Of a stretch of DNA of 64,000 nucleotides, positions 1 to 64,000 are shown piece after piece. The translations under genes were made by a program, and so were the position numbers. Source of the DNA: Pseudotabrizicola sp. (GTDB taxonomy: Bacteria > Pseudomonadota > Alphaproteobacteria > Rhodobacterales > Rhodobacteraceae); NCBI RefSeq assembly GCF_030684215.1, contig NZ_JAUXOV010000070.1, forward strand, positions 310,001 to 374,000. The letters run 5' to 3'. Each line of letters starts with the position of its first letter. Positions within the stretch are counted from its first letter, which is position 1. The notes below the pieces were generated by a model. That model did no database searches. It was given only the letters and a program-made list of their open reading frames with translations, and was not told the origin of the DNA.

Positions 1-150
1 TCGGCGGCGCTGATTGTGCCCGCGCAACTCGGGATGGTGCTGGGCTATCGTCTGCAGGACCGTCTGCCACAGGCGCGGTTCCGGCGCTGGACCCAGGCGC
101 TTTTGGTGGTGACGGGGCTGAACCTGATTGTGCAGGCACTGGTGGCCTAG
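1..150 (+). CDS. TSUP-family (TauE/SafE) membrane permease, C-terminal fragment
   Basis: The reading frame is open from the first base of the window and stops with TAG at 148-150. The 49 visible residues are hydrophobic (start SAALIVPAQLGMVLGYRLQD) with a basic loop (RLPQARFRRWTQ) followed by a last membrane helix (ALLVVTGLNLIVQALVA). This is how the last two helices of sulfite-exporter/TSUP permeases look, where a G.R..DRL..  loop precedes the final helix. The family call is made from this short tail only, so the substrate cannot be given. Confidence 0.6.
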   Translation, partial: SAALIVPAQLGMVLGYRLQDRLPQARFRRWTQALLVVTGLNLIVQALVA

Positions 151-166
151 GGTAAATGCGCTCTGC

Positions 167-187
167 GCGGGAGTATTTGGAAAGCAG
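167..187. repeat. Copy of dispersed GGGAGTATTTG intergenic element
   Basis: The segment GCGGGAGTATTTGGAAAGCAG lies just after the TSUP stop codon. It shares the GGGAGTATTT core with the other intergenic elements noted at 22946, 25069, 42871, 48259, 51887 and 53961. It is a short degenerate copy without the CCAAGATGAA part. Confidence 0.4.
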
Positions 188-196
188 CAAACGCAA

Positions 197-225
197 AGCG
201 CCCGCGCATCTGAGGCGCGGGCGCT
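197..225 (-). terminator. Rho-independent terminator of pckA
   Basis: AGCGCCCGCGC at 197-207 pairs perfectly with GCGCGGGCGCT at 215-225 (11 bp, 7-nt loop). It starts 17 nt after the pckA stop on the minus strand and is followed there by a T-rich run (TTGCGTTTGC). It may also serve the convergent TSUP gene. Confidence 0.75.
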
Positions 226-241
226 GTCAGGTCAGGCAGGA

Positions 242-1840
242 TCAGCCAATCGCGGCGGCTTTGATGTCGTCGTCGATGTAGGGCACGTACTGGCCGAAGT
301 TTTTCGAGAACATATCAACCAGCTTTTTCGCCTGCGCATCATAGGCAGCAGGGTCAGCCCAGGTGGTGCGGGGATTGAGCAGGGTGCAGTCGACGCCCGT
401 GACAGCCACAGGCACATCAAATCCGAAGTTCGGATCGCGCCGGAATTCGACGCCTGCAAGCGATCCGTCCAGTGCGGCGCTGAGCAGGGCGCGCGTGGCC
501 TTGATCGGCATGCGCTTGCCGGTGCCATAGGCCCCGCCGGTCCAGCCGGTGTTGACCAGCCAGCAGGTCGCGCCCTGTTTCAGGATCTTTTCCTGCAACA
601 GTTTGCCGTAGATCTCGGGGCGGCGCGGCATGAAGGGTGCGCCAAAACAGGTCGAGAAGGTGGGTTGCGGTTCTGTGATCCCCCTCTCGGTTCCCGCTGC
701 CTTTGATGTGAAGCCCGACAGGAAGTGATACATCGCCTGCGCCGGGGACAGCCGCGCGATGGGCGGCAGCACGCCAAAGGCGTCACAGGTCAGCATCACC
801 ACATGCTTGGGCGACCCGCCAAGGCCAGTGGTCGAAGCGTTGGAGATCGCCTCCAGCGGATAGGCGCAGCGGGTGTTTTCGGTCAGGGATTTGTCGGCGA
901 AATCAAGATCAAACGTCTCGGGGTCATAGACCATGTTTTCGACCACGGTGCCAAAGCGCGATGTGGTGGCGTAGATTTCAGGCTCGGCCTTTGGGTCGAG
1001 GTTGATGGTCTTTGCATAGCAGCCGCCTTCAAAGTTGAAGATGCCGCGGTCGGACCAGCCGTGTTCATCATCGCCGATCAGCGTGCGGTCGGGGGCGGCG
1101 GACAGGGTGGTCTTGCCGGTGCCCGACAGGCCAAAGAACACCGCCGCATCGACCGGGTTGCCGATGGCATGGTTGGCGCTGCAATGCATCGCCATCACGC
1201 CCTTGCCTGGCAGCAGATAGTTCAGAATCGTGAAGACCGACTTCTTGTTTTCGCCCGCATAGGCGGTGTTGCCGATCAGCACGGTTTTTTCGTCAAAGTT
1301 CAGCGCGATCACGGTTTCCGACCGGCAGCCATGCCGTACCGGATCAGCCTTGAAACTGGGGACGTTGATGATCGTCCATTCTGGGGTGAAGCCGTCCAAC
1401 TCTTCCCGCGCGGGGCGGCGAAGCAGGTGCCTGATGAACAGGCCATGCCACGCCAGTTCGGTGACCACCCGCACATCCAGACGGTGCAGCGGATCGGCCC
1501 CGGCGTAAAGGTCTTGCACGAACATGTCGCGGCCCGTCAGATGCGCCAGCATGTCTGCTTTCAGCACGGCGTAAGCATCAGGTGCCATCGGCGCGTTGTT
1601 GTCCCACCAGATCGAATCTTCAACCGACGGGGTGCGGACCACGAATTTATCTTTGGGAGAACGGCCGGTAAACTGACCGGTAGAGCACAGGAACGCGCCA
1701 CCTTTGCCCAGACGCCCTTCGCCACGCGAGACTGCGGCTTCGACAAGGGCAGGCTCTATTTGGTTATAATAGACGTTGCCCAAACCGGTGATGCCGTGTG
1801 CGTCAAGGGTCTGATTGGGGTTCACGCGTCCGTGGTTCAT
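242..1840 (-). CDS. pckA: Phosphoenolpyruvate carboxykinase (ATP)
   Basis: 532 residues, the usual length. It converts oxaloacetate and ATP to PEP, the first step of gluconeogenesis from C4 acids. The kinase P-loop is clear ([14 protein letters not shown]), followed by IGDDEHGW, which carries the metal-binding Asp, and by the conserved RSPKDKF near the N-terminus. The ATG at 1840 is chosen because [10 protein letters not shown] matches the family N-terminus and a GGGAG lies about 10 nt upstream; the frame stays open to 1936 but that part is not conserved. It is transcribed away from chvI, a gene order known in many alphaproteobacteria, where ChvI and LacI-type regulators control pckA. In this strain it could use the oxaloacetate made by the bhc cycle. 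Confidence 0.97.
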
Positions 1841-2200
1841 CCTGCAAGCTCCCGTTGTCCACGCTGATGTGCGGACTGAATGTCGGTCAGAATTCGGTAT
1901 CCGGGCCAATAGGATACCGGCAGCCCCCAGGGCCATTGGGGTGCCACAAGCCGCCTATAACACAGGGATGACAGATCGGAACAGGATGCAATGGCACAGT
2001 TAGCGCAACCATTGTGAGGTTAGCGCAACCATTTTGGCCCGTTTGGTTGAAGTGAGGCATATTAGCCATTCATTCGCAATTTTCTTGCCAGATAGGAGAC
2101 GAATGGCTGGTGATTCGTACTTCACTGTTGATTCCGTGACCAGTTCCACAGATCATGGTAGAAAATATAAGAGTTCGGGCAGTCACAAGGAAACTCAATC
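1841..2200. other. Divergent pckA/chvI control region
   Basis: 360 bp without a convincing gene. It must hold the promoters of pckA (minus) and of the chvI operon (plus). The only strong structure is the 15-bp tandem repeat at 1999-2033. The part next to chvI (2100-2200) is AT-richer than its surroundings. Confidence 0.7.
1999..2033. promoter_or_regulatory. Tandem 15-bp direct repeat, candidate regulator site
   Basis: GTTAGCGCAACCATT occurs at 1999-2013 and again, identical, at 2019-2033. The period is exactly 20 bp, two turns of B-DNA, so both copies face the same side. OmpR-family regulators such as ChvI bind direct repeats; the GTTAGCGC half also resembles LacI-family sites. It lies about 160 bp upstream of pckA and 170 bp upstream of chvI, so it could act on either. 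Which protein binds is inference. Confidence 0.5.
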
Positions 2201-2902
2201 ATGGCAAGGATCGCCCTTGTTGACGACGACAGGAATATCCTGACGTCGGTCGCAATGACACTTGAAGCCGAAGGTTTCGAGGTTGAAACCTACAACGACG
2301 GCTAGTCAGCCTATGATGCGTTTACGCGCAAGATGCCTGACATGGCTGTGCTTGACATCAAGATGCCGCGTATGGACGGTATGGATCTGTTGCAGCGCAT
2401 CCGTCAGAAAACGTCGATGCCGGTAATCTTTCTCACATCCAAAGATGATGAGATCGACGAAGTGCTGGGCCTTCGGATGGGGGCCGACGACTATGTTAAA
2501 AAGCCCTTCAGCCAACGCCTGCTGGTTGAACGCATCCGGGCACTTTTGCGGCGGCAAGAAGCGATTGCCACGGGCGAAGTGGCCGTCACCGAAGAAACCA
2601 AGATCATGGAGCGCGGCCAGTTGCGGATGGACCCGCTGCGCCACTCTGTGACATGGAAGGGTCTTGATGTTTCCTTGACTGTCACTGAATTCATGCTGCT
2701 TCAGGCACTTGCCCAGCGACCTGGTTTTGTTAAGTCGCGCGACCAGCTGATGGACGTGGCCTATGACGATCAGGTCTATGTTGACGACCGCACGATCGAC
2801 AGCCACATCAAGCGGCTGCGCAAGAAGATGCGATCGGTGGATGATGAGTTTTCCGCCATCGAAACCCTGTATGGCATTGGCTATCGTTACAACGAAGCAT
2901 GA
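2201..2902 (+). pseudogene. chvI: Response regulator ChvI, interrupted by an in-frame TAG
   Basis: From ATG 2201 the frame reads [19 protein letters not shown], the N-terminus of ChvI with its acidic pocket (DDD at 9-11). Codon 35 (2303-2305) is TAG, directly after YNDG. After it the same frame continues without any change: [17 protein letters not shown] (phospho-acceptor Asp), [42 protein letters not shown], and a complete winged-helix domain ending at 2902. Only one base separates TAG from CAG (Gln). There is no frameshift and no other decay. Options are a sequencing error, a recent nonsense mutation, suppression, or restart at ATG 2333, which would give 189 residues without the first strand and the acidic pocket. 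The stop overlaps chvG by ATGA. Confidence 0.85.
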
Positions 2903-4605
2903 CTGCGATGCCTCATATCGGTCTCAGGGAGACGCAGAAACCAAAGGGCGGTGATGTCCTGTTGAGTGAGGATTGGGTCTCGCCCGAGGGCGATGACCCT
3001 GCCTTGCGCAACAGCCGGAACAAGCGGGGGCTTGTGTCTCTCAACCGCTCACCGCTTGCACGCAAGATCATCATTTTCAATCTGATGGCTTTGCTGGTGC
3101 TGGTTGCGGGCGTGCTGTTTCTGAACCCCTTCCGCGACAGCCTTGTTATTCAGCGCGAACAGGCGTTTGTGACCGAAGCGCAATTAGTCGCAGATATCTT
3201 TGAATCGCGCCTTCCCGCAGAAGGGATAGTCGATATGGGTGAGGACAGCGTGTTTGCGCGGTCCATCGGTGACATCAGTCTAAGCGCCGGAACCTCGATC
3301 TATGTCATCGACAAAGATGGCCGTGTGGTTGGCAACGCTACAGGCGCGATCCGCGGGCAGGAGGGGGCGGTGTCCGGCCAATCCACGCTGATTACTGATT
3401 TTCTGAATTCCGTCTGGGAAAATTCATCAAAACTGTTCTCGTCAGGCCGCGGGCGTGGGGCGGTTGTTGACCCCGAAAGTCTGGCGCGGGCCTTGTTTCA
3501 AAGGGCGATGTCCGGGGAAACCGTGATCAATCTAGGCAAAGGGGCAGAGGGCGGGGCGCTGTTTTCAGTCGTAAGCCCGGTTGAGCGCGCCGGTGAAGTC
3601 CTGGCCGTTGTTGCCCTGATCAGCGCCGAGGGCGAGATTGACGCGCTGGTGCGCAACGAACGCGAACAGATCTTGCAGATGTTCCTGTTAGCACTGCTGG
3701 TGTCGATCGGGCTAAGCCTTGTGTTGGCCTCGACTATTGCAAATCCCTTGTCCGATCTTGCGGCGGCGGCCGAACTGGGCCACGACCGCGATGCGAGAAA
3801 GATGCAGCCGGGGCGTATCAGAATACCGGATCTTGCCGGGCGTCCCGACGAAATCGGGCGGCTGTCTGTCGCAGTGCGCGGCATGGTCGCAGCACTGTAT
3901 GACCGCATCGACGCCAATGAACAATTCGCCGCAGATGTTGCCCATGAAATCAAGAACCCGCTGGCCAGCCTTCGCTCGGCTGTCGCCTCGCTGCATATGG
4001 CAAAGCGCGATGACCAGCGTACCCGGTTGCTGGAAGTGATTGACCATGACGTCCGCCGTCTGGATCGGCTTGTCAGCGATATTTCCAACGCCTCAAGGCT
4101 CGACAGCGAATTGGTGAAGGAAGAGGAAGAACAGTTTAACCTTACCAAAACACTGACCAATCTGTGCGAATATCTGGGGCAGCAGGCGGGTGAGAAGGGT
4201 GTTGAACTGATCACCGACTTCCCGACGACCCCGATCATGATATCCGGGCTGGAGGCGCGCTTGGCGCAGGTGTTTGTCAACCTGATCACCAACGCGGTTT
4301 CGTTCTGCGAAGACGGAGATGCCGTTCGGGTCTGGATGCGCGAGCGTGACAATCGTGTGCTGGTGGTGGTCGAAGACACCGGTCCAGGCATTCCCGAAGA
4401 GGCGCTTACGAAGGTGTTCAAGCGGTTTTACTCTGAACGGCCACAAGGGCAGTTTGGCAACAATTCCGGCCTTGGCCTGTCTATCTCGAAGCAGATTGTT
4501 GAGGCTCATGGCGGCGTGATCTGGGCAGAAAACATTCGGCCGACCCACGCCGATGCCACATCGGACCCACTAGGCGCGCGGTTCATTGTTGGTCTGCCGG
4601 TCTGA
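2899..4605 (+). CDS. chvG: Sensor histidine kinase ChvG
   Basis: 568 residues; partner of ChvI in the acid/envelope-stress two-component system of alphaproteobacteria. The order is: cytoplasmic N-terminus; TM1 (about 57-75); periplasmic sensor part; TM2 (about 258-279); HAMP; dimerisation box [20 protein letters not shown] with phosphorylated His349; then N box (LITNAVSF), G1 ([10 protein letters not shown]) and G2 ([16 protein letters not shown]). All catalytic motifs are intact although the regulator in front of it carries a stop codon. The ATG at 2899 overlaps the chvI stop (ATGA), which implies translational coupling; loss of chvI translation could therefore lower ChvG synthesis. hprK follows 9 nt later, so sensing and the PTS branch share one operon. 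Confidence 0.95.
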
Positions 4606-4614
4606 TCCTGCGCC

Positions 4615-5037
4615 ATGACGGCGCCGCTCACCCTGCACGCGACGACGGTGGCCTTTGACGGGTGCGCGGTCCTGTTGACCGGGGCGTCGGGCCGGGGCAA
4701 ATCATCGTTGGCACTGCAACTGATGGCTATCGGGGCGCAGCTTGTGGCCGATGATCAGACAGTGCTGAATTTGCAAAGTGGCCAGATCACCGCATCCTGT
4801 CCGCCGCCCCTTGCGGGGCTGATTGAAGCGCGCGGTCTCGGCTTGTTGAATGCGCCATACTTGCCCCAAGCGCGCTTGTGTCTTGTGGTCGATCTTGACC
4901 ACACAGAAGCGGACCGTTTGCCCGATCACCGCCAGATCACGTTATTGGGACAGCGGCTTTCGCTTGTGTATGGCAATAATTCAGCCCATTTTCCTTCTTC
5001 GCTTAAATACTATGTTCTGTTTGGGCGCCGGGAATAA
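4615..5037 (+). CDS. hprK: HPr kinase/phosphorylase, short alphaproteobacterial form
   Basis: 140 residues, consisting only of the catalytic C-terminal domain; Gram-positive HprK has about 310. It phosphorylates Ser46 of HPr and reverses this, linking metabolic state to PTS regulation. Visible: Walker [10 protein letters not shown] (residues 23-31), VADD, and the signature [11 protein letters not shown]. It lies between chvG and rapZ; its stop (5035-5037) is one base from the rapZ start. The target HPr with Ser46 is encoded 1.3 kb downstream in the same operon. Confidence 0.92.
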
Positions 5038-5038
5038 C

Positions 5039-5986
5039 ATGTTGGATACTGTGGAAGATCACACCACGCTTCATCGTCAGGATCATCAGGTGGTTCTGGT
5101 CACCGGGCCCTCGGGCGCCGGGCGCTCTACCGCGGTCAATGCGCTTGAGGATCTTGGCTACGAGGTGATCGACAATCTGCCGTTGTCTCTTGTCCCCCGC
5201 TTGGTCGAGGGGCCAGTCACTTCGCATCCCATTGCGCTTGGCCTCGATGTGCGCAACCGTGATTTCGCAGCCTCCAGTCTGATAGAGTTGATTGACCGCC
5301 TGACGCGTGATCCGCGCGTTAATCTGACCGTGCTTTACCTTGATTGTCAGCCCGCCGTTCTGGTCCAGCGCTACAGTGAAACCCGCCGCCGCCACCCACT
5401 TGCCCCCAGTGAAAGCCCGGAGCAAGGCATCGAGCGTGAGATTGATTTGCTCGCCCCCATAAAGGCCCGCGCAGATCATCTGATCGACACCACGGATTTG
5501 ACCGTGCATGGCCTCAAGGCTGAAGTGACGCGCTGGTTTGGGCAGGGGCAAGGGCCGACGCTTGCGGTTTCGGTGCAAAGCTTCAGTTACAAACGCGGTG
5601 TGCCGCGCGGGGTCGACATGGTGTTCGACTGCCGCTTCTTACGCAATCCGCACTGGGAGCCTGCCTTGCAGGCGCTGAACGGCCGCGATTCGCAGGTGGT
5701 TGATCACATTCGAACCGACCCGCGATTTGACGAATTCATTCTGAGGATGAGTGAACTTATCGCGTTTCTACTCCCGGCCCATGTTGCCGAGGGGCGGTCC
5801 CATGTCAGCATTGCTTTTGGGTGTACCGGAGGGCAACACAGGTCTGTTGCCGTTGCGGAATTGATGGCTGATACCCTTGCGCAGAGCGGCTGGGCGGTGT
5901 CAAAACGACACCGGGAACTGGAGCGACGGGCAGCTGCCGATCTGGCAGGCACAATCCATCAGGCAACAAAGGCGGACGGCGTGTGA
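5039..5986 (+). CDS. rapZ: RapZ-type RNase adapter / nucleotide-binding protein
   Basis: 315 residues. The N-terminal P-loop is [10 protein letters not shown], with Arg where most P-loops have Lys; the C-terminal part has the family hallmark [14 protein letters not shown]. In Escherichia coli RapZ binds glucosamine-6-phosphate and guides RNase E to the sRNA GlmZ; alphaproteobacteria lack that sRNA, so the role here is open. The start at 5039 (MLDTVEDH) is chosen one base after hprK; an open frame reaching back to 4850 overlaps hprK and is not conserved. The end overlaps the next gene (GTGA). Confidence 0.93.
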
Positions 5987-6378
5987 TCGGAATCGTGATC
6001 GTGGCACATGGGGGCCTTGCGCGCGAATACCTCGCCGCGGTCGAGCATGTCGTGGGCCCGCAATCCGCAATGTGTGCAATCTCGATCGAGGACGATCACG
6101 ACCGCGCCGGAAAACAGGCCGAGATTTGCAGGGCCGCAGACGCGGTTGATATGGGGGCGGGCGTGGTGGTGGTCACGGATATGTTTGGCGGATCGCCGTC
6201 AAATCTGTCGCTGATGGCGTGTTGTGGTCCAGACCGCCGGATCATCTACGGCGCAAACTTGCCGATGCTGATTAAGCTCACAAAATCGCGTGAGGTGCCT
6301 GTTGCTGAAGCCGTGGCCGCGGCGCTGGATGCGGGGCGCAAGTATATCAACAGCCTTGATCTGGGCGGAGGTGCCTGA
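5983..6378 (+). CDS. manX: PTS EIIA component, mannose-type (regulatory)
   Basis: 131 residues, a single EIIA-Man domain. The phosphorylated His lies in [10 protein letters not shown] (residue 9), and [13 protein letters not shown] is the second conserved block. It starts with GTG at 5983, overlapping the rapZ stop by 4 nt. No EIIB or EIIC gene is nearby, so this is probably a phospho-relay sensor and not a sugar importer, as known for the incomplete PTS of alphaproteobacteria. Confidence 0.92.
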
Positions 6379-6380
6379 AA

Positions 6381-6650
6381 TTGGCTGACAAAACTCTGAA
6401 TATCATTAATGAAAAGGGCCTGCACGCCCGCGCCAGCGCCAAGTTCGTCGAAGTGGTCGAAGCCCATGACGCACAGGCAGAGGTCAGCAAAGATGGCATG
6501 ACGGTCTCGGGCGACTCGATCATGGGGCTTTTGATGTTGGCAGCCTCTCGTGGAACCTCTATTGAGATACGAACGACTGGGGCCGAGGCGGACCCTTTGG
6601 CAGAGGCGCTGTCTGTGCTGGTGAAAAATCGCTTCGGAGAAGATTACTGA
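6381..6650 (+). CDS. ptsH: Phosphocarrier protein HPr
   Basis: 89 residues. His15 (NEKGLHARASAKFVE) accepts phosphate from enzyme I; Ser46 (TVSGDSIMGLLML) is the HprK site. Both regulatory residues are present, so HPr can link hprK and EIIA of the same operon. The start is TTG at 6381, two bases after the EIIA stop. Enzyme I (ptsP/ptsI) is not in the window. Confidence 0.95.
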   Translation: MADKTLNIINEKGLHARASAKFVEVVEAHDAQAEVSKDGMTVSGDSIMGLLMLAASRGTSIEIRTTGAEADPLAEALSVLVKNRFGEDY

Positions 6651-6658
6651 GCCACAAA

Positions 6659-7564
6659 GTGGTGCAGAAAGGCCGACGGATCGTGACTGAGCATCCGCAA
6701 ATCGACACAAGCATCAGCACTGGCGCTCAGGGCAAGTCGCCAGACCGGCCCTATGACATGCGCCGTCTGTCCTATGCTGGCAGCTTTTCCAACCCTGTGA
6801 AGGCCGGGGCAATCCGCGCTATCGAATGGGTTACTGCCAAAATCACTCTGTTGCGCCTGATCCGCGAATTTGAACGCGCGGGCGCACCCTTTGGTCCTCC
6901 TTTTTGGCCCAAGGCATTGCGCCATATGGGCATTCGGATTGACACGCCACCGGAAGAAGTCGCGCATATCCCGCCAGCTGGACCTGTTGTGGTGGTGTCA
7001 AACCATCCGCACGGCCTTGTCGATGGCATGATTCTTGCCGAAATCGTCAACCGGGTGCGGTCCGATTTCAAGATCCTGACCCGGTCTTTGCTGACCGGCA
7101 TTCCTGAGGTCGAGCAGTTCATGATCCCGGTGCCGTTCCCCCATGAGGAAAACGCGCGCGAGGCTGGGTTGGTGATGCGCAACCTGACGATGGACCATCT
7201 GAAGCGCGGCGGCGTCATCATCCTGTTTCCGGCGGGCAAGGTTGCCATGTCGGAAGACTTTTTCGGGCCCGCGATTGAGGCGGAATGGAATGTGTTTACC
7301 CACAAAATGATTCAGCGGTCGGGGGCGACAATCGTTCCCGTGCATTTTACCGGGCAGAACAGCCGCTTGTTTCTGATTGCAAACAAGCTGTCAGACACAC
7401 TGCGTCAGGGTCTGCTGCTGTATGAAATCAAACGCGCGCTGTTCAAATCGCAGCGCCCGTTCATTGGCGCGGCCATCCCTGCGACCGAGTTGCAGAAATG
7501 GGAAGGCAACCCTCGCGGCTTTCTGGCGTGGTTGCGTCAGCATACACTCGATCTGGGGCGTTAG
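6659..7564 (+). CDS. PlsC-like lysophospholipid acyltransferase
   Basis: 301 residues from GTG 6659; GTG 6683 (VTEHPQIDTS) is an equally possible start because AAGG lies about 10 nt before it. The acyltransferase core shows VVVSNHPHGLVDGMIL (a variant HX4D block), MIPVPF, and VIILFPAGKVAMSEDF (the FPEG-like block), as in the hemolysin-related branch of glycerolipid acyltransferases. Probably membrane-associated phospholipid remodelling. It is the last gene of the chvI-ptsH run. Its stop overlaps the stop of the convergent 3-hydroxybutyryl-CoA dehydrogenase gene (shared bases 7562-7563). Confidence 0.85.
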   Translation: MVQKGRRIVTEHPQIDTSISTGAQGKSPDRPYDMRRLSYAGSFSNPVKAGAIRAIEWVTAKITLLRLIREFERAGAPFGPPFWPKALRHMGIRIDTPPEEVAHIPPAGPVVVVSNHPHGLVDGMILAEIVNRVRSDFKILTRSLLTGIPEVEQFMIPVPFPHEENAREAGLVMRNLTMDHLKRGGVIILFPAGKVAMSEDFFGPAIEAEWNVFTHKMIQRSGATIVPVHFTGQNSRLFLIANKLSDTLRQGLLLYEIKRALFKSQRPFIGAAIPATELQKWEGNPRGFLAWLRQHTLDLGR

Positions 7565-8436
7565 CGGGTCGGGACCGGCGTTTCGCCGCGATAGTCGTAA
7601 AACCCACGCTGAGTTTTGCGCCCCAGCCATCCGGCTTCGACATATTTCGTCAAAAGCGGGCAGGGGCGGTATTTGGTATCGGCCAGCCCATCATGCAACA
7701 CGTTCATGATGGCAAGACAGGTATCCAGCCCGATGAAATCGGCCAGTTCCAGTGGCCCCATTGGGTGATTGGCCCCCAGTTTCAGCGATTGATCAATCGA
7801 CTGCACTGATCCGACGCCTTCATACAGCGTGTAGACTGCTTCGTTGATCATCGGCATCAGGATGCGGTTAACGATAAAAGCCGGGAAATCTTCAGCGCTC
7901 GCGGCGGTTTTGCCCAGTTTGCGCACAACTTCATGCATCGCGTCCCACGTTTCCTGATCTGTGGCGATACCCCGGATCAGCTCTACCAATTGCATCACCG
8001 GCACCGGGTTCATGAAGTGGAACCCCATGAACTTTTCAGGACGGTCAGTGCGGCTTGCCAACCGGGTGATAGAGATGGACGAGGTGTTGGACGTCAGGAT
8101 CGTGTGCGGCTTCAAGTGCGGCAGCAGGTCTTCAAAGATCGCCTGTTTGACAGTCTCGCGCTCTGTCGCGGCTTCGATGATCATATCGGTGGGACCAACA
8201 TCGGCAAGTGTCATGGTCGTCGTGATCCGGGCCATAGCAGCGGCCTTGTCTTCTGCGCTGACCTTGCCACGGCTGACCTGCCGTTCAATGTTGCGGTCGA
8301 TGATGTCGATGGCATTTTTCAGTGCAGACTCGTTAACATCGGTGAGGATCACGTCATACCCGGCAAGGGCAAAGACATGCGCAATGCCATTCCCCATCTG
8401 CCCGGCCCCGACCACGCCCACGCTGCGAATGTCCAT
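7561..8436 (-). CDS. 3-hydroxybutyryl-CoA dehydrogenase
   Basis: 291 residues. NAD-binding Rossmann start GVVGAGQMGNGIAHVFALAGYDV; catalytic His in MGFHFMNPVPVMQLVE; Ser/Asn block SNTSSISI; C-terminal ANHPMGPLELADFIGLDTC. It oxidises 3-hydroxybutyryl-CoA with NAD(P) in butyrate/PHB metabolism. A good ribosome site (AAGGAAAC) precedes ATG 8436. etfBA, the electron acceptor for acyl-CoA dehydrogenases, lies a kilobase further on the same strand. Confidence 0.93.
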   Translation of the reverse strand: MDIRSVGVVGAGQMGNGIAHVFALAGYDVILTDVNESALKNAIDIIDRNIERQVSRGKVSAEDKAAAMARITTTMTLADVGPTDMIIEAATERETVKQAIFEDLLPHLKPHTILTSNTSSISITRLASRTDRPEKFMGFHFMNPVPVMQLVELIRGIATDQETWDAMHEVVRKLGKTAASAEDFPAFIVNRILMPMINEAVYTLYEGVGSVQSIDQSLKLGANHPMGPLELADFIGLDTCLAIMNVLHDGLADTKYRPCPLLTKYVEAGWLGRKTQRGFYDYRGETPVPTR

Positions 8437-8623
8437 CTTTGGTTTCCTTCGTTGTCGTCGGCTCCAACCTTATGCGCGGGGCCGCGGCGGAGCAAGGGCG
8501 CTGCGTTGCGGCGCTGTTGGAGTCAGCCGATACGGCGGGATTTTTAGGCAAATTCGGCGTTTAGATATTTGGTAACGTGTATCGGCGACTCTGGCCACGG
8601 GTGTCTAAACTGTGGTGGGTGGA

Positions 8624-9451
8624 ATGGCCTTTGCATATCCGGGCGATGGGTCGCTCGATTATTTTCCATGCCGATATGGCATGTCGCGCGTTGCCTTCAG
8701 GGGGCCGCGTCGTGATCTGTTACGCCCCTATGTGGCGGTGTTGGGGGGAACGGAAACCTATGGGAAATTTGTGCCGGACCCTTATCCGGCATTGGTCGAG
8801 GCGGCGACAGGTTTGCGGCTGATCAACCTTGGCGTGGTCAATGCCGGGCTTGACTTATATCTGAGAGATCCTGACGTGCTGGAAACAGCTGCGCGGGCAC
8901 GTCTGGCGGTGGTGCAGGTCATGGGCGCACAGAATTTGACGAACCGCTTTTATGCGGTTCACCCCCGTCGCAATGACCGATTTTTATATGCGACACCGCT
9001 GTTGCGCAACATCTACCGCGAGGTGGATTTTACGGAGTTTAGCTTCACTCGGCACATGCTGCACACGCTGCACAGCGTATCGGTTGATCGGTTCGAAGTG
9101 CTGGTGGAAGAACTGCGCACGGCTTGGGTAACGCGGATGAAAGCACTGCTTGCATCGCTGCCATGCAAGACGGTCCTGCTTTGGGTCGCAAACAATCCGC
9201 CGCCGACGCCTGATCGGCAGTCTTATCTTATGGCTGACCCGATGTTTGTCGATTCAGAGATGATTCGGGCGCTGCGGTCAAGCGTGGCCCGCTACATCGA
9301 AATCGTGGCCTCAGCCGAGGCGCAGTCGCAAGGCACGGCGGGTATGGCTTTTGCCTATCTGGACGAGCCTGCGGCGCAAACCTTGCCAGGTCCCGCCGTT
9401 CATCGGCAGATTGCTAGTCAGTTGGGGCCAGAATTGGTGAACCTGCTGTAA
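8624..9451 (+). CDS. DUF6473 family protein
   Basis: About 275 residues. It matches the Rhodobacterales family DUF6473: YPGDGSLDYFPCRYG near the start, LGGTETYGKFVPDPYPALVE, NLGVVNAGLDLYL, VVQVMGAQNLTNRFYAVHPRRNDRFL, and a C-terminal SGNH-like look. Function unknown. ATG 8624 follows GGTGGA; GTG 8612 would add four residues. It stands alone between hbd (divergent) and etfA (convergent). No signal peptide or membrane segment is seen. Confidence 0.8.
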   Translation: MAFAYPGDGSLDYFPCRYGMSRVAFRGPRRDLLRPYVAVLGGTETYGKFVPDPYPALVEAATGLRLINLGVVNAGLDLYLRDPDVLETAARARLAVVQVMGAQNLTNRFYAVHPRRNDRFLYATPLLRNIYREVDFTEFSFTRHMLHTLHSVSVDRFEVLVEELRTAWVTRMKALLASLPCKTVLLWVANNPPPTPDRQSYLMADPMFVDSEMIRALRSSVARYIEIVASAEAQSQGTAGMAFAYLDEPAAQTLPGPAVHRQIASQLGPELVNLL

Positions 9452-9457
9452 CGCGAA

Positions 9458-9480
9458 CGGGCGCCCCACTGGGGCGCCCG
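9458..9480. terminator. Bidirectional terminator hairpin between DUF6473 gene and etfA
   Basis: CGGGCGCCCC (9458-9467) pairs perfectly with GGGGCGCCCG (9471-9480) over a 3-nt loop. It lies 6 nt after the plus-strand stop and 23 nt after the etfA stop on the minus strand. There is no clear U-run on either side. Confidence 0.65.
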
Positions 9481-9503
9481 ACACATATGTGTGGACACTG
9501 ATC

Positions 9504-10427
9504 TCAGAGCTTTTCAGTCAGCTCAGGCACGAGGGCGAACAGATCGCCCACTAGCCCGTAATCGGCCACCTGAAAGATCGGCGCTTCTTCGTCTTTGTTG
9601 ATGGCGACGATAACCTTCGAATCCTTCATTCCCGCAAGGTGCTGAATCGCGCCGGAAATCCCGACAGCAACATATAGCTTTGGTGCCACAACCTTACCGG
9701 TCTGCCCCACTTGCCAGTCGTTCGGCGCATAGCCCGAATCGACCGCAGCACGCGACGCGCCCACGGCCGCGCCCAGCTTGTCCGCCAGACCTTCGATCAG
9801 TTTGAAATCGGCTTCCGATCCCACGCCGCGCCCGCCAGACACCACTATCCCGGCGCTTGTCAGGTCTGGCCGGTCGCTGGACGCCACCCTGTCTTCAACC
9901 CAGGATGACAACGTCTCGACCGGGCCGCTTACAGGCTCTATCGCAGCCAAGCCGCCCATGCCCACACCTGCAAAGTTGGCGGTGCGGATGGTCATCACCT
10001 TGGTCGCATCTGACGATTTGACCGTCTGGATCGCGTTTCCGGCATAGATCGGGCGCTCAAACGTGTCGGCGTCGACCACGGCGGTCACGTCCGACAGCAC
10101 CATCACATCCAAGAGCGCGGCCACGCGGGGCATCACGTTTTTGCAAAACGCGGTCGAGGCCCCGGCGATGTGGCTGTAGCCACCCGCTAACGACACGATC
10201 AGTGCGGCAGTCGATTCTGCAAGGCCGTGGCAATAGGCGTGGTCGCCGGCAAACAGCACCTTAGCAACGCCGTCCAGCTTGGCGGCCTCGGCCGCAGCGG
10301 CGTCGCCGCCCTGACCCGCCACCAGCACATGCACGTCACCCAGCGACTGCACTGCAGATACCGTTTTGGCAACTGCATCAGTGGCAAGCTGCCCGTCATT
10401 CACATCGGCCAGAAGGAGAACAGCCAT
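9504..10427 (-). CDS. etfA: Electron transfer flavoprotein, alpha subunit
   Basis: 307 residues. The C-terminal FAD domain is typical: SGGRGVGSEADFKLIEGLADKLGAAVGASRAAVDSGYAPNDWQVGQTGK, then LYVAVGISGAIQHLAGMKDSKVIVAINKDEEAPIFQVADYGLVGDLF (here shortened in sense only). It carries electrons from acyl-CoA and sarcosine/dimethylglycine dehydrogenases to ETF-quinone oxidoreductase. Its ATG overlaps the etfB stop by one base (TGATG), so the two subunits are coupled. Confidence 0.96.
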   Translation of the reverse strand: MAVLLLADVNDGQLATDAVAKTVSAVQSLGDVHVLVAGQGGDAAAAEAAKLDGVAKVLFAGDHAYCHGLAESTAALIVSLAGGYSHIAGASTAFCKNVMPRVAALLDVMVLSDVTAVVDADTFERPIYAGNAIQTVKSSDATKVMTIRTANFAGVGMGGLAAIEPVSGPVETLSSWVEDRVASSDRPDLTSAGIVVSGGRGVGSEADFKLIEGLADKLGAAVGASRAAVDSGYAPNDWQVGQTGKVVAPKLYVAVGISGAIQHLAGMKDSKVIVAINKDEEAPIFQVADYGLVGDLFALVPELTEKL

Positions 10428-11188
10428 CAGATCACCCCCGCTTCGTCTTTGAGTTTTGCAATCAGTTCGTCGACCGAACCCACCTTGATCCCGGCCTTGC
10501 GGCCTGCGGGTTCAACGGTTTTCATCACCGACAGGCGCGGGGTTACATCCACGCCGTAATCGGCGGGGGTTTTGGCAGCCAAAGGTTTTGCCTTGGCCTT
10601 CATGATGTTGGGAAGCGATGCATAGCGCGGCTCGTTCAGGCGCAAATCGACTGTGACAATCGTTGGCATCTTCACCGAGATGGTCTGCAACCCGCCGTCC
10701 ACTTCGCGCGTCACCTTTGCGGTGTCGCCGTCAATCACCAGTTCGCTGGCGAATGTGGCCTGCGACCAGCCCAGCAGCGCCGACAACATCTGCCCGGTGG
10801 CGTTCATGTCATTGTCGATGGCCTGCTTGCCACACAGCACCAGACCGGGTGCTTCTTCCTTGACCACAGCAGCGAGCAGCTTGGCCACGGCCAGCGGCTC
10901 TATGTCATTCTGCACGTTATCGGTCGCCTCGATCAGGATGGCGCGGTCCGCACCCATGGCAAGCGCGGTGCGCAGGGTTTCCTGGCTTTGCTTGACGCCG
11001 ATCGACACCACGACGATCTCGGTCGCGATGCCCTTTTCCTTCAGCCGGATCGCCTCTTCGACGGCAATCTCGTCGAACGGGTTCATCGACATTTTCACAT
11101 TGGCCAGATCGACACCGCTACCGTCCGCTTTCACGCGCACCTTCACGTTGTAGTCGATCACACGTTTGACAGGCACAAGCACCTTCAT
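10427..11188 (-). CDS. etfB: Electron transfer flavoprotein, beta subunit
   Basis: 253 residues. [28 protein letters not shown] is the family start; [25 protein letters not shown] and [41 protein letters not shown] (conserved AMP-site and signature regions) are all present. It forms the heterodimer with EtfA, encoded directly downstream with a one-base overlap. Confidence 0.96.
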
Positions 11189-11313
11189 CGACGCAAATCT
11201 CCCATAAGTTCAAGCTCTCTGGTCTGGGTAACTAGCCCGTCTTGCCTGCCCATGACAGTGCAAAATCGACGCGGCACAGGGCGGGAACGCCACGTTTCGT
11301 ACAGATCACCCGA

Positions 11314-11889
11314 TCAAGCGCGAGTCAGGCCTGGCACCCAGAGCACGTCGGCCTTGCCATCGTCATTGGCGATCCGGCCGGCCACAAAGAACCAATCCGA
11401 CAAACGGTTCAGATACTTGACTGCTTCGGTATTCACTTCTTCCAGCGTGCCCAGTTCCACCACCAGACGTTCTGCCCGGCGGCATACCGTGCGGCACAGG
11501 TGCAACTGCGCCGCCAAGGCGCTGCCACCTGGCAAGATAAAGCTGCGCAGCGGGGTCAGCCTTGCGTTATAGGCATCAATCTCGCGCTCCAGCCGCAGCA
11601 CTTGGCTCTCGATCATGCGCAAGGGCGTGTAGGGCAGATCTTTGTCATTATGCATGTCGGGAGTGCAAAGATCGGCCCCCAGATCGAACAGATCGTTGGA
11701 AATCCGCGCCAGTGCCGCGTCCAGATCGGGGTCGGCATGCTGACGGGCAAGACCCACGGTCGCATTGGTTTCATCCACCGTGCCATAGGCCGACACGCGC
11801 AACGAATGTTTTGCCACCCGTGCCCCATTGCCCAGTGCAGTTTCCCCGGCATCTCCGGTCTTGGTGTAGATTTTCGACAGAACAACCAT
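11314..11889 (-). CDS. Cob(I)yrinic acid a,c-diamide / cobalamin adenosyltransferase, PduO type
   Basis: 191 residues. Family signature KIYTKTGDAGETALGNGARVAKHSLRVSAYGTVDETNA (ATP site) and FILPGGSALAAQLHLCRTVCRRAERLVV (cobalamin site) are complete. It transfers the adenosyl group of ATP to cob(I)alamin, making coenzyme B12. Within this window the user of that cofactor is the B12-dependent ribonucleotide reductase at 59.5 kb. It follows the small HIG1-like gene by 3 nt. Confidence 0.93.
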   Translation of the reverse strand: MVVLSKIYTKTGDAGETALGNGARVAKHSLRVSAYGTVDETNATVGLARQHADPDLDAALARISNDLFDLGADLCTPDMHNDKDLPYTPLRMIESQVLRLEREIDAYNARLTPLRSFILPGGSALAAQLHLCRTVCRRAERLVVELGTLEEVNTEAVKYLNRLSDWFFVAGRIANDDGKADVLWVPGLTRA

Positions 11890-11892
11890 TGC

Positions 11893-12099
11893 TTAGCCCC
11901 CTTTGCTACGCAGGAAGGCGAAGCCGACAATCAAAAGTACCGCCAACGCCTGCGCCGCAATGCGGTATCGCATCAGGCGGTTGGCGTGTTTGCGGTTGAA
12001 ATCGCCACCTTTGGCAAAGCCCCCGATCCCGATCATCAGAATGACCAGAACCCCAAGGCTGGCAAGAGCAGCAATAATGAACAGCGGATCGTTAAGCAT
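11893..12099 (-). CDS. Twin-transmembrane HIG1-domain protein
   Basis: 68 residues from ATG 12099, which is preceded by AAGGGGATA. Two membrane helices (about 4-24 and 46-64) flank a cytoplasmic loop GGFAKGGDFNRKHANRLMRYRIAAQ. The NRLMRYR..AQ block is the HIG1 (hypoxia-induced gene 1) signature; bacterial members are linked to cytochrome oxidase assembly. Probably co-transcribed with the adenosyltransferase gene, 3 nt away. Confidence 0.75.
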   Translation of the reverse strand: MLNDPLFIIAALASLGVLVILMIGIGGFAKGGDFNRKHANRLMRYRIAAQALAVLLIVGFAFLRSKGG

Positions 12100-12191
12100 G
12101 GGTATCCCCTTCCTGTGCGCATGACTTAGGCGGCAATCTCGCAAAAGCGAAGGCGAATTTTACACTATGCGCTTTACGCCGCAGGGATGCA

Positions 12192-13016
12192 TCATCCCTT
12201 GGCGATAAGCCAGTCCAGCGTGCGCGTCGGCAAGATCCGGCGCAAGGCTCCCATCAGATAGGTCGGCGTGGTCACATAATAGCGCGCGCGGGGTTTGCGG
12301 CTTTCCAGCGCGTGAACCAGCTTTTTCGTCACGGATGCGGCGGGCAGTTCAAACCTGTCGGGGCCTCGGTCCTCATACAGCCGTTCACGCAGGCTGGCAT
12401 ATTCGGGCGCGCGGGCCGAGTTTTCCCAGTCGATCCACTTCTCGAAATGCGGGATCGCATTGGCGCGGATGCGGCTTGTGACCGGGCCGGGTTCAATCAG
12501 GCAAATGTGTATCCCGGTGCCCCGCATCTCGATCCGCAGAACATCGGTCAGCCCTTCCAAGGCGAATTTCGTCGCCACATAAGCTCCGCGCCATTTCATG
12601 CCGACCAGACCAAGCACGGACGAACAGTTCACGATCCGCCCATGCCCTTGCGCCCGCATGACCGGAATCACCCGGCACGTCAGATCCTGATAGCCGAACA
12701 GGTTGGTCTCGAAAATCTCACGCAAGGCGCCTCGCGGCAGATCCTCGACGGCACCGGGGCAGCCAAAGGCCCCGTTGTTATAAAGCGCATCAAGCGTGCC
12801 GCCCGTAGCCTCCAGCACCTGTGCCAATGCGTCGGCAATGCTAGATTCATCGGCGTAATCCAGTCTCGGGCTGTCAAACCCTTCGGCGATCAGGCGGTCA
12901 CAATCAGCCTGCTGTCTGCAACTTGCAAACACTCGCCATCCCCGCGCCCGCAAACCCCGTGCGGCATCAAGGCCGATTCCCGACGAACAGCCGGTGATAA
13001 GCACACTGCGTTGCAT
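12192..13016 (-). CDS. SDR family oxidoreductase
   Basis: 274 residues from ATG 13016 (AGGA 7-10 nt upstream); an upstream ATG at 13046 has no ribosome site. Classical short-chain dehydrogenase: cofactor motif TGCSSGIGLDAARGL, NNG(A) in ALYNNGAFG, and the catalytic Ser-Tyr-Lys in NCSSVLGL...GAYVATKFALEGL. The C-terminus carries a basic hydrophobic end (TPTYLMGALRRILPTRTLDWLIAKG). Substrate unknown. Single gene. Confidence 0.88.
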   Translation of the reverse strand: MQRSVLITGCSSGIGLDAARGLRARGWRVFASCRQQADCDRLIAEGFDSPRLDYADESSIADALAQVLEATGGTLDALYNNGAFGCPGAVEDLPRGALREIFETNLFGYQDLTCRVIPVMRAQGHGRIVNCSSVLGLVGMKWRGAYVATKFALEGLTDVLRIEMRGTGIHICLIEPGPVTSRIRANAIPHFEKWIDWENSARAPEYASLRERLYEDRGPDRFELPAASVTKKLVHALESRKPRARYYVTTPTYLMGALRRILPTRTLDWLIAKG

Positions 13017-13163
13017 AATAAGTCCTGCCTGCCCGTATTGTTTCATTATTGGATGAAATGCTCATCTTAGCGTCCACATTGTCGCCTTGGCGCCATGCTC
13101 AGATTGACATGCAGACGGGAATTCTTCAAGTTTTAGGAGTTGTGTATTTAAGGGTGTGCCGTC

Positions 13164-13265
13164 GTGGAAGTTATTGTTGTTCTTTTGGGCCTGCTTGGAC
13201 TTTTGGGAGCTGGTTTTTCCACTTCGACCGAACCGGATGAGGAAGACTCTCCCGAAAGCATGTAG
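13164..13265 (+). CDS. Possible 33-residue membrane microprotein
   Basis: GTG 13164 opens a 33-codon frame ending at TAG 13263-13265. It is preceded by AAGGG at 13150-13154. The product starts with a hydrophobic helix (VEVIVVLLGLLGLLGAGFS) and ends acidic (EPDEEDSPESM), a believable small single-pass protein. It ends 14 nt before the glycosyltransferase-sulfotransferase gene. Without a homology search this is only a candidate. Confidence 0.35.
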   Translation: MEVIVVLLGLLGLLGAGFSTSTEPDEEDSPESM

Positions 13266-13279
13266 TCTGGCATCCTGTC

Positions 13280-15514
13280 GTGTCAGACGCACGCATAGCA
13301 GTCATTGTCCCGTTCTACGATGAGACGGCCTATATCGGGCTGGCGCTGAATTCTATCTTGGCGCAGGGCATTCCGAACACTGACATTATCGTGGTCAATG
13401 ATAACCCCGAACAGTTCAGCGCAGATGCGTTTGCTCAGATGGGTGTGCCAAGCTTTGTTCGCGTTTTGCAGCATCCGAAGAACCTTGGCCTTTCCGCTGC
13501 CCGCAACACCGGCATAGTGGCGACAGAGGCGCGGCGCATCGCGTTTCTGGACGCGGATGACTACTATCTTGCCGAAGGCCTGGCCGCGCAACTGGCTTTT
13601 GCCGAACAAACCGGCGCCGATGTGACCCATGCCAATTGCTGCCTTAGCAACATCGGATCACCTGCTTTGACGCTGCTTGGGCGTGACAAGGCGCTGTTTG
13701 CCGATCAAAAGATTGGGGCAGGACTTAGGGGCGTGGAACATGCGCAGTTCATCACCTCGTCATGGTCCTCGATTTACCGCCGTGATTTCCTGACCGCGAG
13801 GGAATTGGGTTTTGATGAGGAACAGGTAAAATTCGAAGATCGGTTGTTCGTGCTGCAAACTGTTACGGCGGCAGAGCGAATCGCCTGTCTGGGCAAACCG
13901 GTCCGGGTCTGGCGTCGGCGCTCAGGTTCGATCTCGGTGACAAAGCCCGATTTGTTCATTCATCGGCTTCAGGTCCAATTGCTTGAAAAATGCATGGCCC
14001 ACATGCGTGCCCATGGGGCGCAACCCGATGTGTTGCCTCGATTTTTGCGCCGTGAGGTGTTCAATACCGTGTCTCGTCTGATCTGGGATGTGGATCTGAT
14101 GCCCTGTGTCGCCGCTGCGGATTCAGAGGCCGAAGGCTACGCTGATCTGGGCCAACGGATCACGGCTCTTTTGGGCGACGACCGGTTTGGCCAGCAGATT
14201 TTTGATGATCCCGTGGTAAAGCTGGTGTCACGGGTCGGAATGAACACGCGCAAAATGAACGTGCGGCGCGTGGATTTCTTCGACATCCACCGGCAATTGC
14301 GTGAAGGCGACTTTGCGGGCGCTGTGGCCACGGTGCAGGCGCGCAGGACGGTTCAGCCTGCGCCAGCGCGATTGTCTGGCGGGCGGTCTGGTACAATGGG
14401 CCGCCATCTGGTGCTGCACATCGGGATGCACAAGACGGGGTCCACTTTTCTGCAGGGCGCGCTTCTTGCGCGGCAAAACCGTCTGCGCACCGCCGGAGTG
14501 CTGTTTCCGAAAACCGGTCTTGCCGGCGATGATTTCTTTGCCGTGCGCAAAGGCGGGTTTCCCGGTCACCTTGGCTTGCTGGTTGCGGCGCGCAACAAGC
14601 AGGGTGAGATCTGGAACACGCTATCCCGCGAGATTGCGGGGGCGAAACCCAATACGGTCATCTTGTCGTGTGAAAACATGCTGGCGCCGATCACCGATGA
14701 CCGGGACGCGCTGCTGAATGCGCTGTTTCATCGGCTGTCGGATTTCGACACCTGCCAAGTTGTCGCTTTTGCCCGCCGTCCTGATCGCTGGGCTGAGATG
14801 TTCTACCGCGAGTTGGTGTGCAACGGGCAGCGTCGCGGTGCCCGCAGTCTGTCCGAGTTTCTGGTGGACTTCGGTGACAACCTTACAGACTTTCCTGCCC
14901 TTTTCGCGCCCTTTGAGGCATTCTCGGGACGGCCGGTCATCTTGCTTGATCACGATAAACTGGTCCGCACCAATGGGCATTGGTCGGCGTTTTTGTCGGC
15001 GGCCGGATTGGGGGCGATGCCGCTCGCGTCACCTGACCTGCCGTCCGGCCAGTCCTATCCAACGCCAGACCGTGATCAGGTTGCCGCGGCACGTCTGCTG
15101 AACAGCATGCTGACATCGGAAGAGCAGCGCATGCTTGTGTTGCGGGGCTTTTTTGCCAGTCATTCGCCATCTGGCAACACGCAGTCAGCGCTCGCGCCCG
15201 TGCAACGGCTTGCGCTGGTTGATCGATTTGCGGAAACCTCGGCCACATGGGCCACCGCGCGCGGATATGCGCCGGACCTTGACGCCATCCGTGGTCAATT
15301 GGCCGCAGAGCCATGGCACGGACAAGAGGCGCTTTCCGGTGCCACGCTTGAGCGTCTCTTGCAGGCGCGGCTACAGGTCGAACGCCCGGCACAAGACGCG
15401 GGAAGCGCCCCTGCAAACCGGTTCGAACTGAGGGATCGCGGAAATGGTGGACTGACCATCCGCATCAGACCGCGCCCATGGCTGTCGCGTCTGATGGGAT
15501 GGGTCACGAACTAG
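13280..15514 (+). CDS. Glycosyltransferase family 2 fused to a sulfotransferase-like domain
   Basis: 744 residues. Residues about 5-230 are a GT2 (GT-A) domain: VIVPFYDETAYIGLALNSIL, IIVVNDN, NLGLSAARNTGI, and the metal-binding AFLDADDYY. From about residue 373 a second enzyme starts: MGRHLVLHIGMHKTGSTFLQ, the 5'-phosphosulfate-binding loop of PAPS sulfotransferases, with FARRPDRWAEMFYREL further on. The likely job is to build and sulfate a surface glycan. The start is GTG 13280; no strong ribosome site is seen there. It stands alone and not in a polysaccharide cluster, and the acceptors are unknown. The 140 residues between the domains are alpha-helical and unassigned. Confidence 0.85.
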   Translation: MSDARIAVIVPFYDETAYIGLALNSILAQGIPNTDIIVVNDNPEQFSADAFAQMGVPSFVRVLQHPKNLGLSAARNTGIVATEARRIAFLDADDYYLAEGLAAQLAFAEQTGADVTHANCCLSNIGSPALTLLGRDKALFADQKIGAGLRGVEHAQFITSSWSSIYRRDFLTARELGFDEEQVKFEDRLFVLQTVTAAERIACLGKPVRVWRRRSGSISVTKPDLFIHRLQVQLLEKCMAHMRAHGAQPDVLPRFLRREVFNTVSRLIWDVDLMPCVAAADSEAEGYADLGQRITALLGDDRFGQQIFDDPVVKLVSRVGMNTRKMNVRRVDFFDIHRQLREGDFAGAVATVQARRTVQPAPARLSGGRSGTMGRHLVLHIGMHKTGSTFLQGALLARQNRLRTAGVLFPKTGLAGDDFFAVRKGGFPGHLGLLVAARNKQGEIWNTLSREIAGAKPNTVILSCENMLAPITDDRDALLNALFHRLSDFDTCQVVAFARRPDRWAEMFYRELVCNGQRRGARSLSEFLVDFGDNLTDFPALFAPFEAFSGRPVILLDHDKLVRTNGHWSAFLSAAGLGAMPLASPDLPSGQSYPTPDRDQVAAARLLNSMLTSEEQRMLVLRGFFASHSPSGNTQSALAPVQRLALVDRFAETSATWATARGYAPDLDAIRGQLAAEPWHGQEALSGATLERLLQARLQVERPAQDAGSAPANRFELRDRGNGGLTIRIRPRPWLSRLMGWVTN

Positions 15515-15541
15515 GTCGTTTGGCCCCGTCTCGCAGAGGGG

Positions 15542-16036
15542 TCAGGGAGTGTCGCCCAGAAAAGACATCGACATGAACCCATCAACGCCGTCGCCTTCCA
15601 GACGCACACGCGCCCAGCCGTTGGCTTCGACCCAGACCACAGTAACGGCTTCACCACGGGTCAGGCGACCCACCACAGCGTTATTCGTGGACGGGCCAGA
15701 TCGCACGTTAACGGATCGGCCCTGAACATATTTCACGTCAGCCGGACTGTTAGGCGTATTGGCCGCCGTGGGTTGCATTGGCTGGCTTACAATCGGTTGG
15801 GCAGGTGCGAAAACAACCTGCACAATATCGGCGTTTACAGCGGGCAGAACCGGACCACTGTCTGCGGCGCGTGTTGCAGGTTCATCAATCACCACGGACG
15901 CAGCAGGCGCTGCCGCCATCTGCATGGCTTCACGCTCTGCCTCCATGAGTCCAAAGCGAAGCTGACCACGATCTTGCCCTCCGATTTGAAGGGTGAGGAA
16001 AAGGCCTGCACTCAGCAGCAGCAGAAGACGGATCAT
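15542..16036 (-). CDS. SH3-domain protein with N-terminal membrane/signal segment
   Basis: 164 residues. A hydrophobic N-terminus ([20 protein letters not shown]) is a signal anchor. An Ala/Pro-rich linker follows, then a bacterial SH3 (SH3b) domain at about 110-160: [57 protein letters not shown]3b domains bind peptidoglycan or the cell wall, so a periplasmic envelope role is likely. It is divergent from parC and convergent with the glycosyltransferase fusion. Confidence 0.82.
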
Positions 16037-16178
16037 TTGGACACCTGATTCACCATTACGACGTTGCGTTTATCATAATCCAAAAACGGAGTTAGGGGAA
16101 AAACGTTCCACACCTCCCCGGCGATTTTGTAAAAATTTCGGTCTGGACCGACAGCGTCCCGCGCATTACACCACATCC

Positions 16179-18482
16179 ATGTCAGACAACACCGATCCCC
16201 CCAAGATAGAGCCTATCGAAGTGGCCGAACCCCTGTCGCGCGCCATTGGTGAGCGGTATCTGACCTATGCGCTGTCGACGATCATGCACCGTGCGTTGCC
16301 CGACGCCCGTGATGGGCTAAAGCCGGTTCATCGCCGTATTCTCTATGCCATGCGCGAATTGCGGTTGTCGGCTACAAGTGCTTTCCGCAAATCCGCCAAG
16401 ATTGCGGGCGACGTGATGGGCAACTATCACCCGCATGGCGACGCCGCGATTTATGATGCGATGGCCCGTCTGGCGCAGGATTTCAACGTGCGCTACCCGC
16501 TGGTGGACGGGCAGGGCAACTTTGGCAACATCGACGGCGATAACCCGGCCGCGAGCCGCTATACCGAGGCCCGTCTGACGGCAATTGCCGAAACCCTGAT
16601 GGAGGGGCTGACCGAAAACGCGGTCGACTATCGCCCTAACTACGATGGCACGCTGGACGAGCCTGTCGTAATGCCCGCCGCCTTCCCGAACCTGCTGGCC
16701 AATGGTTCCAGCGGCATCGCGGTTGGCATGGCCACCAATATCCCGCCGCACAATCTGGATGAGCTTATCCAAGGTTGCCACGCCATGCTGCGCAACCCCG
16801 AGATCACTACTTCGGAACTGGTCGATCTGATTCCCGGCCCAGATTTCCCGACAGGTGGCGTGATGGTAGAGCCGCGCTCCGTGATCCTTGACGCCTACGA
16901 GTCGGGCCGTGGGTCATTCCGCACCCGCGCCAAGTGGGAAATCGAGGATCTGGGTCGCGGCACATGGCAGATCGTCGTGACCGAAATCCCATATCAGGTC
17001 GCCAAATCCAAGCTGATCGAAAAGCTGGCTGAACTCATCCAGACCAAGAAAATCCCGCTGCTGGCCGATGTGCGCGACGAATCGACCGAAGATGTCCGGA
17101 TCGTGCTGGAGCCTCGCGCCAAAACGGTGGAGCCCGACGTGCTGATGGGCACCCTGTTCCGTAACTCCGATCTGGAAACCCGGTTCAGCCTGAACATGAA
17201 CGTGCTGATCGACGGCAAGGTGCCAAAGGTTTGCAGCCTGAAAGAGGTGTTGAAAGCTTTTCTCGATCACCGCCGCAACGTGCTGCGCCGCCGGTCTGAA
17301 CACCGATTGGAAAAGATCGACCACCGGCTTGAAATTCTCGAAGGTTTTATCATCACCTTCCTGAACCTTGACCGGGTCATCGATATCATCCGCTATGACG
17401 CCGAGCCAAAGACAGCCCTGATGCGCGAAGACTGGGGTAAGCCGCATGCCCGCGCGATGTCGGAAAAGGATTATATCTCGCCTGCGCCGGGTGAGGGCGA
17501 GCTGACAGAAGTGCAGGCTGAAGCCATCCTCAACATGCGCTTGCGGTCTTTGCGCAAGCTGGAAGAGATGGAGCTGATCGCCGAACGTGACGCGCTGATG
17601 AAAGAGCGCGCGGGGCTGGCTGACCTGTTGGAAAGCGACCGTCTGCAATGGAAGCAGATCGGGGTGGAACTGGAGGCGATCCGCAAGCAGTTTGGCAAAG
17701 GCACCAAGCTGGGCGACCGCCGCACGGCATTCGCCGAGGCAGGCGTAATCGAAGATGTGCCCTATGAGGCGATGATCGAACGCGAGCCCATCACTGTGAT
17801 CTGCTCTAAAATGGGCTGGATCCGGGCGATGAAGGGCCATGTCGATCTGACCGCCGAGCAGAAATTCAAAGACGGTGATGGCCCGCGCTTTGCCTTCCAT
17901 GCCGAGACGACGGACAAAATACTGCTCATAGCCGCCAATGGCCGCTTCTACACGCTGATCGGTGCCAACCTGCCCGGTGGGCGCGGCATGGGCGAACCGG
18001 TGCGGCTGATGGTCGATCTGCCCAATGATGCAGAAATTGTTTATCTGACCGTGTTCCAGACGGGTCAGAAACTTCTTGTGGCTTCTACTGCCGGAGATGG
18101 CTTTATCGTGCCGTCCGAGGAAGTTCTTGCCCAGACCCGCACCGGCAAACAGGTGCTGACCGTGCGCGAAGGCGTCACCACTGCCGTGGTCACGGTGGCG
18201 CGCGGCGACCATGTCGCTGTGGTCGGCGAAAATCGCAAGGTGCTGGTGTTCCCGCTGGCTGAGTTGCCGGAAATGGCGCGCGGCAAAGGTGTGCGGTTGC
18301 AAAAATACAAGGATGGCGGCTTGTCAGATGCCATCACCTTTTCGCTTGCCGATGGGCTTGCGTGGAAGGATCCTGCAGGCCGCACGCGCACGGAAAGTGA
18401 TCTTGGCGAATGGCTTGGCCCCCGTGCCGGGGCGGGCAAGATGGCGCCGCGCGGCTTCCCTCGCGACAACAAGTTTACCTGA
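16179..18482 (+). CDS. parC: DNA topoisomerase IV subunit A
   Basis: 767 residues. It decatenates daughter chromosomes together with ParE (not in the window). Start ATG 16179 ([12 protein letters not shown]), chosen because MRKRPALSS... upstream is not conserved. The catalytic Tyr is Y128 ([11 protein letters not shown]). The quinolone-determining stretch reads [12 protein letters not shown], with Ala and Asp at the positions of E. coli ParC Ser80 and Glu84. The C-terminal beta-pinwheel is recognisable, with repeated ...[10 protein letters not shown] and [11 protein letters not shown] blocks. Confidence 0.95.
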
Positions 18483-18500
18483 CCTGCGGCTCATCGCGCT

Positions 18501-19316
18501 TCAGGGCTGCACGCCACCCGTTGCCTCTGTCACCCGGTCTGCTGCTGCGCGAACCAAAGCACCGATGCGTGTGGTCTCTTCCAACGCGATGCGAAAAGCC
18601 GGACCAGACACCGAAAGTCCGGCCACTGGCTCGCCGTGGCTGTTGAAAATCGGGGCCGCGACACAGCGCATGCCTGTCGCGCGTTCCTGATCGTCGATCG
18701 CATAGCCGCGCACGCGTGTGCGGGCCAGATCGTCGAGCAAGGCGCTTTCGGTCACATGCGTCGCCGGGGTGGATCGCTCCAGCCCCTTGCGGTCAATGAT
18801 GCGGCGTATCCGGGTTTCAGGATACCACGCCAACAGCGCCTTTCCGATGCCCGACACATGCATGGGGGCCTTGGTGCCGGGTGGGAAGAAGGCGCGGATC
18901 GCCTCGTGGGTTTCGACCTGTGACAGGAACAGAACCTCGTCTCCCGCCTCGATCCCCAGATTGGCGGTTTCCCCGGTGTCTCGCATCAGCATATCCATCG
19001 GGTTTCGTGCCCGCTCCACCACCTTGGTTCGGCGCAAAAAGGCATTTCCCACCCGGAACGCACCCGGGCCGACCTGCCAAAGCTGCCCAGCTTCCTCGGC
19101 CTCGACCATGTCATGCCCTTGCAGCGTGACCAGTGCGCGGAACACCGTCGCTACCGCCTCGCCGCTTTCCGCCGCCAGTTCCGACAGGGACAGGCCGGGC
19201 CGCAAAGCGACCAGTTCCAGCAGGGACAGGCCCCTGTCCAGCGCCTGCACCGTGTTCTGATCGGTCTTGTCGGCAAAGGCCTTTGGCCGCCCACGCGGTC
19301 GCGGTGAATTTGCCAT
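18501..19316 (-). CDS. bhcR: IclR-type regulator of the beta-hydroxyaspartate cycle
   Basis: 271 residues. N-terminal winged helix (QNTVQALDRGLSLLELVALRPGLSLSELAAESGEAVATVFRALVTL) and C-terminal IclR effector domain (GTKAPMHVSGIGKALLAW; GYAIDDQERATGMRCVAAPIFN). The start at 19316 is preferred over 19325 because GGAG stands 9 nt before it but touches the other ATG. It is divergent from bhcA with 151 bp between. In Paracoccus the orthologue binds the bhc promoter and responds to glyoxylate; the same is inferred here from position and similarity. Confidence 0.92.
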   Translation of the reverse strand: MANSPRPRGRPKAFADKTDQNTVQALDRGLSLLELVALRPGLSLSELAAESGEAVATVFRALVTLQGHDMVEAEEAGQLWQVGPGAFRVGNAFLRRTKVVERARNPMDMLMRDTGETANLGIEAGDEVLFLSQVETHEAIRAFFPPGTKAPMHVSGIGKALLAWYPETRIRRIIDRKGLERSTPATHVTESALLDDLARTRVRGYAIDDQERATGMRCVAAPIFNSHGEPVAGLSVSGPAFRIALEETTRIGALVRAAADRVTEATGGVQP

Positions 19317-19360
19317 CTGTTGCATCTCCGGATTTGTGAAAAACACTTATCGTATGATTT

Positions 19361-19408
19361 CTATGGAAAATAGCACGGCTTTCTTAAAGTGAAAAACCTT
19401 TTCGAAAA
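19361..19408. promoter_or_regulatory. Candidate BhcR operator region
   Basis: The bhcR-bhcA gap contains a perfect 10-bp palindrome TTTTCGAAAA at 19399-19408 and an imperfect inverted repeat CTATGGAAAATAG at 19361-19373, both AT-rich in GC-rich surroundings. IclR regulators bind such short palindromes between divergent genes. The exact BhcR site is not known to me, so this is position-based inference. Confidence 0.4.
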
Positions 19409-19467
19409 AATTGTCTGGACGGGCTGAATATCCTACATTCGCTAGATCAGAGCTTGGAGGAGCCGCC

Positions 19468-20658
19468 ATGTATTCCCAGAACCCCGTCTTTATCCCAGGC
19501 CCGACAAACATGCCCGAGGTTATCCGCAAGGCGTGCGACATGCCGACCCTTGACCACCGCTCTCCGGCCTTTGCGCGGATGTTCAAACCAGCGGTGGCAG
19601 GGGTGCGGCGGGTGCTGAAGATGGATCAGGGTGAGGTGATCATCTTGCCATCCACCGGAACCGGCGGCTGGGAGGCGGCGATCAGCAATACGCTGTCGCC
19701 CGGTGATACCGTGCTGGCAGCGCGGTTCGGTATGTTCAGCCATCGCTGGATTGATATGTGCCAGCGGCATGGCCTGAATGTGCAGATCATTGAAACTCCA
19801 TGGGGGCAGGGTGCGCCGCTGGACAAGATCGAAGCCGCTCTGAAGGCCGACACCGGCGGTACGATCAAGGCTGTTTTGGCCACCCATAATGAGACCGCTA
19901 CCGGCGTCCGGTCCGACATTGCAGGCATTCGCCGTGCGATGGATGCGGCAGGCCATGGCGCGTTGTTTTTTGTGGATGGCGTCTCGTCCATCGGCTCTAT
20001 GCCATTCGAGATGAGCGCATGGGGCGTTGATATCGCGGTGGCGGGTAGCCAGAAGGGCTTTATGCTTCCGGCTGGTCTTGCCATTCTTGGCGTCGGACCA
20101 AGGGCGCTCGCAGCAATGGAAACCGCGACCCTGCCGCGCACCTTTTTCGACTTCCGCGACATGCTGAAAAGCTATGCTGCTGGCGGGTATCCCTATACGC
20201 CTTCGGTTGGCCTGATTGCGGGCCTTGCCCGCGCCATTGAGGTGCTGGAGGATGAGGGGCTGGAGGCGGTCTATGCCCGCCATCACCGTCTTGCAGAAGG
20301 GGTGCGCCGGGCTGTGGCGGCGTGGGGCATGACGCCTTGCGCTGTGTCGCCGGACCTGTATTCCGATACGATCACCGCTGTGGTTGTGCCCGAGGGCTGC
20401 AACGGCACCGATCTGGTGAAGTTGGCAGCGGACAAATACGGCGTGGCCTTCGGAGTGGGCTTGGGCGAAGTGGCGGGCAAAGTGTTTCGCATCGGACATC
20501 TGGGGATGCTGACCGATGTGATGGTCTTGTCTGGTCTCGCCACTGCCGAGATGTGCATGGCCGATCTGGGCTGGAATGTCCGGCTGGGGTCGGGTGTGGC
20601 AGCGGCGCAGGAATACTATCGCGGATCGGCCACAGCGATGGCCATTGCAGCAGAGTGA
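19468..20658 (+). CDS. bhcA: Aspartate-glyoxylate aminotransferase
   Basis: 396 residues, PLP-dependent class V. It transfers the amino group of aspartate to glyoxylate, giving oxaloacetate and glycine, the closing step of the beta-hydroxyaspartate cycle. MYSQNPVFIPGPTNMPEVIRKACDMPTLDHRSP is the typical start; the PLP lysine is K196 in VAGSQKGFMLPAG; FVDGVSSIG supplies the PLP-binding Asp. Start ATG 19468 has GGAGGAG just upstream. First gene of bhcABCD. Confidence 0.95.
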   Translation: MYSQNPVFIPGPTNMPEVIRKACDMPTLDHRSPAFARMFKPAVAGVRRVLKMDQGEVIILPSTGTGGWEAAISNTLSPGDTVLAARFGMFSHRWIDMCQRHGLNVQIIETPWGQGAPLDKIEAALKADTGGTIKAVLATHNETATGVRSDIAGIRRAMDAAGHGALFFVDGVSSIGSMPFEMSAWGVDIAVAGSQKGFMLPAGLAILGVGPRALAAMETATLPRTFFDFRDMLKSYAAGGYPYTPSVGLIAGLARAIEVLEDEGLEAVYARHHRLAEGVRRAVAAWGMTPCAVSPDLYSDTITAVVVPEGCNGTDLVKLAADKYGVAFGVGLGEVAGKVFRIGHLGMLTDVMVLSGLATAEMCMADLGWNVRLGSGVAAAQEYYRGSATAMAIAAE

Positions 20659-20670
20659 GGCGGAACCGCC

Positions 20671-20713
20671 GGGGGGCTGCCTGCCCCCCAGTCGATTGGT
20701 TTCTCGAACCAAT
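20671..20713. repeat. Two adjacent hairpins between bhcA and bhcB
   Basis: GGGGGGC (20671-20677) pairs with GCCCCCC (20683-20689); ATTGGTT (20695-20701) pairs with AACCAAT (20707-20713). The following TGGCGAAACCA also occurs in the allE-allA gap near 28992, after another CCCCCCAG. This points to a mobile palindromic element and not to a terminator, because the operon goes on. It may adjust bhcA against bhcB mRNA. Confidence 0.55.
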
Positions 20714-20760
20714 GGCGAAACCAACCTCGAGGACACTTGCAAACAGAAAATGGAACCAAG

Positions 20761-21732
20761 ATGAAGGATCTGCCTCCCATGTATGTGCCGACCTTTGACG
20801 ACGTAATCGCGGCCCATGACCGCATTCGCCCTTATATCCACCGTACTCCGGTTCTGACGTCGAGCTATTTCAACGAAATGACCGGGGCCGAGCTGTTCTT
20901 CAAATGCGAGAACTTTCAAAAAGCCGGTGCGTTCAAGGTTCGGGGGGCGTGCAATGCGGTGTTTGGCCTGACCGAGGAGCAGGCGGCGCTGGGCGTTTGC
21001 ACCCATTCCAGCGGCAATCATGCGCTGAGCCTGTCTTATGCGGCGGGTCGGCGCGGAATTCCCTGCAATGTTGTGATGCCACGCACGGCACCACAGGCCA
21101 AGAAAGATGCAGTGCGGGGCTACGGCGGGGTCATCACCGAATGTGAGCCTTCGACCACCAGCCGCGAAGAGGTGTTCGCACAAGTGCAGGCGCGTACAGG
21201 CGGCGAGTTTGTACACCCCTACAACGACCCACGCGTGGTGGCCGGGCAGGCGACCTGTTCGCGCGAACTGCTGGAACAGGTCGAGGATCTGGACGCCGTG
21301 ATTGCGCCTATCGGTGGCGGTGGCATGATCTCGGGCACTTGCCTTACCGTGAGTGCGCTTGCTCCGGGGATCGATGTTTATGCCGCCGAGCCGAAGAATG
21401 CGGATGACGCGTATCGCAGTTTCAAGGCGGGCCGGATCATTGCCGATGACGCACCCGAGACGGTGGCGGATGGGTTGAAGGTGCCGCTGAAGGATCTGAC
21501 ATGGCATTTCGTGTCAAACCATGTGGCCGACATCTTTACCGCGACGGAGGAGGAGATCATCGACGCGATGAAGATGACGTGGAAGCGGATGAAGATCGTG
21601 ATGGAGCCAAGCTGCGCCGTGCCGCTGGCGACCATTCTGAAGAACAAGGATGTTTTCCGGGGACGGCGCGTTGGCGTCATCATCACCGGGGGGAACGTCG
21701 ATCTGGACTCATTGCCTTGGATGAAAGGGTAA
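20761..21732 (+). CDS. bhcB: beta-hydroxyaspartate dehydratase
   Basis: 323 residues, serine/threonine-dehydratase fold with PLP. It dehydrates beta-hydroxyaspartate to iminosuccinate. PLP lysine K59 in CENFQKAGAFKVRGA; substrate loop HSSGNHALSLSYAA; phosphate-binding glycine loop IAPIGGGGMISG. ATG 20761 is chosen (GGAACCAAG upstream, MKDLPPMYVPTFDDV conserved); a TTG at 20737 would add eight non-conserved residues. 102 bp with two hairpins separate it from bhcA; bhcC begins 4 nt after it. Confidence 0.94.
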   Translation: MKDLPPMYVPTFDDVIAAHDRIRPYIHRTPVLTSSYFNEMTGAELFFKCENFQKAGAFKVRGACNAVFGLTEEQAALGVCTHSSGNHALSLSYAAGRRGIPCNVVMPRTAPQAKKDAVRGYGGVITECEPSTTSREEVFAQVQARTGGEFVHPYNDPRVVAGQATCSRELLEQVEDLDAVIAPIGGGGMISGTCLTVSALAPGIDVYAAEPKNADDAYRSFKAGRIIADDAPETVADGLKVPLKDLTWHFVSNHVADIFTATEEEIIDAMKMTWKRMKIVMEPSCAVPLATILKNKDVFRGRRVGVIITGGNVDLDSLPWMKG

Positions 21733-21736
21733 CGCT

Positions 21737-22900
21737 ATGAACAAGCATGCTGATTTTGAGGGCCTTGAAGTAGGCTATGACATTCCCGCCCTTCCGGGGA
21801 TGGATGAAGCAGATATCCAGACGCCTTGCCTTGTGCTGGATCTGGATGCGCTGGAGCGCAACATCAAGAAGATGGGCGACTATGCCCGCGCGCATGGGAT
21901 GCGTCACCGGGTGCACGGCAAGATGCACAAATCGGTGGACGTGGCCTTGTTGCAGGAAAGCCTTGGCGGGTCGGTCGGGGTGTGCTGCCAGAAGGTCAGC
22001 GAGGCCGAGGTTTTTGCCCGCGGCGGTATCAAGGATGTGCTGGTCAGCAATCAGGTGCGTGATCCGGCCAAGATTGACCGTCTGGCGCGGATGCCAAAGC
22101 TGGGGGCGCGGACGATCTGCTGCGTGGATATGCTGGACAATGTGGCCGACCTGTCGGCGGCGGCGATGCGGCATGGAACGCAAATCGAGTGTCTGGTAGA
22201 GATTGACTGCGGTGCCGGGCGGTGTGGTGTGAAAACAACGCCAGACGTGGTGGCTATTGCCAAGGCTGTGGAAGCCGCCCCGGGATTGAAGTTCGCCGGC
22301 ATTCAGGCCTATCAGGGGGCCATGCAGCATATGGACTCTTACGCCGACCGCAAGGCCAAGATTGAACTCGCGGTGGCGCAGGTCAAGGATGCGGTGGATA
22401 CGCTGAAAGCCGAGGGGATCGAGTGTGACATCGTCGGCGGCGGCGGTACCGGCAGCTATTATTTCGAGAGCACTTCGGGCGTTTACAACGAGCTGCAGTG
22501 CGGTTCCTATGCTTTCATGGATGCCGATTATGGCCGGATCCTCGACAAGGACGGCAAGCGCATCGATCAGGGCGAATGGGAGAATGCGCTGTTTATCCTG
22601 ACCAGCGTCATGAGCCACGCCAAGGCTGACAAGGCCATTGTCGATGCCGGGTTGAAGGCGCAATCGGTCGACTCTGGTCTGCCGGTCATCTTTGGCCGCA
22701 CTGACGTGAAATACGTCAAATGCAGCGACGAACATGGGGTGGTCGAAGATTTGCAGGGCGTGCTGAAGGTGAACGACAAGCTGCGGTTGGTGCCGGGGCA
22801 TTGTGACCCGACCTGCAACGTCCACGACTGGTATGTGGGCGTGCGTGGCGGCAAGGTTGAAGTGGTCTGGCCGGTCAGCGCGCGTGGCAAGGCCTATTGA
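21737..22900 (+). CDS. bhcC: beta-hydroxyaspartate aldolase
   Basis: 387 residues, D-threonine-aldolase/alanine-racemase-type barrel. It condenses glycine and glyoxylate to beta-hydroxyaspartate. IQTPCLVLDLDALERNI is the family start; the PLP lysine is probably K62 in HRVHGKMHKS. The metal-binding site of the D-threonine-aldolase family fits PGHCDPTCNVHDWYVGVRGG near the C-terminus. Start ATG 21737, 4 nt after bhcB. Confidence 0.94.
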   Translation: MNKHADFEGLEVGYDIPALPGMDEADIQTPCLVLDLDALERNIKKMGDYARAHGMRHRVHGKMHKSVDVALLQESLGGSVGVCCQKVSEAEVFARGGIKDVLVSNQVRDPAKIDRLARMPKLGARTICCVDMLDNVADLSAAAMRHGTQIECLVEIDCGAGRCGVKTTPDVVAIAKAVEAAPGLKFAGIQAYQGAMQHMDSYADRKAKIELAVAQVKDAVDTLKAEGIECDIVGGGGTGSYYFESTSGVYNELQCGSYAFMDADYGRILDKDGKRIDQGEWENALFILTSVMSHAKADKAIVDAGLKAQSVDSGLPVIFGRTDVKYVKCSDEHGVVEDLQGVLKVNDKLRLVPGHCDPTCNVHDWYVGVRGGKVEVVWPVSARGKAY

Positions 22901-22921
22901 TCAGCGGCTATTGATCCTGAA

Positions 22922-22980
22922 CGGAGGCTTTGGCGGATCCGTCGGAGCCTCCGGCGGGGATATTTAAGAACAGAAAATGA
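22922..22980. repeat. Palindromic intergenic element between bhcC and bhcD
   Basis: CGGAGGCT (22922-22929) pairs with AGCCTCCG (22946-22953) around an inner palindrome CGGATCCG. CGGCGGGGATATTTAAGAAC follows, a core also found in the other dispersed elements of the window. The bhcD gene starts 14 nt after the element. Confidence 0.55.
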
Positions 22981-22993
22981 GGGGGCCTTGCCC

Positions 22994-23953
22994 ATGTTGA
23001 TCGTGCCTGAAGCGTTGATTGCCGGATTGGTGTCGCCGGAAGATGCCTTTGCGGCGGTGGAGGCGACCTTTGCCGCCATGTCGCGCGGCGAGGCCTATAA
23101 TTTCGCGGTGGTGCGTGAGGCGCTGGGCGAGGGGCGTCAATACGGGTTCAAATCCGGGCTGGACCGGTCAGCCGGGCAGTTGGGGGTGAAGGCTGGGGGA
23201 TATTTTCCGGGCAATGCCGCTCGCGGGATCATCAACCACCAGTCCACTGTCTTTCTGTTCGACCCCGAGACCGGCCAGCCAACGGCCATGGTCGGCGGAG
23301 GCTTGTTGACCGCGTTGCGCACAGCGGCAGCCAGCGCAATTTCTATAGGCCGGTTGGCGCGCACCGATGCCAAGGTGCTGGGCATGGTGGGGGCAGGCCA
23401 TCAGGCCGGGTTCCAACTGCGTGCAGCAGCGCGGGTGCGGGCGTTCGAGCGGGTGATCGCATGGAACCTGCACCCTGATATGTTGGGGGGGTTGGCACGG
23501 ATTGCCGCCGAGCTTGGCCTGCCGTTCGAGGCGGTATCGCTGGAGCGGATGGTGGAGGCTGATGTGATCGTGACGATCACATCTTCGCCCGCCGCCAGCT
23601 TGCTGAACGCGCATGTCTCTGACGGCACGCATCTGGCCTGCATGGGCACGGACACAAAGGGCAAGCAAGAAGTGGATCCGGCGCTGCTGGGGCGCGCTTG
23701 GGTGTTCACGGATGAGGTCGCGCAATCGGTGTCGATCGGCGAGGCGCAGCATGCGGTGGCCCTGGGCCTACTGGATGCAACGGCGATCACGCCTTTGGGC
23801 GATGTGGTGACCGGACGCCATCCGGGACGGCGTTCAGCGGATGAGGTGACACTGTTTGACGGCACAGGCGTCGGTCTGCAGGATCTGGCCGTGGCCGCTA
23901 TGGCGGTGCGCCGGGCACAAGAGCGCGGGCAGGGCCTGCTGGTTGAGGTCTGA
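22994..23953 (+). CDS. bhcD: Iminosuccinate reductase
   Basis: 319 residues, ornithine cyclodeaminase/mu-crystallin family. It reduces iminosuccinate to L-aspartate with NADH and so regenerates the amino donor for BhcA. NAD-binding loop LGMVGAGHQAGFQLRAAARVR; FKSGLDRS and GMGTDTKGKQEVDP-like segment (ACMGTDTKGKQEVDPALL) are family blocks. Start ATG 22994; TTG 22988 would add two residues. Last gene of the cycle operon. Confidence 0.93.
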   Translation: MLIVPEALIAGLVSPEDAFAAVEATFAAMSRGEAYNFAVVREALGEGRQYGFKSGLDRSAGQLGVKAGGYFPGNAARGIINHQSTVFLFDPETGQPTAMVGGGLLTALRTAAASAISIGRLARTDAKVLGMVGAGHQAGFQLRAAARVRAFERVIAWNLHPDMLGGLARIAAELGLPFEAVSLERMVEADVIVTITSSPAASLLNAHVSDGTHLACMGTDTKGKQEVDPALLGRAWVFTDEVAQSVSIGEAQHAVALGLLDATAITPLGDVVTGRHPGRRSADEVTLFDGTGVGLQDLAVAAMAVRRAQERGQGLLVEV

Positions 23954-24038
23954 GGCCAAAACCTTGTCCGGGTGACAAAGCGGTGCTTGCCTGCGACGTG
24001 GTGGCGTGCTGATCCTGCCGCAGGATATGGGGTGCATC

Positions 24039-25013
24039 ATGCGGGTTTTCATCAACGGCTTTGGCCGGATTGGCCGATCAGTCTTGCGGGCATGGGCCGC
24101 GAACCCGGCACAATGGCCGGGGTTGGATGTGGTGGGGGTCAATGACATCGCCCCGCCAGAAATGTGCGCGCATCTGTTTGAATATGACAGCGTATTCGGC
24201 CCTTGGCGCGGAACTGTAGCGCTGGATGGCGGGGCTTTGGTCGTGAACGGTCGCGCCATCGCGCTGCACCAGAGCGCGGATCTGTCAGGCCTCGATCTGC
24301 GCGGCGTTGATGTGGTGATGGAATGCACCGGGCGGGCTGATTGCGACGATGTTGCCAAAGGCGGCTTGCGTGGTGGCGCGCGGCGGGTGCTGATCTCTGG
24401 CCCGTCACAAGCGGCAGAGGTGACGGTGGTGCTGGGCGCAAATGACGATTCCCTGACCAATCAGACGCTTGTCTCAAACGCTTCCTGCACGACCAATGCG
24501 CTCGCGCCTCTGGTGCGGTTGATCCACCGGGAATGGGGAGTAGTCACGGGGTCTATGACGACGATCCATTGCTACACCGGCAGCCAGCCGACGGTGGATG
24601 CACCCGCTGCCGATTACGCTCGGTCACGCGCGGCGGCCTTGTCGATGGTGCCAACCACCACAAGCGCCTCGCGCCTTTTGGACCGGGTGCTGCCCGAAAT
24701 TTCCGGCCGGATCGAAGGTTCTGCCGTGCGGGTGCCGGTGGCGAGCGTGTCTTGCGTAGATCTGGTCGTGATGACCGAACGCCGCATGACAGTGCCGCAA
24801 GTGAACGCGGCCTTTCATGCGGCGGGGGGCGTTATCGGCGTGACCGACCGCGCATTGGTTTCCACCGATCTTCGCGCACGACCCGAAAGCATAGTGATGG
24901 CAATGCCGGAAACGCGGCTGACTGCCGGGGGCTTGCTGCGGGTCTTTGGCTGGTATGATAACGAGTGGGGGTTTTCCAACCGGATGCTGGATGTCGCGCT
25001 GCGTATGGCGTGA
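24039..25013 (+). CDS. gap: Glyceraldehyde-3-phosphate dehydrogenase, type I
   Basis: 324 residues, slightly shorter than the usual 333-335. NAD-binding start MRVFINGFGRIGRSVLRAW; catalytic Cys in SNASCTTNALAPL; catalytic His in TIHCYTGSQPTVD; C-terminal GWYDNEWGFSNRML. ATG 24039 is preceded by GGGGTG; the frame is open back to GTG 24006. It lies 85 bp after bhcD on the same strand and may be read through from the bhc operon. It could equally be an erythrose-4-phosphate-type enzyme; the main glycolytic gap copy may be elsewhere. Confidence 0.88.
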   Translation: MRVFINGFGRIGRSVLRAWAANPAQWPGLDVVGVNDIAPPEMCAHLFEYDSVFGPWRGTVALDGGALVVNGRAIALHQSADLSGLDLRGVDVVMECTGRADCDDVAKGGLRGGARRVLISGPSQAAEVTVVLGANDDSLTNQTLVSNASCTTNALAPLVRLIHREWGVVTGSMTTIHCYTGSQPTVDAPAADYARSRAAALSMVPTTTSASRLLDRVLPEISGRIEGSAVRVPVASVSCVDLVVMTERRMTVPQVNAAFHAAGGVIGVTDRALVSTDLRARPESIVMAMPETRLTAGGLLRVFGWYDNEWGFSNRMLDVALRMA

Positions 25014-25068
25014 TCGCATGCGGCCCGGTCTCTTCGGCATGTCACAAAGCGACAGACGGATTTGCTGC

Positions 25069-25093
25069 TTGCCAAGTACTCCCGCCGGAGGCG
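25069..25093. repeat. Copy of dispersed GCCAAG-TACTCCCG intergenic element
   Basis: TTGCCAAGTACTCCCGCCGGAGGCG follows the gap stop codon. It contains the palindrome CGCCGGAGGCG-like end and the CCAAG/TACTCC arms seen in the elements at 42871, 51887 and 53961. Confidence 0.45.
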
Positions 25094-25104
25094 CGGATCT
25101 GACA

Positions 25105-26340
25105 TCAGGGACGGGGGGGGCGTGTCTCGTCTGTGGTGGGGGTCAGCCCATAGCGCGCGGCAAGGCCCCACACATGGGCGGGGATCATGTTTTTCATGCG
25201 GGCCGGATGGGTGCGGCGCAGGTGAAGGATGGTCTCGACCGCCTTCATCTCGACCCGTGCGCGCGCAAACTCCAGACCCTTTGGGCCAAAGCGGCGTTGC
25301 AGAATGCTGACCAGCGGGCGCAGCCAGTCTGGCATACGGCGCACCGGCAGGCCACCAGCGGCGCGGGCGGTGTTTTCCATGAACCCTTTGACGGCACCAA
25401 AGCGCGTGCCGGAATCGGCTAGCTGCGCGGTGGTCAACTGCGGGGTGAGAAGTGACAAAAGCTCGGCTCCGCGCGCATTGCGGGCGATGATCCACTGATC
25501 GCCATCGCCGCCCATATAGCCCACGGTGATATCGGCAAGCCGGTTGGTATAATCCACACAGGTCTTGCAGGTCATTGGGAAGAAGTCTGGTGGCAGCTGG
25601 CTGATCGGCAGTTGCAAAAACGGAATAAGGCGTGGTTTGCGGCCATCGTCAAAGCGCAGCTCCACCCTGAAATCGGCGCGGAACTCCAGATAGCTGATGG
25701 TACCTGGCGCTTTGTCCAGCAGGTTCAGGAATGTGTGGAAATTCTCGGTCGTGGTGTTGTCGGAACAGGGGGTGCCGATGATGTAGAGCGCGTCCAGCCC
25801 CAGTTCCGTCTCCAGCGCTCGCAGGGCATAGGTCTGGCAGGGAATACCGATCATCGCCAGCCGCTTGTGTCCGGCGGCGCGGGCGGGTTCCAGCAGGGCA
25901 AGAGTGGGCGCCCAGCCCATGCGCATGCCTCGGGCCTTTGCCATGTCAGCGGGGTTGGTGATGATGGCGGGAAGCGGCTTCCAGCGGTCGGCGGGGTCTG
26001 GGAGGACGGTCAGCACCGCATCAACCAGCCCGTGTTCCAGCAATCTGGCGGCAAGGGATGTGGTGATGCCTGTCCATTGTGCGCCGGGGGCAGGGTTGGT
26101 CAGCCGGGCGCGCAGCATGCTGTGTATGACGCCGAAAAAAGCCTCATCCGTGTCGGGATTGGCATTGCGGCCATGGGCGCGGGCTTCCAGAGTTGGATAG
26201 TCCGGCGCAATGAACTGACAGGCACGACCACAGGCGCGGCCATCACCAAGGCGCGACACGCCGCAATCGGTGCAAAGGCCATCACGGGGCGCGCCGGGAA
26301 GAATAGGAATCTGCGGACCCGGGCGGAATTGATCAAGCAT
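25105..26340 (-). CDS. FrhB/BciB-like iron-sulfur flavoprotein (coenzyme F420 hydrogenase beta family)
   Basis: 411 residues. The N-terminus has a cysteine cluster CTDCGVSRLGDGRACGRAC; a second one, MTCKTCVDYTNRLADITVGYMGG, lies in the C-terminal half, as in FrhB and in ferredoxin-dependent divinyl-chlorophyllide reductase BciB. ARAHGR..NPDTDEAFFGV and MIGIPCQTYALRALE are further family blocks. The enzyme probably has [4Fe-4S] clusters and a flavin. No photosynthesis gene is in the window, so a BciB role is not supported by context. Start ATG 26340 has AGGAG upstream. Confidence 0.7.
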   Translation of the reverse strand: MLDQFRPGPQIPILPGAPRDGLCTDCGVSRLGDGRACGRACQFIAPDYPTLEARAHGRNANPDTDEAFFGVIHSMLRARLTNPAPGAQWTGITTSLAARLLEHGLVDAVLTVLPDPADRWKPLPAIITNPADMAKARGMRMGWAPTLALLEPARAAGHKRLAMIGIPCQTYALRALETELGLDALYIIGTPCSDNTTTENFHTFLNLLDKAPGTISYLEFRADFRVELRFDDGRKPRLIPFLQLPISQLPPDFFPMTCKTCVDYTNRLADITVGYMGGDGDQWIIARNARGAELLSLLTPQLTTAQLADSGTRFGAVKGFMENTARAAGGLPVRRMPDWLRPLVSILQRRFGPKGLEFARARVEMKAVETILHLRRTHPARMKNMIPAHVWGLAARYGLTPTTDETRPPRP

Positions 26341-26431
26341 GGCATCTCCTGCATTGCAGGTAGAATAGAGGTGTCAGAAAGAAATGACAGTCTCTTATGT
26401 AAAGAGGCACTGACTTTTGGAGGAATGGACC

Positions 26432-26875
26432 ATGACGCTTCAGATACGCAAAGCAAGGACCGGTGATTTTGCAGGCTGGTCAACGCTTTATGCAGGCTAC
26501 GCCGCGTTTTACGAGGTTGAGCAGACCGAGGCGATGCGCGAGCGCGTTTGGGGCTGGGTGAACGATCCGGCACATGAGGTAGAGGGGTTTGTGGCCGAAC
26601 AGGATGGTCAACTGGTGGGGCTGGCGCATTTCCGCGCCTTTGCGCGGCCTTTGTCTGCCAGTGAAGGCGGGTTTCTGGATGATCTGTTTGTCAGCCCTGA
26701 GGCGCGGGGCAGTGGGACTGCAGCGGCCTTGATTGCGGCGATCAAAGCCGAAGGGCAAAGCCGGGGCTGGACCGTCATTCGCTGGATCACGGCTGAGAAC
26801 AATGCGCGCGCGCGGGGTCTGTATGATCAGATTGCCACAGCCACGGCCTGGGTGACCTATGACCTGAAGCTGTAA
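26432..26875 (+). CDS. GNAT family N-acetyltransferase
   Basis: 147 residues. Acetyl-CoA motif A reads FLDDLFVSPEARGSGTAAALIAAI (Q/RxxGxG/A variant ARGSGTA), and motif B EGQSRGWTVIRWITAENNARARGLYDQIA. Start ATG 26432 with GGAGGAA directly upstream. Substrate not known; the closest look is diamine/amino-acid acetyltransferases. Single gene, divergent from the FrhB-like gene. Confidence 0.88.
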   Translation: MTLQIRKARTGDFAGWSTLYAGYAAFYEVEQTEAMRERVWGWVNDPAHEVEGFVAEQDGQLVGLAHFRAFARPLSASEGGFLDDLFVSPEARGSGTAAALIAAIKAEGQSRGWTVIRWITAENNARARGLYDQIATATAWVTYDLKL

Positions 26876-26898
26876 CGTCGCAAAAACATAAAGCGCAC

Positions 26899-26921
26899 AA
26901 GCCGCAGGCAAGCTGCGGCTT
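26899..26921. terminator. Hairpin between convergent GNAT and permease genes
   Basis: AAGCCGCAG (26899-26907) pairs with CTGCGGCTT (26913-26921) over five bases. On the minus strand it is followed by GCGCTTTATGTTTTTG, T-rich after a short spacer, so it suits the permease transcript best. Confidence 0.6.
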
Positions 26922-26937
26922 ATGCTGCATTCAGGTG

Positions 26938-28353
26938 TTACTCGCCCGCATCTTCCGGCAAAAGAAGATTAAGGCTGATGGCGATAACGGCGGCTGGCAG
27001 CAACCCCGAGGTCAGCAAGATCTGCGCCGTGCGTCCCATGTGTTGCAGTGCTTCTGGTGCCAGTTGCAGACCAAGGCTGACCGACAGCGCGGTGGCAAAG
27101 ATCACCATGTTACGGCGGTTCCATTTGACCTCGGACAGCATGTTGACGCCTGCGGCACAGACCATGCCGAACATCACAACAACGCCGCCGCCCAACACGT
27201 TGATAGGCACCGTGTTGATGGCCGCCCCGATCTTGGGCACAAGGCCGCAGACGATCAGGAAAATCGCACCGATGGTGACGACATGGCGGCTCATCACACC
27301 GGTCATGGCGATCAGGCCAACGTTTTGGCTGAACGAGGTGTTGGGCAATCCGCCGAACACGCCTGCGATGGCAGAGCCCGCGCCGTCGGCAAATGTGGCG
27401 CCTTCGATTTCTTTGTCGGTGGCTTCACGCCCGGCGCCGCCTTTGGCGATCCCGGACACGTCGCCGACAGTTTCAATGGCTGAAATCAGTGCCATGAAAC
27501 ACATGCCGATGATGATGGCTGCGTTGAACTCGAAGCCCCAGCGGAACGGGTTGGGTAGAGCAAAAAGACCTGCGCGCTCGATGGCGGTAAAGGTGACCTG
27601 ACCCATCGCAAGGGCCACAAGATAGCCCGCAATAATGCCGACCAACACGGCGGCCACGGCCATGAATCCCCGGGCAAAGAACTTGATGCCCAGCGTGACC
27701 AGAATCACCACCAGTGCGGGAAGCCATTGGCTGAAGCTGCCGAATTTGATGGTGGACCAGTCAACTGGTACGCCTTGCGCTTTTGCCTCGGCTATGGTGC
27801 GCATGCCCGCTTCCATCGCAGGCACGCCTCCGGCGGCGTATTGGATGCCGACCTTTACCAGCGCAAGGCCGATCATCAGCACGATCAGCCCAGTGACAAG
27901 TGGGGGCAGAGCATAGCGGATACGGCCAATCACAAAGCCGAGGAAAAAGTGAAAGATGCCGCCAATGATAACGCCCGTCATCAGCCCACCAAGGCCAGCA
28001 GCACCCAGACCTGCGACCGCCGGGATCATGATCGGAACAAAGGCAAAGGACGTGCCTTGCACTATCGGCAGGCGTGCGCCCACGGGCCCCATGCCAATGG
28101 ATTGAAACAGCGTGGCAATGCCCGCGAACAGCATCGACATCTGGATCATATAGGTCATGTCGGGAAAACCCAGCGCGCCCTGATCCGAGCCAAAGCCGAT
28201 GCCTGCCGCGCCGCAGACGATGATTGCGGGTGTCACGTTCGAGACGAACATCGCCAGCACATGCTGGATCCCGAGCGGAATCGCCCGCCCCAGGGGGGGC
28301 ATATAATCTGGGTCGCGGAGCTGCTCCGGCGTTCCCAATGCGGAACTTGTCAT
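26938..28353 (-). CDS. Nucleobase:cation symporter-2 (xanthine/urate permease)
   Basis: 471 residues with about 12-14 membrane helices. NCS2 signature motifs: QHVLAMFVSNVTPAIIVCGAAGIG at the start, QGTSFAFVPIM, and AISAIETVGDVSGIA (the substrate-site helix), followed by GGLPNTSFSQNVGLIAMTGV. It imports xanthine, urate or related purines with protons or sodium. ATG 28353 is chosen (GAGAGGAC upstream); an ATG at 28377 lacks a ribosome site. It follows allA on the same strand, so it delivers substrate to the pathway encoded around it. Confidence 0.9.
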   Translation of the reverse strand: MTSSALGTPEQLRDPDYMPPLGRAIPLGIQHVLAMFVSNVTPAIIVCGAAGIGFGSDQGALGFPDMTYMIQMSMLFAGIATLFQSIGMGPVGARLPIVQGTSFAFVPIMIPAVAGLGAAGLGGLMTGVIIGGIFHFFLGFVIGRIRYALPPLVTGLIVLMIGLALVKVGIQYAAGGVPAMEAGMRTIAEAKAQGVPVDWSTIKFGSFSQWLPALVVILVTLGIKFFARGFMAVAAVLVGIIAGYLVALAMGQVTFTAIERAGLFALPNPFRWGFEFNAAIIIGMCFMALISAIETVGDVSGIAKGGAGREATDKEIEGATFADGAGSAIAGVFGGLPNTSFSQNVGLIAMTGVMSRHVVTIGAIFLIVCGLVPKIGAAINTVPINVLGGGVVVMFGMVCAAGVNMLSEVKWNRRNMVIFATALSVSLGLQLAPEALQHMGRTAQILLTSGLLPAAVIAISLNLLLPEDAGE

Positions 28354-28389
28354 TTGTGGGTCCTCTCCCTTGGGCATTGATTATTCGCG

Positions 28390-28418
28390 CCGTCTGCGCT
28401 GCCCTAAGGCGCAGACGG
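28390..28418 (-). other. Intercistronic hairpin between allA and the purine permease
   Basis: CCGTCTGCGC (28390-28399) pairs perfectly with GCGCAGACGG (28409-28418). On the minus strand it lies between the allA stop and the permease start and has no U-run, so it is more likely an mRNA processing or attenuation element than a full terminator. Confidence 0.5.
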
Positions 28419-28435
28419 TTAGCCGCGCCCCCTCC

Positions 28436-28912
28436 TCAGGGCGCGAGAACCGTCCAGTTTTGGCTATAACGGTGTTCTTCTAGGTTTGGCGTGGGACCGA
28501 TCCGGTCGATAACGGCAAACAATCCGGGGGCGTGCAGCGGGGTCAGCACTCCATGCCAGACCCCCCGATGCAGGTTGATGCCCTGCGCACCATTGGTCAG
28601 GAAGGTCAGTGGCGTATCGGCGGGGCTGGACGCCACGATGACCAGAAACGGGTGCTGGGTCATGGGCACAAAGGCCTGCGAGCCATCGGGGTGGCGTTCG
28701 ATCAGATCGAAACTGTAAGGCAGAACGCGCGGTTCGGCCTTGAAAACCGAGATCCCGGCGTGGCCTTCGGGGCCGAAATCAATGCGGGCGCGGTCGTGAT
28801 GGCGCTGGCACAGGCCTGCGTTGATCAGCCGAAAATCGCCTGTGGCATCAAGTACATCGCCAAAGGGCGCGAAGGCTTCGGCGGTCAACAAAGTAGGGGT
28901 CAGGGCCTGCAT
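28436..28912 (-). CDS. allA: Ureidoglycolate lyase
   Basis: 158 residues, cupin-like AllA family. It splits (S)-ureidoglycolate into glyoxylate and urea, the last step of allantoin breakdown. TAEAFAPFGDVLD, HHDRARIDF, VPMTQHPFLVIVA and INLHRGVWHGVLTPL (with the expected His residues) are family blocks. ATG 28912 gives the usual length; the frame is open further upstream to 28993 but without similarity. The glyoxylate made is the input of the bhc cycle 9 kb away. Confidence 0.92.
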   Translation of the reverse strand: MQALTPTLLTAEAFAPFGDVLDATGDFRLINAGLCQRHHDRARIDFGPEGHAGISVFKAEPRVLPYSFDLIERHPDGSQAFVPMTQHPFLVIVASSPADTPLTFLTNGAQGINLHRGVWHGVLTPLHAPGLFAVIDRIGPTPNLEEHRYSQNWTVLAP

Positions 28913-28944
28913 CGGGTGCGCCTTTTTTCTGGCGGAGACTGGGG

Positions 28945-29003
28945 CTTTCACACCCCCCAGCTCTGTGGTTGCTGGGACCATTGGCGAAACCATCGGCTAT
29001 CCG
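28945..29003. repeat. Palindromic intergenic element between allE and allA
   Basis: CTGGGG, nine bases and CCCCCCAG form a hairpin, then ACCATTGGCGAAACCAT follows. TGGCGAAACCA and the CCCCCCAG arm also occur between bhcA and bhcB (20683-20722), so both are likely copies of one element. Confidence 0.45.
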
Positions 29004-29040
29004 TAGGATGCTTGGGAACAGGCAATGGATGGGGGCCAGA

Positions 29041-29883
29041 CTATCTGGCCGCCCCAAAGGCGCCGGGACCACGCAGCTTGGCGTGGCGGTTGACGTCTTT
29101 GTAGAGCAGGTAGCGGAACGGGCCGGGGCCTGCGGCGTAGCAGGCTTGCGGGCAATAAGCGCGCAGCCACATGAAATCGCCGGCCTCTACCTCGACCCAA
29201 TCCTGATTGAGTTTGTAGACGGCTTTGCCTTCCAGCACATATAGCCCGTGTTCCATCACATGGGTTTCTTCAAACGGGATGGAGCCGCCCGGTTGGAAGG
29301 TCACGATATTGACGTGTGCATCGTGCCGCAAATCCGTGGGGTCGGCAAAGCGGGTGGTGCCCCAGACGCCATTGGTGTCGGGCATCAGCGACAGTGGCAC
29401 ATCCCGTTCGTTGATGATGATGGGGTCAGGCCGGGCAATGCCGGGTGCGGCTTCATAGAGCTTACGCAGCCAGTGGAAGCGAGCGGGCGCATCGCCAGTC
29501 GCCCGCAAGGTCCAGCGACTGCCAGCGGGGATAAAGGCGTAGCCGCCTGCATCCATCTTATGCGCCTGATCGTCGATGGTCAGTGTGGCAAGACCTTGGG
29601 TGAAAAACAGCCAATGCTCTGCACCGTCTTCGGCATCGGGCACTTCTGATCCGCCGCCGGGGGCGACCTCCATCACATATTGGCTGAAGGTTTCGGAAAA
29701 CCCGCTCATCGGGCGGGCGATCAGCCAAAGCCGGGTCTGGGTCCAGCCAGGCAGAAAGCTGGTGACAATATCGGAAAAGCAGCCCTTTGGGATAACGGCA
29801 TAGGCCGGGGTAAACACGGCGCGCTGCGTCATCAGGCTGGTTTGCGGGGGCAGGCCGCCAGTGGGGGCGTAATACTGTGTCAT
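29041..29883 (-). CDS. allE: (S)-ureidoglycine aminohydrolase (bicupin)
   Basis: 280 residues, two cupin domains (about 60-130 and 185-260). It releases ammonia from ureidoglycine to give ureidoglycolate, the AllA substrate. ETFSQYVMEVAPGGGSE and VNIVTFQPGGSIPFEETHVMEHGLYVLEGKAVY (the Mn-binding His/Glu cupin motif, given here by its ends) are typical. Its start overlaps the stop of puuE-uraD by 4 nt (ATGA). Confidence 0.92.
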   Translation of the reverse strand: MTQYYAPTGGLPPQTSLMTQRAVFTPAYAVIPKGCFSDIVTSFLPGWTQTRLWLIARPMSGFSETFSQYVMEVAPGGGSEVPDAEDGAEHWLFFTQGLATLTIDDQAHKMDAGGYAFIPAGSRWTLRATGDAPARFHWLRKLYEAAPGIARPDPIIINERDVPLSLMPDTNGVWGTTRFADPTDLRHDAHVNIVTFQPGGSIPFEETHVMEHGLYVLEGKAVYKLNQDWVEVEAGDFMWLRAYCPQACYAAGPGPFRYLLYKDVNRHAKLRGPGAFGAAR

Positions 29884-31295
29884 GGCAGGGTGTCTTTCAG
29901 GCGCAGTTCGGCAATACGCTCAACCTGTGCGCATGCGGTTGAAAACTCGGTCGCGGTGTCGTTCGCGATGCGCGCGGCAAAGGCGGCGAGGATGCCGTTT
30001 TTGCTATGATCGCGCACGGCGATGATGAAGGGGAAGCCGTGCTTTGCCATGTAGTCGGCATTAAGCTGCTGAAACGTCTCGCGCTCGGCATCAGTTAATG
30101 AGTCCAGTGCCGCACTGGCCTGTTCGGCGGTGGAATCTGGGGTCAGTCGCTTGGCGGCGGCAAGTTTTCCGGCAAGATCCGGGTGCGCGGTCAGCACACC
30201 AAGCCGTGCGTCATGCGAAGCTGTGCGGAAGATCCTGGCCAAGGCCGAGTGAACCCCGGTGGCACAATCATGGGCCGGGCCCAGTTCCAGATCCCAAGCG
30301 CGCTCGGCTATCCATGGCGAATGCTCAAAGACCCCGCCGAAACGCTCGGTAAATCGGGCGCGGGTCATCTGGCTGGGGCGTTCAAAGCGCGTGTGCGGAT
30401 GGGTTTTTGTCCAATGCCGAGCGATGTCAATGCGGCGGGGAAACCAGACACCTGTATGGGCCTGCGCATAGTCAAGAAACCGCTTCAACCCGGCGATCTT
30501 GCCGGGGCGACCGATCAGGCGGTTGTGCAGGCCGATCGAGAACATCTTGGCCCGGCCTTCGCCTCCTTCGGCGTAAAGCGTGTCGAAGCTGTCTTTCAGA
30601 TACTGAAAGAACTGCTCGCCCGTGACATAGCCCGGCGCGGTGGCAAAGCGCATGTCGTTTGCCTCCAGTGTGTAGGGGATCACCAGTTGATCGTGGTCGC
30701 CCACTTCCAGCCAATAGGGCAGGTCATCATCGTAAGTATCTGAAATCCAGGCAAGCTTTCGGGTCTCTGCCGTAAGGCGGACCGTATTCATTGAACAGCG
30801 CCCGGTATACCATCCTTGTGGGGGCTCACCGGTGAGTTCTTCGTGCAGGCGGAAGGAGTCAGCGATCTGGGCGGCTTCCTCGGCCTCCGACAAATCGCGG
30901 TGGTCCACCCATTTCAGCCCATGGCTGGCGATTTCCCAGCCAGCAGCCTTCATTGCCGCCACCTGTTCGGGGTTGCGCGCCAATGCAGTGGTGACACCGT
31001 ACACCGTCACTGGAATGTTGTGCGTTGTGAACAAGCGGTGCAGCCGCCAGAACCCGGCCCGCGCACCGTAATCATAGATCGATTCCATGTTCCAATGCCG
31101 CATCCCCGGCCAGGGTGCCGCCCCTGCAATATCGGAAAGGAATGCCTCGGATTGTGCATCGCCATGCAGCAGATTGTTTTCGCCGCCTTCTTCGTAATTC
31201 AGGACCAGGGAAATGGCGATTTTTGCACCACCCGGCCATGTGGCGTCGGGCGTGTCGGGGCCATGGCCACGAAAATCTCGGGGGTAGCGGTTCAC
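29880..31295 (-). CDS. puuE: Allantoinase PuuE fused to OHCU decarboxylase UraD
   Basis: 471 residues with two enzymes. Residues about 1-300 are a polysaccharide-deacetylase-fold, metal-independent allantoinase (PuuE): YPRDFRGHGPDTPDATWPGGAKIAISLVLNYEEGGE, WEIASHGLKWVDH. Residues about 310-471 are UraD: FGGVFEHSPWIAERAW with the catalytic His, and HGFPFIIAVRDHSK. UraD turns OHCU into allantoin and PuuE opens allantoin to allantoate, so successive steps sit on one chain. First gene of a puuE-allE-allA(-permease) operon, divergent from uraH (156 bp apart). Confidence 0.93.
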   Translation of the reverse strand: MNRYPRDFRGHGPDTPDATWPGGAKIAISLVLNYEEGGENNLLHGDAQSEAFLSDIAGAAPWPGMRHWNMESIYDYGARAGFWRLHRLFTTHNIPVTVYGVTTALARNPEQVAAMKAAGWEIASHGLKWVDHRDLSEAEEAAQIADSFRLHEELTGEPPQGWYTGRCSMNTVRLTAETRKLAWISDTYDDDLPYWLEVGDHDQLVIPYTLEANDMRFATAPGYVTGEQFFQYLKDSFDTLYAEGGEGRAKMFSIGLHNRLIGRPGKIAGLKRFLDYAQAHTGVWFPRRIDIARHWTKTHPHTRFERPSQMTRARFTERFGGVFEHSPWIAERAWDLELGPAHDCATGVHSALARIFRTASHDARLGVLTAHPDLAGKLAAAKRLTPDSTAEQASAALDSLTDAERETFQQLNADYMAKHGFPFIIAVRDHSKNGILAAFAARIANDTATEFSTACAQVERIAELRLKDTLP

Positions 31296-31451
31296 CGGGA
31301 TACCTCACTTTCAAGCGTTGCGAAATGATAGGCGCAAAATTTGCGGCATTTTATCAAGAAATTCGCGAAAGACATATCGTGTGAACACACAGTCGTATCG
31401 GCGCGCGTTTCGTGCTGTCATGCGACGGGCAAACCGATGAAGGAGTGGGCA

Positions 31452-31805
31452 ATGGGGCGACTTTCGACGCATGTGCTGGATACAGCGCTTGGCAAACCGG
31501 CAGCAGGGGTGAAAATCTGGCTCTACCGCGTCAGCAGCACTGGGCACAAAAAGATTGCCGAGGTTGTGACCAACGCTGATGGCCGCACGGATGCGCCGCT
31601 TTTGACGGGCGAAGCGTTGGAAGTGGGCACATATGAGCTGGTGTTTTGTGCGGGCGACTATCTGCGCGCATCCGGCCAGTCAGCGGGCGATGTTTTGTTT
31701 TTAAACGAGATTCCAATTCGTTTTGGTGTGCCGGATGCAGACCAGCACTATCATGTGCCTTTGTTGATCTCGCCCTTTGCCTATTCAACATATCGGGGCA
31801 GTTGA
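31452..31805 (+). CDS. uraH: 5-hydroxyisourate hydrolase (transthyretin-like)
   Basis: 117 residues. It hydrolyses 5-hydroxyisourate to OHCU, the step before UraD. LSTHVLDTALGKPAAGVKIWLYR carries the N-terminal signature with its catalytic His, NADGRTDAPLL the Arg, and the C-terminus is YHVPLLISPFAYSTYRGS (the YRGS tail is diagnostic). ATG 31452 with GGAG upstream. Divergent from puuE-uraD, so probably induced together. Confidence 0.95.
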   Translation: MGRLSTHVLDTALGKPAAGVKIWLYRVSSTGHKKIAEVVTNADGRTDAPLLTGEALEVGTYELVFCAGDYLRASGQSAGDVLFLNEIPIRFGVPDADQHYHVPLLISPFAYSTYRGS

Positions 31806-31892
31806 CGAAAGTATTTGAAACCTGACCTTGCGTCGGGCACCAGAAAGCGATTTTGTCTTGCGACAAGATTAGCACTTTTCTGGGAGAGTGGC

Positions 31893-33359
31893 ATGTTCAG
31901 ATCCAAAGTATTGATGGCAGCGCCGGTTATGGCGTTTTTGATGTGTGGCACGGCACAGGCGGCCCTGACTGTTGATCAGGTCTGGGCCGACCTGCAGGCG
32001 GCAGCTGTGTCGGGTGGTCTCAAGATCACCGTTGCGACCGAGGTTGCGGGGAACCGCGAACTTACATTGAATGGCGTCTCTATCGGCGCAGAGGGCGAGC
32101 CTGCCTTTGCCACGATTTCCGAAGTCGCAATTGTCGAGCAGGAAGATGGCAGCGTCGCCTTTTTCCCGGCCGAGATCAAACTTCAGGGTGCTGGCGCGGG
32201 CACGGTGACAGTCGATCATGAAGAACTGTCGATCAGTGCTTTTGAGGATGCGGGCGGTCTGGGTTATGGCATTGATGCGGACAGTCTGAAACTGCTGGTC
32301 AACATGGCGGACGGCGATAGCTTTTTTGATGGTGTCTTTGATCTGGTATCAGTGGGCGGGCGCTACACGCGGGGTCGTGAAACGCTTGGCCTTGAACTGT
32401 CGGCCGAGCAGGTGGCATATACGATCAAGCAAAAAGACCCCTCCATTGGCATTGATAGCTCTCAGGTCAGCGATACCGCCGATGTGGTCTTGACGGGAGA
32501 AATCACCTTGCCCGAGGGTATCGACCTTATGTCATTGCAAAGCAGCGCCGCCTTTGCCGATGCTGTGCGCGCAGGTCTGGGGCTGAGCCTTGAGGCGACC
32601 CAAGGCGTATCAAAGGGTGATCTGGTCGACAACAATCCGATGATGCCTATGAGCGTTGAGTTTTTGGCAGAGCCGGGAGTTTCCTCGATCACCATCAACG
32701 CAGATACGTTTGATATCTCTACCAGTGTCGATGGGATGACCGTTGCAATCCGCCCGCCTATGCTGCCAATGCCGGTGAATGCCACGACTGGTACCTTTGC
32801 GCTGGGTCTGGCGATGCCGATGGTGGCTGCGACTGAGGCCGGGGATTACGGATTTGATCTGAAGCTGGAGGGTCTGGTGCTGGACGATGCGGCTTGGGGC
32901 ATGTTTGACCCTGCCTCTGTGCTGGACCGTGGCCCGCTGGATGTGGCGCTTGAACTGGGCGGCAAGGCCAGCGTTGATATGCTGGATCTGATGGTTTCTG
33001 GCGAAACTGGCGCACCGCCAACCACCATGCCGGAACTGCAATCGCTGGATATCCGCACGATGGCGATCAAGGCGCTTGGCGCTGCCGTGACAGGCACAGG
33101 GGCGTTCACCTTTGACAATTCGATGGTGGCCATGGGTGGCCCGCCGCTGCCCATCGGAACCGCCGATGTCCGGCTGGAGGGTGGCAACAAGGTCGTCGAT
33201 GCCTTGATCAAGCTGGGTGTGATCACCGACGAAGACGCAATGGGCGCGCGGATGATGATGGCCATGTTTGGCCAGCCAGCCGGTGATGATGTCCTGACCT
33301 CGAAGATTGAAGCGCGTGAAGGCGGGTCGATATTCGTGAACGGCCAGCAGATCCAGTAA
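31893..33359 (+). CDS. DUF2125 domain-containing secreted/periplasmic protein
   Basis: 488 residues. Signal peptide MFRSKVLMAAPVMAFLMCGTAQA, cleaved before ALTVDQ. The rest is beta-rich with repeated LxLxG patterns as in the alphaproteobacterial DUF2125 family (ALTVDQVWADLQAAAVSGGLKITVATE; AAVTGTGAFTFDNS; VRLEGGNKVVDALIKLGVI near the end). It resembles AsmA-like lipid-transfer folds in style, but no function is established. ATG 31893 after GGGAGAG. It is followed by a strong terminator. Confidence 0.75.
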   Translation: MFRSKVLMAAPVMAFLMCGTAQAALTVDQVWADLQAAAVSGGLKITVATEVAGNRELTLNGVSIGAEGEPAFATISEVAIVEQEDGSVAFFPAEIKLQGAGAGTVTVDHEELSISAFEDAGGLGYGIDADSLKLLVNMADGDSFFDGVFDLVSVGGRYTRGRETLGLELSAEQVAYTIKQKDPSIGIDSSQVSDTADVVLTGEITLPEGIDLMSLQSSAAFADAVRAGLGLSLEATQGVSKGDLVDNNPMMPMSVEFLAEPGVSSITINADTFDISTSVDGMTVAIRPPMLPMPVNATTGTFALGLAMPMVAATEAGDYGFDLKLEGLVLDDAAWGMFDPASVLDRGPLDVALELGGKASVDMLDLMVSGETGAPPTTMPELQSLDIRTMAIKALGAAVTGTGAFTFDNSMVAMGGPPLPIGTADVRLEGGNKVVDALIKLGVITDEDAMGARMMMAMFGQPAGDDVLTSKIEAREGGSIFVNGQQIQ

Positions 33360-33375
33360 GGGATATGACACCACA

Positions 33376-33409
33376 AAAACGCCCGCGCTCTTTCCTGCGC
33401 GGGCGTTTT
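33376..33409. terminator. Strong bidirectional terminator
   Basis: AAAACGCCCGCGC (33376-33388) pairs perfectly with GCGCGGGCGTTTT (33397-33409) over an 8-nt loop. T-runs follow on both strands. It ends the DUF2125 gene (plus) and the LysR gene (minus). Confidence 0.92.
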
Positions 33410-33416
33410 CATTTTG

Positions 33417-34334
33417 TCAGCCGTCGATTGCCCGACGCAGCTCATCCTTGATCTTTGCGGCCATGTAATCGGTAAACAGCCTGACCTTGGGGTCTTTCAG
33501 ACGCCGATGCTGGCTCAGGCTGGACAGTTGCACCGAAATGGGTGGGGTTGCGGTTGCCACAGGCACCAGATTCCCTGCGCGCAAATGATCTGCCACCTCG
33601 AATTGCGGCTTCATCACAATGCCTCGCCCGGCAAGCGCCCAATGCGTCAGCACATCGCCGTCATCCGATTCATAAGGGCCGGCGATTTCATACCGGCGCG
33701 CGCCCTCGGCGGTGATCAGGGTCCATTGAAACTCTTTGGCACCCGGAAAGCGCAGGTTCAGACAGTCATGCTTGTCGCGCAGCAGGGCGGCCCCGTCCTC
33801 GGGCATGCCGCGCCGCGCGATGTAATCTGGCGCGGCACACAGCACGCGCTGACAATCCGCGATCAGCCGCACCTTTAGGGTGCTGTCTTCCAGAATGCCC
33901 AGATGAAAGGCCACGTCGATGCCTTCACTGACTACATCCACCCCCCGGTCTGACAGGCGCAGGCGCACATCTATCTGCGGATACATATCCTTGAAGGGTG
34001 GCACATGGGGCGCGATGAACCGCCGCCCGATGCCTAGCGGCGCAGCGACAAAGATCGTGCCGCGAGGGTTCTGGGTGACATCCATCACCGCAGATTCGGC
34101 GTCTTCAATCGCCTCCAGAATGCGGATGGCGCCCTCGTAAAAGATGCGCCCGTTTTCGGTGGGTTGCAGGCTGCGCGTGGTGCGGTTGAACAATCGCACG
34201 CCCAGATGCTTTTCCAGTTCAGAAATTCGGGCAGATGCCACAGCAGGAGACGCGCGCTGATCTCGTGCTGCCGCACTCATACTGCCCAATTCGTAGACAC
34301 GCACAAACATACGGATGGTGTTGACGTAGGACAT
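33417..34334 (-). CDS. LysR family transcriptional regulator
   Basis: 305 residues from ATG 34334. N-terminal winged helix: MSYVNTIRMFVRVYELGSMSAAARDQRASPAVASARISELEKHLGVRLFNRTTRSLQPTENG (described by its ends); the C-terminal effector domain follows with DVAFHLGIL and an ALAGRGIVMKPQFEV block. It is divergent from the urate oxidase gene puuD with 114 bp between, and so a likely local regulator of purine use. The effector is not known. The frame is open far upstream across puuD, which is only antisense noise. Confidence 0.9.
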   Translation of the reverse strand: MSYVNTIRMFVRVYELGSMSAAARDQRASPAVASARISELEKHLGVRLFNRTTRSLQPTENGRIFYEGAIRILEAIEDAESAVMDVTQNPRGTIFVAAPLGIGRRFIAPHVPPFKDMYPQIDVRLRLSDRGVDVVSEGIDVAFHLGILEDSTLKVRLIADCQRVLCAAPDYIARRGMPEDGAALLRDKHDCLNLRFPGAKEFQWTLITAEGARRYEIAGPYESDDGDVLTHWALAGRGIVMKPQFEVADHLRAGNLVPVATATPPISVQLSSLSQHRRLKDPKVRLFTDYMAAKIKDELRRAIDG

Positions 34335-34448
34335 ATGGGCACATCCCATTATACGGCAGGATTTGAAAGTGATCCAGTATTTCACAGGATTAACAGAAGA
34401 TGACGCTTCGGTATAGCCTTTGTGCAAAAGCAAGCAGGGAGACACGCG

Positions 34449-35687
34449 ATGTATGATCTGGCGGTGATGTGGGAATGGGTCGAGATCGGCGTGCGCTGGT
34501 TGCATGTGATCACGGCGATCGCCTGGATCGGGTCGTCGTTCTATTTCGTGGCGCTGGACCTTGGGTTGCGCAAGACCCCCAGCCTGCCGCCGCTGGCGCA
34601 TGGCGAGGAATGGCAGGTGCATGGCGGCGGTTTCTATCACATCCAGAAATATCTGGTCGCGCCGGAAATGATGCCAGAGCATCTGACATGGTTCAAATGG
34701 GAAAGCTACGCCACCTGGCTGTCGGGTTTTGCCATGCTGGTGCTGGTCTATTATCTGGGGGCGGAAATGTTCCTGATCGACCCGCAGGTGATGGATCTGG
34801 CCGTATGGCAGGCAGTGGCCATATCGCTGGCGTCGCTCGCTTTTGGCTGGCTGGCCTATAACACCCTGTGCCGGGTCTTTGTGAATGCCGATCAGACCGT
34901 GCTGATGGTTGCGCTGTTCGTGGTGCTTGTGGGGATGTCGTGGTTTTACACGCAGGTCTTCTCTGGCCGCGCCGCCTTGCTTCATCTTGGCGCGTTCACT
35001 GCCACGATCATGAGCGCGAACGTCTTTATGATCATCATGCCGAACCAGCGCATCGTGGTCGCGGACCTCAAGGCCGGGCGCACGCCGGATGCCAAATACG
35101 GCAAGATCGCCAAGCAGCGCAGCACGCATAACAATTATCTGACGCTGCCCGTGATTTTCCTGATGCTATCAAACCACTACCCGCTGATCTTTGCGACACA
35201 GTATAACTGGATTATCGCATCGCTGGTCTTCCTGATGGGCGTTACCATCCGGCACTGGTTCAACAGCCAGCATGCACGCAAAGGCAACCCGCATTGGACA
35301 TGGGGTCTTACCGCCATTCTGTTCCTGTTGATCGCTTGGCTGTCCACCGCCCCGATGCGCAATGTGCCAGATCCACAGGCCACACTGTCAGGTGCCGCGC
35401 TTCAGCACGCCGCCGCCGCTGGCTTTGACGATGTGGTCGGCATCGTGCAGGGCCGGTGCAGCATGTGCCACGCGGCAGAGCCGTCTTGGGATGGCATGGT
35501 CTGGCCGCCAAAGGGTGTGGTGCTGGAAACCGAGGCGCAAATCGCGATTGAGGCACGGCGCATCTATATGCAGGCGGGCCTCAGCCACGCCATGCCCCCC
35601 GGCAACCTGAGCTATATGGAGCCCGAAGAACGCCTTGCCATCATCCGCTGGTTCCGTGCCGCAGGGATGGGCGGAGTCGAGGGCTGA
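34449..35687 (+). CDS. puuD: Urate oxidase PuuD, membrane protein with cytochrome c domain
   Basis: 412 residues. About eight membrane helices (residues 15-300) with conserved His (WLHVITAIAWIGSSFYFVALD; GGGFYHIQKYLVAPE), then a C-terminal cytochrome c domain with the haem motif CSMCH (in QGRCSMCHAAEPSW) and distal Met in HAMPPGNLSYM. It oxidises urate to 5-hydroxyisourate and passes electrons to the respiratory chain, replacing soluble uricase. ATG 34449; uraH and uraD for the next two steps are encoded 3-5 kb away. Confidence 0.94.
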   Translation: MYDLAVMWEWVEIGVRWLHVITAIAWIGSSFYFVALDLGLRKTPSLPPLAHGEEWQVHGGGFYHIQKYLVAPEMMPEHLTWFKWESYATWLSGFAMLVLVYYLGAEMFLIDPQVMDLAVWQAVAISLASLAFGWLAYNTLCRVFVNADQTVLMVALFVVLVGMSWFYTQVFSGRAALLHLGAFTATIMSANVFMIIMPNQRIVVADLKAGRTPDAKYGKIAKQRSTHNNYLTLPVIFLMLSNHYPLIFATQYNWIIASLVFLMGVTIRHWFNSQHARKGNPHWTWGLTAILFLLIAWLSTAPMRNVPDPQATLSGAALQHAAAAGFDDVVGIVQGRCSMCHAAEPSWDGMVWPPKGVVLETEAQIAIEARRIYMQAGLSHAMPPGNLSYMEPEERLAIIRWFRAAGMGGVEG

Positions 35688-35703
35688 GAGCGCACTGCAT
35701 GAC

Positions 35704-35735
35704 AAAAGGGCCGGGGATCATTCCCCGGCCCTTTT
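35704..35735. terminator. Strong bidirectional terminator
   Basis: AAAAGGGCCGGGG (35704-35716) pairs perfectly with CCCCGGCCCTTTT (35723-35735), 6-nt loop. It lies 16 nt after puuD (plus) and 17 nt after znuA (minus), with T-runs for both. Confidence 0.92.
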
Positions 35736-35751
35736 GCTGTGTTGGTATGGT

Positions 35752-36861
35752 TTAACCGTTCAGACAGGCCACGATGTTGGTCGCCAGTGCCCGCATCAGT
35801 GCGTCATAGGCATCCGGGCCCGGCTCTATGCTGCTGCCCGATGGGTCCAGCGCCGCCCCGATCCGGGCTGACGTGCCGTCTGCCATCTGGGTCACCAGCG
35901 CAGGGTCGTGCTGCGCTTCTGGAAACAGGCACAAGGCGTCGCCTGCTGCGACTGTCGCAGATAAATCCCGCAACCGTGCCGCACCCGGAGAACTGGCATC
36001 GCCAAGCGATACTGACCCGGCCACGGTCAGGCCGTAGTGGCTGGCGAAGTAACCATAGGCATCATGATAGACCACAAAAGGCTTGTCCTTTGCCGGGGCC
36101 AGCAAGGCCGCAAGCTCGGCGTCCAAAGCATCAATCCGCGCTTGTGCCGCCGCTGCATTGGCGCTGTATGTGGCCGCGTTGTCCGGGTCCAGCCGCGACA
36201 ACTCGGCCGCAATCAGCCCGGCCCAGACCCTTGCATTGGCCGGGTCCAGCCAAGCATGCGGGTCAACGCCGGAATGGGAATGGTCTTCGTGGCCGTCGTG
36301 ATCATGCGCGTCGGCCTTTGCTTCATCGGCATGGTCGTGGTCATCATGGCTATGACTCGCGTGGCCGTCGTGATCATGCGCGTCGGCCTTTGCCGCGTCG
36401 GCATGGTCTTGGTCGTGGTCATCATGCCCATGACCCGCGTGGCCGTCGTGATCATGCACGTCGGCCTTTGCCGCGTCGGCATGGCCATGCCCTTCATGCT
36501 CGTCATGGTCATGTGCGCTGGTGTCACCATAACTGCGGCGGAACGTGCCGTCTGCTGCCAATAGCGCAAGGCGCGGCACCTCTGGCGACAACCCGTCGAG
36601 AGCACGCGCCATCCATGGCGTCATCTCTGGCCCGATCCACAGGATCAGGTTCGCATTGGCAAGGCTTGCAGCCTGACTCGGGCGCAGCTGATAAGAATGG
36701 GCATTGGCCCCCCGGTCCAGCAGCAGCTCTGGCTGGCCAAGATCGCCCATTACCTGTGCCGTGATTGAATGGACCGGCGGCATGTCGGTCACCACACGCG
36801 GCACCTCGGCAAGCGCGGGAAGGGCGGTGCTGGCCAAAAGAAGGGATATGATATAACGCAT
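35752..36861 (-). CDS. znuA: Zinc ABC transporter substrate-binding protein
   Basis: 369 residues. Signal peptide MRYIISLLLASTALPALA. Zinc-binding His residues in PPVHSITAQVMG, DPHAWLDPANA and VVYHDAYGYFASHYGL, and a C-terminal Asp block (SIEPGPDAYDALM). The central His/Asp-rich loop is very long (about residues 118-200) and built of three tandem units of 24 and 26 residues (HDHDGHA...DHAD(A/E)AKADAHDHDGH). ATG 36861 gives the signal peptide; the upstream frame is not conserved. Divergent from zur over a shared palindromic box. Confidence 0.94.
   Translation of the reverse strand: MRYIISLLLASTALPALAEVPRVVTDMPPVHSITAQVMGDLGQPELLLDRGANAHSYQLRPSQAASLANANLILWIGPEMTPWMARALDGLSPEVPRLALLAADGTFRRSYGDTSAHDHDEHEGHGHADAAKADVHDHDGHAGHGHDDHDQDHADAAKADAHDHDGHASHSHDDHDHADEAKADAHDHDGHEDHSHSGVDPHAWLDPANARVWAGLIAAELSRLDPDNAATYSANAAAAQARIDALDAELAALLAPAKDKPFVVYHDAYGYFASHYGLTVAGSVSLGDASSPGAARLRDLSATVAAGDALCLFPEAQHDPALVTQMADGTSARIGAALDPSGSSIEPGPDAYDALMRALATNIVACLNG
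36289..36516 (-). repeat. Tandem repeats encoding the His-rich loop of ZnuA
   Basis: GTGGCCGTCGTGATCATGCG begins at 36289, 36361 and (with one change) 36439, periods 72 and 78 bp, multiples of three. Each unit encodes HDHDGH plus AKADA. Such repeats can expand or shrink by slippage without frameshift. Confidence 0.8.
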
Positions 36862-36901
36862 CGGACAGGCCTTTCTGAACGTCTTTGCAGGTCTTATGTA
36901 T

Positions 36902-36914
36902 GTTATACTATAAC
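36902..36914. promoter_or_regulatory. Zur box between znuA and zur
   Basis: GTTATACTATAAC is a perfect palindrome around C36908. It matches the core of known Zur boxes (TGTTATA-N-TATAAC). It lies 41 bp before znuA and 25 bp before zur, so one site can repress both directions when zinc is sufficient. Confidence 0.85.
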
Positions 36915-36938
36915 CAGTCAACCCCGCAGGAGCCTTCC

Positions 36939-37460
36939 ATGCCGCACGATCACCCTGACAGCGATTGTCCCGGCTGTGCGACGCCTGATCTGGCCTTTTC
37001 CAGCCACGATCATGCGCACTGCGCAACAGATGTGCTGGCGCGGGCCGAAGCGCTGGCTGCGGCATCGGGTGCGCGGATGACCCCGGTGCGCAAACGGGTG
37101 CTGGAGATCTTGTTGGAAAGCCATAAAGCGATGGGGGCCTATGACGTGCTGCAACGGCTGGCCGCTGATGGGTTTGGCAACCAGCCCCCAGTCGCCTACC
37201 GTGCGCTGGAATTCCTTGTGGAACAGGGGTTTGCCCATCGCATCCGCCGCCTGAATGCCTTTGCCGCCTGCATGCACCCCGGCGAGGCCCATGCGCCCGC
37301 CTTTTTGATCTGCAAATCCTGCGACGCCGTCGCCGAGGCCCCGGCAGCCCTCGTGCGTGCCGCTTTGGACAAAGCCGCCGCGGCCATTGGCTTTGTCGTA
37401 GAGAGGTCTAACATCGAGGCGTTGGGCCTGTGCCCGTCGTGTCTGGAAAGCGGGAAATGA
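36939..37460 (+). CDS. zur: Zinc uptake regulator Zur (Fur family)
   Basis: 173 residues. Winged helix: MTPVRKRVLEILLESHKAMGAYDVLQRLAADG.GNQPPVAYRALEFLVEQGFAHRI; C-terminal zinc site CMHPGEAHAPAFLICKSCDAVAE and CPSCLES. Unusual His/Cys-rich N-terminal extension (MPHDHPDSDCPGC, SSHDHAHC) of about 30 residues. ATG 36939 with AGGAG. The stop overlaps znuC (ATGA), so regulator and transporter are coupled and autoregulated through the box at 36902. Confidence 0.93.
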   Translation: MPHDHPDSDCPGCATPDLAFSSHDHAHCATDVLARAEALAAASGARMTPVRKRVLEILLESHKAMGAYDVLQRLAADGFGNQPPVAYRALEFLVEQGFAHRIRRLNAFAACMHPGEAHAPAFLICKSCDAVAEAPAALVRAALDKAAAAIGFVVERSNIEALGLCPSCLESGK

Positions 37461-38221
37461 CGCTGATCGCCGCCGATCATATCTGTGTCCGCTATGGCGG
37501 GGCAGAGGTCTTGCATGACGTATCCATCGCCGTGCATCCGGGTGAGATTGTCACCATTGTCGGCCCGAACGGGTCAGGCAAATCCACGCTGTTGCGCGCG
37601 TTGCTGGGCATCGTGCCGGTGGCGCAGGGCGGGGTGAAGCGGGTGCCCGGCTTGCGCATTGGCTATGTACCACAAAGGCTGGCGCTGGACCGCAGCCTGC
37701 CGATGACCGTGCGCCGGTTTTTGTCGCTCCCGGTCCGGGTCAGTGATGCGCTCGCCGTGCAGGCCCTTGCGCGGGTCGGTGTGCTGGGGGTCGAAGGCGC
37801 GCAGATGGCAAGCCTGTCGGGGGGGCAGTTGCAGCGCGTGCTGCTGGCCCGCGCCCTGCTGTCTGATCCGCAACTTCTGGTGCTGGACGAGCCGACGCAG
37901 GGCCTCGATCAGCCGGGCGAGGCGGGCTTTTATCAGCTGATTGAGGATGTTCGGGCCGCAAGTGGCGCGGCGGTGCTTATGGTCAGCCACGACCTGCATG
38001 TTGTGATGGCTGCCAGCGACCGGGTGATTTGTCTGAACGGCCATGTCTGCTGCGAGGGCACGCCGCATGTGGTGTCCTCTGCCCCCGAGTATCGGGCACT
38101 GTTCGGGCTTGGCACCCAAGGCGCGCTGGCCCTGTATCAGCATGTCCACGACCATGATCACGCGGGCGCACCGCATGACCATCACCACCACTACCACACA
38201 GATGAGCACCCACATGCTTGA
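37457..38221 (+). CDS. znuC: Zinc ABC transporter ATP-binding protein
   Basis: 254 residues. Walker A GPNGSGKST, signature LSGGQLQRVLLARAL, Walker B LLVLDEPTQGLD, H-loop VSHDLHVV. The last 26 residues (HVHDHDHAGAPHDHHHHYHTDEHPHA) are a His-rich tail not usual for ZnuC of enterobacteria. ATG 37457 overlaps the zur stop. It energises ZnuB. Confidence 0.94.
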   Translation: MTLIAADHICVRYGGAEVLHDVSIAVHPGEIVTIVGPNGSGKSTLLRALLGIVPVAQGGVKRVPGLRIGYVPQRLALDRSLPMTVRRFLSLPVRVSDALAVQALARVGVLGVEGAQMASLSGGQLQRVLLARALLSDPQLLVLDEPTQGLDQPGEAGFYQLIEDVRAASGAAVLMVSHDLHVVMAASDRVICLNGHVCCEGTPHVVSSAPEYRALFGLGTQGALALYQHVHDHDHAGAPHDHHHHYHTDEHPHA

Positions 38222-39005
38222 CGATTTTCTGACCCGCGCGGCCTTGGCCGGGGTGGGGCTTTCGCTGGCCACCGGGCCTTTGGGGTCTTTCGTTGTGTGG
38301 CGGCGGATGGCGTATTTTGGCGATGCCACCGCGCATGCTGCGATCTTGGGCGTGGCCATGGCACTGGCCACTGATCTGCCGGTGGGGTTTGGCATCATGG
38401 TGGTGTCGCTTGCCATGGCCGTCACCGTCGCCACCTTGGCGGCGAAGGGCTGGGCGATGGATACCACGCTGGGCGTGCTGGCGCATTCGGCGCTGGCTTT
38501 CGGTCTGGTCGCAGTTTCCTTTGTGCCGGGGGTACGCACCGATCTGTCGGCTTGGCTTTTTGGCGATATTCTGGCGGTCAGCCGCGGTGATCTGGCCTTT
38601 GTCTGGGGCGGTGCTCTTGTGGTTCTGGCGCTGCTTGCATGGCGCTGGCAGGCGCTGTTGACCGCCACATTGAATGAAGATCTGGCCCATGCCAGTGGGC
38701 TGAACCCAGACCGGGAACGTCTGGTTCTGACGGTTGCATTGGCGATCGTTGTTGCCGTTGCGATCAAGGTCGTGGGGGCGCTGCTGATTGCGGCCATGCT
38801 GATCGTGCCGGCCGCCGCCGCCCGTAGCCTGTCGCGCACGCCCGAAGCTATGGCGGTGCTGGCCATCGCCATCGGTGCAGTTTCGGCGCTAGGCGGATTG
38901 CAGCTGTCGCTCTGGCAAGACACACCCGCAGGCCCGTCTATAATAGTGGTGGCGGCCCTGATTTTTGCAGCCAGCACGGCCATTGGAAAACGGATCACAG
39001 GTTAG
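38214..39005 (+). CDS. znuB: Zinc ABC transporter permease
   Basis: 263 residues, about 8-9 membrane helices. ABC-3 family: GSFVVWRRMAYFGDATAHAAILGVA near the start; ALLIAAMLIVPAAAARSLSRTPEAM near the end. ATG 38214 overlaps the His-rich end of znuC by 8 nt; ATG 38202 would add four residues. Inner-membrane channel for zinc. Confidence 0.94.
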   Translation: MLDDFLTRAALAGVGLSLATGPLGSFVVWRRMAYFGDATAHAAILGVAMALATDLPVGFGIMVVSLAMAVTVATLAAKGWAMDTTLGVLAHSALAFGLVAVSFVPGVRTDLSAWLFGDILAVSRGDLAFVWGGALVVLALLAWRWQALLTATLNEDLAHASGLNPDRERLVLTVALAIVVAVAIKVVGALLIAAMLIVPAAAARSLSRTPEAMAVLAIAIGAVSALGGLQLSLWQDTPAGPSIIVVAALIFAASTAIGKRITG

Positions 39006-39023
39006 GCGTTCGGGTATGAAAAG

Positions 39024-39051
39024 AGGGCGGGCTGGTTGCCCAGCCCGCCCT
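39024..39051 (-). terminator. Terminator between znuB and PRC-barrel gene
   Basis: AGGGCGGGCTGG (39024-39035) pairs perfectly with CCAGCCCGCCCT (39040-39051), 4-nt loop. On the minus strand CTTTTCATA follows, fitting the PRC-barrel gene, but it can stop znuB transcripts too. Confidence 0.8.
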
Positions 39052-39070
39052 GATCAAGTCTGTGCGTCGA

Positions 39071-39967
39071 TCAGCTTTCGTAAGCTGGGAGCGATTCCAG
39101 CTGCTCTTGCGTCATCGACACGCGGAAGTGTTCTACGGTGCCACTTGCACTGCGCACGATGGTCAAGGCTTCAGAACCCAATGCAACGCGCTTTTCGCCG
39201 ATTCCAAGGAAACCACCGACATCAACAACAGCCCCGTTGATGGTGCCATCGGCACCAACGGCAACAGCACTGATTTCGCCCACGTCTTCGTCATTCGGGC
39301 CAACCACGCGTTTGCCAAGCAGGTCAGCTTCGCTCATCACGGTCAGGTCAACCATTTCGTCGGGCGCAGTCACCGCGGCCATATCCGAGCCCGTAGCTGG
39401 CGGGGTCATGGCTGGGTCTGTTGCGGCCACACCATCAACGGGTGCGGTCGTTGCCATGCCGTCTGCAGGTGCCACTGTGGCATCGACAGCTGCGGCTTCA
39501 AACACCATGTCCGGGTTGAACTCAGGTGCGCCTTCCAGAGCTGCTTTGGTGCCGTGGAACACGATGAAGTAATCGTCTGGGCTGTTTGAATCCGGCACCA
39601 TTACAAGGTTGGCCATCGAAACAGCAACCGTCTTTTCACCGATCCCGAGGAAACCGCCGAAATCAACCAGCACAGCTTCGGCGTCGCCGTTGAGCGAGAT
39701 GATCAGGTCAGAGATTTCGCCTGCATTTTCCCAATTCGTGTCAGCTGTTGCAATTGCATCAACCGACAGAGTCGACGTGTCTTGTTCGGTCACATAAACG
39801 CGCTTGCCGATGAAGTTCGAAGCGCGCACGCCGCGATCCACACCTTCAAGATATGGCGAAGTCATACCCATTGTGCTGTCTGCCGGCATAGTGGTGGCAG
39901 TGTCTTGGGCAAAGGCTGGCATGGACAGAGCCACAACCAGAGCGGATGTTCCAAAAAGCTTTTTCAT
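39071..39967 (-). CDS. Secreted protein with two PRC-barrel domains
   Basis: 298 residues. Signal peptide MKKLFGTSALVVALSMPAFAQ. Two PRC-barrel domains (about 50-130 and 215-290), each with a DVGGFLGIGEK or DFGGFLGIGEK turn, joined by an Ala/Pro/Thr/Met-rich low-complexity linker (VAPADGMATTAPVDGVAATDPAMTPP, by its composition). PRC barrels are small beta-barrels for protein or RNA contact; here the role must be periplasmic. Function unknown. Confidence 0.85.
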   Translation of the reverse strand: MKKLFGTSALVVALSMPAFAQDTATTMPADSTMGMTSPYLEGVDRGVRASNFIGKRVYVTEQDTSTLSVDAIATADTNWENAGEISDLIISLNGDAEAVLVDFGGFLGIGEKTVAVSMANLVMVPDSNSPDDYFIVFHGTKAALEGAPEFNPDMVFEAAAVDATVAPADGMATTAPVDGVAATDPAMTPPATGSDMAAVTAPDEMVDLTVMSEADLLGKRVVGPNDEDVGEISAVAVGADGTINGAVVDVGGFLGIGEKRVALGSEALTIVRSASGTVEHFRVSMTQEQLESLPAYES

Positions 39968-40335
39968 GGTCGTCTCCTGTTTGTGCGAAGACGGCAGGGC
40001 GGGCGTTGTATCGGCTGCCCTGTCTGCCGTCGGTATGAACAACAAACACCCGGCAACGACATGCGTTCCAAAAAGAGCCTGCAATTTGTTTTGCATTTCC
40101 AACGGAACTGTTCTGCGGAATATGCGTTTGGGCGCCGGTTCAGACCGGCACGGAACAGCCCAGACGACAGCTTTTTGCAGATTATCCGAAAGGTTGTTCG
40201 CAGGCGCGCTCTGGCTGTCAGGCGCAGCTCGCAAGTGGCCAATGTCGTTTTCGTCTGTCAAAGGTCGGGGGATCTTGCCCGCTTGCCCCACGATCAGGCA
40301 TTGATGGCGCAAAGCCAATCCCCGGAGTCGCCCCT
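39968..40335. other. Gene-free stretch upstream of the PRC-barrel and GcvT-type genes
   Basis: 368 bp between divergent genes. The transcript leader of the PRC-barrel gene can form a hairpin: GACGGCAG (39990-39997) with CTGCCGTC (40024-40031). A smaller one is GCCGGT/ACCGGC at 40134-40149. No gene with family support is seen. Confidence 0.6.
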
Positions 40336-42834
40336 ATGAAAACCCATGTCAAAGCGCTTGTTGTCGGCGGTGGTGCCGTTGGAAACGGTATTGCCTATCA
40401 TCTGGCCAAGGCCGGCTGGGATACCATGCTGGTAGAGCGCGACGAATTGACCGCAGGCTCGACATGGCACGCAGCGGGCTTGCTGCCCTTGTTCAACATG
40501 TCTTACGCGACCACCCACATCCACAAATACTCGGTCGATTTCTACAAGGCGCTGGAGGCGGAAACTGGCCTGAACGCAGGCTTTGCCGTGGTGGGCAACC
40601 TGCGCATGGCCCAGCATCAGGAGCGGATGGATGAGTATATGCTCTACTCCTCCGTTGCCGAAACCGCCGGGGTCTATCACGAATTCCTGACGCCCGCGCA
40701 GATGAAAGACCGCTGGCCGCTGTTGCGCACCGAAGACCTTGTCGGCGCGCTGTACCATCCGCAAGACGGTTACATCAATCCGGCCGATGTCACGCAGGCG
40801 ATGGCCAAAGGCGCGCGCCAGTTCGGGGCCGCCATCGAGCGCAAGATTCAAGTCAACGGCTATCGCTGGACCGGGTCGGAATGGATCGTCACCTGCGCGC
40901 GTATGGTCGAACAGGGCGGCAATCTGGTCGCCAGCGACGAGACATTCGAAATTCATGCCGAACATGTCGTCACCGCCACCGGCAATCACGCGCAGCGCAC
41001 GGCGCGGCTGTTGGGCGTGAAAATCCCCGCGATCCCGGTTGAGCATCAGTATATCGTTACCGAACCCGATCCGGCGCTTGTCGCATGGCGCAAGGCGGGC
41101 AACGCCGAGCACCCGGTTCTGCGGGACGCCGATGCCAAATGGTATGTCCGCGAAGAACGTGGCGGCTGGATTCTTGGCCCGTATGAGCGCAACGCGCCCG
41201 CCCGCTTCCTCTACGATGTGCCGCAAAGTTTCCGCGCCGACCTGTTCCCGTTGGATCTTGAGCGGATCGAAGCGGAATACATGTCGATGATCCATCGCCT
41301 GCCGTCATCTGAAACTGTGGGGCTCAAGGACGATTTCAACGGCCCGATCTGCTATACCCCCGATGGTAACCCGCTGGTCGGCCCGGTGCCGGGCCTGCGC
41401 AACATGTGGATCGCCGAGGGCTTTTCTTTTGGTATCACCGCAGCGGGCGGTACAGGCTATTACCTTGCCCAGATGATGACCCAAGGCGAAGCCGAGATTG
41501 ATATGGCCAGCCTTGATCCGCGCCGCTATGGCCAGTGGATCACCACCGAATACGCCGCCCGCAAGAACGAAGAATGCTACGAGCATGTCTTCGTCCTGCA
41601 TCACCCCGATGAGGAACGCGAAGCTGCCCGCCCACTGCGCACCGCCCCGGTCTATGACCGGCAAAAGGCGCTTGGCGCGCAATTCGGACAGGTGAACGGC
41701 TGGGAACGCCCGATCTATTATGGCCCGAAAGACGCGCCCGAAGACTTCGACCACAATTCCCGCAGCTTCCGACGTGGCGCATGGTGGCAATATGCTGTGG
41801 ACGAGGCCAAAGCCATCCGGGAAACCGCAGGGCTGATCGACGCCACGGCCTTCACCAAACATCTGGTGCGGGGGCCAGGGGCAACAAAGTTCCTCGACTG
41901 GCTGACCTGCAACAAGCTGCCCACCGTGGGCCGTATCAACCTGACCTATGCCCTTACGCCAAACGGCACGACGCGCACTGAATACACCATCGTCCGACTG
42001 GCGCAGGATGAATATTACTGCGTCTCGGCCGGGGCATGGACCGATTACGACGGCGACTTCCTGCGCAAATGCGCCGAGGACAAAGCGCCGGAGTTCGGCC
42101 ATATCGACATCCACGATGTCACAACGCAATGGGGGGTCTTTGCGCTCGCCGGGCCAAATGCGCGCAAGATCCTGCAAGAGATCGTAAAGGACGCCACGCC
42201 CGAAACAGTGCTGTCCAACAAACGCTTTCCGTGGCTCACGATGCGAAACATCGAACTGGGCATGGTCCCGGTCCGCGCCATCCGCGTGGCCTATACCGGA
42301 GAGCTGGGCTGGGAACTCCACCACCCGATCGAGATGCAGCGCCATCTGTGGGATTTGCTGCGATCCGCGGGCGAAAAGCACGGCATGAAACCGGTCGGCG
42401 CGCGTGCGCAGAACTGGCTACGACAGGAAAAATCCTACCGCGCCTTTGGCAATGAACTGGGCCGCGACGCAACCCCGCTAGAGGCCGCCCTCGACCGCTT
42501 TGTTGATTTGTCCAAGGATTTTCAGGGCAAAGAAGCGATGCTTGCGACCGGCATTCGCTCCAAATGCTGCACCTTGCTGATCGATGGCCCTGCCGACACC
42601 GACCCATGGGGCAAAGAGGCGCTGCTGTTGAACGGCGAGAAAGTCGGGCGCCTGACCTCGGGCGGCTACTCGGTCGCCTTCGGCAAGCAGATCGGCATGG
42701 GCTATGTACGCCCCGATCTGGCCGAGGTTGGCACAAAGCTCAAGGTCAAGATGCTGTGTCAGGAATGGGATGCGGTGGTGGTCGAAGACAGCCCGTTCGA
42801 CCCATCAAACGCACGCATCCGCGCAGACGGCTGA
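40336..42834 (+). CDS. GcvT-family FAD oxidoreductase (dimethylglycine/sarcosine dehydrogenase-like)
   Basis: 832 residues. N-terminal DAO-type FAD domain (about 1-385): VKALVVGGGAVGNGIAYHLAKAGWDTMLVER, GSTWHAAGLLP (FAD-linking His region as in dimethylglycine dehydrogenase), EHQYIVTEP. C-terminal GcvT/aminomethyltransferase domain (about 430-830): DATAFTKHLVRGPGA, YCVSAGAWTDYD, RVAYTGELGWELH, GARAQNWLRQEKSYRAFGNEL. It oxidatively demethylates an N-methylated amine, passing the methylene to tetrahydrofolate and electrons to ETF (encoded at 9.5-11.2 kb). The substrate cannot be fixed from sequence. Confidence 0.9.
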   Translation: MKTHVKALVVGGGAVGNGIAYHLAKAGWDTMLVERDELTAGSTWHAAGLLPLFNMSYATTHIHKYSVDFYKALEAETGLNAGFAVVGNLRMAQHQERMDEYMLYSSVAETAGVYHEFLTPAQMKDRWPLLRTEDLVGALYHPQDGYINPADVTQAMAKGARQFGAAIERKIQVNGYRWTGSEWIVTCARMVEQGGNLVASDETFEIHAEHVVTATGNHAQRTARLLGVKIPAIPVEHQYIVTEPDPALVAWRKAGNAEHPVLRDADAKWYVREERGGWILGPYERNAPARFLYDVPQSFRADLFPLDLERIEAEYMSMIHRLPSSETVGLKDDFNGPICYTPDGNPLVGPVPGLRNMWIAEGFSFGITAAGGTGYYLAQMMTQGEAEIDMASLDPRRYGQWITTEYAARKNEECYEHVFVLHHPDEEREAARPLRTAPVYDRQKALGAQFGQVNGWERPIYYGPKDAPEDFDHNSRSFRRGAWWQYAVDEAKAIRETAGLIDATAFTKHLVRGPGATKFLDWLTCNKLPTVGRINLTYALTPNGTTRTEYTIVRLAQDEYYCVSAGAWTDYDGDFLRKCAEDKAPEFGHIDIHDVTTQWGVFALAGPNARKILQEIVKDATPETVLSNKRFPWLTMRNIELGMVPVRAIRVAYTGELGWELHHPIEMQRHLWDLLRSAGEKHGMKPVGARAQNWLRQEKSYRAFGNELGRDATPLEAALDRFVDLSKDFQGKEAMLATGIRSKCCTLLIDGPADTDPWGKEALLLNGEKVGRLTSGGYSVAFGKQIGMGYVRPDLAEVGTKLKVKMLCQEWDAVVVEDSPFDPSNARIRADG

Positions 42835-42870
42835 TCCCGATCCGCGCCCTGTGCATTCGTCGTGCACGTT

Positions 42871-42940
42871 GAGTATCTAAGCCAAGATGAAGCCTATGCG
42901 CTTTCATCTTGGCTCAAGTGCTCCGGGGTGCGAGGCAGAC
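42871..42940. repeat. Dispersed palindromic element with CCAAGATGAA arms
   Basis: AGCCAAGATGAA (42880-42891) pairs perfectly with TTCATCTTGGCT (42903-42914), preceded by GAGTATCT and followed by GTGCTCCGGGGTGCG. The same arms occur at 48259, 51887 and 53961. It lies between two convergent genes and may serve as their terminator. Confidence 0.7.
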
Positions 42941-42969
42941 CCCGTGCAGTTTGGCTGCAACACAGCCCG

Positions 42970-43767
42970 TTATTTCAGGGCCCGCCGCGCCAGCCAGTCG
43001 CGCCAGTCTGCCGCTGATCCGGCAAAGGCATTCAGATCTGCATCGCCTGTTTTACCCGGAATTTGTCCGGTGCTGGAATATTGCCAGAACGTCCAGCGCG
43101 TACCGGGATAGACCTTTGACGGGTGGCCTGCGACCGAGCGGACCCAGAATTCCACCCCGCGCAGCCGCCACAATTCATGCGATGCAAAGATGTCGGGGCT
43201 GACATAGACCAGCGGCATCTGGCCGTAATGCCGGGCCACGGTGTCGATAAATACCTGCGCCTCGGCCAGCAATTCAGCCTGTGGCGGGCGGCGGGTGCAG
43301 GTCGGTGAAAACGGTGTCCATTCCAGATCAAGCACGGGTGGCAAAGCCCCTGTGGCCCGTGGCACACGGCGGATAAAGTTCTGTGCCTGCGCCCGCCCAT
43401 TCGCGCAATGATACCAGAAGTGATAGGCTCCGGTTGCCACACCAGCGTCACGCGCAGCGTTCCAGTGTTCACGAAACATCGGGTCCGAGTCATCTGCGCC
43501 TTCAGTTGCCTTGATGAAGGTAAAGTTTACCCCGTTCGCTCGCGCGCTGACCCAATCCACCGGGGTCTGATAGCGCGACGTGTCAGTGCCGTGCACCGCA
43601 TAGGCCGAGGGCGCACGCCCGTCCCAGGGATGCGGCTTGCGATCCCCGAAACTGGGTGCGATAACCGCGCCTGCGGGACGCGTCGAGGTGCGGTCAGAGG
43701 TTGCAAGGCGCGGCCCGCCACAGGCAGACAGAGCCAGAGCGGCTGCAAAAAGAATGGCAAATTTCAT
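42970..43767 (-). CDS. Glycoside hydrolase family 25 lysozyme-like lipoprotein
   Basis: 265 residues. Lipoprotein signal MKFAILFAAALALSACGG (lipobox LSAC). GH25 fold: GTDTSRYQTPVDW (catalytic Asp), FTFIKATEGADDSDPMF, GAYHFWYH, PPVLDLEWTPFS (catalytic Glu), LVYVSPDIFASHEL and FWQYSSTGQIPG. It cleaves peptidoglycan glycan strands, probably at the outer-membrane inner face. Single gene. Confidence 0.92.
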   Translation of the reverse strand: MKFAILFAAALALSACGGPRLATSDRTSTRPAGAVIAPSFGDRKPHPWDGRAPSAYAVHGTDTSRYQTPVDWVSARANGVNFTFIKATEGADDSDPMFREHWNAARDAGVATGAYHFWYHCANGRAQAQNFIRRVPRATGALPPVLDLEWTPFSPTCTRRPPQAELLAEAQVFIDTVARHYGQMPLVYVSPDIFASHELWRLRGVEFWVRSVAGHPSKVYPGTRWTFWQYSSTGQIPGKTGDADLNAFAGSAADWRDWLARRALK

Positions 43768-43866
43768 TGCTCAAGTTTGCCGCAAGTCTGGGGCAGTGTC
43801 ACCACCGGAAATACGGGCTACGACCCCGCTGATGGCTGAAATCCGCTGACCTGTGGCCGGGGCTTT

Positions 43867-44946
43867 TCAGCGCCCGAACCGTGAGGGCGACAGTGCTTTT
43901 ACCAAATCCGCCGAAACTTCCGGTGCTCGGCCAAGGATCAGATCCGCAGCAAGCTGACTGGCCGCAGGGCAAGACTGGAACCCTTGCCCGCCCTGACCCG
44001 CCAGCCAGAAAAACGAATGGTGCCGTGCATCTGCCCCGATGACCAGAGTTCGGTCGGGCGCAAAGGTCCGCAACCCGGCCCAGTTTGACAGCAGCCGGGT
44101 CACTGGGGCTGTCACCATCGCCTCATAGCGCGCCAGACCTTCGGCCAGCACCATATCATCGGCCCATGCGTCATGTGGGTCGGTTGCATCTTCTTCGGCG
44201 GGTGACACGATCAAAGCGCCTGCGTCGGGCTTGGCATACCACGCCTCGCCTGCGCCAAAGATCATCGGCCAGCGTGACACATCCATCGCCTCTGGGGCCG
44301 GGATCCGCGCCATCGACCGACGATAGGGCGTAAAACCAAGCGGCTGGACCCCCGCCATCTGCGCCACGCGGTCCACCCAAGCCCCGGCCGCATTAACCAC
44401 AACGCGCCCGGTCACTGAGCCGTTTGCTGTCGTCACCTGCCACATCTCATCCTTGTGGCAAAGTGCTGTCACCGCTGCCCCGGTGCGCAATTCAGCCCCC
44501 GCTGCACGGGCGGTGCGGGCAAAGCTCTGCATCAGCAGGTCGGTGTCAATGTCCCACGCCTCGGGCGAAAAGGCGGCCATGGTCACCGCTTCCGGGTTCA
44601 GCACTGGCACCATGGCGCAGGCCTCGGCAACCGTCATCGGCTCCAGCGCCATTGCCGCCGCCTCGGTGGCAAACGCCGCCTCGTCGCCTGCGCAGCCGAC
44701 CATCATCAGCCCACGGGGCGACAAGATGCCTTTGGTTTTATGAAAGAAGTCAGCCGATACCAACGACAGTTCCACCACTGCGGGGCTGCCGTAGCGCGGC
44801 TCATACAAAGCCGCCGACCGGCCCGAGGCATGATGCCCCAGCGCGGGCTCTGCTTCCAGCAACACTACGGATGCAAAGGGGGCCAGCCGGGCCGCAAGCG
44901 ACACCCCGGCGATGCCTCCGCCTATGATCACAACATCTGCATCCAT
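43867..44946 (-). CDS. DAO-family FAD-dependent oxidoreductase (D-arginine dehydrogenase-like)
   Basis: 359 residues from ATG 44946. FAD motif MDADVVIIGGGIAGVSLAARLAPFASVVLLEAE, then HASGRSAALYEPRYG (as in DauA/D-arginine dehydrogenases), VVNAAGAWVDRVAQMAGV and FFWLAGQGGQGFQSCPAASQLAAD near the C-terminus. It oxidises an amino acid or amine. Upstream extension to 45030 is not conserved. It follows the BMP operon on the same strand, but a terminator separates them. Confidence 0.88.
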   Translation of the reverse strand: MDADVVIIGGGIAGVSLAARLAPFASVVLLEAEPALGHHASGRSAALYEPRYGSPAVVELSLVSADFFHKTKGILSPRGLMMVGCAGDEAAFATEAAAMALEPMTVAEACAMVPVLNPEAVTMAAFSPEAWDIDTDLLMQSFARTARAAGAELRTGAAVTALCHKDEMWQVTTANGSVTGRVVVNAAGAWVDRVAQMAGVQPLGFTPYRRSMARIPAPEAMDVSRWPMIFGAGEAWYAKPDAGALIVSPAEEDATDPHDAWADDMVLAEGLARYEAMVTAPVTRLLSNWAGLRTFAPDRTLVIGADARHHSFFWLAGQGGQGFQSCPAASQLAADLILGRAPEVSADLVKALSPSRFGR

Positions 44947-45040
44947 CACATGCCCCCTCTCAGCGCCTTGCCGCCAGAGATACCGGGCGCAGCACCTAAA
45001 GGGCAGCCCAGAAATCACTGGCACATCCACAATCCCGCAA

Positions 45041-45069
45041 AAAAAGGCCCGCGCAAAGCACGGGCCTTT
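45041..45069 (-). terminator. Terminator of the xdh/BMP operon
   Basis: On the minus strand, AAAGGCCCG pairs with CGGGCCTTT (45043-45051 with 45061-45069) and is followed by TTTTTTTGCGG. It begins 19 nt after the BMP protein stop. A textbook Rho-independent terminator. Confidence 0.92.
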
Positions 45070-45087
45070 CTTCGTCAGTTCAACAAA

Positions 45088-46179
45088 TCACTGCGGAATA
45101 TCACCCGTGATACCTTCGATAAAGAAGGTCATGCCCAACAGGTCGCCATCAGAGGCAACATCCCCATCGGCAAGCCAGACGCTGCCGTCTTGCTTGTTGA
45201 TTGGCCCGGTGAACGGGTGGTAGGTGCCCGCCTCAATCGCATCGCGCATGGCTTCTGCTTCGGCCTTCACCTCTGCAGGGACGGCATCGGTGATCTCACC
45301 GATTTCGACTTCGCCTTCGGGAATTCCGGCCCAGCTGTCAACCTGCTCATAGGTGCCATCCAGCAACTGGCCGACGCGCTTGACGTAATAGGGCGCCCAG
45401 TTGTCGATGATCGAGGACACGCGGGGGCTTGGCTTGAAATCGGCCATGTCGGACGCCTGACCAAAGCCGATCACGGCGCCATTGGTCTTTGCCGCTTCGG
45501 CCAGAGGTGCCGTTGAATCGGTGTGCGCCGCGATCACGTCAACGCCCTGGTCGATCAGCGCCTTTGCGGCGTCGGCCTCTTTGGCGGGGTCAAACCATGT
45601 GAAGGCCCAGACCACCGAAAGCTGCACATCCGGGTTCACCTTCTTGGCGTGGAGGTAATAGCTGTTGATGCCCATTACCACTTCGGGGATCGGGAACGAC
45701 CCGATATAGCCGATCTTGTTGGTCTTGGTCATCTTGCCCGCAATGTGGCCTTGAATCGCGCGGCCTTCATAGAAGCGCGCGTTATAGGTCGAAACATTCG
45801 GATGCTCGCGCTTATAGCCCGTTGAATGTTCGAATTTGATGTCTGGGAACTTGGCCGCGACAGTGTTGGTCGGGTCCATATAGCCGAAGGACGTGGTAAA
45901 GATGATGTTGCAGCCAGACAGCGCCATCTGGGTCAGAACGCGCTCTGCATCGGCACCTTCCGGTACGTTTTCCTGAAAGGCGATTTCAACCTTGTCGCCG
46001 TAGGTCTCAACCACCTCCAGCGCGCCCTGATGGTGCTGATAGGTCCAGCCAAGGTCACCAATCGGACCGACATAGACAAAGCAAGCCTTGACCTTGTCCA
46101 TGCCCTGCGCGCTGGCAGCGCCCCCAAAGGCCATCCCAAGGCCCAGTGCCGCCGTCGCCAGCAATGTTGTACGTTTCAT
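45088..46179 (-). CDS. BMP/PnrA-family ABC transporter substrate-binding protein
   Basis: 363 residues. Signal peptide MKRTTLLATAALGLGMAFGGAASAQG. Family blocks: VYVGPIGDLGWTYQHHQGA, FTTSFGYMDPTNTVAAKFPDIKFEHSTGYK, IGYIGSFPIPEVVMGINSYYLHAK. Members bind purine nucleosides or nucleobases in the periplasm. Last gene of the operon with xdhABC, so a hypoxanthine/xanthine/guanosine-type ligand is likely by context. 52 bp after the permease. Confidence 0.92.
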   Translation of the reverse strand: MKRTTLLATAALGLGMAFGGAASAQGMDKVKACFVYVGPIGDLGWTYQHHQGALEVVETYGDKVEIAFQENVPEGADAERVLTQMALSGCNIIFTTSFGYMDPTNTVAAKFPDIKFEHSTGYKREHPNVSTYNARFYEGRAIQGHIAGKMTKTNKIGYIGSFPIPEVVMGINSYYLHAKKVNPDVQLSVVWAFTWFDPAKEADAAKALIDQGVDVIAAHTDSTAPLAEAAKTNGAVIGFGQASDMADFKPSPRVSSIIDNWAPYYVKRVGQLLDGTYEQVDSWAGIPEGEVEIGEITDAVPAEVKAEAEAMRDAIEAGTYHPFTGPINKQDGSVWLADGDVASDGDLLGMTFFIEGITGDIPQ

Positions 46180-46230
46180 TGTCGTCTCCCTGTTGCGGGC
46201 CGTTGATCGGCCCCGGTTTGAATGGTGCCC

Positions 46231-47160
46231 CTAGCGTGAGGCGTGGAAATTCTGGCCAAGGCTTGCCGGAGCGTTCAGCGCCGCTTTTCCCTTGCCCGAG
46301 GACATGATGACCAACACCAGAATGGTTATCAGATATGGTGACATCGACAAGTATTCGACCGGAATGCGCGCCCCGGCCGCCTGCAGGTTAAGCTGAAGTA
46401 CGGTGATTCCGCCAAAAAGATAGGCACCGACCAGCGCACGCCAAGGCCGCCATGACGCAAAGACAACAATGGCAAGCGCAATCCAGCCCGCACCAGCGGT
46501 GATGCCATCGGTCCATTGCGGCACCCGCACAAGGCTGACATAGGCGCCGCCCATCCCCGCCATGGCCCCGCCGAACATGATCGCCAGCACCCGGATCTTG
46601 CGCACCTTATAGCCAAGTGCATGCGCCGCATCGTGGCTTTCGCCCACTGCCCGCAGGATCAGACCCATCCGTGTGGCCTTGAGCACCCACCACGTCACGG
46701 CAACCACGGCAATCGAGAAGTAGACCACCCAGTCATGGCTGAACAAGACGCGGCCAAAGAACGGAATATCCGCCAGTGGCCCCAAGGGCACAGCCCCTGT
46801 CGCAGGCGGGCGGATGCCCACAAAGTTCTGCCCGATCAGCGATGACAGGCCCAGCCCGAACAGCGTCAGCGCAAGGCCTGATGCCACCTGATTGGCCAGC
46901 AAAACCTGCGTCAGCAAGGCAAAGATCAGCGACAATGCCGCCCCCCCAAGGGCCCCGCCAACGAACCCCATCACGGCGCTGCCCGTCTGCACCGCCATGA
47001 TGAAACCGCAGACTGCGCCCATGATCATCATACCCTCAACCCCAAGGTTCAGCACCCCGGCGCGTTCAACAATCAACTCGCCGATTGCCGCCAGAATGAT
47101 CGGCACCGAGGCCACCATCAGCGCCGCGATCAACAGCGCAGGATCAATCCCTCCGAACAT
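46231..47160 (-). CDS. BMP-type ABC transporter permease 2
   Basis: 309 residues, about 8 helices. MFGGIDPALLIAALMVASVPIILAAIGELIVERAGVLNLGVEGMMIMGA is the family start (the NLGVEGMM motif is diagnostic); GESHDAAHALGYKV is the coupling loop. ATG 47160 overlaps the previous stop by one base (TGATG); the frame is open much further upstream but this is inside permease 1. Confidence 0.93.
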   Translation of the reverse strand: MFGGIDPALLIAALMVASVPIILAAIGELIVERAGVLNLGVEGMMIMGAVCGFIMAVQTGSAVMGFVGGALGGAALSLIFALLTQVLLANQVASGLALTLFGLGLSSLIGQNFVGIRPPATGAVPLGPLADIPFFGRVLFSHDWVVYFSIAVVAVTWWVLKATRMGLILRAVGESHDAAHALGYKVRKIRVLAIMFGGAMAGMGGAYVSLVRVPQWTDGITAGAGWIALAIVVFASWRPWRALVGAYLFGGITVLQLNLQAAGARIPVEYLSMSPYLITILVLVIMSSGKGKAALNAPASLGQNFHASR

Positions 47161-48248
47161 CAGATGGCCTCCTTCTTGTACCCAAGGCGAATGCGGTAAT
47201 TGCTCAGCAGATCCACCGCCAACAGGAAGAACAAAAGCATTCCCTGAAACGCCTGAATCGCGGCAGCAGGCAGGCCAAGCATGAACTGCGCCAGCTCTCC
47301 GCCAATATAGGTCAGCGCCATCAGCAGCCCCGCCAGCAGAATGCCAATGGGGTTCAGCCGGCCCAGAAAGGCCACGATAATCGCGGTAAACCCATAGCCT
47401 ACGTTGAAACCAATGCTGATCTGCCCCGCAGGCCCCGCCACCTCGAAAAGGCCCGCAAGCCCCGCCAAAGCGCCCGAAATGCCCATGCACAGCAAAACCA
47501 GCCCGGTCGGATTCACCCCGGCATAGCGCGCTGCGCGCGGCGCTTGCCCGGCCAGTTTGATGTGAAACCCAAGGATATGACGTTGCAGAAGGATATAGGC
47601 CGCGATCACCGCCATAAGCGCCGCAATCACACCCCAATGCATGCCTGTTCCTGCGAACAACTCGGGGTTTGATGCCGCAGGGTATTGGCTCAGGTTCCGG
47701 CTGCCCGGAAAGCCGCCGCCTTGCGGGTTGCGCAACAGGCCCAGGGACATCGATGACAGGAAGTTCTGCGCGATGTACACCATCAGCAGACTGACAAGGA
47801 TTTCGTTTGTGTTGAACTTGGTCTTCAGTATTGCCGGTATCATCGCCCAGATCCAGCCGCCCAATGCACCGGCAATCACCATGAGCGGAAAGATAAACCA
47901 ATGATCGGCAGGATAGAACGCCAGCCCCACACCAGCGCCAAACAACGCGCCCATGATATACTGACCCTCGGCTCCGATGTTCCAGATCCCCGCCCGAAAG
48001 CCAAGCGAAAGCCCAATCGCAATCAAGATCAGCGGCCCCGCTTTCACCAGAAGTTGAGGCCGCGAGTAGCTGGCAAATTGTGGGTGAAACAACGGATCCC
48101 AAAAGATCGTTCGTATGGCCTCAACCGGGTTTTTTCCCAACGCGGCGAACATCAGCCCGCCTGCAATCATCGTCAGCACCACCGCCAAAACCGGGGTCGC
48201 GCCTTGCCAGAACCGGCTTGGCGACGGGCGTTTTTCAAGCCTCAGCAT
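47160..48248 (-). CDS. BMP-type ABC transporter permease 1
   Basis: 362 residues, about 9 helices. GFRAGIWNIGAEGQYIMGALFGAG is the family motif; GQAPRAARYAGVNP the coupling loop. It pairs with permease 2. Its ribosome site GAAGGGGGCGG is formed by the edge of the dispersed element at 48259. Confidence 0.93.
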   Translation of the reverse strand: MLRLEKRPSPSRFWQGATPVLAVVLTMIAGGLMFAALGKNPVEAIRTIFWDPLFHPQFASYSRPQLLVKAGPLILIAIGLSLGFRAGIWNIGAEGQYIMGALFGAGVGLAFYPADHWFIFPLMVIAGALGGWIWAMIPAILKTKFNTNEILVSLLMVYIAQNFLSSMSLGLLRNPQGGGFPGSRNLSQYPAASNPELFAGTGMHWGVIAALMAVIAAYILLQRHILGFHIKLAGQAPRAARYAGVNPTGLVLLCMGISGALAGLAGLFEVAGPAGQISIGFNVGYGFTAIIVAFLGRLNPIGILLAGLLMALTYIGGELAQFMLGLPAAAIQAFQGMLLFFLLAVDLLSNYRIRLGYKKEAI

Positions 48249-48258
48249 GGACCGCCCC

Positions 48259-48280
48259 CTTCATCTTGGCAAAAATACTC
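48259..48280. repeat. Copy of dispersed CATCTTGGCAAAAATACTC element
   Basis: CTTCATCTTGGCAAAAATACTC stands in the 44-bp gap between the ABC ATPase and permease 1. Read on the minus strand it ends in GCCAAGATGAAGGGGG and so supplies the ribosome site for permease 1. Same arms as at 42871, 51887 and 53961. Confidence 0.6.
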
Positions 48281-48292
48281 ATCTGTCTTGCG

Positions 48293-49819
48293 TCAATGGC
48301 CATGATGCGCCACCTCCATGCCATGCGCTCCGCCCATCATCAGGCCAATCTCATCCACCGTCAGCCCTTGCACAGGTCGCGGCGTGGTCAGCCGCCCCTC
48401 ATTCAGTGCGGCAAAGCTGTCGGCAATCTCCAATAGCTCATCCAGATCCTGAGAGATCACCACAACCGCAGCGCCTCCGGCTGCGTGGTCCAGAATGGCC
48501 TGTCGGATGCTCGCCGCAGCCGCCGCATCAACACCCCATGTGGGCTGGTTGATCACGATGATTGAGGGCGTCTGGCTCAGTTCGCGCCCAACCACGAATT
48601 TTTGCAGATTCCCACCCGACAGCGCCCGCGCTGCCACATGGGTTCCTGGCGTTCGCACGTCAAAGTCCTTCACGATCCCGGCGGCAAAAGCTTCCGTTGC
48701 CGCCCAGTCGATAAAGCCATTCTTGGTCAGCCCCTTACGCAAAGCGCCCGACAAAAGCGCATTCTCGACCAGACTCATATCGGGTGCCGCCGCATGGCCC
48801 AGCCGTTCCTCTGGTGCGGCCACCAGCCCAAGGGCACGCCGTGCGTTCGGCCCAGTATCGCCGACGCCCGTACCGTCAATGCGCACGGTATCGCGCGCGG
48901 CACGCACTTCGCCCGACAGGGCCAGCAGCAATTCGTCCTGCCCGTTGCCTGCAACCCCGGCTATGCCCAGCACCTCTCCTTTCGCCACACGAAAGCTGAC
49001 ATTTTTCAGCGACGTGCCAAACTGGATCGGAGAGGCCACTGACAGATCTACCACCTCCAGCGCCACCGCGCCCTTGGCCGTGCCCGCCCGTTCAGGCGGG
49101 GTCAGGGTGGCCCCGACCATTAACTCCGCCATCTCGCGCGCCGAGCGCTCACGCGGGGTGCAGGTTGCCACAACCTTGCCACGCCGCAGGATTGTTGCCT
49201 CATCGCAAAGCGTGCGGATTTCTTCCAGCTTGTGGCTGATATACAAAATCGCTGTGCCTTCGGCCGACAACTGCCGCAGGGTGCGGAACAAGATGTCCAC
49301 TTCCTGTGGTGTCAGAACCGATGTCGGTTCGTCCATGATCAGCAGCTTTGGGTCTTGCAGCAGACAGCGGATGATCTCCACCCGCTGGCGTTCCCCCGCT
49401 GACAGATCACCCACCATCCGGGCGGGGTCCAGAGGCAGCCCGTATTCTTCGCTGACCGCCTTGATCCGGCTGGCCAGTTCCTTCATCGGCGGCGGGTTTT
49501 CCATGCCCAAAGCCACGTTTTCGGCGACATTAAGCGCCTCGAACAGGCTGAAATGCTGGAACACCATTGCCACACCGCTGGCCCGCGCCGCGTGCGGCTC
49601 GGCTGGGGTATAGGCTGCCCCACGCAGGGTCATGGTGCCCGAATCCGGCTTGACCAGCCCATAGATCATTTTCACCAGCGTCGATTTTCCAGCTCCGTTC
49701 TCGCCCAGCAAGGCGTGAATCTCGCCCTCCGAGATGGCAAAGGACACATCAGAATTGGCGACCACGCCCGGATAGGCTTTCGTCACCCCCGCAACGCGCA
49801 GCAGTTCAGGCCGGGTCAT
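48293..49819 (-). CDS. BMP-type ABC transporter, double ATP-binding protein
   Basis: 508 residues with two ABC domains. First: Walker A GENGAGKST, signature LSAGERQRVEIIRCL, Walker B LLIMDEPTSVL. Second: GVAGNGQDELL (degenerate Walker A), ALSGGNLQKFVVGREL, IIVINQPTWGVD. This is the sugar/nucleoside-type arrangement with a weak second site. Overlaps xdhC by ATGA (49816-49819). The tail HGMEVAHHGH is His-rich. Confidence 0.94.
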   Translation of the reverse strand: MTRPELLRVAGVTKAYPGVVANSDVSFAISEGEIHALLGENGAGKSTLVKMIYGLVKPDSGTMTLRGAAYTPAEPHAARASGVAMVFQHFSLFEALNVAENVALGMENPPPMKELASRIKAVSEEYGLPLDPARMVGDLSAGERQRVEIIRCLLQDPKLLIMDEPTSVLTPQEVDILFRTLRQLSAEGTAILYISHKLEEIRTLCDEATILRRGKVVATCTPRERSAREMAELMVGATLTPPERAGTAKGAVALEVVDLSVASPIQFGTSLKNVSFRVAKGEVLGIAGVAGNGQDELLLALSGEVRAARDTVRIDGTGVGDTGPNARRALGLVAAPEERLGHAAAPDMSLVENALLSGALRKGLTKNGFIDWAATEAFAAGIVKDFDVRTPGTHVAARALSGGNLQKFVVGRELSQTPSIIVINQPTWGVDAAAAASIRQAILDHAAGGAAVVVISQDLDELLEIADSFAALNEGRLTTPRPVQGLTVDEIGLMMGGAHGMEVAHHGH

Positions 49820-50751
49820 AGTGCGTTCTCCTTGACTGATGAGCGGGCTTGGTGGCGCAAAACCGCGTGCGCCACGCCAATCGCAATGGCTTGGGGATGT
49901 TTGCCCAAAGCGGGGTCACCGATCGGGCAGTTGATACGGGCAATCGCGGCTGGCGCGTGGCCAAGGGCGGCCAACCGCGACCGGAACCGCGCCCATTTGG
50001 TGGCCGAGCCGATCACCCCGGCGCGGTCAAACCCATGGTGCAAAAGCCGGTGGCACAGATCCAGATCCAGCGCATGGCTATAGGTCAGGATCAGATGTTG
50101 GGCATCCTTCGGGGCATGCAAGACCAGCCGTGCCGCATCAGCGCAGGGCAGGGTGGTGATGCCTTCGGGTATCACAGTGGGAAAGCGGTCTTCCGCCACA
50201 TCGACCCAAGTGATCCGCACCTCTGGCAAAGGGTCCAGAACCGCCACCAACGCGCGCCCCACATGCCCTGCTCCCCAGATCCACAGATCAAGGGCTTGGG
50301 GTGCGACAGGCTCTACAAACCAGCCCTGCACCAGTTGTGGTGCGGGCATTACACCTTGCCCCCGCGCTCGGTCGAGCAACCGCTTGACCGCCAGAGGCAT
50401 GTCGCGCCCGTCCACGCTGCGCGCCACCAGCCCGCACTCAGCCTCGGGCAGGCCCCCGGTACGATAGACCTCGGTCAGCAAAGTCACCGCCCCGCCACAG
50501 CACTGGCCCAAGGCCGGACCCAGCGGCACGCGCCGCAACCTGCGGCCCCCCGCCACCAGCATCGCCCGCGCTTCTGCCGCCGCCTCCCATTCCAGCGCGC
50601 CGCCACCAATGGTGCCAGACTGCCCGTCTTGCCAGACCAGCATGGCTGCCCCGGTCTCTCGCGGCGACGATCCGTCGTGCGCTGCAATGACCACGCGAGC
50701 CACCGGGCCATGAGCGGCAATTGTCGCCGCCAGCGCGTCCTGATCAAACAT
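49816..50751 (-). CDS. xdhC: Xanthine dehydrogenase accessory protein XdhC
   Basis: 311 residues. AAHDGSSPRETGAAMLVW (XdhC/CoxI motif) and GGGALEWEAA; a Rossmann-like part with LWIWGAGHVGRALVAVL and VIGSATKWARFRSRLAALGH. It binds the molybdenum cofactor, helps its sulfuration and delivers it to XdhB. Starts 8 nt inside the xdhB end. Confidence 0.93.
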   Translation of the reverse strand: MFDQDALAATIAAHGPVARVVIAAHDGSSPRETGAAMLVWQDGQSGTIGGGALEWEAAAEARAMLVAGGRRLRRVPLGPALGQCCGGAVTLLTEVYRTGGLPEAECGLVARSVDGRDMPLAVKRLLDRARGQGVMPAPQLVQGWFVEPVAPQALDLWIWGAGHVGRALVAVLDPLPEVRITWVDVAEDRFPTVIPEGITTLPCADAARLVLHAPKDAQHLILTYSHALDLDLCHRLLHHGFDRAGVIGSATKWARFRSRLAALGHAPAAIARINCPIGDPALGKHPQAIAIGVAHAVLRHQARSSVKENAL

Positions 50752-53098
50752 CGCCGCGCACCCGGCTTACCGCCGCGAGCACCCGTTCTGCCGTCGCTGG
50801 CGCGTCCAGTGCCGGATAGCCCGGACCACAGGCCGCCACGGCATCCGACAACGCGTACAGCGCTGAGATTCCCAGCATAAAGGGCGGCTCTCCCACTGCC
50901 TTGGACCGGCCCACCGTGTCTTCACGGTTGGGCCGCCCCCACAGGGCCACGTTGAACACATAAGGCCGGTCGGAACAGGCCGGAATCTTGTAGGTGCTGG
51001 GTGCATGGGTGGTCAGCCGCCCCTTGCCATCCCAGACCAGTTCCTCGGTCGTCAGCCAGCCCGCCCCCTGCACATAGGCCCCTTCAATCTGTCCGATATC
51101 CAAAGCTGAATTCAGGCTGCTGCCGGTGTCATGCAGCAGATCGGCGCGCAGGATGCGGTTCTCGCCGGTCAGCGTGTCGATCACCACCTCGGTCACCGCC
51201 GCGCCATAGGCGAAATACAGGAACGGCCGACCCTTGCCCGCTTTGCGGTCCCATTGTAGTTTTGGCGTGGCATAAAACCCGGTCGAGGACAGGCTGACAC
51301 GCGCCTGATACGCCCACATTGCAACGCGGGCAAAGTCATAGGCCTCGCCGCCCACCCGCACCATGCCATCCTCAAAGCGAACCGATGCCGGGTCGGCCTG
51401 ATGCTTGTCGGCGACAAAGGCGGCCATCCGGTCGCGGATCGTGGCACAGGCCGCCTGCGCCGCCATGCCGTTCAGATCAGACCCTGAGCTCGCCGCCGTG
51501 GCACTGGTGTTGGGCACCTTTGCGGTATCGGTGGCTGTAATCTTCACCACATCAGGGTCAACACCAAACACCCCAGCCGCCACTTGAGCCACCTTCTGGA
51601 ACAACCCTTGCCCCATTTCGGTGCCACCATGGTTCAGATGGATCGAGCCATCCTGATACACATGCACCAAAGCCCCGGCCTGATTAAGATGCGTCAGCGT
51701 AAAGGAAATCCCGAACTTCACCGGCGTCATCGCAATTCCGCGCTTCAGTACGGGCGAGCGCGCATTCCATTCCGCAATCGCCACCCGGCGCGCTGCATAG
51801 TCAGACGAGTCCACCAACGCCGCCACCAGTTCATGCCCGATGAAATCCTCCACAGGCATGAAATAGGGGGTGGTCTGCGCGGTCGTCTTCATCTTGGCAA
51901 AAGCATTTTCTGGGGGGGCGGGGGGCGAAGCGCCCCCGGCACTGGCCGCACTCGCCGCCGCTCGGTAGAAATTGGCGCGCCGTACGTCCAGCGGATCACG
52001 CCCCAGCGCATGCGCCACATGGTCCATCACCCGCTCGATCCCCACCATGCCTTGCGGTCCGCCAAAGCCACGAAATGCCGTGGCGCTTTGGGTGTGGGTT
52101 TTCAGGCGATGGCTCTCTATGCGGATGTCGGGCAGGTGATAGCAGTTGTCCGCGTGCAACATCGCCCGGTCAGCGACCGGCAAAGACAGATCCTGCGCCC
52201 AGCCGCAGCGGAACAGATGGGTGAACTCCACCCCGGTCAATTGCCCCTGATCGTCAAACCCGGCGCGGTAGAGGATGCGCAGATCATGGCGTTTGCCGGT
52301 GATCATCATGTCATCATCGCGGTCATAGCGCATCTTTGCGGGCCGCCCGGTACGGGTGGCCACAATGGCGCAGGCGATGGCCAGCGCGTTGCCCTGAGAT
52401 TCCTTGCCGCCAAAACCGCCGCCCATCCGCCGCACCTCGACCCGCACCGCACTCATCGGCAGATGCAGGGCATGGGCAATCTTGTGCTGGATCTCGCTGG
52501 GGTGCTGTGTAGAGGAATGGACCAGCAAGTCGCCGCCTTCCATTGGCAACACCGCTGCAACCTGACCTTCCAGATAGAAATGCTCTTGGCCGCCGACCTC
52601 AAATTGGCCGTCAACCACATGCCGGGCCGTGTCGATGGCGCGCGCCGCATCGCCTTTGGTCCAGATCACCGGCCCGTCCTCAAACCGGCTGTTCGCCGCC
52701 ATTGCATCGTCCACCGTCAGCAGCGCAGGCTTTGTCTCGTAGCTGACCTTGGCCAACCGTGCAGCTTTGCGGGCGGCAAGGTGGCTGTCGGCGGCCACCA
52801 GAAACAGTGGCATGCCCAGATAGAACACATCGCCGGTCGAGATCAGCGGCTCGTCATGCACTGACGGGCTGCAATCGGGCACCGCGTCAAAATCCTCTGG
52901 TCCGTAGACCGCCACCACACCGGGCGCTGCGCGCACGGCAGACAGATCAAGGCTGGTGACAGAGCCATGCGCGATTGTGGACAGGCCAAAGGCCAGATGC
53001 AGCGCATTTCCCGGCAGCGGAATGTCATCGACATAGCGCGCCTGTCCGGTGACATGCAGCGGGGCCGCGTCATGCGGCAGGGGTTTTCCCATGCTCAT
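50744..53098 (-). CDS. xdhB: Xanthine dehydrogenase, molybdopterin-binding subunit
   Basis: 784 residues. It holds the Mo site where hypoxanthine/xanthine are hydroxylated to urate. [40 protein letters not shown], and [21 protein letters not shown] are the cofactor motifs; [11 protein letters not shown] is near the C-terminus with its catalytic Glu (VGEPP). Residues about 381-404 ([26 protein letters not shown], by content) do not look like the family: they are the translation of a dispersed intergenic palindrome at 51887-51940. The frame is kept, so the protein may still work. Confidence 0.95.
51887..51940. repeat. Dispersed palindromic element inside xdhB
   Basis: CTTCATCTTGGCAAAAGCAT is followed by a G-run and a hairpin GGGGGCG-AAG-CGCCCCC (51921-51937). 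This is the same architecture as the intergenic elements (arm CTTCATCTTGGCAAAA plus GC palindrome), but it lies within the coding sequence and is translated in frame. Confidence 0.65.
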
Positions 53099-54510
53099 GC
53101 CCGCACCTCCAGCACTGAAGTCTGGATGCCGTCCAGATCATGTACATAGCGCCGCAGCATGTTCTGGGCCGTTGTCAGGCGGTAAGCGCTTGAGGCCCGC
53201 ATATCTGACAGGGGCGAGAAATCCTGCGCCATCAGCGCCGCCGCCTGTTGCGCCGTGTCTGGTGTCATCGGTTTGCCCAGCAAAGCGGCTTCGACCGCCG
53301 CCGCCCGCTTTGGCGTGCCCGCCATGCCGCCAAAGGCAATGCGGGCATCGGTGATGGTGCCATCGGTCACAGTGAGGTTGAAACAGCCACAGACGGCAGA
53401 AATATCCTGATCGAAGCGTTTGGACAGTTTGTAGCAACGCAGATTGGGCGCAGCTGCCGGGATTGTCACGGCCTCGACAAATTCTCCGGGCAGGCGGTCC
53501 TGCTTGCGATACTCAAGGAAGAAATCCTCCAACGGCATCTGGCGGCGGGCCTCACCCCGGCGCAGGTGGAGCGTTGCGCCAAGCGCGATCAGTGCGGGCG
53601 GGCCGTCGCCGATGGGAGAGCCGTTCGCGATATTGCCGCCGATGGTCGCGGCATTGCGCACCTGCTCGCTGGAATAGCGCCGCAGAAGTTCGCCAAAGGA
53701 AGGAAACCGCGGGGCCAGTGCGCTGCGCAGATCGGCAATGGTCACGCCCGCGCCGATACGTAGGGTGTCGCCCTGATCCTCGATGTGTTGCAGATCTTCA
53801 ATGCCTGACAGAAAAGCGACCTGCGACAGGTCGCGCAACTGCTTGGTCACCCAAAGACCAACATCGGTGGCCCCGGCGATCAGGGTGGCTTCCGGGTTTG
53901 CCAGATACCACGCCGCCAGATCATCACTGTTGCGCGGGCGGAAGCCGTGTTGGGTGGGCTCTGACACCCCTCGGCCTTCGGCGTCACCCTCTCGGAGTAT
54001 TAGAGCCAAGTTGAAATCACGATCTGTCGCAATCCAGTCTGGCACTGGAGCTGATTCTGCGGCCTGCGCAGCCCGGATGATCGGCGCATAGCCGGTGCAG
54101 CGACACAGGTTTCCAGCCAGCTGGTCATCATGATCGGTAGCGCCATTCAGATGCGCGGTGGCCATCGAAACGATAAAGCCCGGCGTGCAGAAACCGCATT
54201 GAGAGCCGTGATGGTCGATCATCGCCCTTTGCACCGGGTGTGGCTGACCCTGCGGGCCACTGATGCCTTCGACCGTGCGCACGGCCTTGCCATCCAGTTG
54301 TGGCAAAAACAGGATACAGGCGTTCAGCGCCCGACTGCCCTGCGCATCGGTGACCATCACCGTGCAAGCCCCGCAATCGCCTTCGTTGCAGCCCTCTTTC
54401 GTACCTGTAAGGCCACGGGTTTCGCGCAGCCAGTCCAGAAGCGTCCGCGTGGGCGCCTCATCGGACACGCGGACAGGCGCTCCGTTCAGGAGAAACGCAA
54501 TCTGCGACAT
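53095..54510 (-). CDS. xdhA: Xanthine dehydrogenase, FeS/FAD subunit
   Basis: 471 residues from ATG 54510. Plant-type [2Fe-2S] site [13 protein letters not shown] with its fourth Cys in LNACILFLP; second [2Fe-2S] site [13 protein letters not shown]...[14 protein letters not shown] domain with [22 protein letters not shown] and [24 protein letters not shown]. It passes electrons from the Mo site to NAD. Residues about 166-183 ([19 protein letters not shown]) are the translation of a palindromic element at 53961-54015, in the linker between FeS and FAD domains. ATGA overlap with xdhB. Confidence 0.95.
53961..54015. repeat. Dispersed palindromic element inside xdhA
   Basis: On the minus strand: TTTCAACTTGGCTCTAATAC then TCCGAGAGGGTGACGCCGAA and GGCCGAGGGGTGTC. 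This has the arm-TACTCC-GCCGAAGGC plan of the other elements, with the arm partly decayed. It encodes [19 protein letters not shown] in frame. Confidence 0.5.
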
Positions 54511-54731
54511 ATGGTTCGTCCGCCGCCTTCTCCCCGTTAGAGGTTTTTTGCATACCCGCCCGATGCGGCGTAAAGCGAGCATGCACCCCTTATGTCCCTG
54601 TGAGATCATGAAGCAAGGTGCGACGCCACAAGGCAAGACAAATATCCAGGCAAGCATTTGAAGCACTCTCGGGATTTGCCGAAGAATGAGGCACCCTTTC
54701 CCCGGGCGGGATGCTTCGTTAGGCTGTGCCT

Positions 54732-57700
54732 ATGTCAAAAGCACCGCGATTCATTCACCTGCGCGTTCATACCGAACATTCCCTGCTGGAAGGGGCGGTT
54801 CCGGTCAAATCATTGGTCAAGCTGGCGGCCGCGTCCGATATGCCCGCCATTGCGGTGACGGACACCAACAACATGTTTGCCGCACTGGAGTTTTCAGTGA
54901 CAGCGCAAGGGGCGGGGGTGCAGCCGATTGTGGGCTGTCAGATCAGTCTTGCGCATGATCCGGCCCAGCCGGGTGAGCGCCCTCGAGCGCCGGCACCCAT
55001 CGTGCTGCTGGCGCAGAATGACGCAGGCTACATGAACCTGATGAAGCTGAATTCGTGCCTGTATCTGCGGGGCGATGGTCAGTTGCCACATGTGACGGTG
55101 GCCGATCTGATGCGACATGCGGACGGTCTGATCTGTCTGACCGGCGGACCGGACGGGCCATTGGGCCGGTTCCTCCAGGCCGGGCAGATGCCAAAGGCGC
55201 AGGCGTTGCTGGAGCAGATGGCGGCAGCGTTTCCGGGGCGGTTGTATGTGGAATTGCAGCGCCATCCAGGTGAAGGCGGGCGTTTGCCCCTAGCCGAGGC
55301 CGGGTCGGAACATGGGCATATCGAGCTGGCTTATGCCATGGGCCTGCCGCTGGTTGCCACCAATGATGTCTATTTCCCCAAGGCTGCGATGTATGAGGCT
55401 CATGACGCGCTGATCTGTATTGCCGAGGGCGCTTATGTTGACCAACAGCAGCCACGCCGCCGCCTGACGCCGCAGCACTATTTCAAATCCGAAGCCGAGA
55501 TGTGCGCGCTGTTCGCCGACCTGCCCGAAGCACTGGAGAATACGGTCGAAATCGCCCGCCGTTGCGCCTTTGCGGCCTACAAGCGCAAACCGATCCTGCC
55601 GAAATTTGCCGACGACGAGGTGCAGGAGTTGCGCCGTCAGGCCAATGCGGGCCTTCAGGCGCGGCTGGCGATCATTCCGCATGCAGTGACGCCCGAGGAA
55701 TATCAGGCACGGCTGGATTTCGAGTTGAACGTGATCGAGGGGATGGGCTTTCCCGGCTATTTCCTGATCGTGGCTGACTTCATCAAATGGGCGAAAGACA
55801 ATGGCATTCCAGTCGGGCCGGGCCGGGGCTCGGGGGCCGGGTCGCTGGTCGCCTACGCGCTGACCATCACTGACCTTGACCCCTTGCGCTATGCCCTGCT
55901 GTTCGAGCGGTTTCTGAACCCCGAGCGGGTGAGCATGCCCGACTTTGACATCGACTTCTGTATGGACCGCCGCGAGGAGGTGATTGCCTATGTGCAAAAC
56001 CGCTATGGGCGCGACAAGGTGGGGCAGATCATCACTTTTGGCGCTTTGCTGTCCAAAGCCGCCGTGCGCGATGTGGGGCGGGTGTTGCAGCTTTCCTATG
56101 GCCAGGTCGATCGTCTGTCGAAGATGATCCCGGTTGAAGGCGTGAAGCCGGTGTCTATCACCAAGGCATTGGCGGATGAGCCACGCCTGCGCGAAGCTGC
56201 GAAAGAAGAGGTTGTGGGGCGGCTGCTTGGCTATGCCCAGCAGATCGAAGGGCTGTACCGCAACGCATCGACCCATGCCGCCGGGGTGGTGATCGGCGAC
56301 CGTCCGCTGGATGAATTGGTGCCGTTATATCAGGACCCCCGGTCCGACATGCCCGCCACCCAGTTCAACATGAAATGGGTCGAAGCGGCGGGGTTGGTGA
56401 AGTTCGACTTTCTGGGTCTGAAGACGCTGACTGTGATCCAGAACGCGATGGACCTTTTGGCCCTGCGCGGCATCTCTTTCGACATCAACCTGATCCCGCT
56501 GGACGACAAACCCAGCTATGAGCTGTACGCCGCCGCCAAAACCGTCGCGGTGTTTCAGGTAGAATCCAGCGGCATGATGGATGCGCTGCGCCGGATGAAG
56601 CCGACCTGTATCGAGGATATCGTGGCACTGGTGGCGCTGTATCGTCCAGGCCCGATGGAGAATATCCCGGTCTATTGCGAGGTGAAAAACGGGCTGCGCG
56701 AGATTGAATCGCTACACCCGACCATCGACCCGATCCTGAAAGAGACGCAAGGCATCATCGTTTATCAGGAACAGGTGATGCAGATCGCGCAGGTCATGGG
56801 GGGGTATTCGCTGGGCGGGGCTGACCTGTTGCGTCGCGCGATGGGGAAAAAGATTGCCGAAGAAATGGCAAAGGAGCGGCCCAAATTCATTGACGGCGCC
56901 AAGAAAACCCACGGGATTGATGCGAAAAAAGCGGGCGAGGTGTTTGACCTGTTGGAGAAGTTCGCCAACTACGGGTTTAACAAATCCCACGCGGCCGCTT
57001 ATGCGGTTGTCAGCTATCAGACGGCCTATCTGAAAGCGAATTACCCGGTTGAATTCATGGCTGGGGTGATGAACTGCGATATCCACCTGACCGACAAGCT
57101 GGCTGTCTACAAACGCGAGGTGGACAAGCTGGGCATCACCATGGTCGCGCCTTGTGTGAACAGGTCTCTGGCCACATTTACTGTGCGCGAAGGGCAGTTG
57201 ATCTACGCCCTAGGCGCTTTGAAAAACGTCGGCGTCGAGGCGATGAAGCTGATCGTTGAGGCGCGGGGTGACAAGCCGTTTGCCAGTCTGTTCGACTGTG
57301 CCCGCCGCGTCGATCTGAAGCGTGTTGGCAAGCGCCCGATGGAAATGCTGGCCCGCGCCGGGGCGTTTGATCTGCTTGACCCCAACCGCGCCCGCGTGTT
57401 TGAGGCGCTCGATGCACTGGTCTCCTATTCCGCCGCGATCCATGAGGCTAAATCCAGCAATCAGGTGTCGCTGTTTGGCGAGGCTGGTGCAGATATACCC
57501 GAACCGCGCCTGCCATTTCGCGATGACTGGCAGCCTGTGGAACGGCTGGGGCATGAACATCAGGCCGTTGGCTTTTACCTGTCGGGCCACCCGCTGGATG
57601 ATTACATGGGGCCCTTGAAGCGCCGCGATGTGAAAACCCTGACCGAGATCACCGCGCTTGCCCAACGTGGCCCGCTGATTGCCAAGATCGCAGGCTCGGT

Positions 57701-58163
57701 CGCGTCAAAACAGGAACGCAAATCGGCCAAGGGCAACCGGTTTGCCTTTGTCCAACTGTCGGACCCGACCGGCCTGTATGAGGTCACCGTGTTCTCCGAC
57801 GTGCTGGAAGCCGCGCGCGATTTTCTGGAGCCGGGGCGGAACGTGGTGCTGACCGTGAAGGTCGACCCCGATGGCGATGGCGTCAAAATGCTGGCCAATG
57901 GCGTGCAACCGATTGATGCGGTGGCCGATCAGGCCGGGGCATCCGACATGCGCATCCACCTGAACCGGCTTGAGGCTGTGCCCTCACTCGCGGCACTGCT
58001 GGCAAAGGTCGAAGGCCGCAATCGCGCCCAGATCACCCTTTGCGTGCCCGACGATCAAGGCCGCGAAATCGACATGATCCTGCCAAACCCCTACCCGATC
58101 ACCCCGCAGATCAAGGGCGCGATCAAGGCGATGCAGGGTGTAGTGATGGTGGAAGAGGTGTGA
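54732..58163 (+). CDS. dnaE: DNA polymerase III alpha subunit (replicative DnaE1 type)
   Basis: 1143 residues. PHP domain at the start (FIHLRVHTEHSLLEGAVPVKSL; AIAVTDTNNMFAALEF); catalytic palm with PDFDIDFCMDRR (D404 and D406, matching E. coli D401/D403) and VGPGRGSGAGSLVAYAL; then FNKSHAAAYAVVSYQTAYLKANYPVEFMAG, a helix-hairpin-helix part, and a C-terminal OB-fold (KGNRFAFVQLSDPTGLYEVTVFSD). It copies the chromosome. ATG 54732 is chosen over GTG 54726 by similarity. Divergent from xdhA (221 bp without further genes). Confidence 0.97.
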   Translation: MSKAPRFIHLRVHTEHSLLEGAVPVKSLVKLAAASDMPAIAVTDTNNMFAALEFSVTAQGAGVQPIVGCQISLAHDPAQPGERPRAPAPIVLLAQNDAGYMNLMKLNSCLYLRGDGQLPHVTVADLMRHADGLICLTGGPDGPLGRFLQAGQMPKAQALLEQMAAAFPGRLYVELQRHPGEGGRLPLAEAGSEHGHIELAYAMGLPLVATNDVYFPKAAMYEAHDALICIAEGAYVDQQQPRRRLTPQHYFKSEAEMCALFADLPEALENTVEIARRCAFAAYKRKPILPKFADDEVQELRRQANAGLQARLAIIPHAVTPEEYQARLDFELNVIEGMGFPGYFLIVADFIKWAKDNGIPVGPGRGSGAGSLVAYALTITDLDPLRYALLFERFLNPERVSMPDFDIDFCMDRREEVIAYVQNRYGRDKVGQIITFGALLSKAAVRDVGRVLQLSYGQVDRLSKMIPVEGVKPVSITKALADEPRLREAAKEEVVGRLLGYAQQIEGLYRNASTHAAGVVIGDRPLDELVPLYQDPRSDMPATQFNMKWVEAAGLVKFDFLGLKTLTVIQNAMDLLALRGISFDINLIPLDDKPSYELYAAAKTVAVFQVESSGMMDALRRMKPTCIEDIVALVALYRPGPMENIPVYCEVKNGLREIESLHPTIDPILKETQGIIVYQEQVMQIAQVMGGYSLGGADLLRRAMGKKIAEEMAKERPKFIDGAKKTHGIDAKKAGEVFDLLEKFANYGFNKSHAAAYAVVSYQTAYLKANYPVEFMAGVMNCDIHLTDKLAVYKREVDKLGITMVAPCVNRSLATFTVREGQLIYALGALKNVGVEAMKLIVEARGDKPFASLFDCARRVDLKRVGKRPMEMLARAGAFDLLDPNRARVFEALDALVSYSAAIHEAKSSNQVSLFGEAGADIPEPRLPFRDDWQPVERLGHEHQAVGFYLSGHPLDDYMGPLKRRDVKTLTEITALAQRGPLIAKIAGSVASKQERKSAKGNRFAFVQLSDPTGLYEVTVFSDVLEAARDFLEPGRNVVLTVKVDPDGDGVKMLANGVQPIDAVADQAGASDMRIHLNRLEAVPSLAALLAKVEGRNRAQITLCVPDDQGREIDMILPNPYPITPQIKGAIKAMQGVVMVEEV

Positions 58164-58299
58164 GGGGGGCTTCGCGGGATGATGCAAAGCTTCGCTGCAA
58201 GGACTCGGAATCGATGCACCAGCCAACAATACTTTCAAAAACTTCGTTGCTGCAAACGCCATTTCTAACATTAAAATTCATCTAACAGGGATCAACTCG

Positions 58300-58839
58300 A
58301 TGGTATTACTTCCCTATGAGCTTTCATCTGTGGTGAACGACATGCATCAGGCAAGGGATGCAAAACTATACTATCCCTGCCTCTTAGTTGCATTGACGCT
58401 CCCTGAAATTTGCAGCGGATTATTACTTCCAAAGAATAGCCTTGTGAAACAAGTTCACTACGTAGATTTTGTAAACACTTACTCATCACCGCAAGAACTG
58501 GGCGATGATGGTCTTGGTGTCTTTAGGTTAAGGGGGGGGCTTGTTCACCGAGGCGATATGAGGGGGCATCCGCACTACAGGGCGACGCATGTGATATTCT
58601 CAGTTCCTGAAGCCAGCGGCAAAATACACGGTGTGTCGATTGAAGCCGGTCAAAAGACCGCAGCAATGTTCGATCTCGATACTTTTATAGCCGGAATGGA
58701 TGCTGCGGTTCGACGCTGGTATATTGCAAACAAAAATGACGCCCAGCTTTCCGAAAACCTACCACACCTAATTCGGTATAGCCCAACAGGTGTTTCGCCA
58801 TTCACGAAAGGACTGTCAGCAATTGTAAGTGGGAGTTGA
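58300..58839 (+). CDS. Hypothetical protein, AT-rich orphan gene
   Basis: 179 residues. No known function. In 58381-58500 I count 48 G/C of 120 (40%), far below the flanking dnaE; codon use is also different (many ATA, TTA, AAA). Visible motifs: ARDAKLYYPCLLVALTLPEICSGL, VHYVDFVNTYSS and LGVFRLRGGLVHRGD. The LTLPEIC...Y..W/F..Y...LR..LVHRG pattern recalls a family of small hypothetical proteins spread across many bacteria, often in variable regions; this is from memory. ATG 58300 after AGGGA. Likely acquired by transfer and inserted between dnaE and the DUF1489 gene. Confidence 0.7.
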   Translation: MVLLPYELSSVVNDMHQARDAKLYYPCLLVALTLPEICSGLLLPKNSLVKQVHYVDFVNTYSSPQELGDDGLGVFRLRGGLVHRGDMRGHPHYRATHVIFSVPEASGKIHGVSIEAGQKTAAMFDLDTFIAGMDAAVRRWYIANKNDAQLSENLPHLIRYSPTGVSPFTKGLSAIVSGS

Positions 58840-58960
58840 ATGCATGCTTCTTTCTCAAATGTGGTGGGTATTGCGCCTCCTCAATCTTGAGTTGTGTTCG
58901 TAATGAGAGGTGAGCAAACTTTACGCCCGTTGGGCGTATTGTCTATGGATGCCCCCGCCC

Positions 58961-59392
58961 TCACCTCAAGCCGAACTCCGCCATCGCCTCCGCCAGCCCC
59001 GGCGGCAGCGCTTCTTCCTTCTCCCGCCCCGGCAGCAGGTCGGGGGGCGCGTCTTTCGGGTCCAGATAGCGCCAGCCCTGGAACGGGCGGCGCGGTGCGC
59101 CTTGGGTGCGGGTTACCTCGGCATTCAGCACGATAGCGCAGCGGGAGATGCCGTCGTCGCCCGTCACCTGCTCCAGCCCGACAATCTTTTGCCGCGCCAG
59201 CACCACGCCCTTGATCACCCAATACAGCGACCCGCCCGCAAGCACCTCATCCGCGCGCTTTGGCCACATGCGGGTGACATGCACGGCGCAGTCTTTGGGC
59301 CAGCGCGTCCGCTGGCTGGTTTGCCAGTCCAGCAAATCCTCCACGCTGTCGGCGCCGACACAGAGTTTCAGGATGTGAATATGATCTGTCAC
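58961..59392 (-). CDS. DUF1489 family protein
   Basis: 143 residues from GTG 59392 (GAGG upstream). Alphaproteobacterial DUF1489: HILKLCVGADSVEDLLDWQ, HVTRMWPKRADEVLAGGSLYWVIKGVVLARQKI, RCAIVLNAEVTRTQGAPRRPFQGWRYLDPKDAPPDL (by its ends). Function unknown; members are cytoplasmic and possibly nucleic-acid related. The frame is open to 59503 but that part overlaps the nrdJ leader and is not conserved. Confidence 0.88.
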   Translation of the reverse strand: MTDHIHILKLCVGADSVEDLLDWQTSQRTRWPKDCAVHVTRMWPKRADEVLAGGSLYWVIKGVVLARQKIVGLEQVTGDDGISRCAIVLNAEVTRTQGAPRRPFQGWRYLDPKDAPPDLLPGREKEEALPPGLAEAMAEFGLR

Positions 59393-59520
59393 CGACTCAT
59401 TCCTCGCTTCTGAACAGGCAGCATAGGGCGCTACACCGTGACGGCAAGGCGTTGACCCGAGGGCGATAGGGGCGTATTTTGTGCCTTCATCCTCAATCCC
59501 CACAAAAACAAGGCTTTCCC

Positions 59521-61797
59521 ATGTCCCGATTCGCTGCGCCCATTGCCGAACAGATCTGGGATATGAAATACCGGCTCAAGACGCAGGACGGCACGCCAAT
59601 TGATGGCTCGGTGGAGGACACATGGCGCCGGATCGCCCGCGCGATGGCGGCTGTCGAGAAAGATCCGGCCCTGTGGGAAGAAAAATTCTACCACGCGCTG
59701 GAAGATTTCAAATACCTGCCCGCAGGCCGCATCACCGCAGGCGCAGGCACCGGGCGCGCGGTCACGCTGTTCAACTGCTTTGTCATGGGCACGATCCCCG
59801 ACAACATGGGTGGCATCTTTGACGGGCTGAAAGAGGCCGCGCTGACCATGCAGCAGGGCGGCGGCATTGGCTATGATTTCAGCACGATCCGCCCGCGCGG
59901 AGCCGAGGTGAAGGGCGTCGCGGCCGATGCCTCTGGCCCGCTGTCGTTCATGGATGTCTGGGATGCGATGTGCCGCACCATCATGTCGGCAGGCAGCCGC
60001 CGGGGGGCCATGATGGCCACCATGCGCTGCGACCACCCAGACATTGAGGCGTTCATCGAGGCCAAGAAAGACCCCGCCCGCCTGCGCATGTTCAACCTGT
60101 CGGTGCTGGTGACAGACCCGTTCATGGCCGCGGTCAAGGCCGATGGGCCGTGGGAGCTGCTGTTCGATGGCAAGGTCTACAAAACGCTGCAAGCGCGCGA
60201 TCTGTGGAACAAGATCATGCGCAACACCTTTGATTTCGCCGAACCGGGTGTGATCTTCATCGACCGTATCAACACGATGAACAACCTGAGCTATTGCGAA
60301 ACCATCGCCGCCACCAACCCCTGCGGTGAACAGCCGCTGCCACCTTACGGCGCCTGCCTGCTCGGCAGCATCAACATGGCGGCGCTGATTGCGAACCCCT
60401 TTGCCGATGATGCCGCACTCGATCTAGGCGCGCTGGACGATCTGGTGCGCACCGCCGTTCGGATGATGGACAATGTTGTCGACGCTAGCCGCTTCCCCCT
60501 GCCGCAGCAAGAGGCCGAGGCGCAGGCGAAACGCCGCATCGGCCTTGGCGTCACCGGGCTTGCTGACGCCCTGCTGATGATCGGCGCGCGCTATGGTAGC
60601 GTTGACGCGGCGACCATCACCGAACAATGGATGCACGCTATCGCGCGGTCGTCCTATCTCGCTTCGGTGGACCTTGCCCGCGAAAAGGGCGCGTTCCCGC
60701 TGTTTGATGCCGATAAATACCTCGCCTCCGGGTCGCTCACCCATATGGACGCCGATGTGAAAGACGCGATCCGCCAGCATGGCATTCGCAACGCGCTGCT
60801 GACTTCGATCGCGCCAACCGGCACCATCAGCCTGTATGCAGGCAACGTGTCGTCTGGGATCGAGCCGGTGTTTGCCTATGCCTACACCCGCAAGGTGCTG
60901 CAAAAAGACGGCTCGCGCACCGAGGAAGAGGTCGTCGATTACGCCGTCCGCTTGTGGCGCGAAAAGATGGGTGATGCACCCCTGCCGGATTATTTCGTCA
61001 ACGCCCAGACCCTGCCGCCGCTGGATCATGTGCGGATGCAGGCCGCCGCGCAGAAATGGATCGACAGCAGCATTTCCAAAACCATCAACTGCCCAGAAGA
61101 CATCAGCTTTGAAGATTTCCAGCAGGTCTATATGGCTGCGTGGGATCAGGGCTGCAAAGGCTGCACCACCTACCGCCCCAATGACGTGACCGGATCGGTG
61201 CTGACCGTGTCTGAATCCTCTGACAAGACCCCGTCTGAAGCTCCGGCAAGTGCCCAGCAGGATGGTGAGGTGATCTACCTGTCGGAACCCCTCGACCGCC
61301 CCGCTGCGCTGGAGGGGGCCACTTACAAACTGAAATGGCCTGGCTCGGAACACGCGCTTTATATCACGGTGAATGACATCATCATCTCGGGCCACCGCCG
61401 CCCGTTTGAGGTCTTCATCAACTCCAAGAACATGGAGCATTTCGCATGGACCGTCGCACTTACGCGGATGATCTCGGCCGTATTCCGTCGTGGCGGTGAT
61501 ATTTCCTTTGTCGTCGAGGAACTGAAAGCCGTCTTCGACCCGCGCGGCGGTGCATGGATGGAGGGCAAATATATTCCGTCGATCCTTGCCGCGATTGGTG
61601 GCGTGATCGAACGCCACCTGATTGAAATCGGCTTCATTGAGGGCGAGGGCATGGGTCTGAAATCTGACCCGCATGCCGAAGTCGTCGCTATCGGCGCACC
61701 GCGCGGCAAAAGCTGCTCCAGCTGTGGTGGATTTGAGATGCGCATGGTTGAGGGCTGCATGACCTGCGCAAGCTGCGGCTATTCAAAATGTGGCTGA
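59521..61797 (+). CDS. nrdJ: Adenosylcobalamin-dependent ribonucleotide reductase (class II)
   Basis: 758 residues. It makes deoxyribonucleotides without oxygen or a tyrosyl radical. TLFNCFVMG holds one active-site Cys; NPCGEQPLPPYGACLLGSIN is the radical-site Asn-Cys-Glu block; TSIAPTGTISLYAGNVSSGIEP is the substrate phosphate loop; the C-terminal zinc ribbon is CSSCGG...CMTCASCGYSKCG. ATG 59521. No cobalamin riboswitch was recognised in the short leader. The corrinoid adenosyltransferase at 11.3-11.9 kb supplies the cofactor. Confidence 0.95.
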   Translation: MSRFAAPIAEQIWDMKYRLKTQDGTPIDGSVEDTWRRIARAMAAVEKDPALWEEKFYHALEDFKYLPAGRITAGAGTGRAVTLFNCFVMGTIPDNMGGIFDGLKEAALTMQQGGGIGYDFSTIRPRGAEVKGVAADASGPLSFMDVWDAMCRTIMSAGSRRGAMMATMRCDHPDIEAFIEAKKDPARLRMFNLSVLVTDPFMAAVKADGPWELLFDGKVYKTLQARDLWNKIMRNTFDFAEPGVIFIDRINTMNNLSYCETIAATNPCGEQPLPPYGACLLGSINMAALIANPFADDAALDLGALDDLVRTAVRMMDNVVDASRFPLPQQEAEAQAKRRIGLGVTGLADALLMIGARYGSVDAATITEQWMHAIARSSYLASVDLAREKGAFPLFDADKYLASGSLTHMDADVKDAIRQHGIRNALLTSIAPTGTISLYAGNVSSGIEPVFAYAYTRKVLQKDGSRTEEEVVDYAVRLWREKMGDAPLPDYFVNAQTLPPLDHVRMQAAAQKWIDSSISKTINCPEDISFEDFQQVYMAAWDQGCKGCTTYRPNDVTGSVLTVSESSDKTPSEAPASAQQDGEVIYLSEPLDRPAALEGATYKLKWPGSEHALYITVNDIIISGHRRPFEVFINSKNMEHFAWTVALTRMISAVFRRGGDISFVVEELKAVFDPRGGAWMEGKYIPSILAAIGGVIERHLIEIGFIEGEGMGLKSDPHAEVVAIGAPRGKSCSSCGGFEMRMVEGCMTCASCGYSKCG

Positions 61798-62152
61798 AAA
61801 GCCTGATGAACACCACCCATGTAGAACCAACCATAAGAGAGCCACTTTGACGGTTTTGTTTGCCACTCGCCAAGCATAACTTTGCCACGACTGGCTAAAC
61901 CATTGAAATCGCTAGAGTCCCAAAGTGCCGTCCCGAGAGGGGCGGCATCTTTGTTTTGGGCCGCATCCAAGGCCCCCAGGCTTGACGAAAGCAGGGTTTA
62001 GCCACCTATTTCAGACCATGACATCGACGCACTAACCCAACCTGACGACCGGCCGCCCCCCGGGAAAACCCTACAGGGCACAGAGCCACAGCCACCGAAA
62101 CAGACCGCCACGACACTGGTCGAGCCCCGCTCGCACTGGAAGGAGACGTATT
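61798..62152. other. Gene-free stretch between nrdJ and the AAA+ cassette
   Basis: 355 bp. It contains a terminator-like hairpin at 61922-61952 and, directly before the AAA+ gene, a strong ribosome site AAGGAGACGTATT. No tRNA or integrase remnant is seen. It is the likely left border of the accessory cassette. Confidence 0.55.
61922..61952 (+). terminator. Terminator-like hairpin downstream of nrdJ
   Basis: AAAG-TGCCGTCCC pairs with GGGGCGGCA-T-CTTT (one G-T pair and one bulged base) over GAGA, followed by GTTTTGGG. It is 125 nt after the nrdJ stop, rather far. Confidence 0.5.
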
Positions 62153-63268
62153 GTGAAAAGACTGAAAGTGATCCACTTGAAGGAGCAGAAGGACATCGGC
62201 GATCCTGAAAAGATCCGCCGCCGATTACGCGATTTTCTGTTCGACTGTCGCATCGACAAGCTTTCTCGTGCCGCGCACGGCAAGCGCTTTTCCGAGGTAT
62301 CGAACTTTGTAAATGGCGACGAAATCGCTCGTCTCGAACATGATGCGCTCCTAAAACGAGTTGATGAAGAACGGGTCCGTCTTCGCGTCGAAAAACTGTT
62401 CTCACGCCGCGCAGCTGCGTCTGGAACTTTGCACTTGAAGAAAGACGAGGTCTTGAGGCTTCAGTCTGCGTCTGGCGACATTCCAGCGGCAGTCGCAAAG
62501 AGTGAAGCTTGGGCCGATGAAGTTGCCGCCCAGCTCCATCAAGAGTCTCCGTGGCTGGCTCCCGCGACCGAGGTCCTTTGGCATTCACTGCGTCGATCCG
62601 CGCGACTTGGGGAGCCCATCAAGGTTTCCCCACTTATCATCAATGGCCCACCTGGGGTTGGGAAGACCCGCTTGGCAAAGCGTTTCGCTGAGCTTGTTTC
62701 TGTCCCCTCGGTTGCTCTCGACGCATCGACTGGAAGCCCCGGATTCAGCATTGTTGGGATGGAGCGCGGCTGGAGTTCCGCTCAACCCGGCCGTCCAGTT
62801 GAGATGATCTTGGAAAGTCGGATCGCAAACGGGATCGTTGTGGTCGACGAGATCTGCAAAGCAAAATCAGCCGAGTCGAACAAGGGCACGACATTCTCAT
62901 TCTATGACGCCCTGCTCTCCCTACTCGAGCCAGAGTCGGCCCGGCGATGGGAATGCCCGTTCTTTCGGGTGTCGTTTGACATGTCCCATCTGTCTTGGAT
63001 TTTCACATCCAATGACGTTGATCTTGTCCAGGCCACGGTCAAAAGCCGTTGCACCGTGGTGCACGTCCGCGCGTTGACGCCGCTTGAGCTTCAAGACTTC
63101 GCGATCCGTCGCGGTCGAGAACTGTCCCTGTGCGACGCATCGATTGAGGCGATCATTGTCACTCTGATCCATGCGGGCGACCGCTTGGAGCGCCGCATTA
63201 GTTTGCGCGACGTCTCGCGGATGTTGGCCCGGGCTCAGGACCTAGAGAGCAGACCAATTTTTCAGTAA
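62153..63268 (+). CDS. AAA+ ATPase of Lon type without protease domain
   Basis: 371 residues. Start GTG 62153 behind AAGGAG. N-terminal part (about 1-130) charged, helical and not recognised. AAA+ module: Walker A GPPGVGKT (165-172), Walker B IVVVDEICK (D232, E233), DALLSLLEPESARRW...FFRVSFDMSHLSWIFTSNDVD (sensor 1 Asn), VKSRC (Arg finger), then a small lid domain with RRISLRDVSRMLARA (sensor 2). The block ALL..LEPE...FDMS...FTSND matches Lon ATPases, but no Ser-Lys protease domain follows. It may be an unfoldase or a motor for the two downstream proteins. TAATG overlap with the next gene. Confidence 0.85.
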   Translation: MKRLKVIHLKEQKDIGDPEKIRRRLRDFLFDCRIDKLSRAAHGKRFSEVSNFVNGDEIARLEHDALLKRVDEERVRLRVEKLFSRRAAASGTLHLKKDEVLRLQSASGDIPAAVAKSEAWADEVAAQLHQESPWLAPATEVLWHSLRRSARLGEPIKVSPLIINGPPGVGKTRLAKRFAELVSVPSVALDASTGSPGFSIVGMERGWSSAQPGRPVEMILESRIANGIVVVDEICKAKSAESNKGTTFSFYDALLSLLEPESARRWECPFFRVSFDMSHLSWIFTSNDVDLVQATVKSRCTVVHVRALTPLELQDFAIRRGRELSLCDASIEAIIVTLIHAGDRLERRISLRDVSRMLARAQDLESRPIFQ

Positions 63269-63279
63269 TGGAGACCGAG

Positions 63280-63816
63280 ATGAAATCGATGTCCTACAGG
63301 GATCCGCGTCGACCTTTCCTTGAACGTGCAGAAGATCTCAGGGAACGCTTGAGGCATTCAAAAGGCGACGATGACATTCTCGCCGCACTTGAGGTCGATC
63401 CTGTCATGCACAACATGTTTTACCATTTTCAGCAGCAAATGTCGTGCACATGGCTACAGACCGATTTGCCAGAGCGGCACAAACAGGTTGCCGAATTTCT
63501 GGCCCATGTCGATGACCTTACTTCGGTTCCGCCGACCGAAGCGTTTCTGCGGGATGCGCCAGTTCTGGCAAAGTGGTGCGCTGTGCATTTCGGGGGATAC
63601 CCCCACTTGTTTGGGCAAGTCTCTGGGCATCCGCGGCTAGGAGGCCAGCGCTTCATCGCGACCTCGCCTTACTTTCAGATTGATCCTTCTCGGGCGTGGG
63701 CCAGGACGTGGAGCCGGTTTTACGTGCTTGGCGCTTACGACGAGAGCACGGTTCAGCGCGCGAACGGGCGCAGAGCGATTGAAGAAGGCGTCGAATTGAT
63801 TAGGTTGCCTGTTTGA
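63280..63816 (+). CDS. DUF6634-like protein
   Basis: 178 residues from ATG 63280, which has GGAG 6 nt upstream; ATG 63268 overlapping the AAA+ stop would give 182. Not an enzyme I can name. The C-terminal block DAPVLAKWCAV...LFGQVSGHPRLGGQRFIATSPYFQIDPSRAWARTWSRFYVLG resembles DUF6634, a Rhodobacterales family seen in accessory regions (recalled, not searched). N-terminal half is helical (RAEDLRERLRHSKGDDDILAALE). It is translationally linked to the AAA+ gene, so the two products may interact. Confidence 0.7.
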   Translation: MKSMSYRDPRRPFLERAEDLRERLRHSKGDDDILAALEVDPVMHNMFYHFQQQMSCTWLQTDLPERHKQVAEFLAHVDDLTSVPPTEAFLRDAPVLAKWCAVHFGGYPHLFGQVSGHPRLGGQRFIATSPYFQIDPSRAWARTWSRFYVLGAYDESTVQRANGRRAIEEGVELIRLPV

Positions 63817-63885
63817 CATACCTTGCCCCATTTTCACCGCGTCTGATTTCGCTGCGTTTGCGCTTCCTTCAGTAGGAGCAGTCTA

Positions 63886-64000
63886 ATGAACTGGTATACT
63901 GCCGACCTACACCTGAACCATGATGCGGTGATCCGCTTCTGTAAGCGTCCGTTTAGCAGTGTAACTGCAATGGATAACCAGATTTGCAAGGCTATCGCCT
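63886..64000 (+). CDS. Metallophosphoesterase, N-terminal fragment (cut by window end)
   Basis: 38 codons are visible from ATG 63886 (AGGAG 9 nt upstream): MNWYTADLHLNHDAVIRFCKRPF..., the start of small calcineurin-like phosphoesterases (first metal motif DxH in ADLHLNH, then IRFCKRPFSSVTAMD). The rest, with the GNHD motif, lies beyond the window. 69 bp after the DUF6634-like gene, same strand, so probably the third gene of the cassette. Confidence 0.8.
   Translation, partial: MNWYTADLHLNHDAVIRFCKRPFSSVTAMDNQICKAIA

Follow-up and report, generated by a model that had tools for sequence, protein, structure and literature searches.

The window analysed here, a stretch of 64,000 nucleotides from Pseudotabrizicola sp., lies on contig C68 of a 4.44 Mb genome in 81 contigs (100% complete, 1.13% contamination). 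It includes chvI, which encodes a response regulator, followed by the sensor kinase gene chvG and by hprK (Table 1). The chvI frame is interrupted at codon 35 by a TAG that sits immediately 3' of the codons for YNDG and is in frame both with the ATG at 2201 and with the downstream stretch ending at the TGA at 2900-2902. The frame is free of stops from 2171 to the TAG, and again from 2306 to 2902. Over the 25 residues on either side of the TAG, identity to the orthologue of a congener (G011) is 100% and 96%, which excludes a chance in-frame resemblance. The original prediction that chvI is perfect but for a lone in-frame amber codon was thus confirmed.

Table 1. Features of the chvI-chvG-hprK region (positions in the window).
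Feature	Position	Strand	Basis and remarks
chvI 5' part, 34 sense codons then TAG	2201..2305	+	beta1, alpha1, beta2 and D8-D10; secondary structure assigned on a modelled ChvI from a relative
In-frame amber stop, chvI codon 35	2303..2305	+	Sequence; codon table of relatives
chvI remainder, open frame with Asp52 and winged-helix DNA-binding domain, under purifying selection	2306..2902	+	ORF, Pfam, dN/dS
First in-frame ATG past the stop, codon 45, possible restart	2333..2335	+	Sequence; Shine-Dalgarno calculation
chvG, sensor kinase, intact; ATG overlaps chvI stop as ATGA	2899..4605	+	ORF, domains; putative translational coupling
hprK, short HPr kinase, intact	4615..5037	+	ORF, domains

The part of ChvI past the stop (189 residues) is 98% identical to that of a Pseudotabrizicola metagenome bin, the nearest named relative, and 92-98% identical to those of 15 congeners. 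It matches Pfam Response_reg over positions 43-111 of 111 and Trans_reg_C over 3-76 of 77, and these matches, together with the identity to the congeners, mark it as a ChvI orthologue with an OmpR-type winged helix. The TAG parts codons 1-34 from codons 36-233, and hence D8-D10 from Asp52; these residues in one polypeptide are what we take to be a complete ChvI receiver, and the frame as assembled does not encode one. The genome contains a single chvI orthologue at E 1e-70, and a second copy was not found at this threshold.

The adjacent gene encodes the kinase expected of a ChvI partner, with Sensor_TM1, HisKA and HATPase_c domains and a HAMP match below its cut-off only. The claim that the partner and the downstream genes are intact held for chvG and hprK, which are open and carry the expected domains apart from the sub-threshold HAMP; for the genes further downstream it held as open frames up to 9 kb, and in a filtered lesion scan wherever a match in G011 or in a further relative, G009, existed. 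The chvI stop overlaps the chvG start as ATGA in this genome and in all 15 genus relatives; in a wider set of 104 sequences the overlap is ATGA in 30, GTGA in 12 and neither in 62. The ATGA arrangement suggests translational coupling and, hence, that the TAG might exert a polar effect on chvG.

Codon 35 was compared across 109 relative loci (L004-L112, own locus excluded), which comprise 104 distinct sequences. It is CAG in 83 of these, CAA in 20 and CTC in one, and a stop in none. In all 15 same-genus genomes searched chvI is full-length and stop-free; among the relatives compared, the TAG is private to this lineage. One sequence of the set, from another metagenome bin of the family (L069, DAIEJF010000184.1), has an in-frame chvI stop at codon 224, near the C-terminus and inside a conserved motif. 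In a draw of 394 genomes from the family, chvI matches at E 1e-70 were obtained in 357 (320 of the 347 of good quality), and among the matches listed only the gene described here has a stop. The remaining 37 genomes (27 of good quality) gave no match at this threshold, so the ChvI system can be absent. A pattern scan of viral contigs for sister sequences found none.

To what extent the stop is isolated was examined in a filtered lesion scan, in which 374 kb of the contig were compared with 171 coding-like genes of G011 (67,420 residues). The scan yielded one in-frame stop with conserved flanks, that of chvI, and one frameshift-like match. The latter lies outside the window, at G000:C68:269121-270324, and was seen against the G011 orthologue; in an unfiltered scan the same gene also splits between G009 and G011, which may be an effect of ORF picking. 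The other filtered comparisons gave 2 matches (own genes against G011), 1 (own against G009), 6 (G011 against G009) and 3 (G009 against G011). The six stops among them are all found no later than codon 55, between flanks of 60-92% identity, and are probably over-extended starts; the chvI stop is likewise early (codon 35), but its flanks are 100% and 96% identical. The run of 97 G009 genes against this genome gave no lesions and is silent on chvI, which was probably not included: in the unfiltered scan a longer antisense ORF lies at the place of chvI in G009, and the ORF picker probably dropped the gene. The unfiltered scan, superseded by the filtered one, returned 45 and 40 raw candidates in this genome; antisense ORFs and over-extended starts were judged to account for most of them.

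Across the whole genome, 1 of 50 Response_reg matches holds a stop, namely chvI itself, as does none of 146 ABC_tran (ABC ATPase) matches (150 of 228 first-look candidates scored). Genome-wide decay or poor assembly was thus not seen in the 374 kb scan or in either set of domain matches. Two further response regulators of this genome (C37:4581-4910 and C59:4729-5058) score almost alike, and the frame of each is open over 264 residues. The G+C content of the sampled 374 kb of C68 is 60.8%, and that of the sampled stretches of G011 and G009 is 63.6% and 64.1%.

The possibility that TAG is read as a sense codon was addressed through the tRNAs and the release factor. ARAGORN was run on the 41 loci with tRNA matches, and no amber-suppressor tRNA (CTA anticodon), for which a check had been proposed, appeared in this incomplete set. 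The gaps in the set are that none is labelled Ile, that no Ala tRNA has the anticodon TGC and that Tyr was seen in a flank only; the sole Gln tRNA seen in it has the anticodon TTG. A Met tRNA lies first on both C77 and C78, at an identical offset (65-138), which looks like a break at a repeat. A tmRNA search gave matches below the cut-off only. The RF1 gene prfA scores 481.6 bits, above its cut-off, and contains no stops, and of 162 genes that end where their G011 counterparts do, among which there may be some antisense ORFs, 27 terminate in TAG. With RF1 intact, TAG an ordinary terminator and no CTA anticodon among the tRNAs seen, recoding or suppression of the codon was rejected.

The age of the stop was estimated from selection on the codons beyond it. 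Against G011, this chvI shows 77 synonymous and 5 non-synonymous codon differences, the TAG included. Past the stop, dN/dS (NG86) is 0.0211/0.904 against G011, 0.0200/0.766 against G003 and 0.0189/0.898 against G009, giving an omega of 0.021-0.026; purifying selection still acts on these codons. Three pairs of intact relatives (whole gene minus codon 35) gave 0.0037-0.0066 over 0.27-0.35 and an omega of 0.014-0.020, a little below that of the interrupted gene, which is nevertheless far from neutral. Four replacements (codons 44, 120, 140 and 151) distinguish it from all three nearest relatives. With a dS of 0.56-0.61 on its own branch, the unconstrained share of the branch does not exceed about 3% (95% Poisson bound), a bound that is rough because NG86 values near 0.9 approach saturation. 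Since omega is near that of the intact pairs and so little of the branch can have been unconstrained, the stop is either very young or not real.

Translation might in principle resume at the ATG at 2333, which begins 27 bases past the stop codon. Its Shine-Dalgarno energy is +0.6 kcal/mol (median of random sites -3.0, their best quarter -4.7), which indicates no pairing; the test is weak here because the start of chvI itself (-4.9) is barely in the random best quarter and that of chvG reaches only -1.5. Of the 15 genus relatives, 14 also have ATG at codon 45; their chvI genes are intact, so that Met45 is not a start in them; in the wider set it is Met in 35 of 104 and Leu in 69. In a structural model of a relative's ChvI (19 sequences; mean pLDDT 80.8, and 82-95 in 11 of 12 ten-residue receiver blocks), residue 35 opens alpha2 (34-43), D8-D10 follow beta1 and Asp52 closes beta3 (48-52). 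On this model, a start at codon 45 would delete beta1-alpha1-beta2-alpha2. A model of the restart product (21 sequences) has a pLDDT of 40-63 over its first 70 residues and of 74-83 over residues 91-170, the DNA-binding part; both models are limited by shallow alignments. The alignment and the domain match bear out the original prediction in so far as D8-D10 would be lost from a restarted protein while Asp52 and the DNA-binding domain would remain in it. By contrast, an evolved restart or an always-on form found no support, given the missing Shine-Dalgarno pairing (a weak test), Leu45 in most of the wider set and the poor receiver model, and an evolved restart gene was rejected since Met45, though kept in the genus, is not kept in the wider family. 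Nor did anything favour an altered regulator, always on or always off, over simple loss.

The TAG is probably a very recent nonsense substitution in chvI, confined to a single lineage of a Pseudotabrizicola-like bacterium, and we infer that the base is real. Ribosomes starting at 2201 would halt after 34 codons and RF1 would free the peptide, so that no working ChvI would be produced. Early termination would probably lower ChvG too, as chvG starts inside the chvI stop. The cell, or the clone that was cultured or binned, would then be without the ChvG-ChvI envelope-stress response and would live where this is tolerated. A smaller but substantial chance remains that the organism has an ordinary chvI and that the TAG stems from one wrong base in the consensus or the base calls, or from a minority variant taken up in binning or assembly. 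One base in a gene that is perfect elsewhere, with little or no relaxation of selection, fits such an error, and the absence of a second lesion or of decay in chvI is also what one would look like. No other in-frame stop passed the lesion, Response_reg or ABC_tran tests, and a 16S rRNA search of the assembly gave no match, a result that would fit a metagenome bin, though it was also obtained with 5 of 14 control genomes. The open chvI of all 15 genus relatives counts against a real loss allele, as does the position of codon 35 in the first-55-codon zone where the control comparisons also yield stops, its nearly identical flanks notwithstanding. On the other side, one filtered in-frame stop per 67,420 residues compared argues that the error rate of the contig is not high. 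The weights given to a nonsense allele and to a consensus error are judgements.

A genuine TAG that is leaky or bypassed is very unlikely; near-cognate readthrough or a restart at 2333 would then supply enough regulator, full-length or short, and keep chvG translated. The nearby in-frame ATG, its presence in the genus and the conserved downstream frame are consistent with such a bypass; the missing Shine-Dalgarno pairing says little against it when the start of chvG itself pairs so weakly, and restart past early amber codons has a precedent in lacI of E. coli. It is opposed by the intact RF1 and the absence of a suppressor among the tRNAs seen, by the unpaired ATG and the Leu at codon 45 in most of the wider set, and by a product that would lack beta1-alpha1-beta2-alpha2 and is modelled far less confidently over its first 70 residues than the receiver of the relative. 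Decidedly unlikely, too, is a tolerated TAG at which readthrough or restart would give an attenuated ChvI or an unphosphorylatable DNA-binding fragment, with chvG still translated and the stress response tuned down, not lost. That chvI is an old pseudogene, or that the lineage has recoded TAG, is most improbable: the stop itself is all that speaks for it, and the low omega past the stop, the small unconstrained share of the branch, the use of TAG as a terminator, the intact prfA and the rarity of stops in receiver and ABC ATPase matches refute it at the resolution of these tests. Nothing found pointed to a new mechanism.

The original prediction held that loss of ChvI would be notable, since several alphaproteobacteria need it for growth or for host and acid responses. 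This has to be tempered: the case rests on one base of one assembly, and some alphaproteobacteria do not depend critically on ChvI for growth. In minimal medium the chvI mutants of Agrobacterium have a normal appearance; they are also hypersensitive to beta-lactams (PMC9731437). Caulobacter chvI mutants are impaired in osmotic stress and in minimal medium and are partly helped by loss of ntrX or chvT (PMC9731502). As the mutants of both genera are culturable in permissive media, a ChvI-less strain seems plausible in such conditions. The portion consulted of a paper on CenKR in R. sphaeroides contains nothing on ChvI essentiality in that species (PMC9275681). A literature search (titles and abstract beginnings) returned no named nonsense allele of chvI and no dedicated ChvG-ChvI study in Rhodobacteraceae. 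If the stop is real, the bacterium would be a natural ChvI-deficient strain and a ready test of the role of ChvG-ChvI in its family; at present the case amounts to a single, unconfirmed base of one assembly, and general views stay as they are.

The gene described here resembles the ChvI, ExoS-ChvI and ChvGI systems of alphaproteobacteria (OmpR family) in its receiver and Trans_reg_C domains and in its position beside a kinase gene and hprK, and differs from them in that the frame is cut at codon 35. Translation is known to restart past early amber codons in E. coli lacI, and an in-frame ATG soon after the stop is shared with that case; here there is no sign of restart, the ATG lacks Shine-Dalgarno pairing, and a restarted receiver would be short of its first two beta-alpha units. 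In no observed respect does the candidate differ from isolated nonsense alleles (young pseudogenes) of bacterial genomes, with which it shares a single stop, no further decay and little or no relaxed selection.
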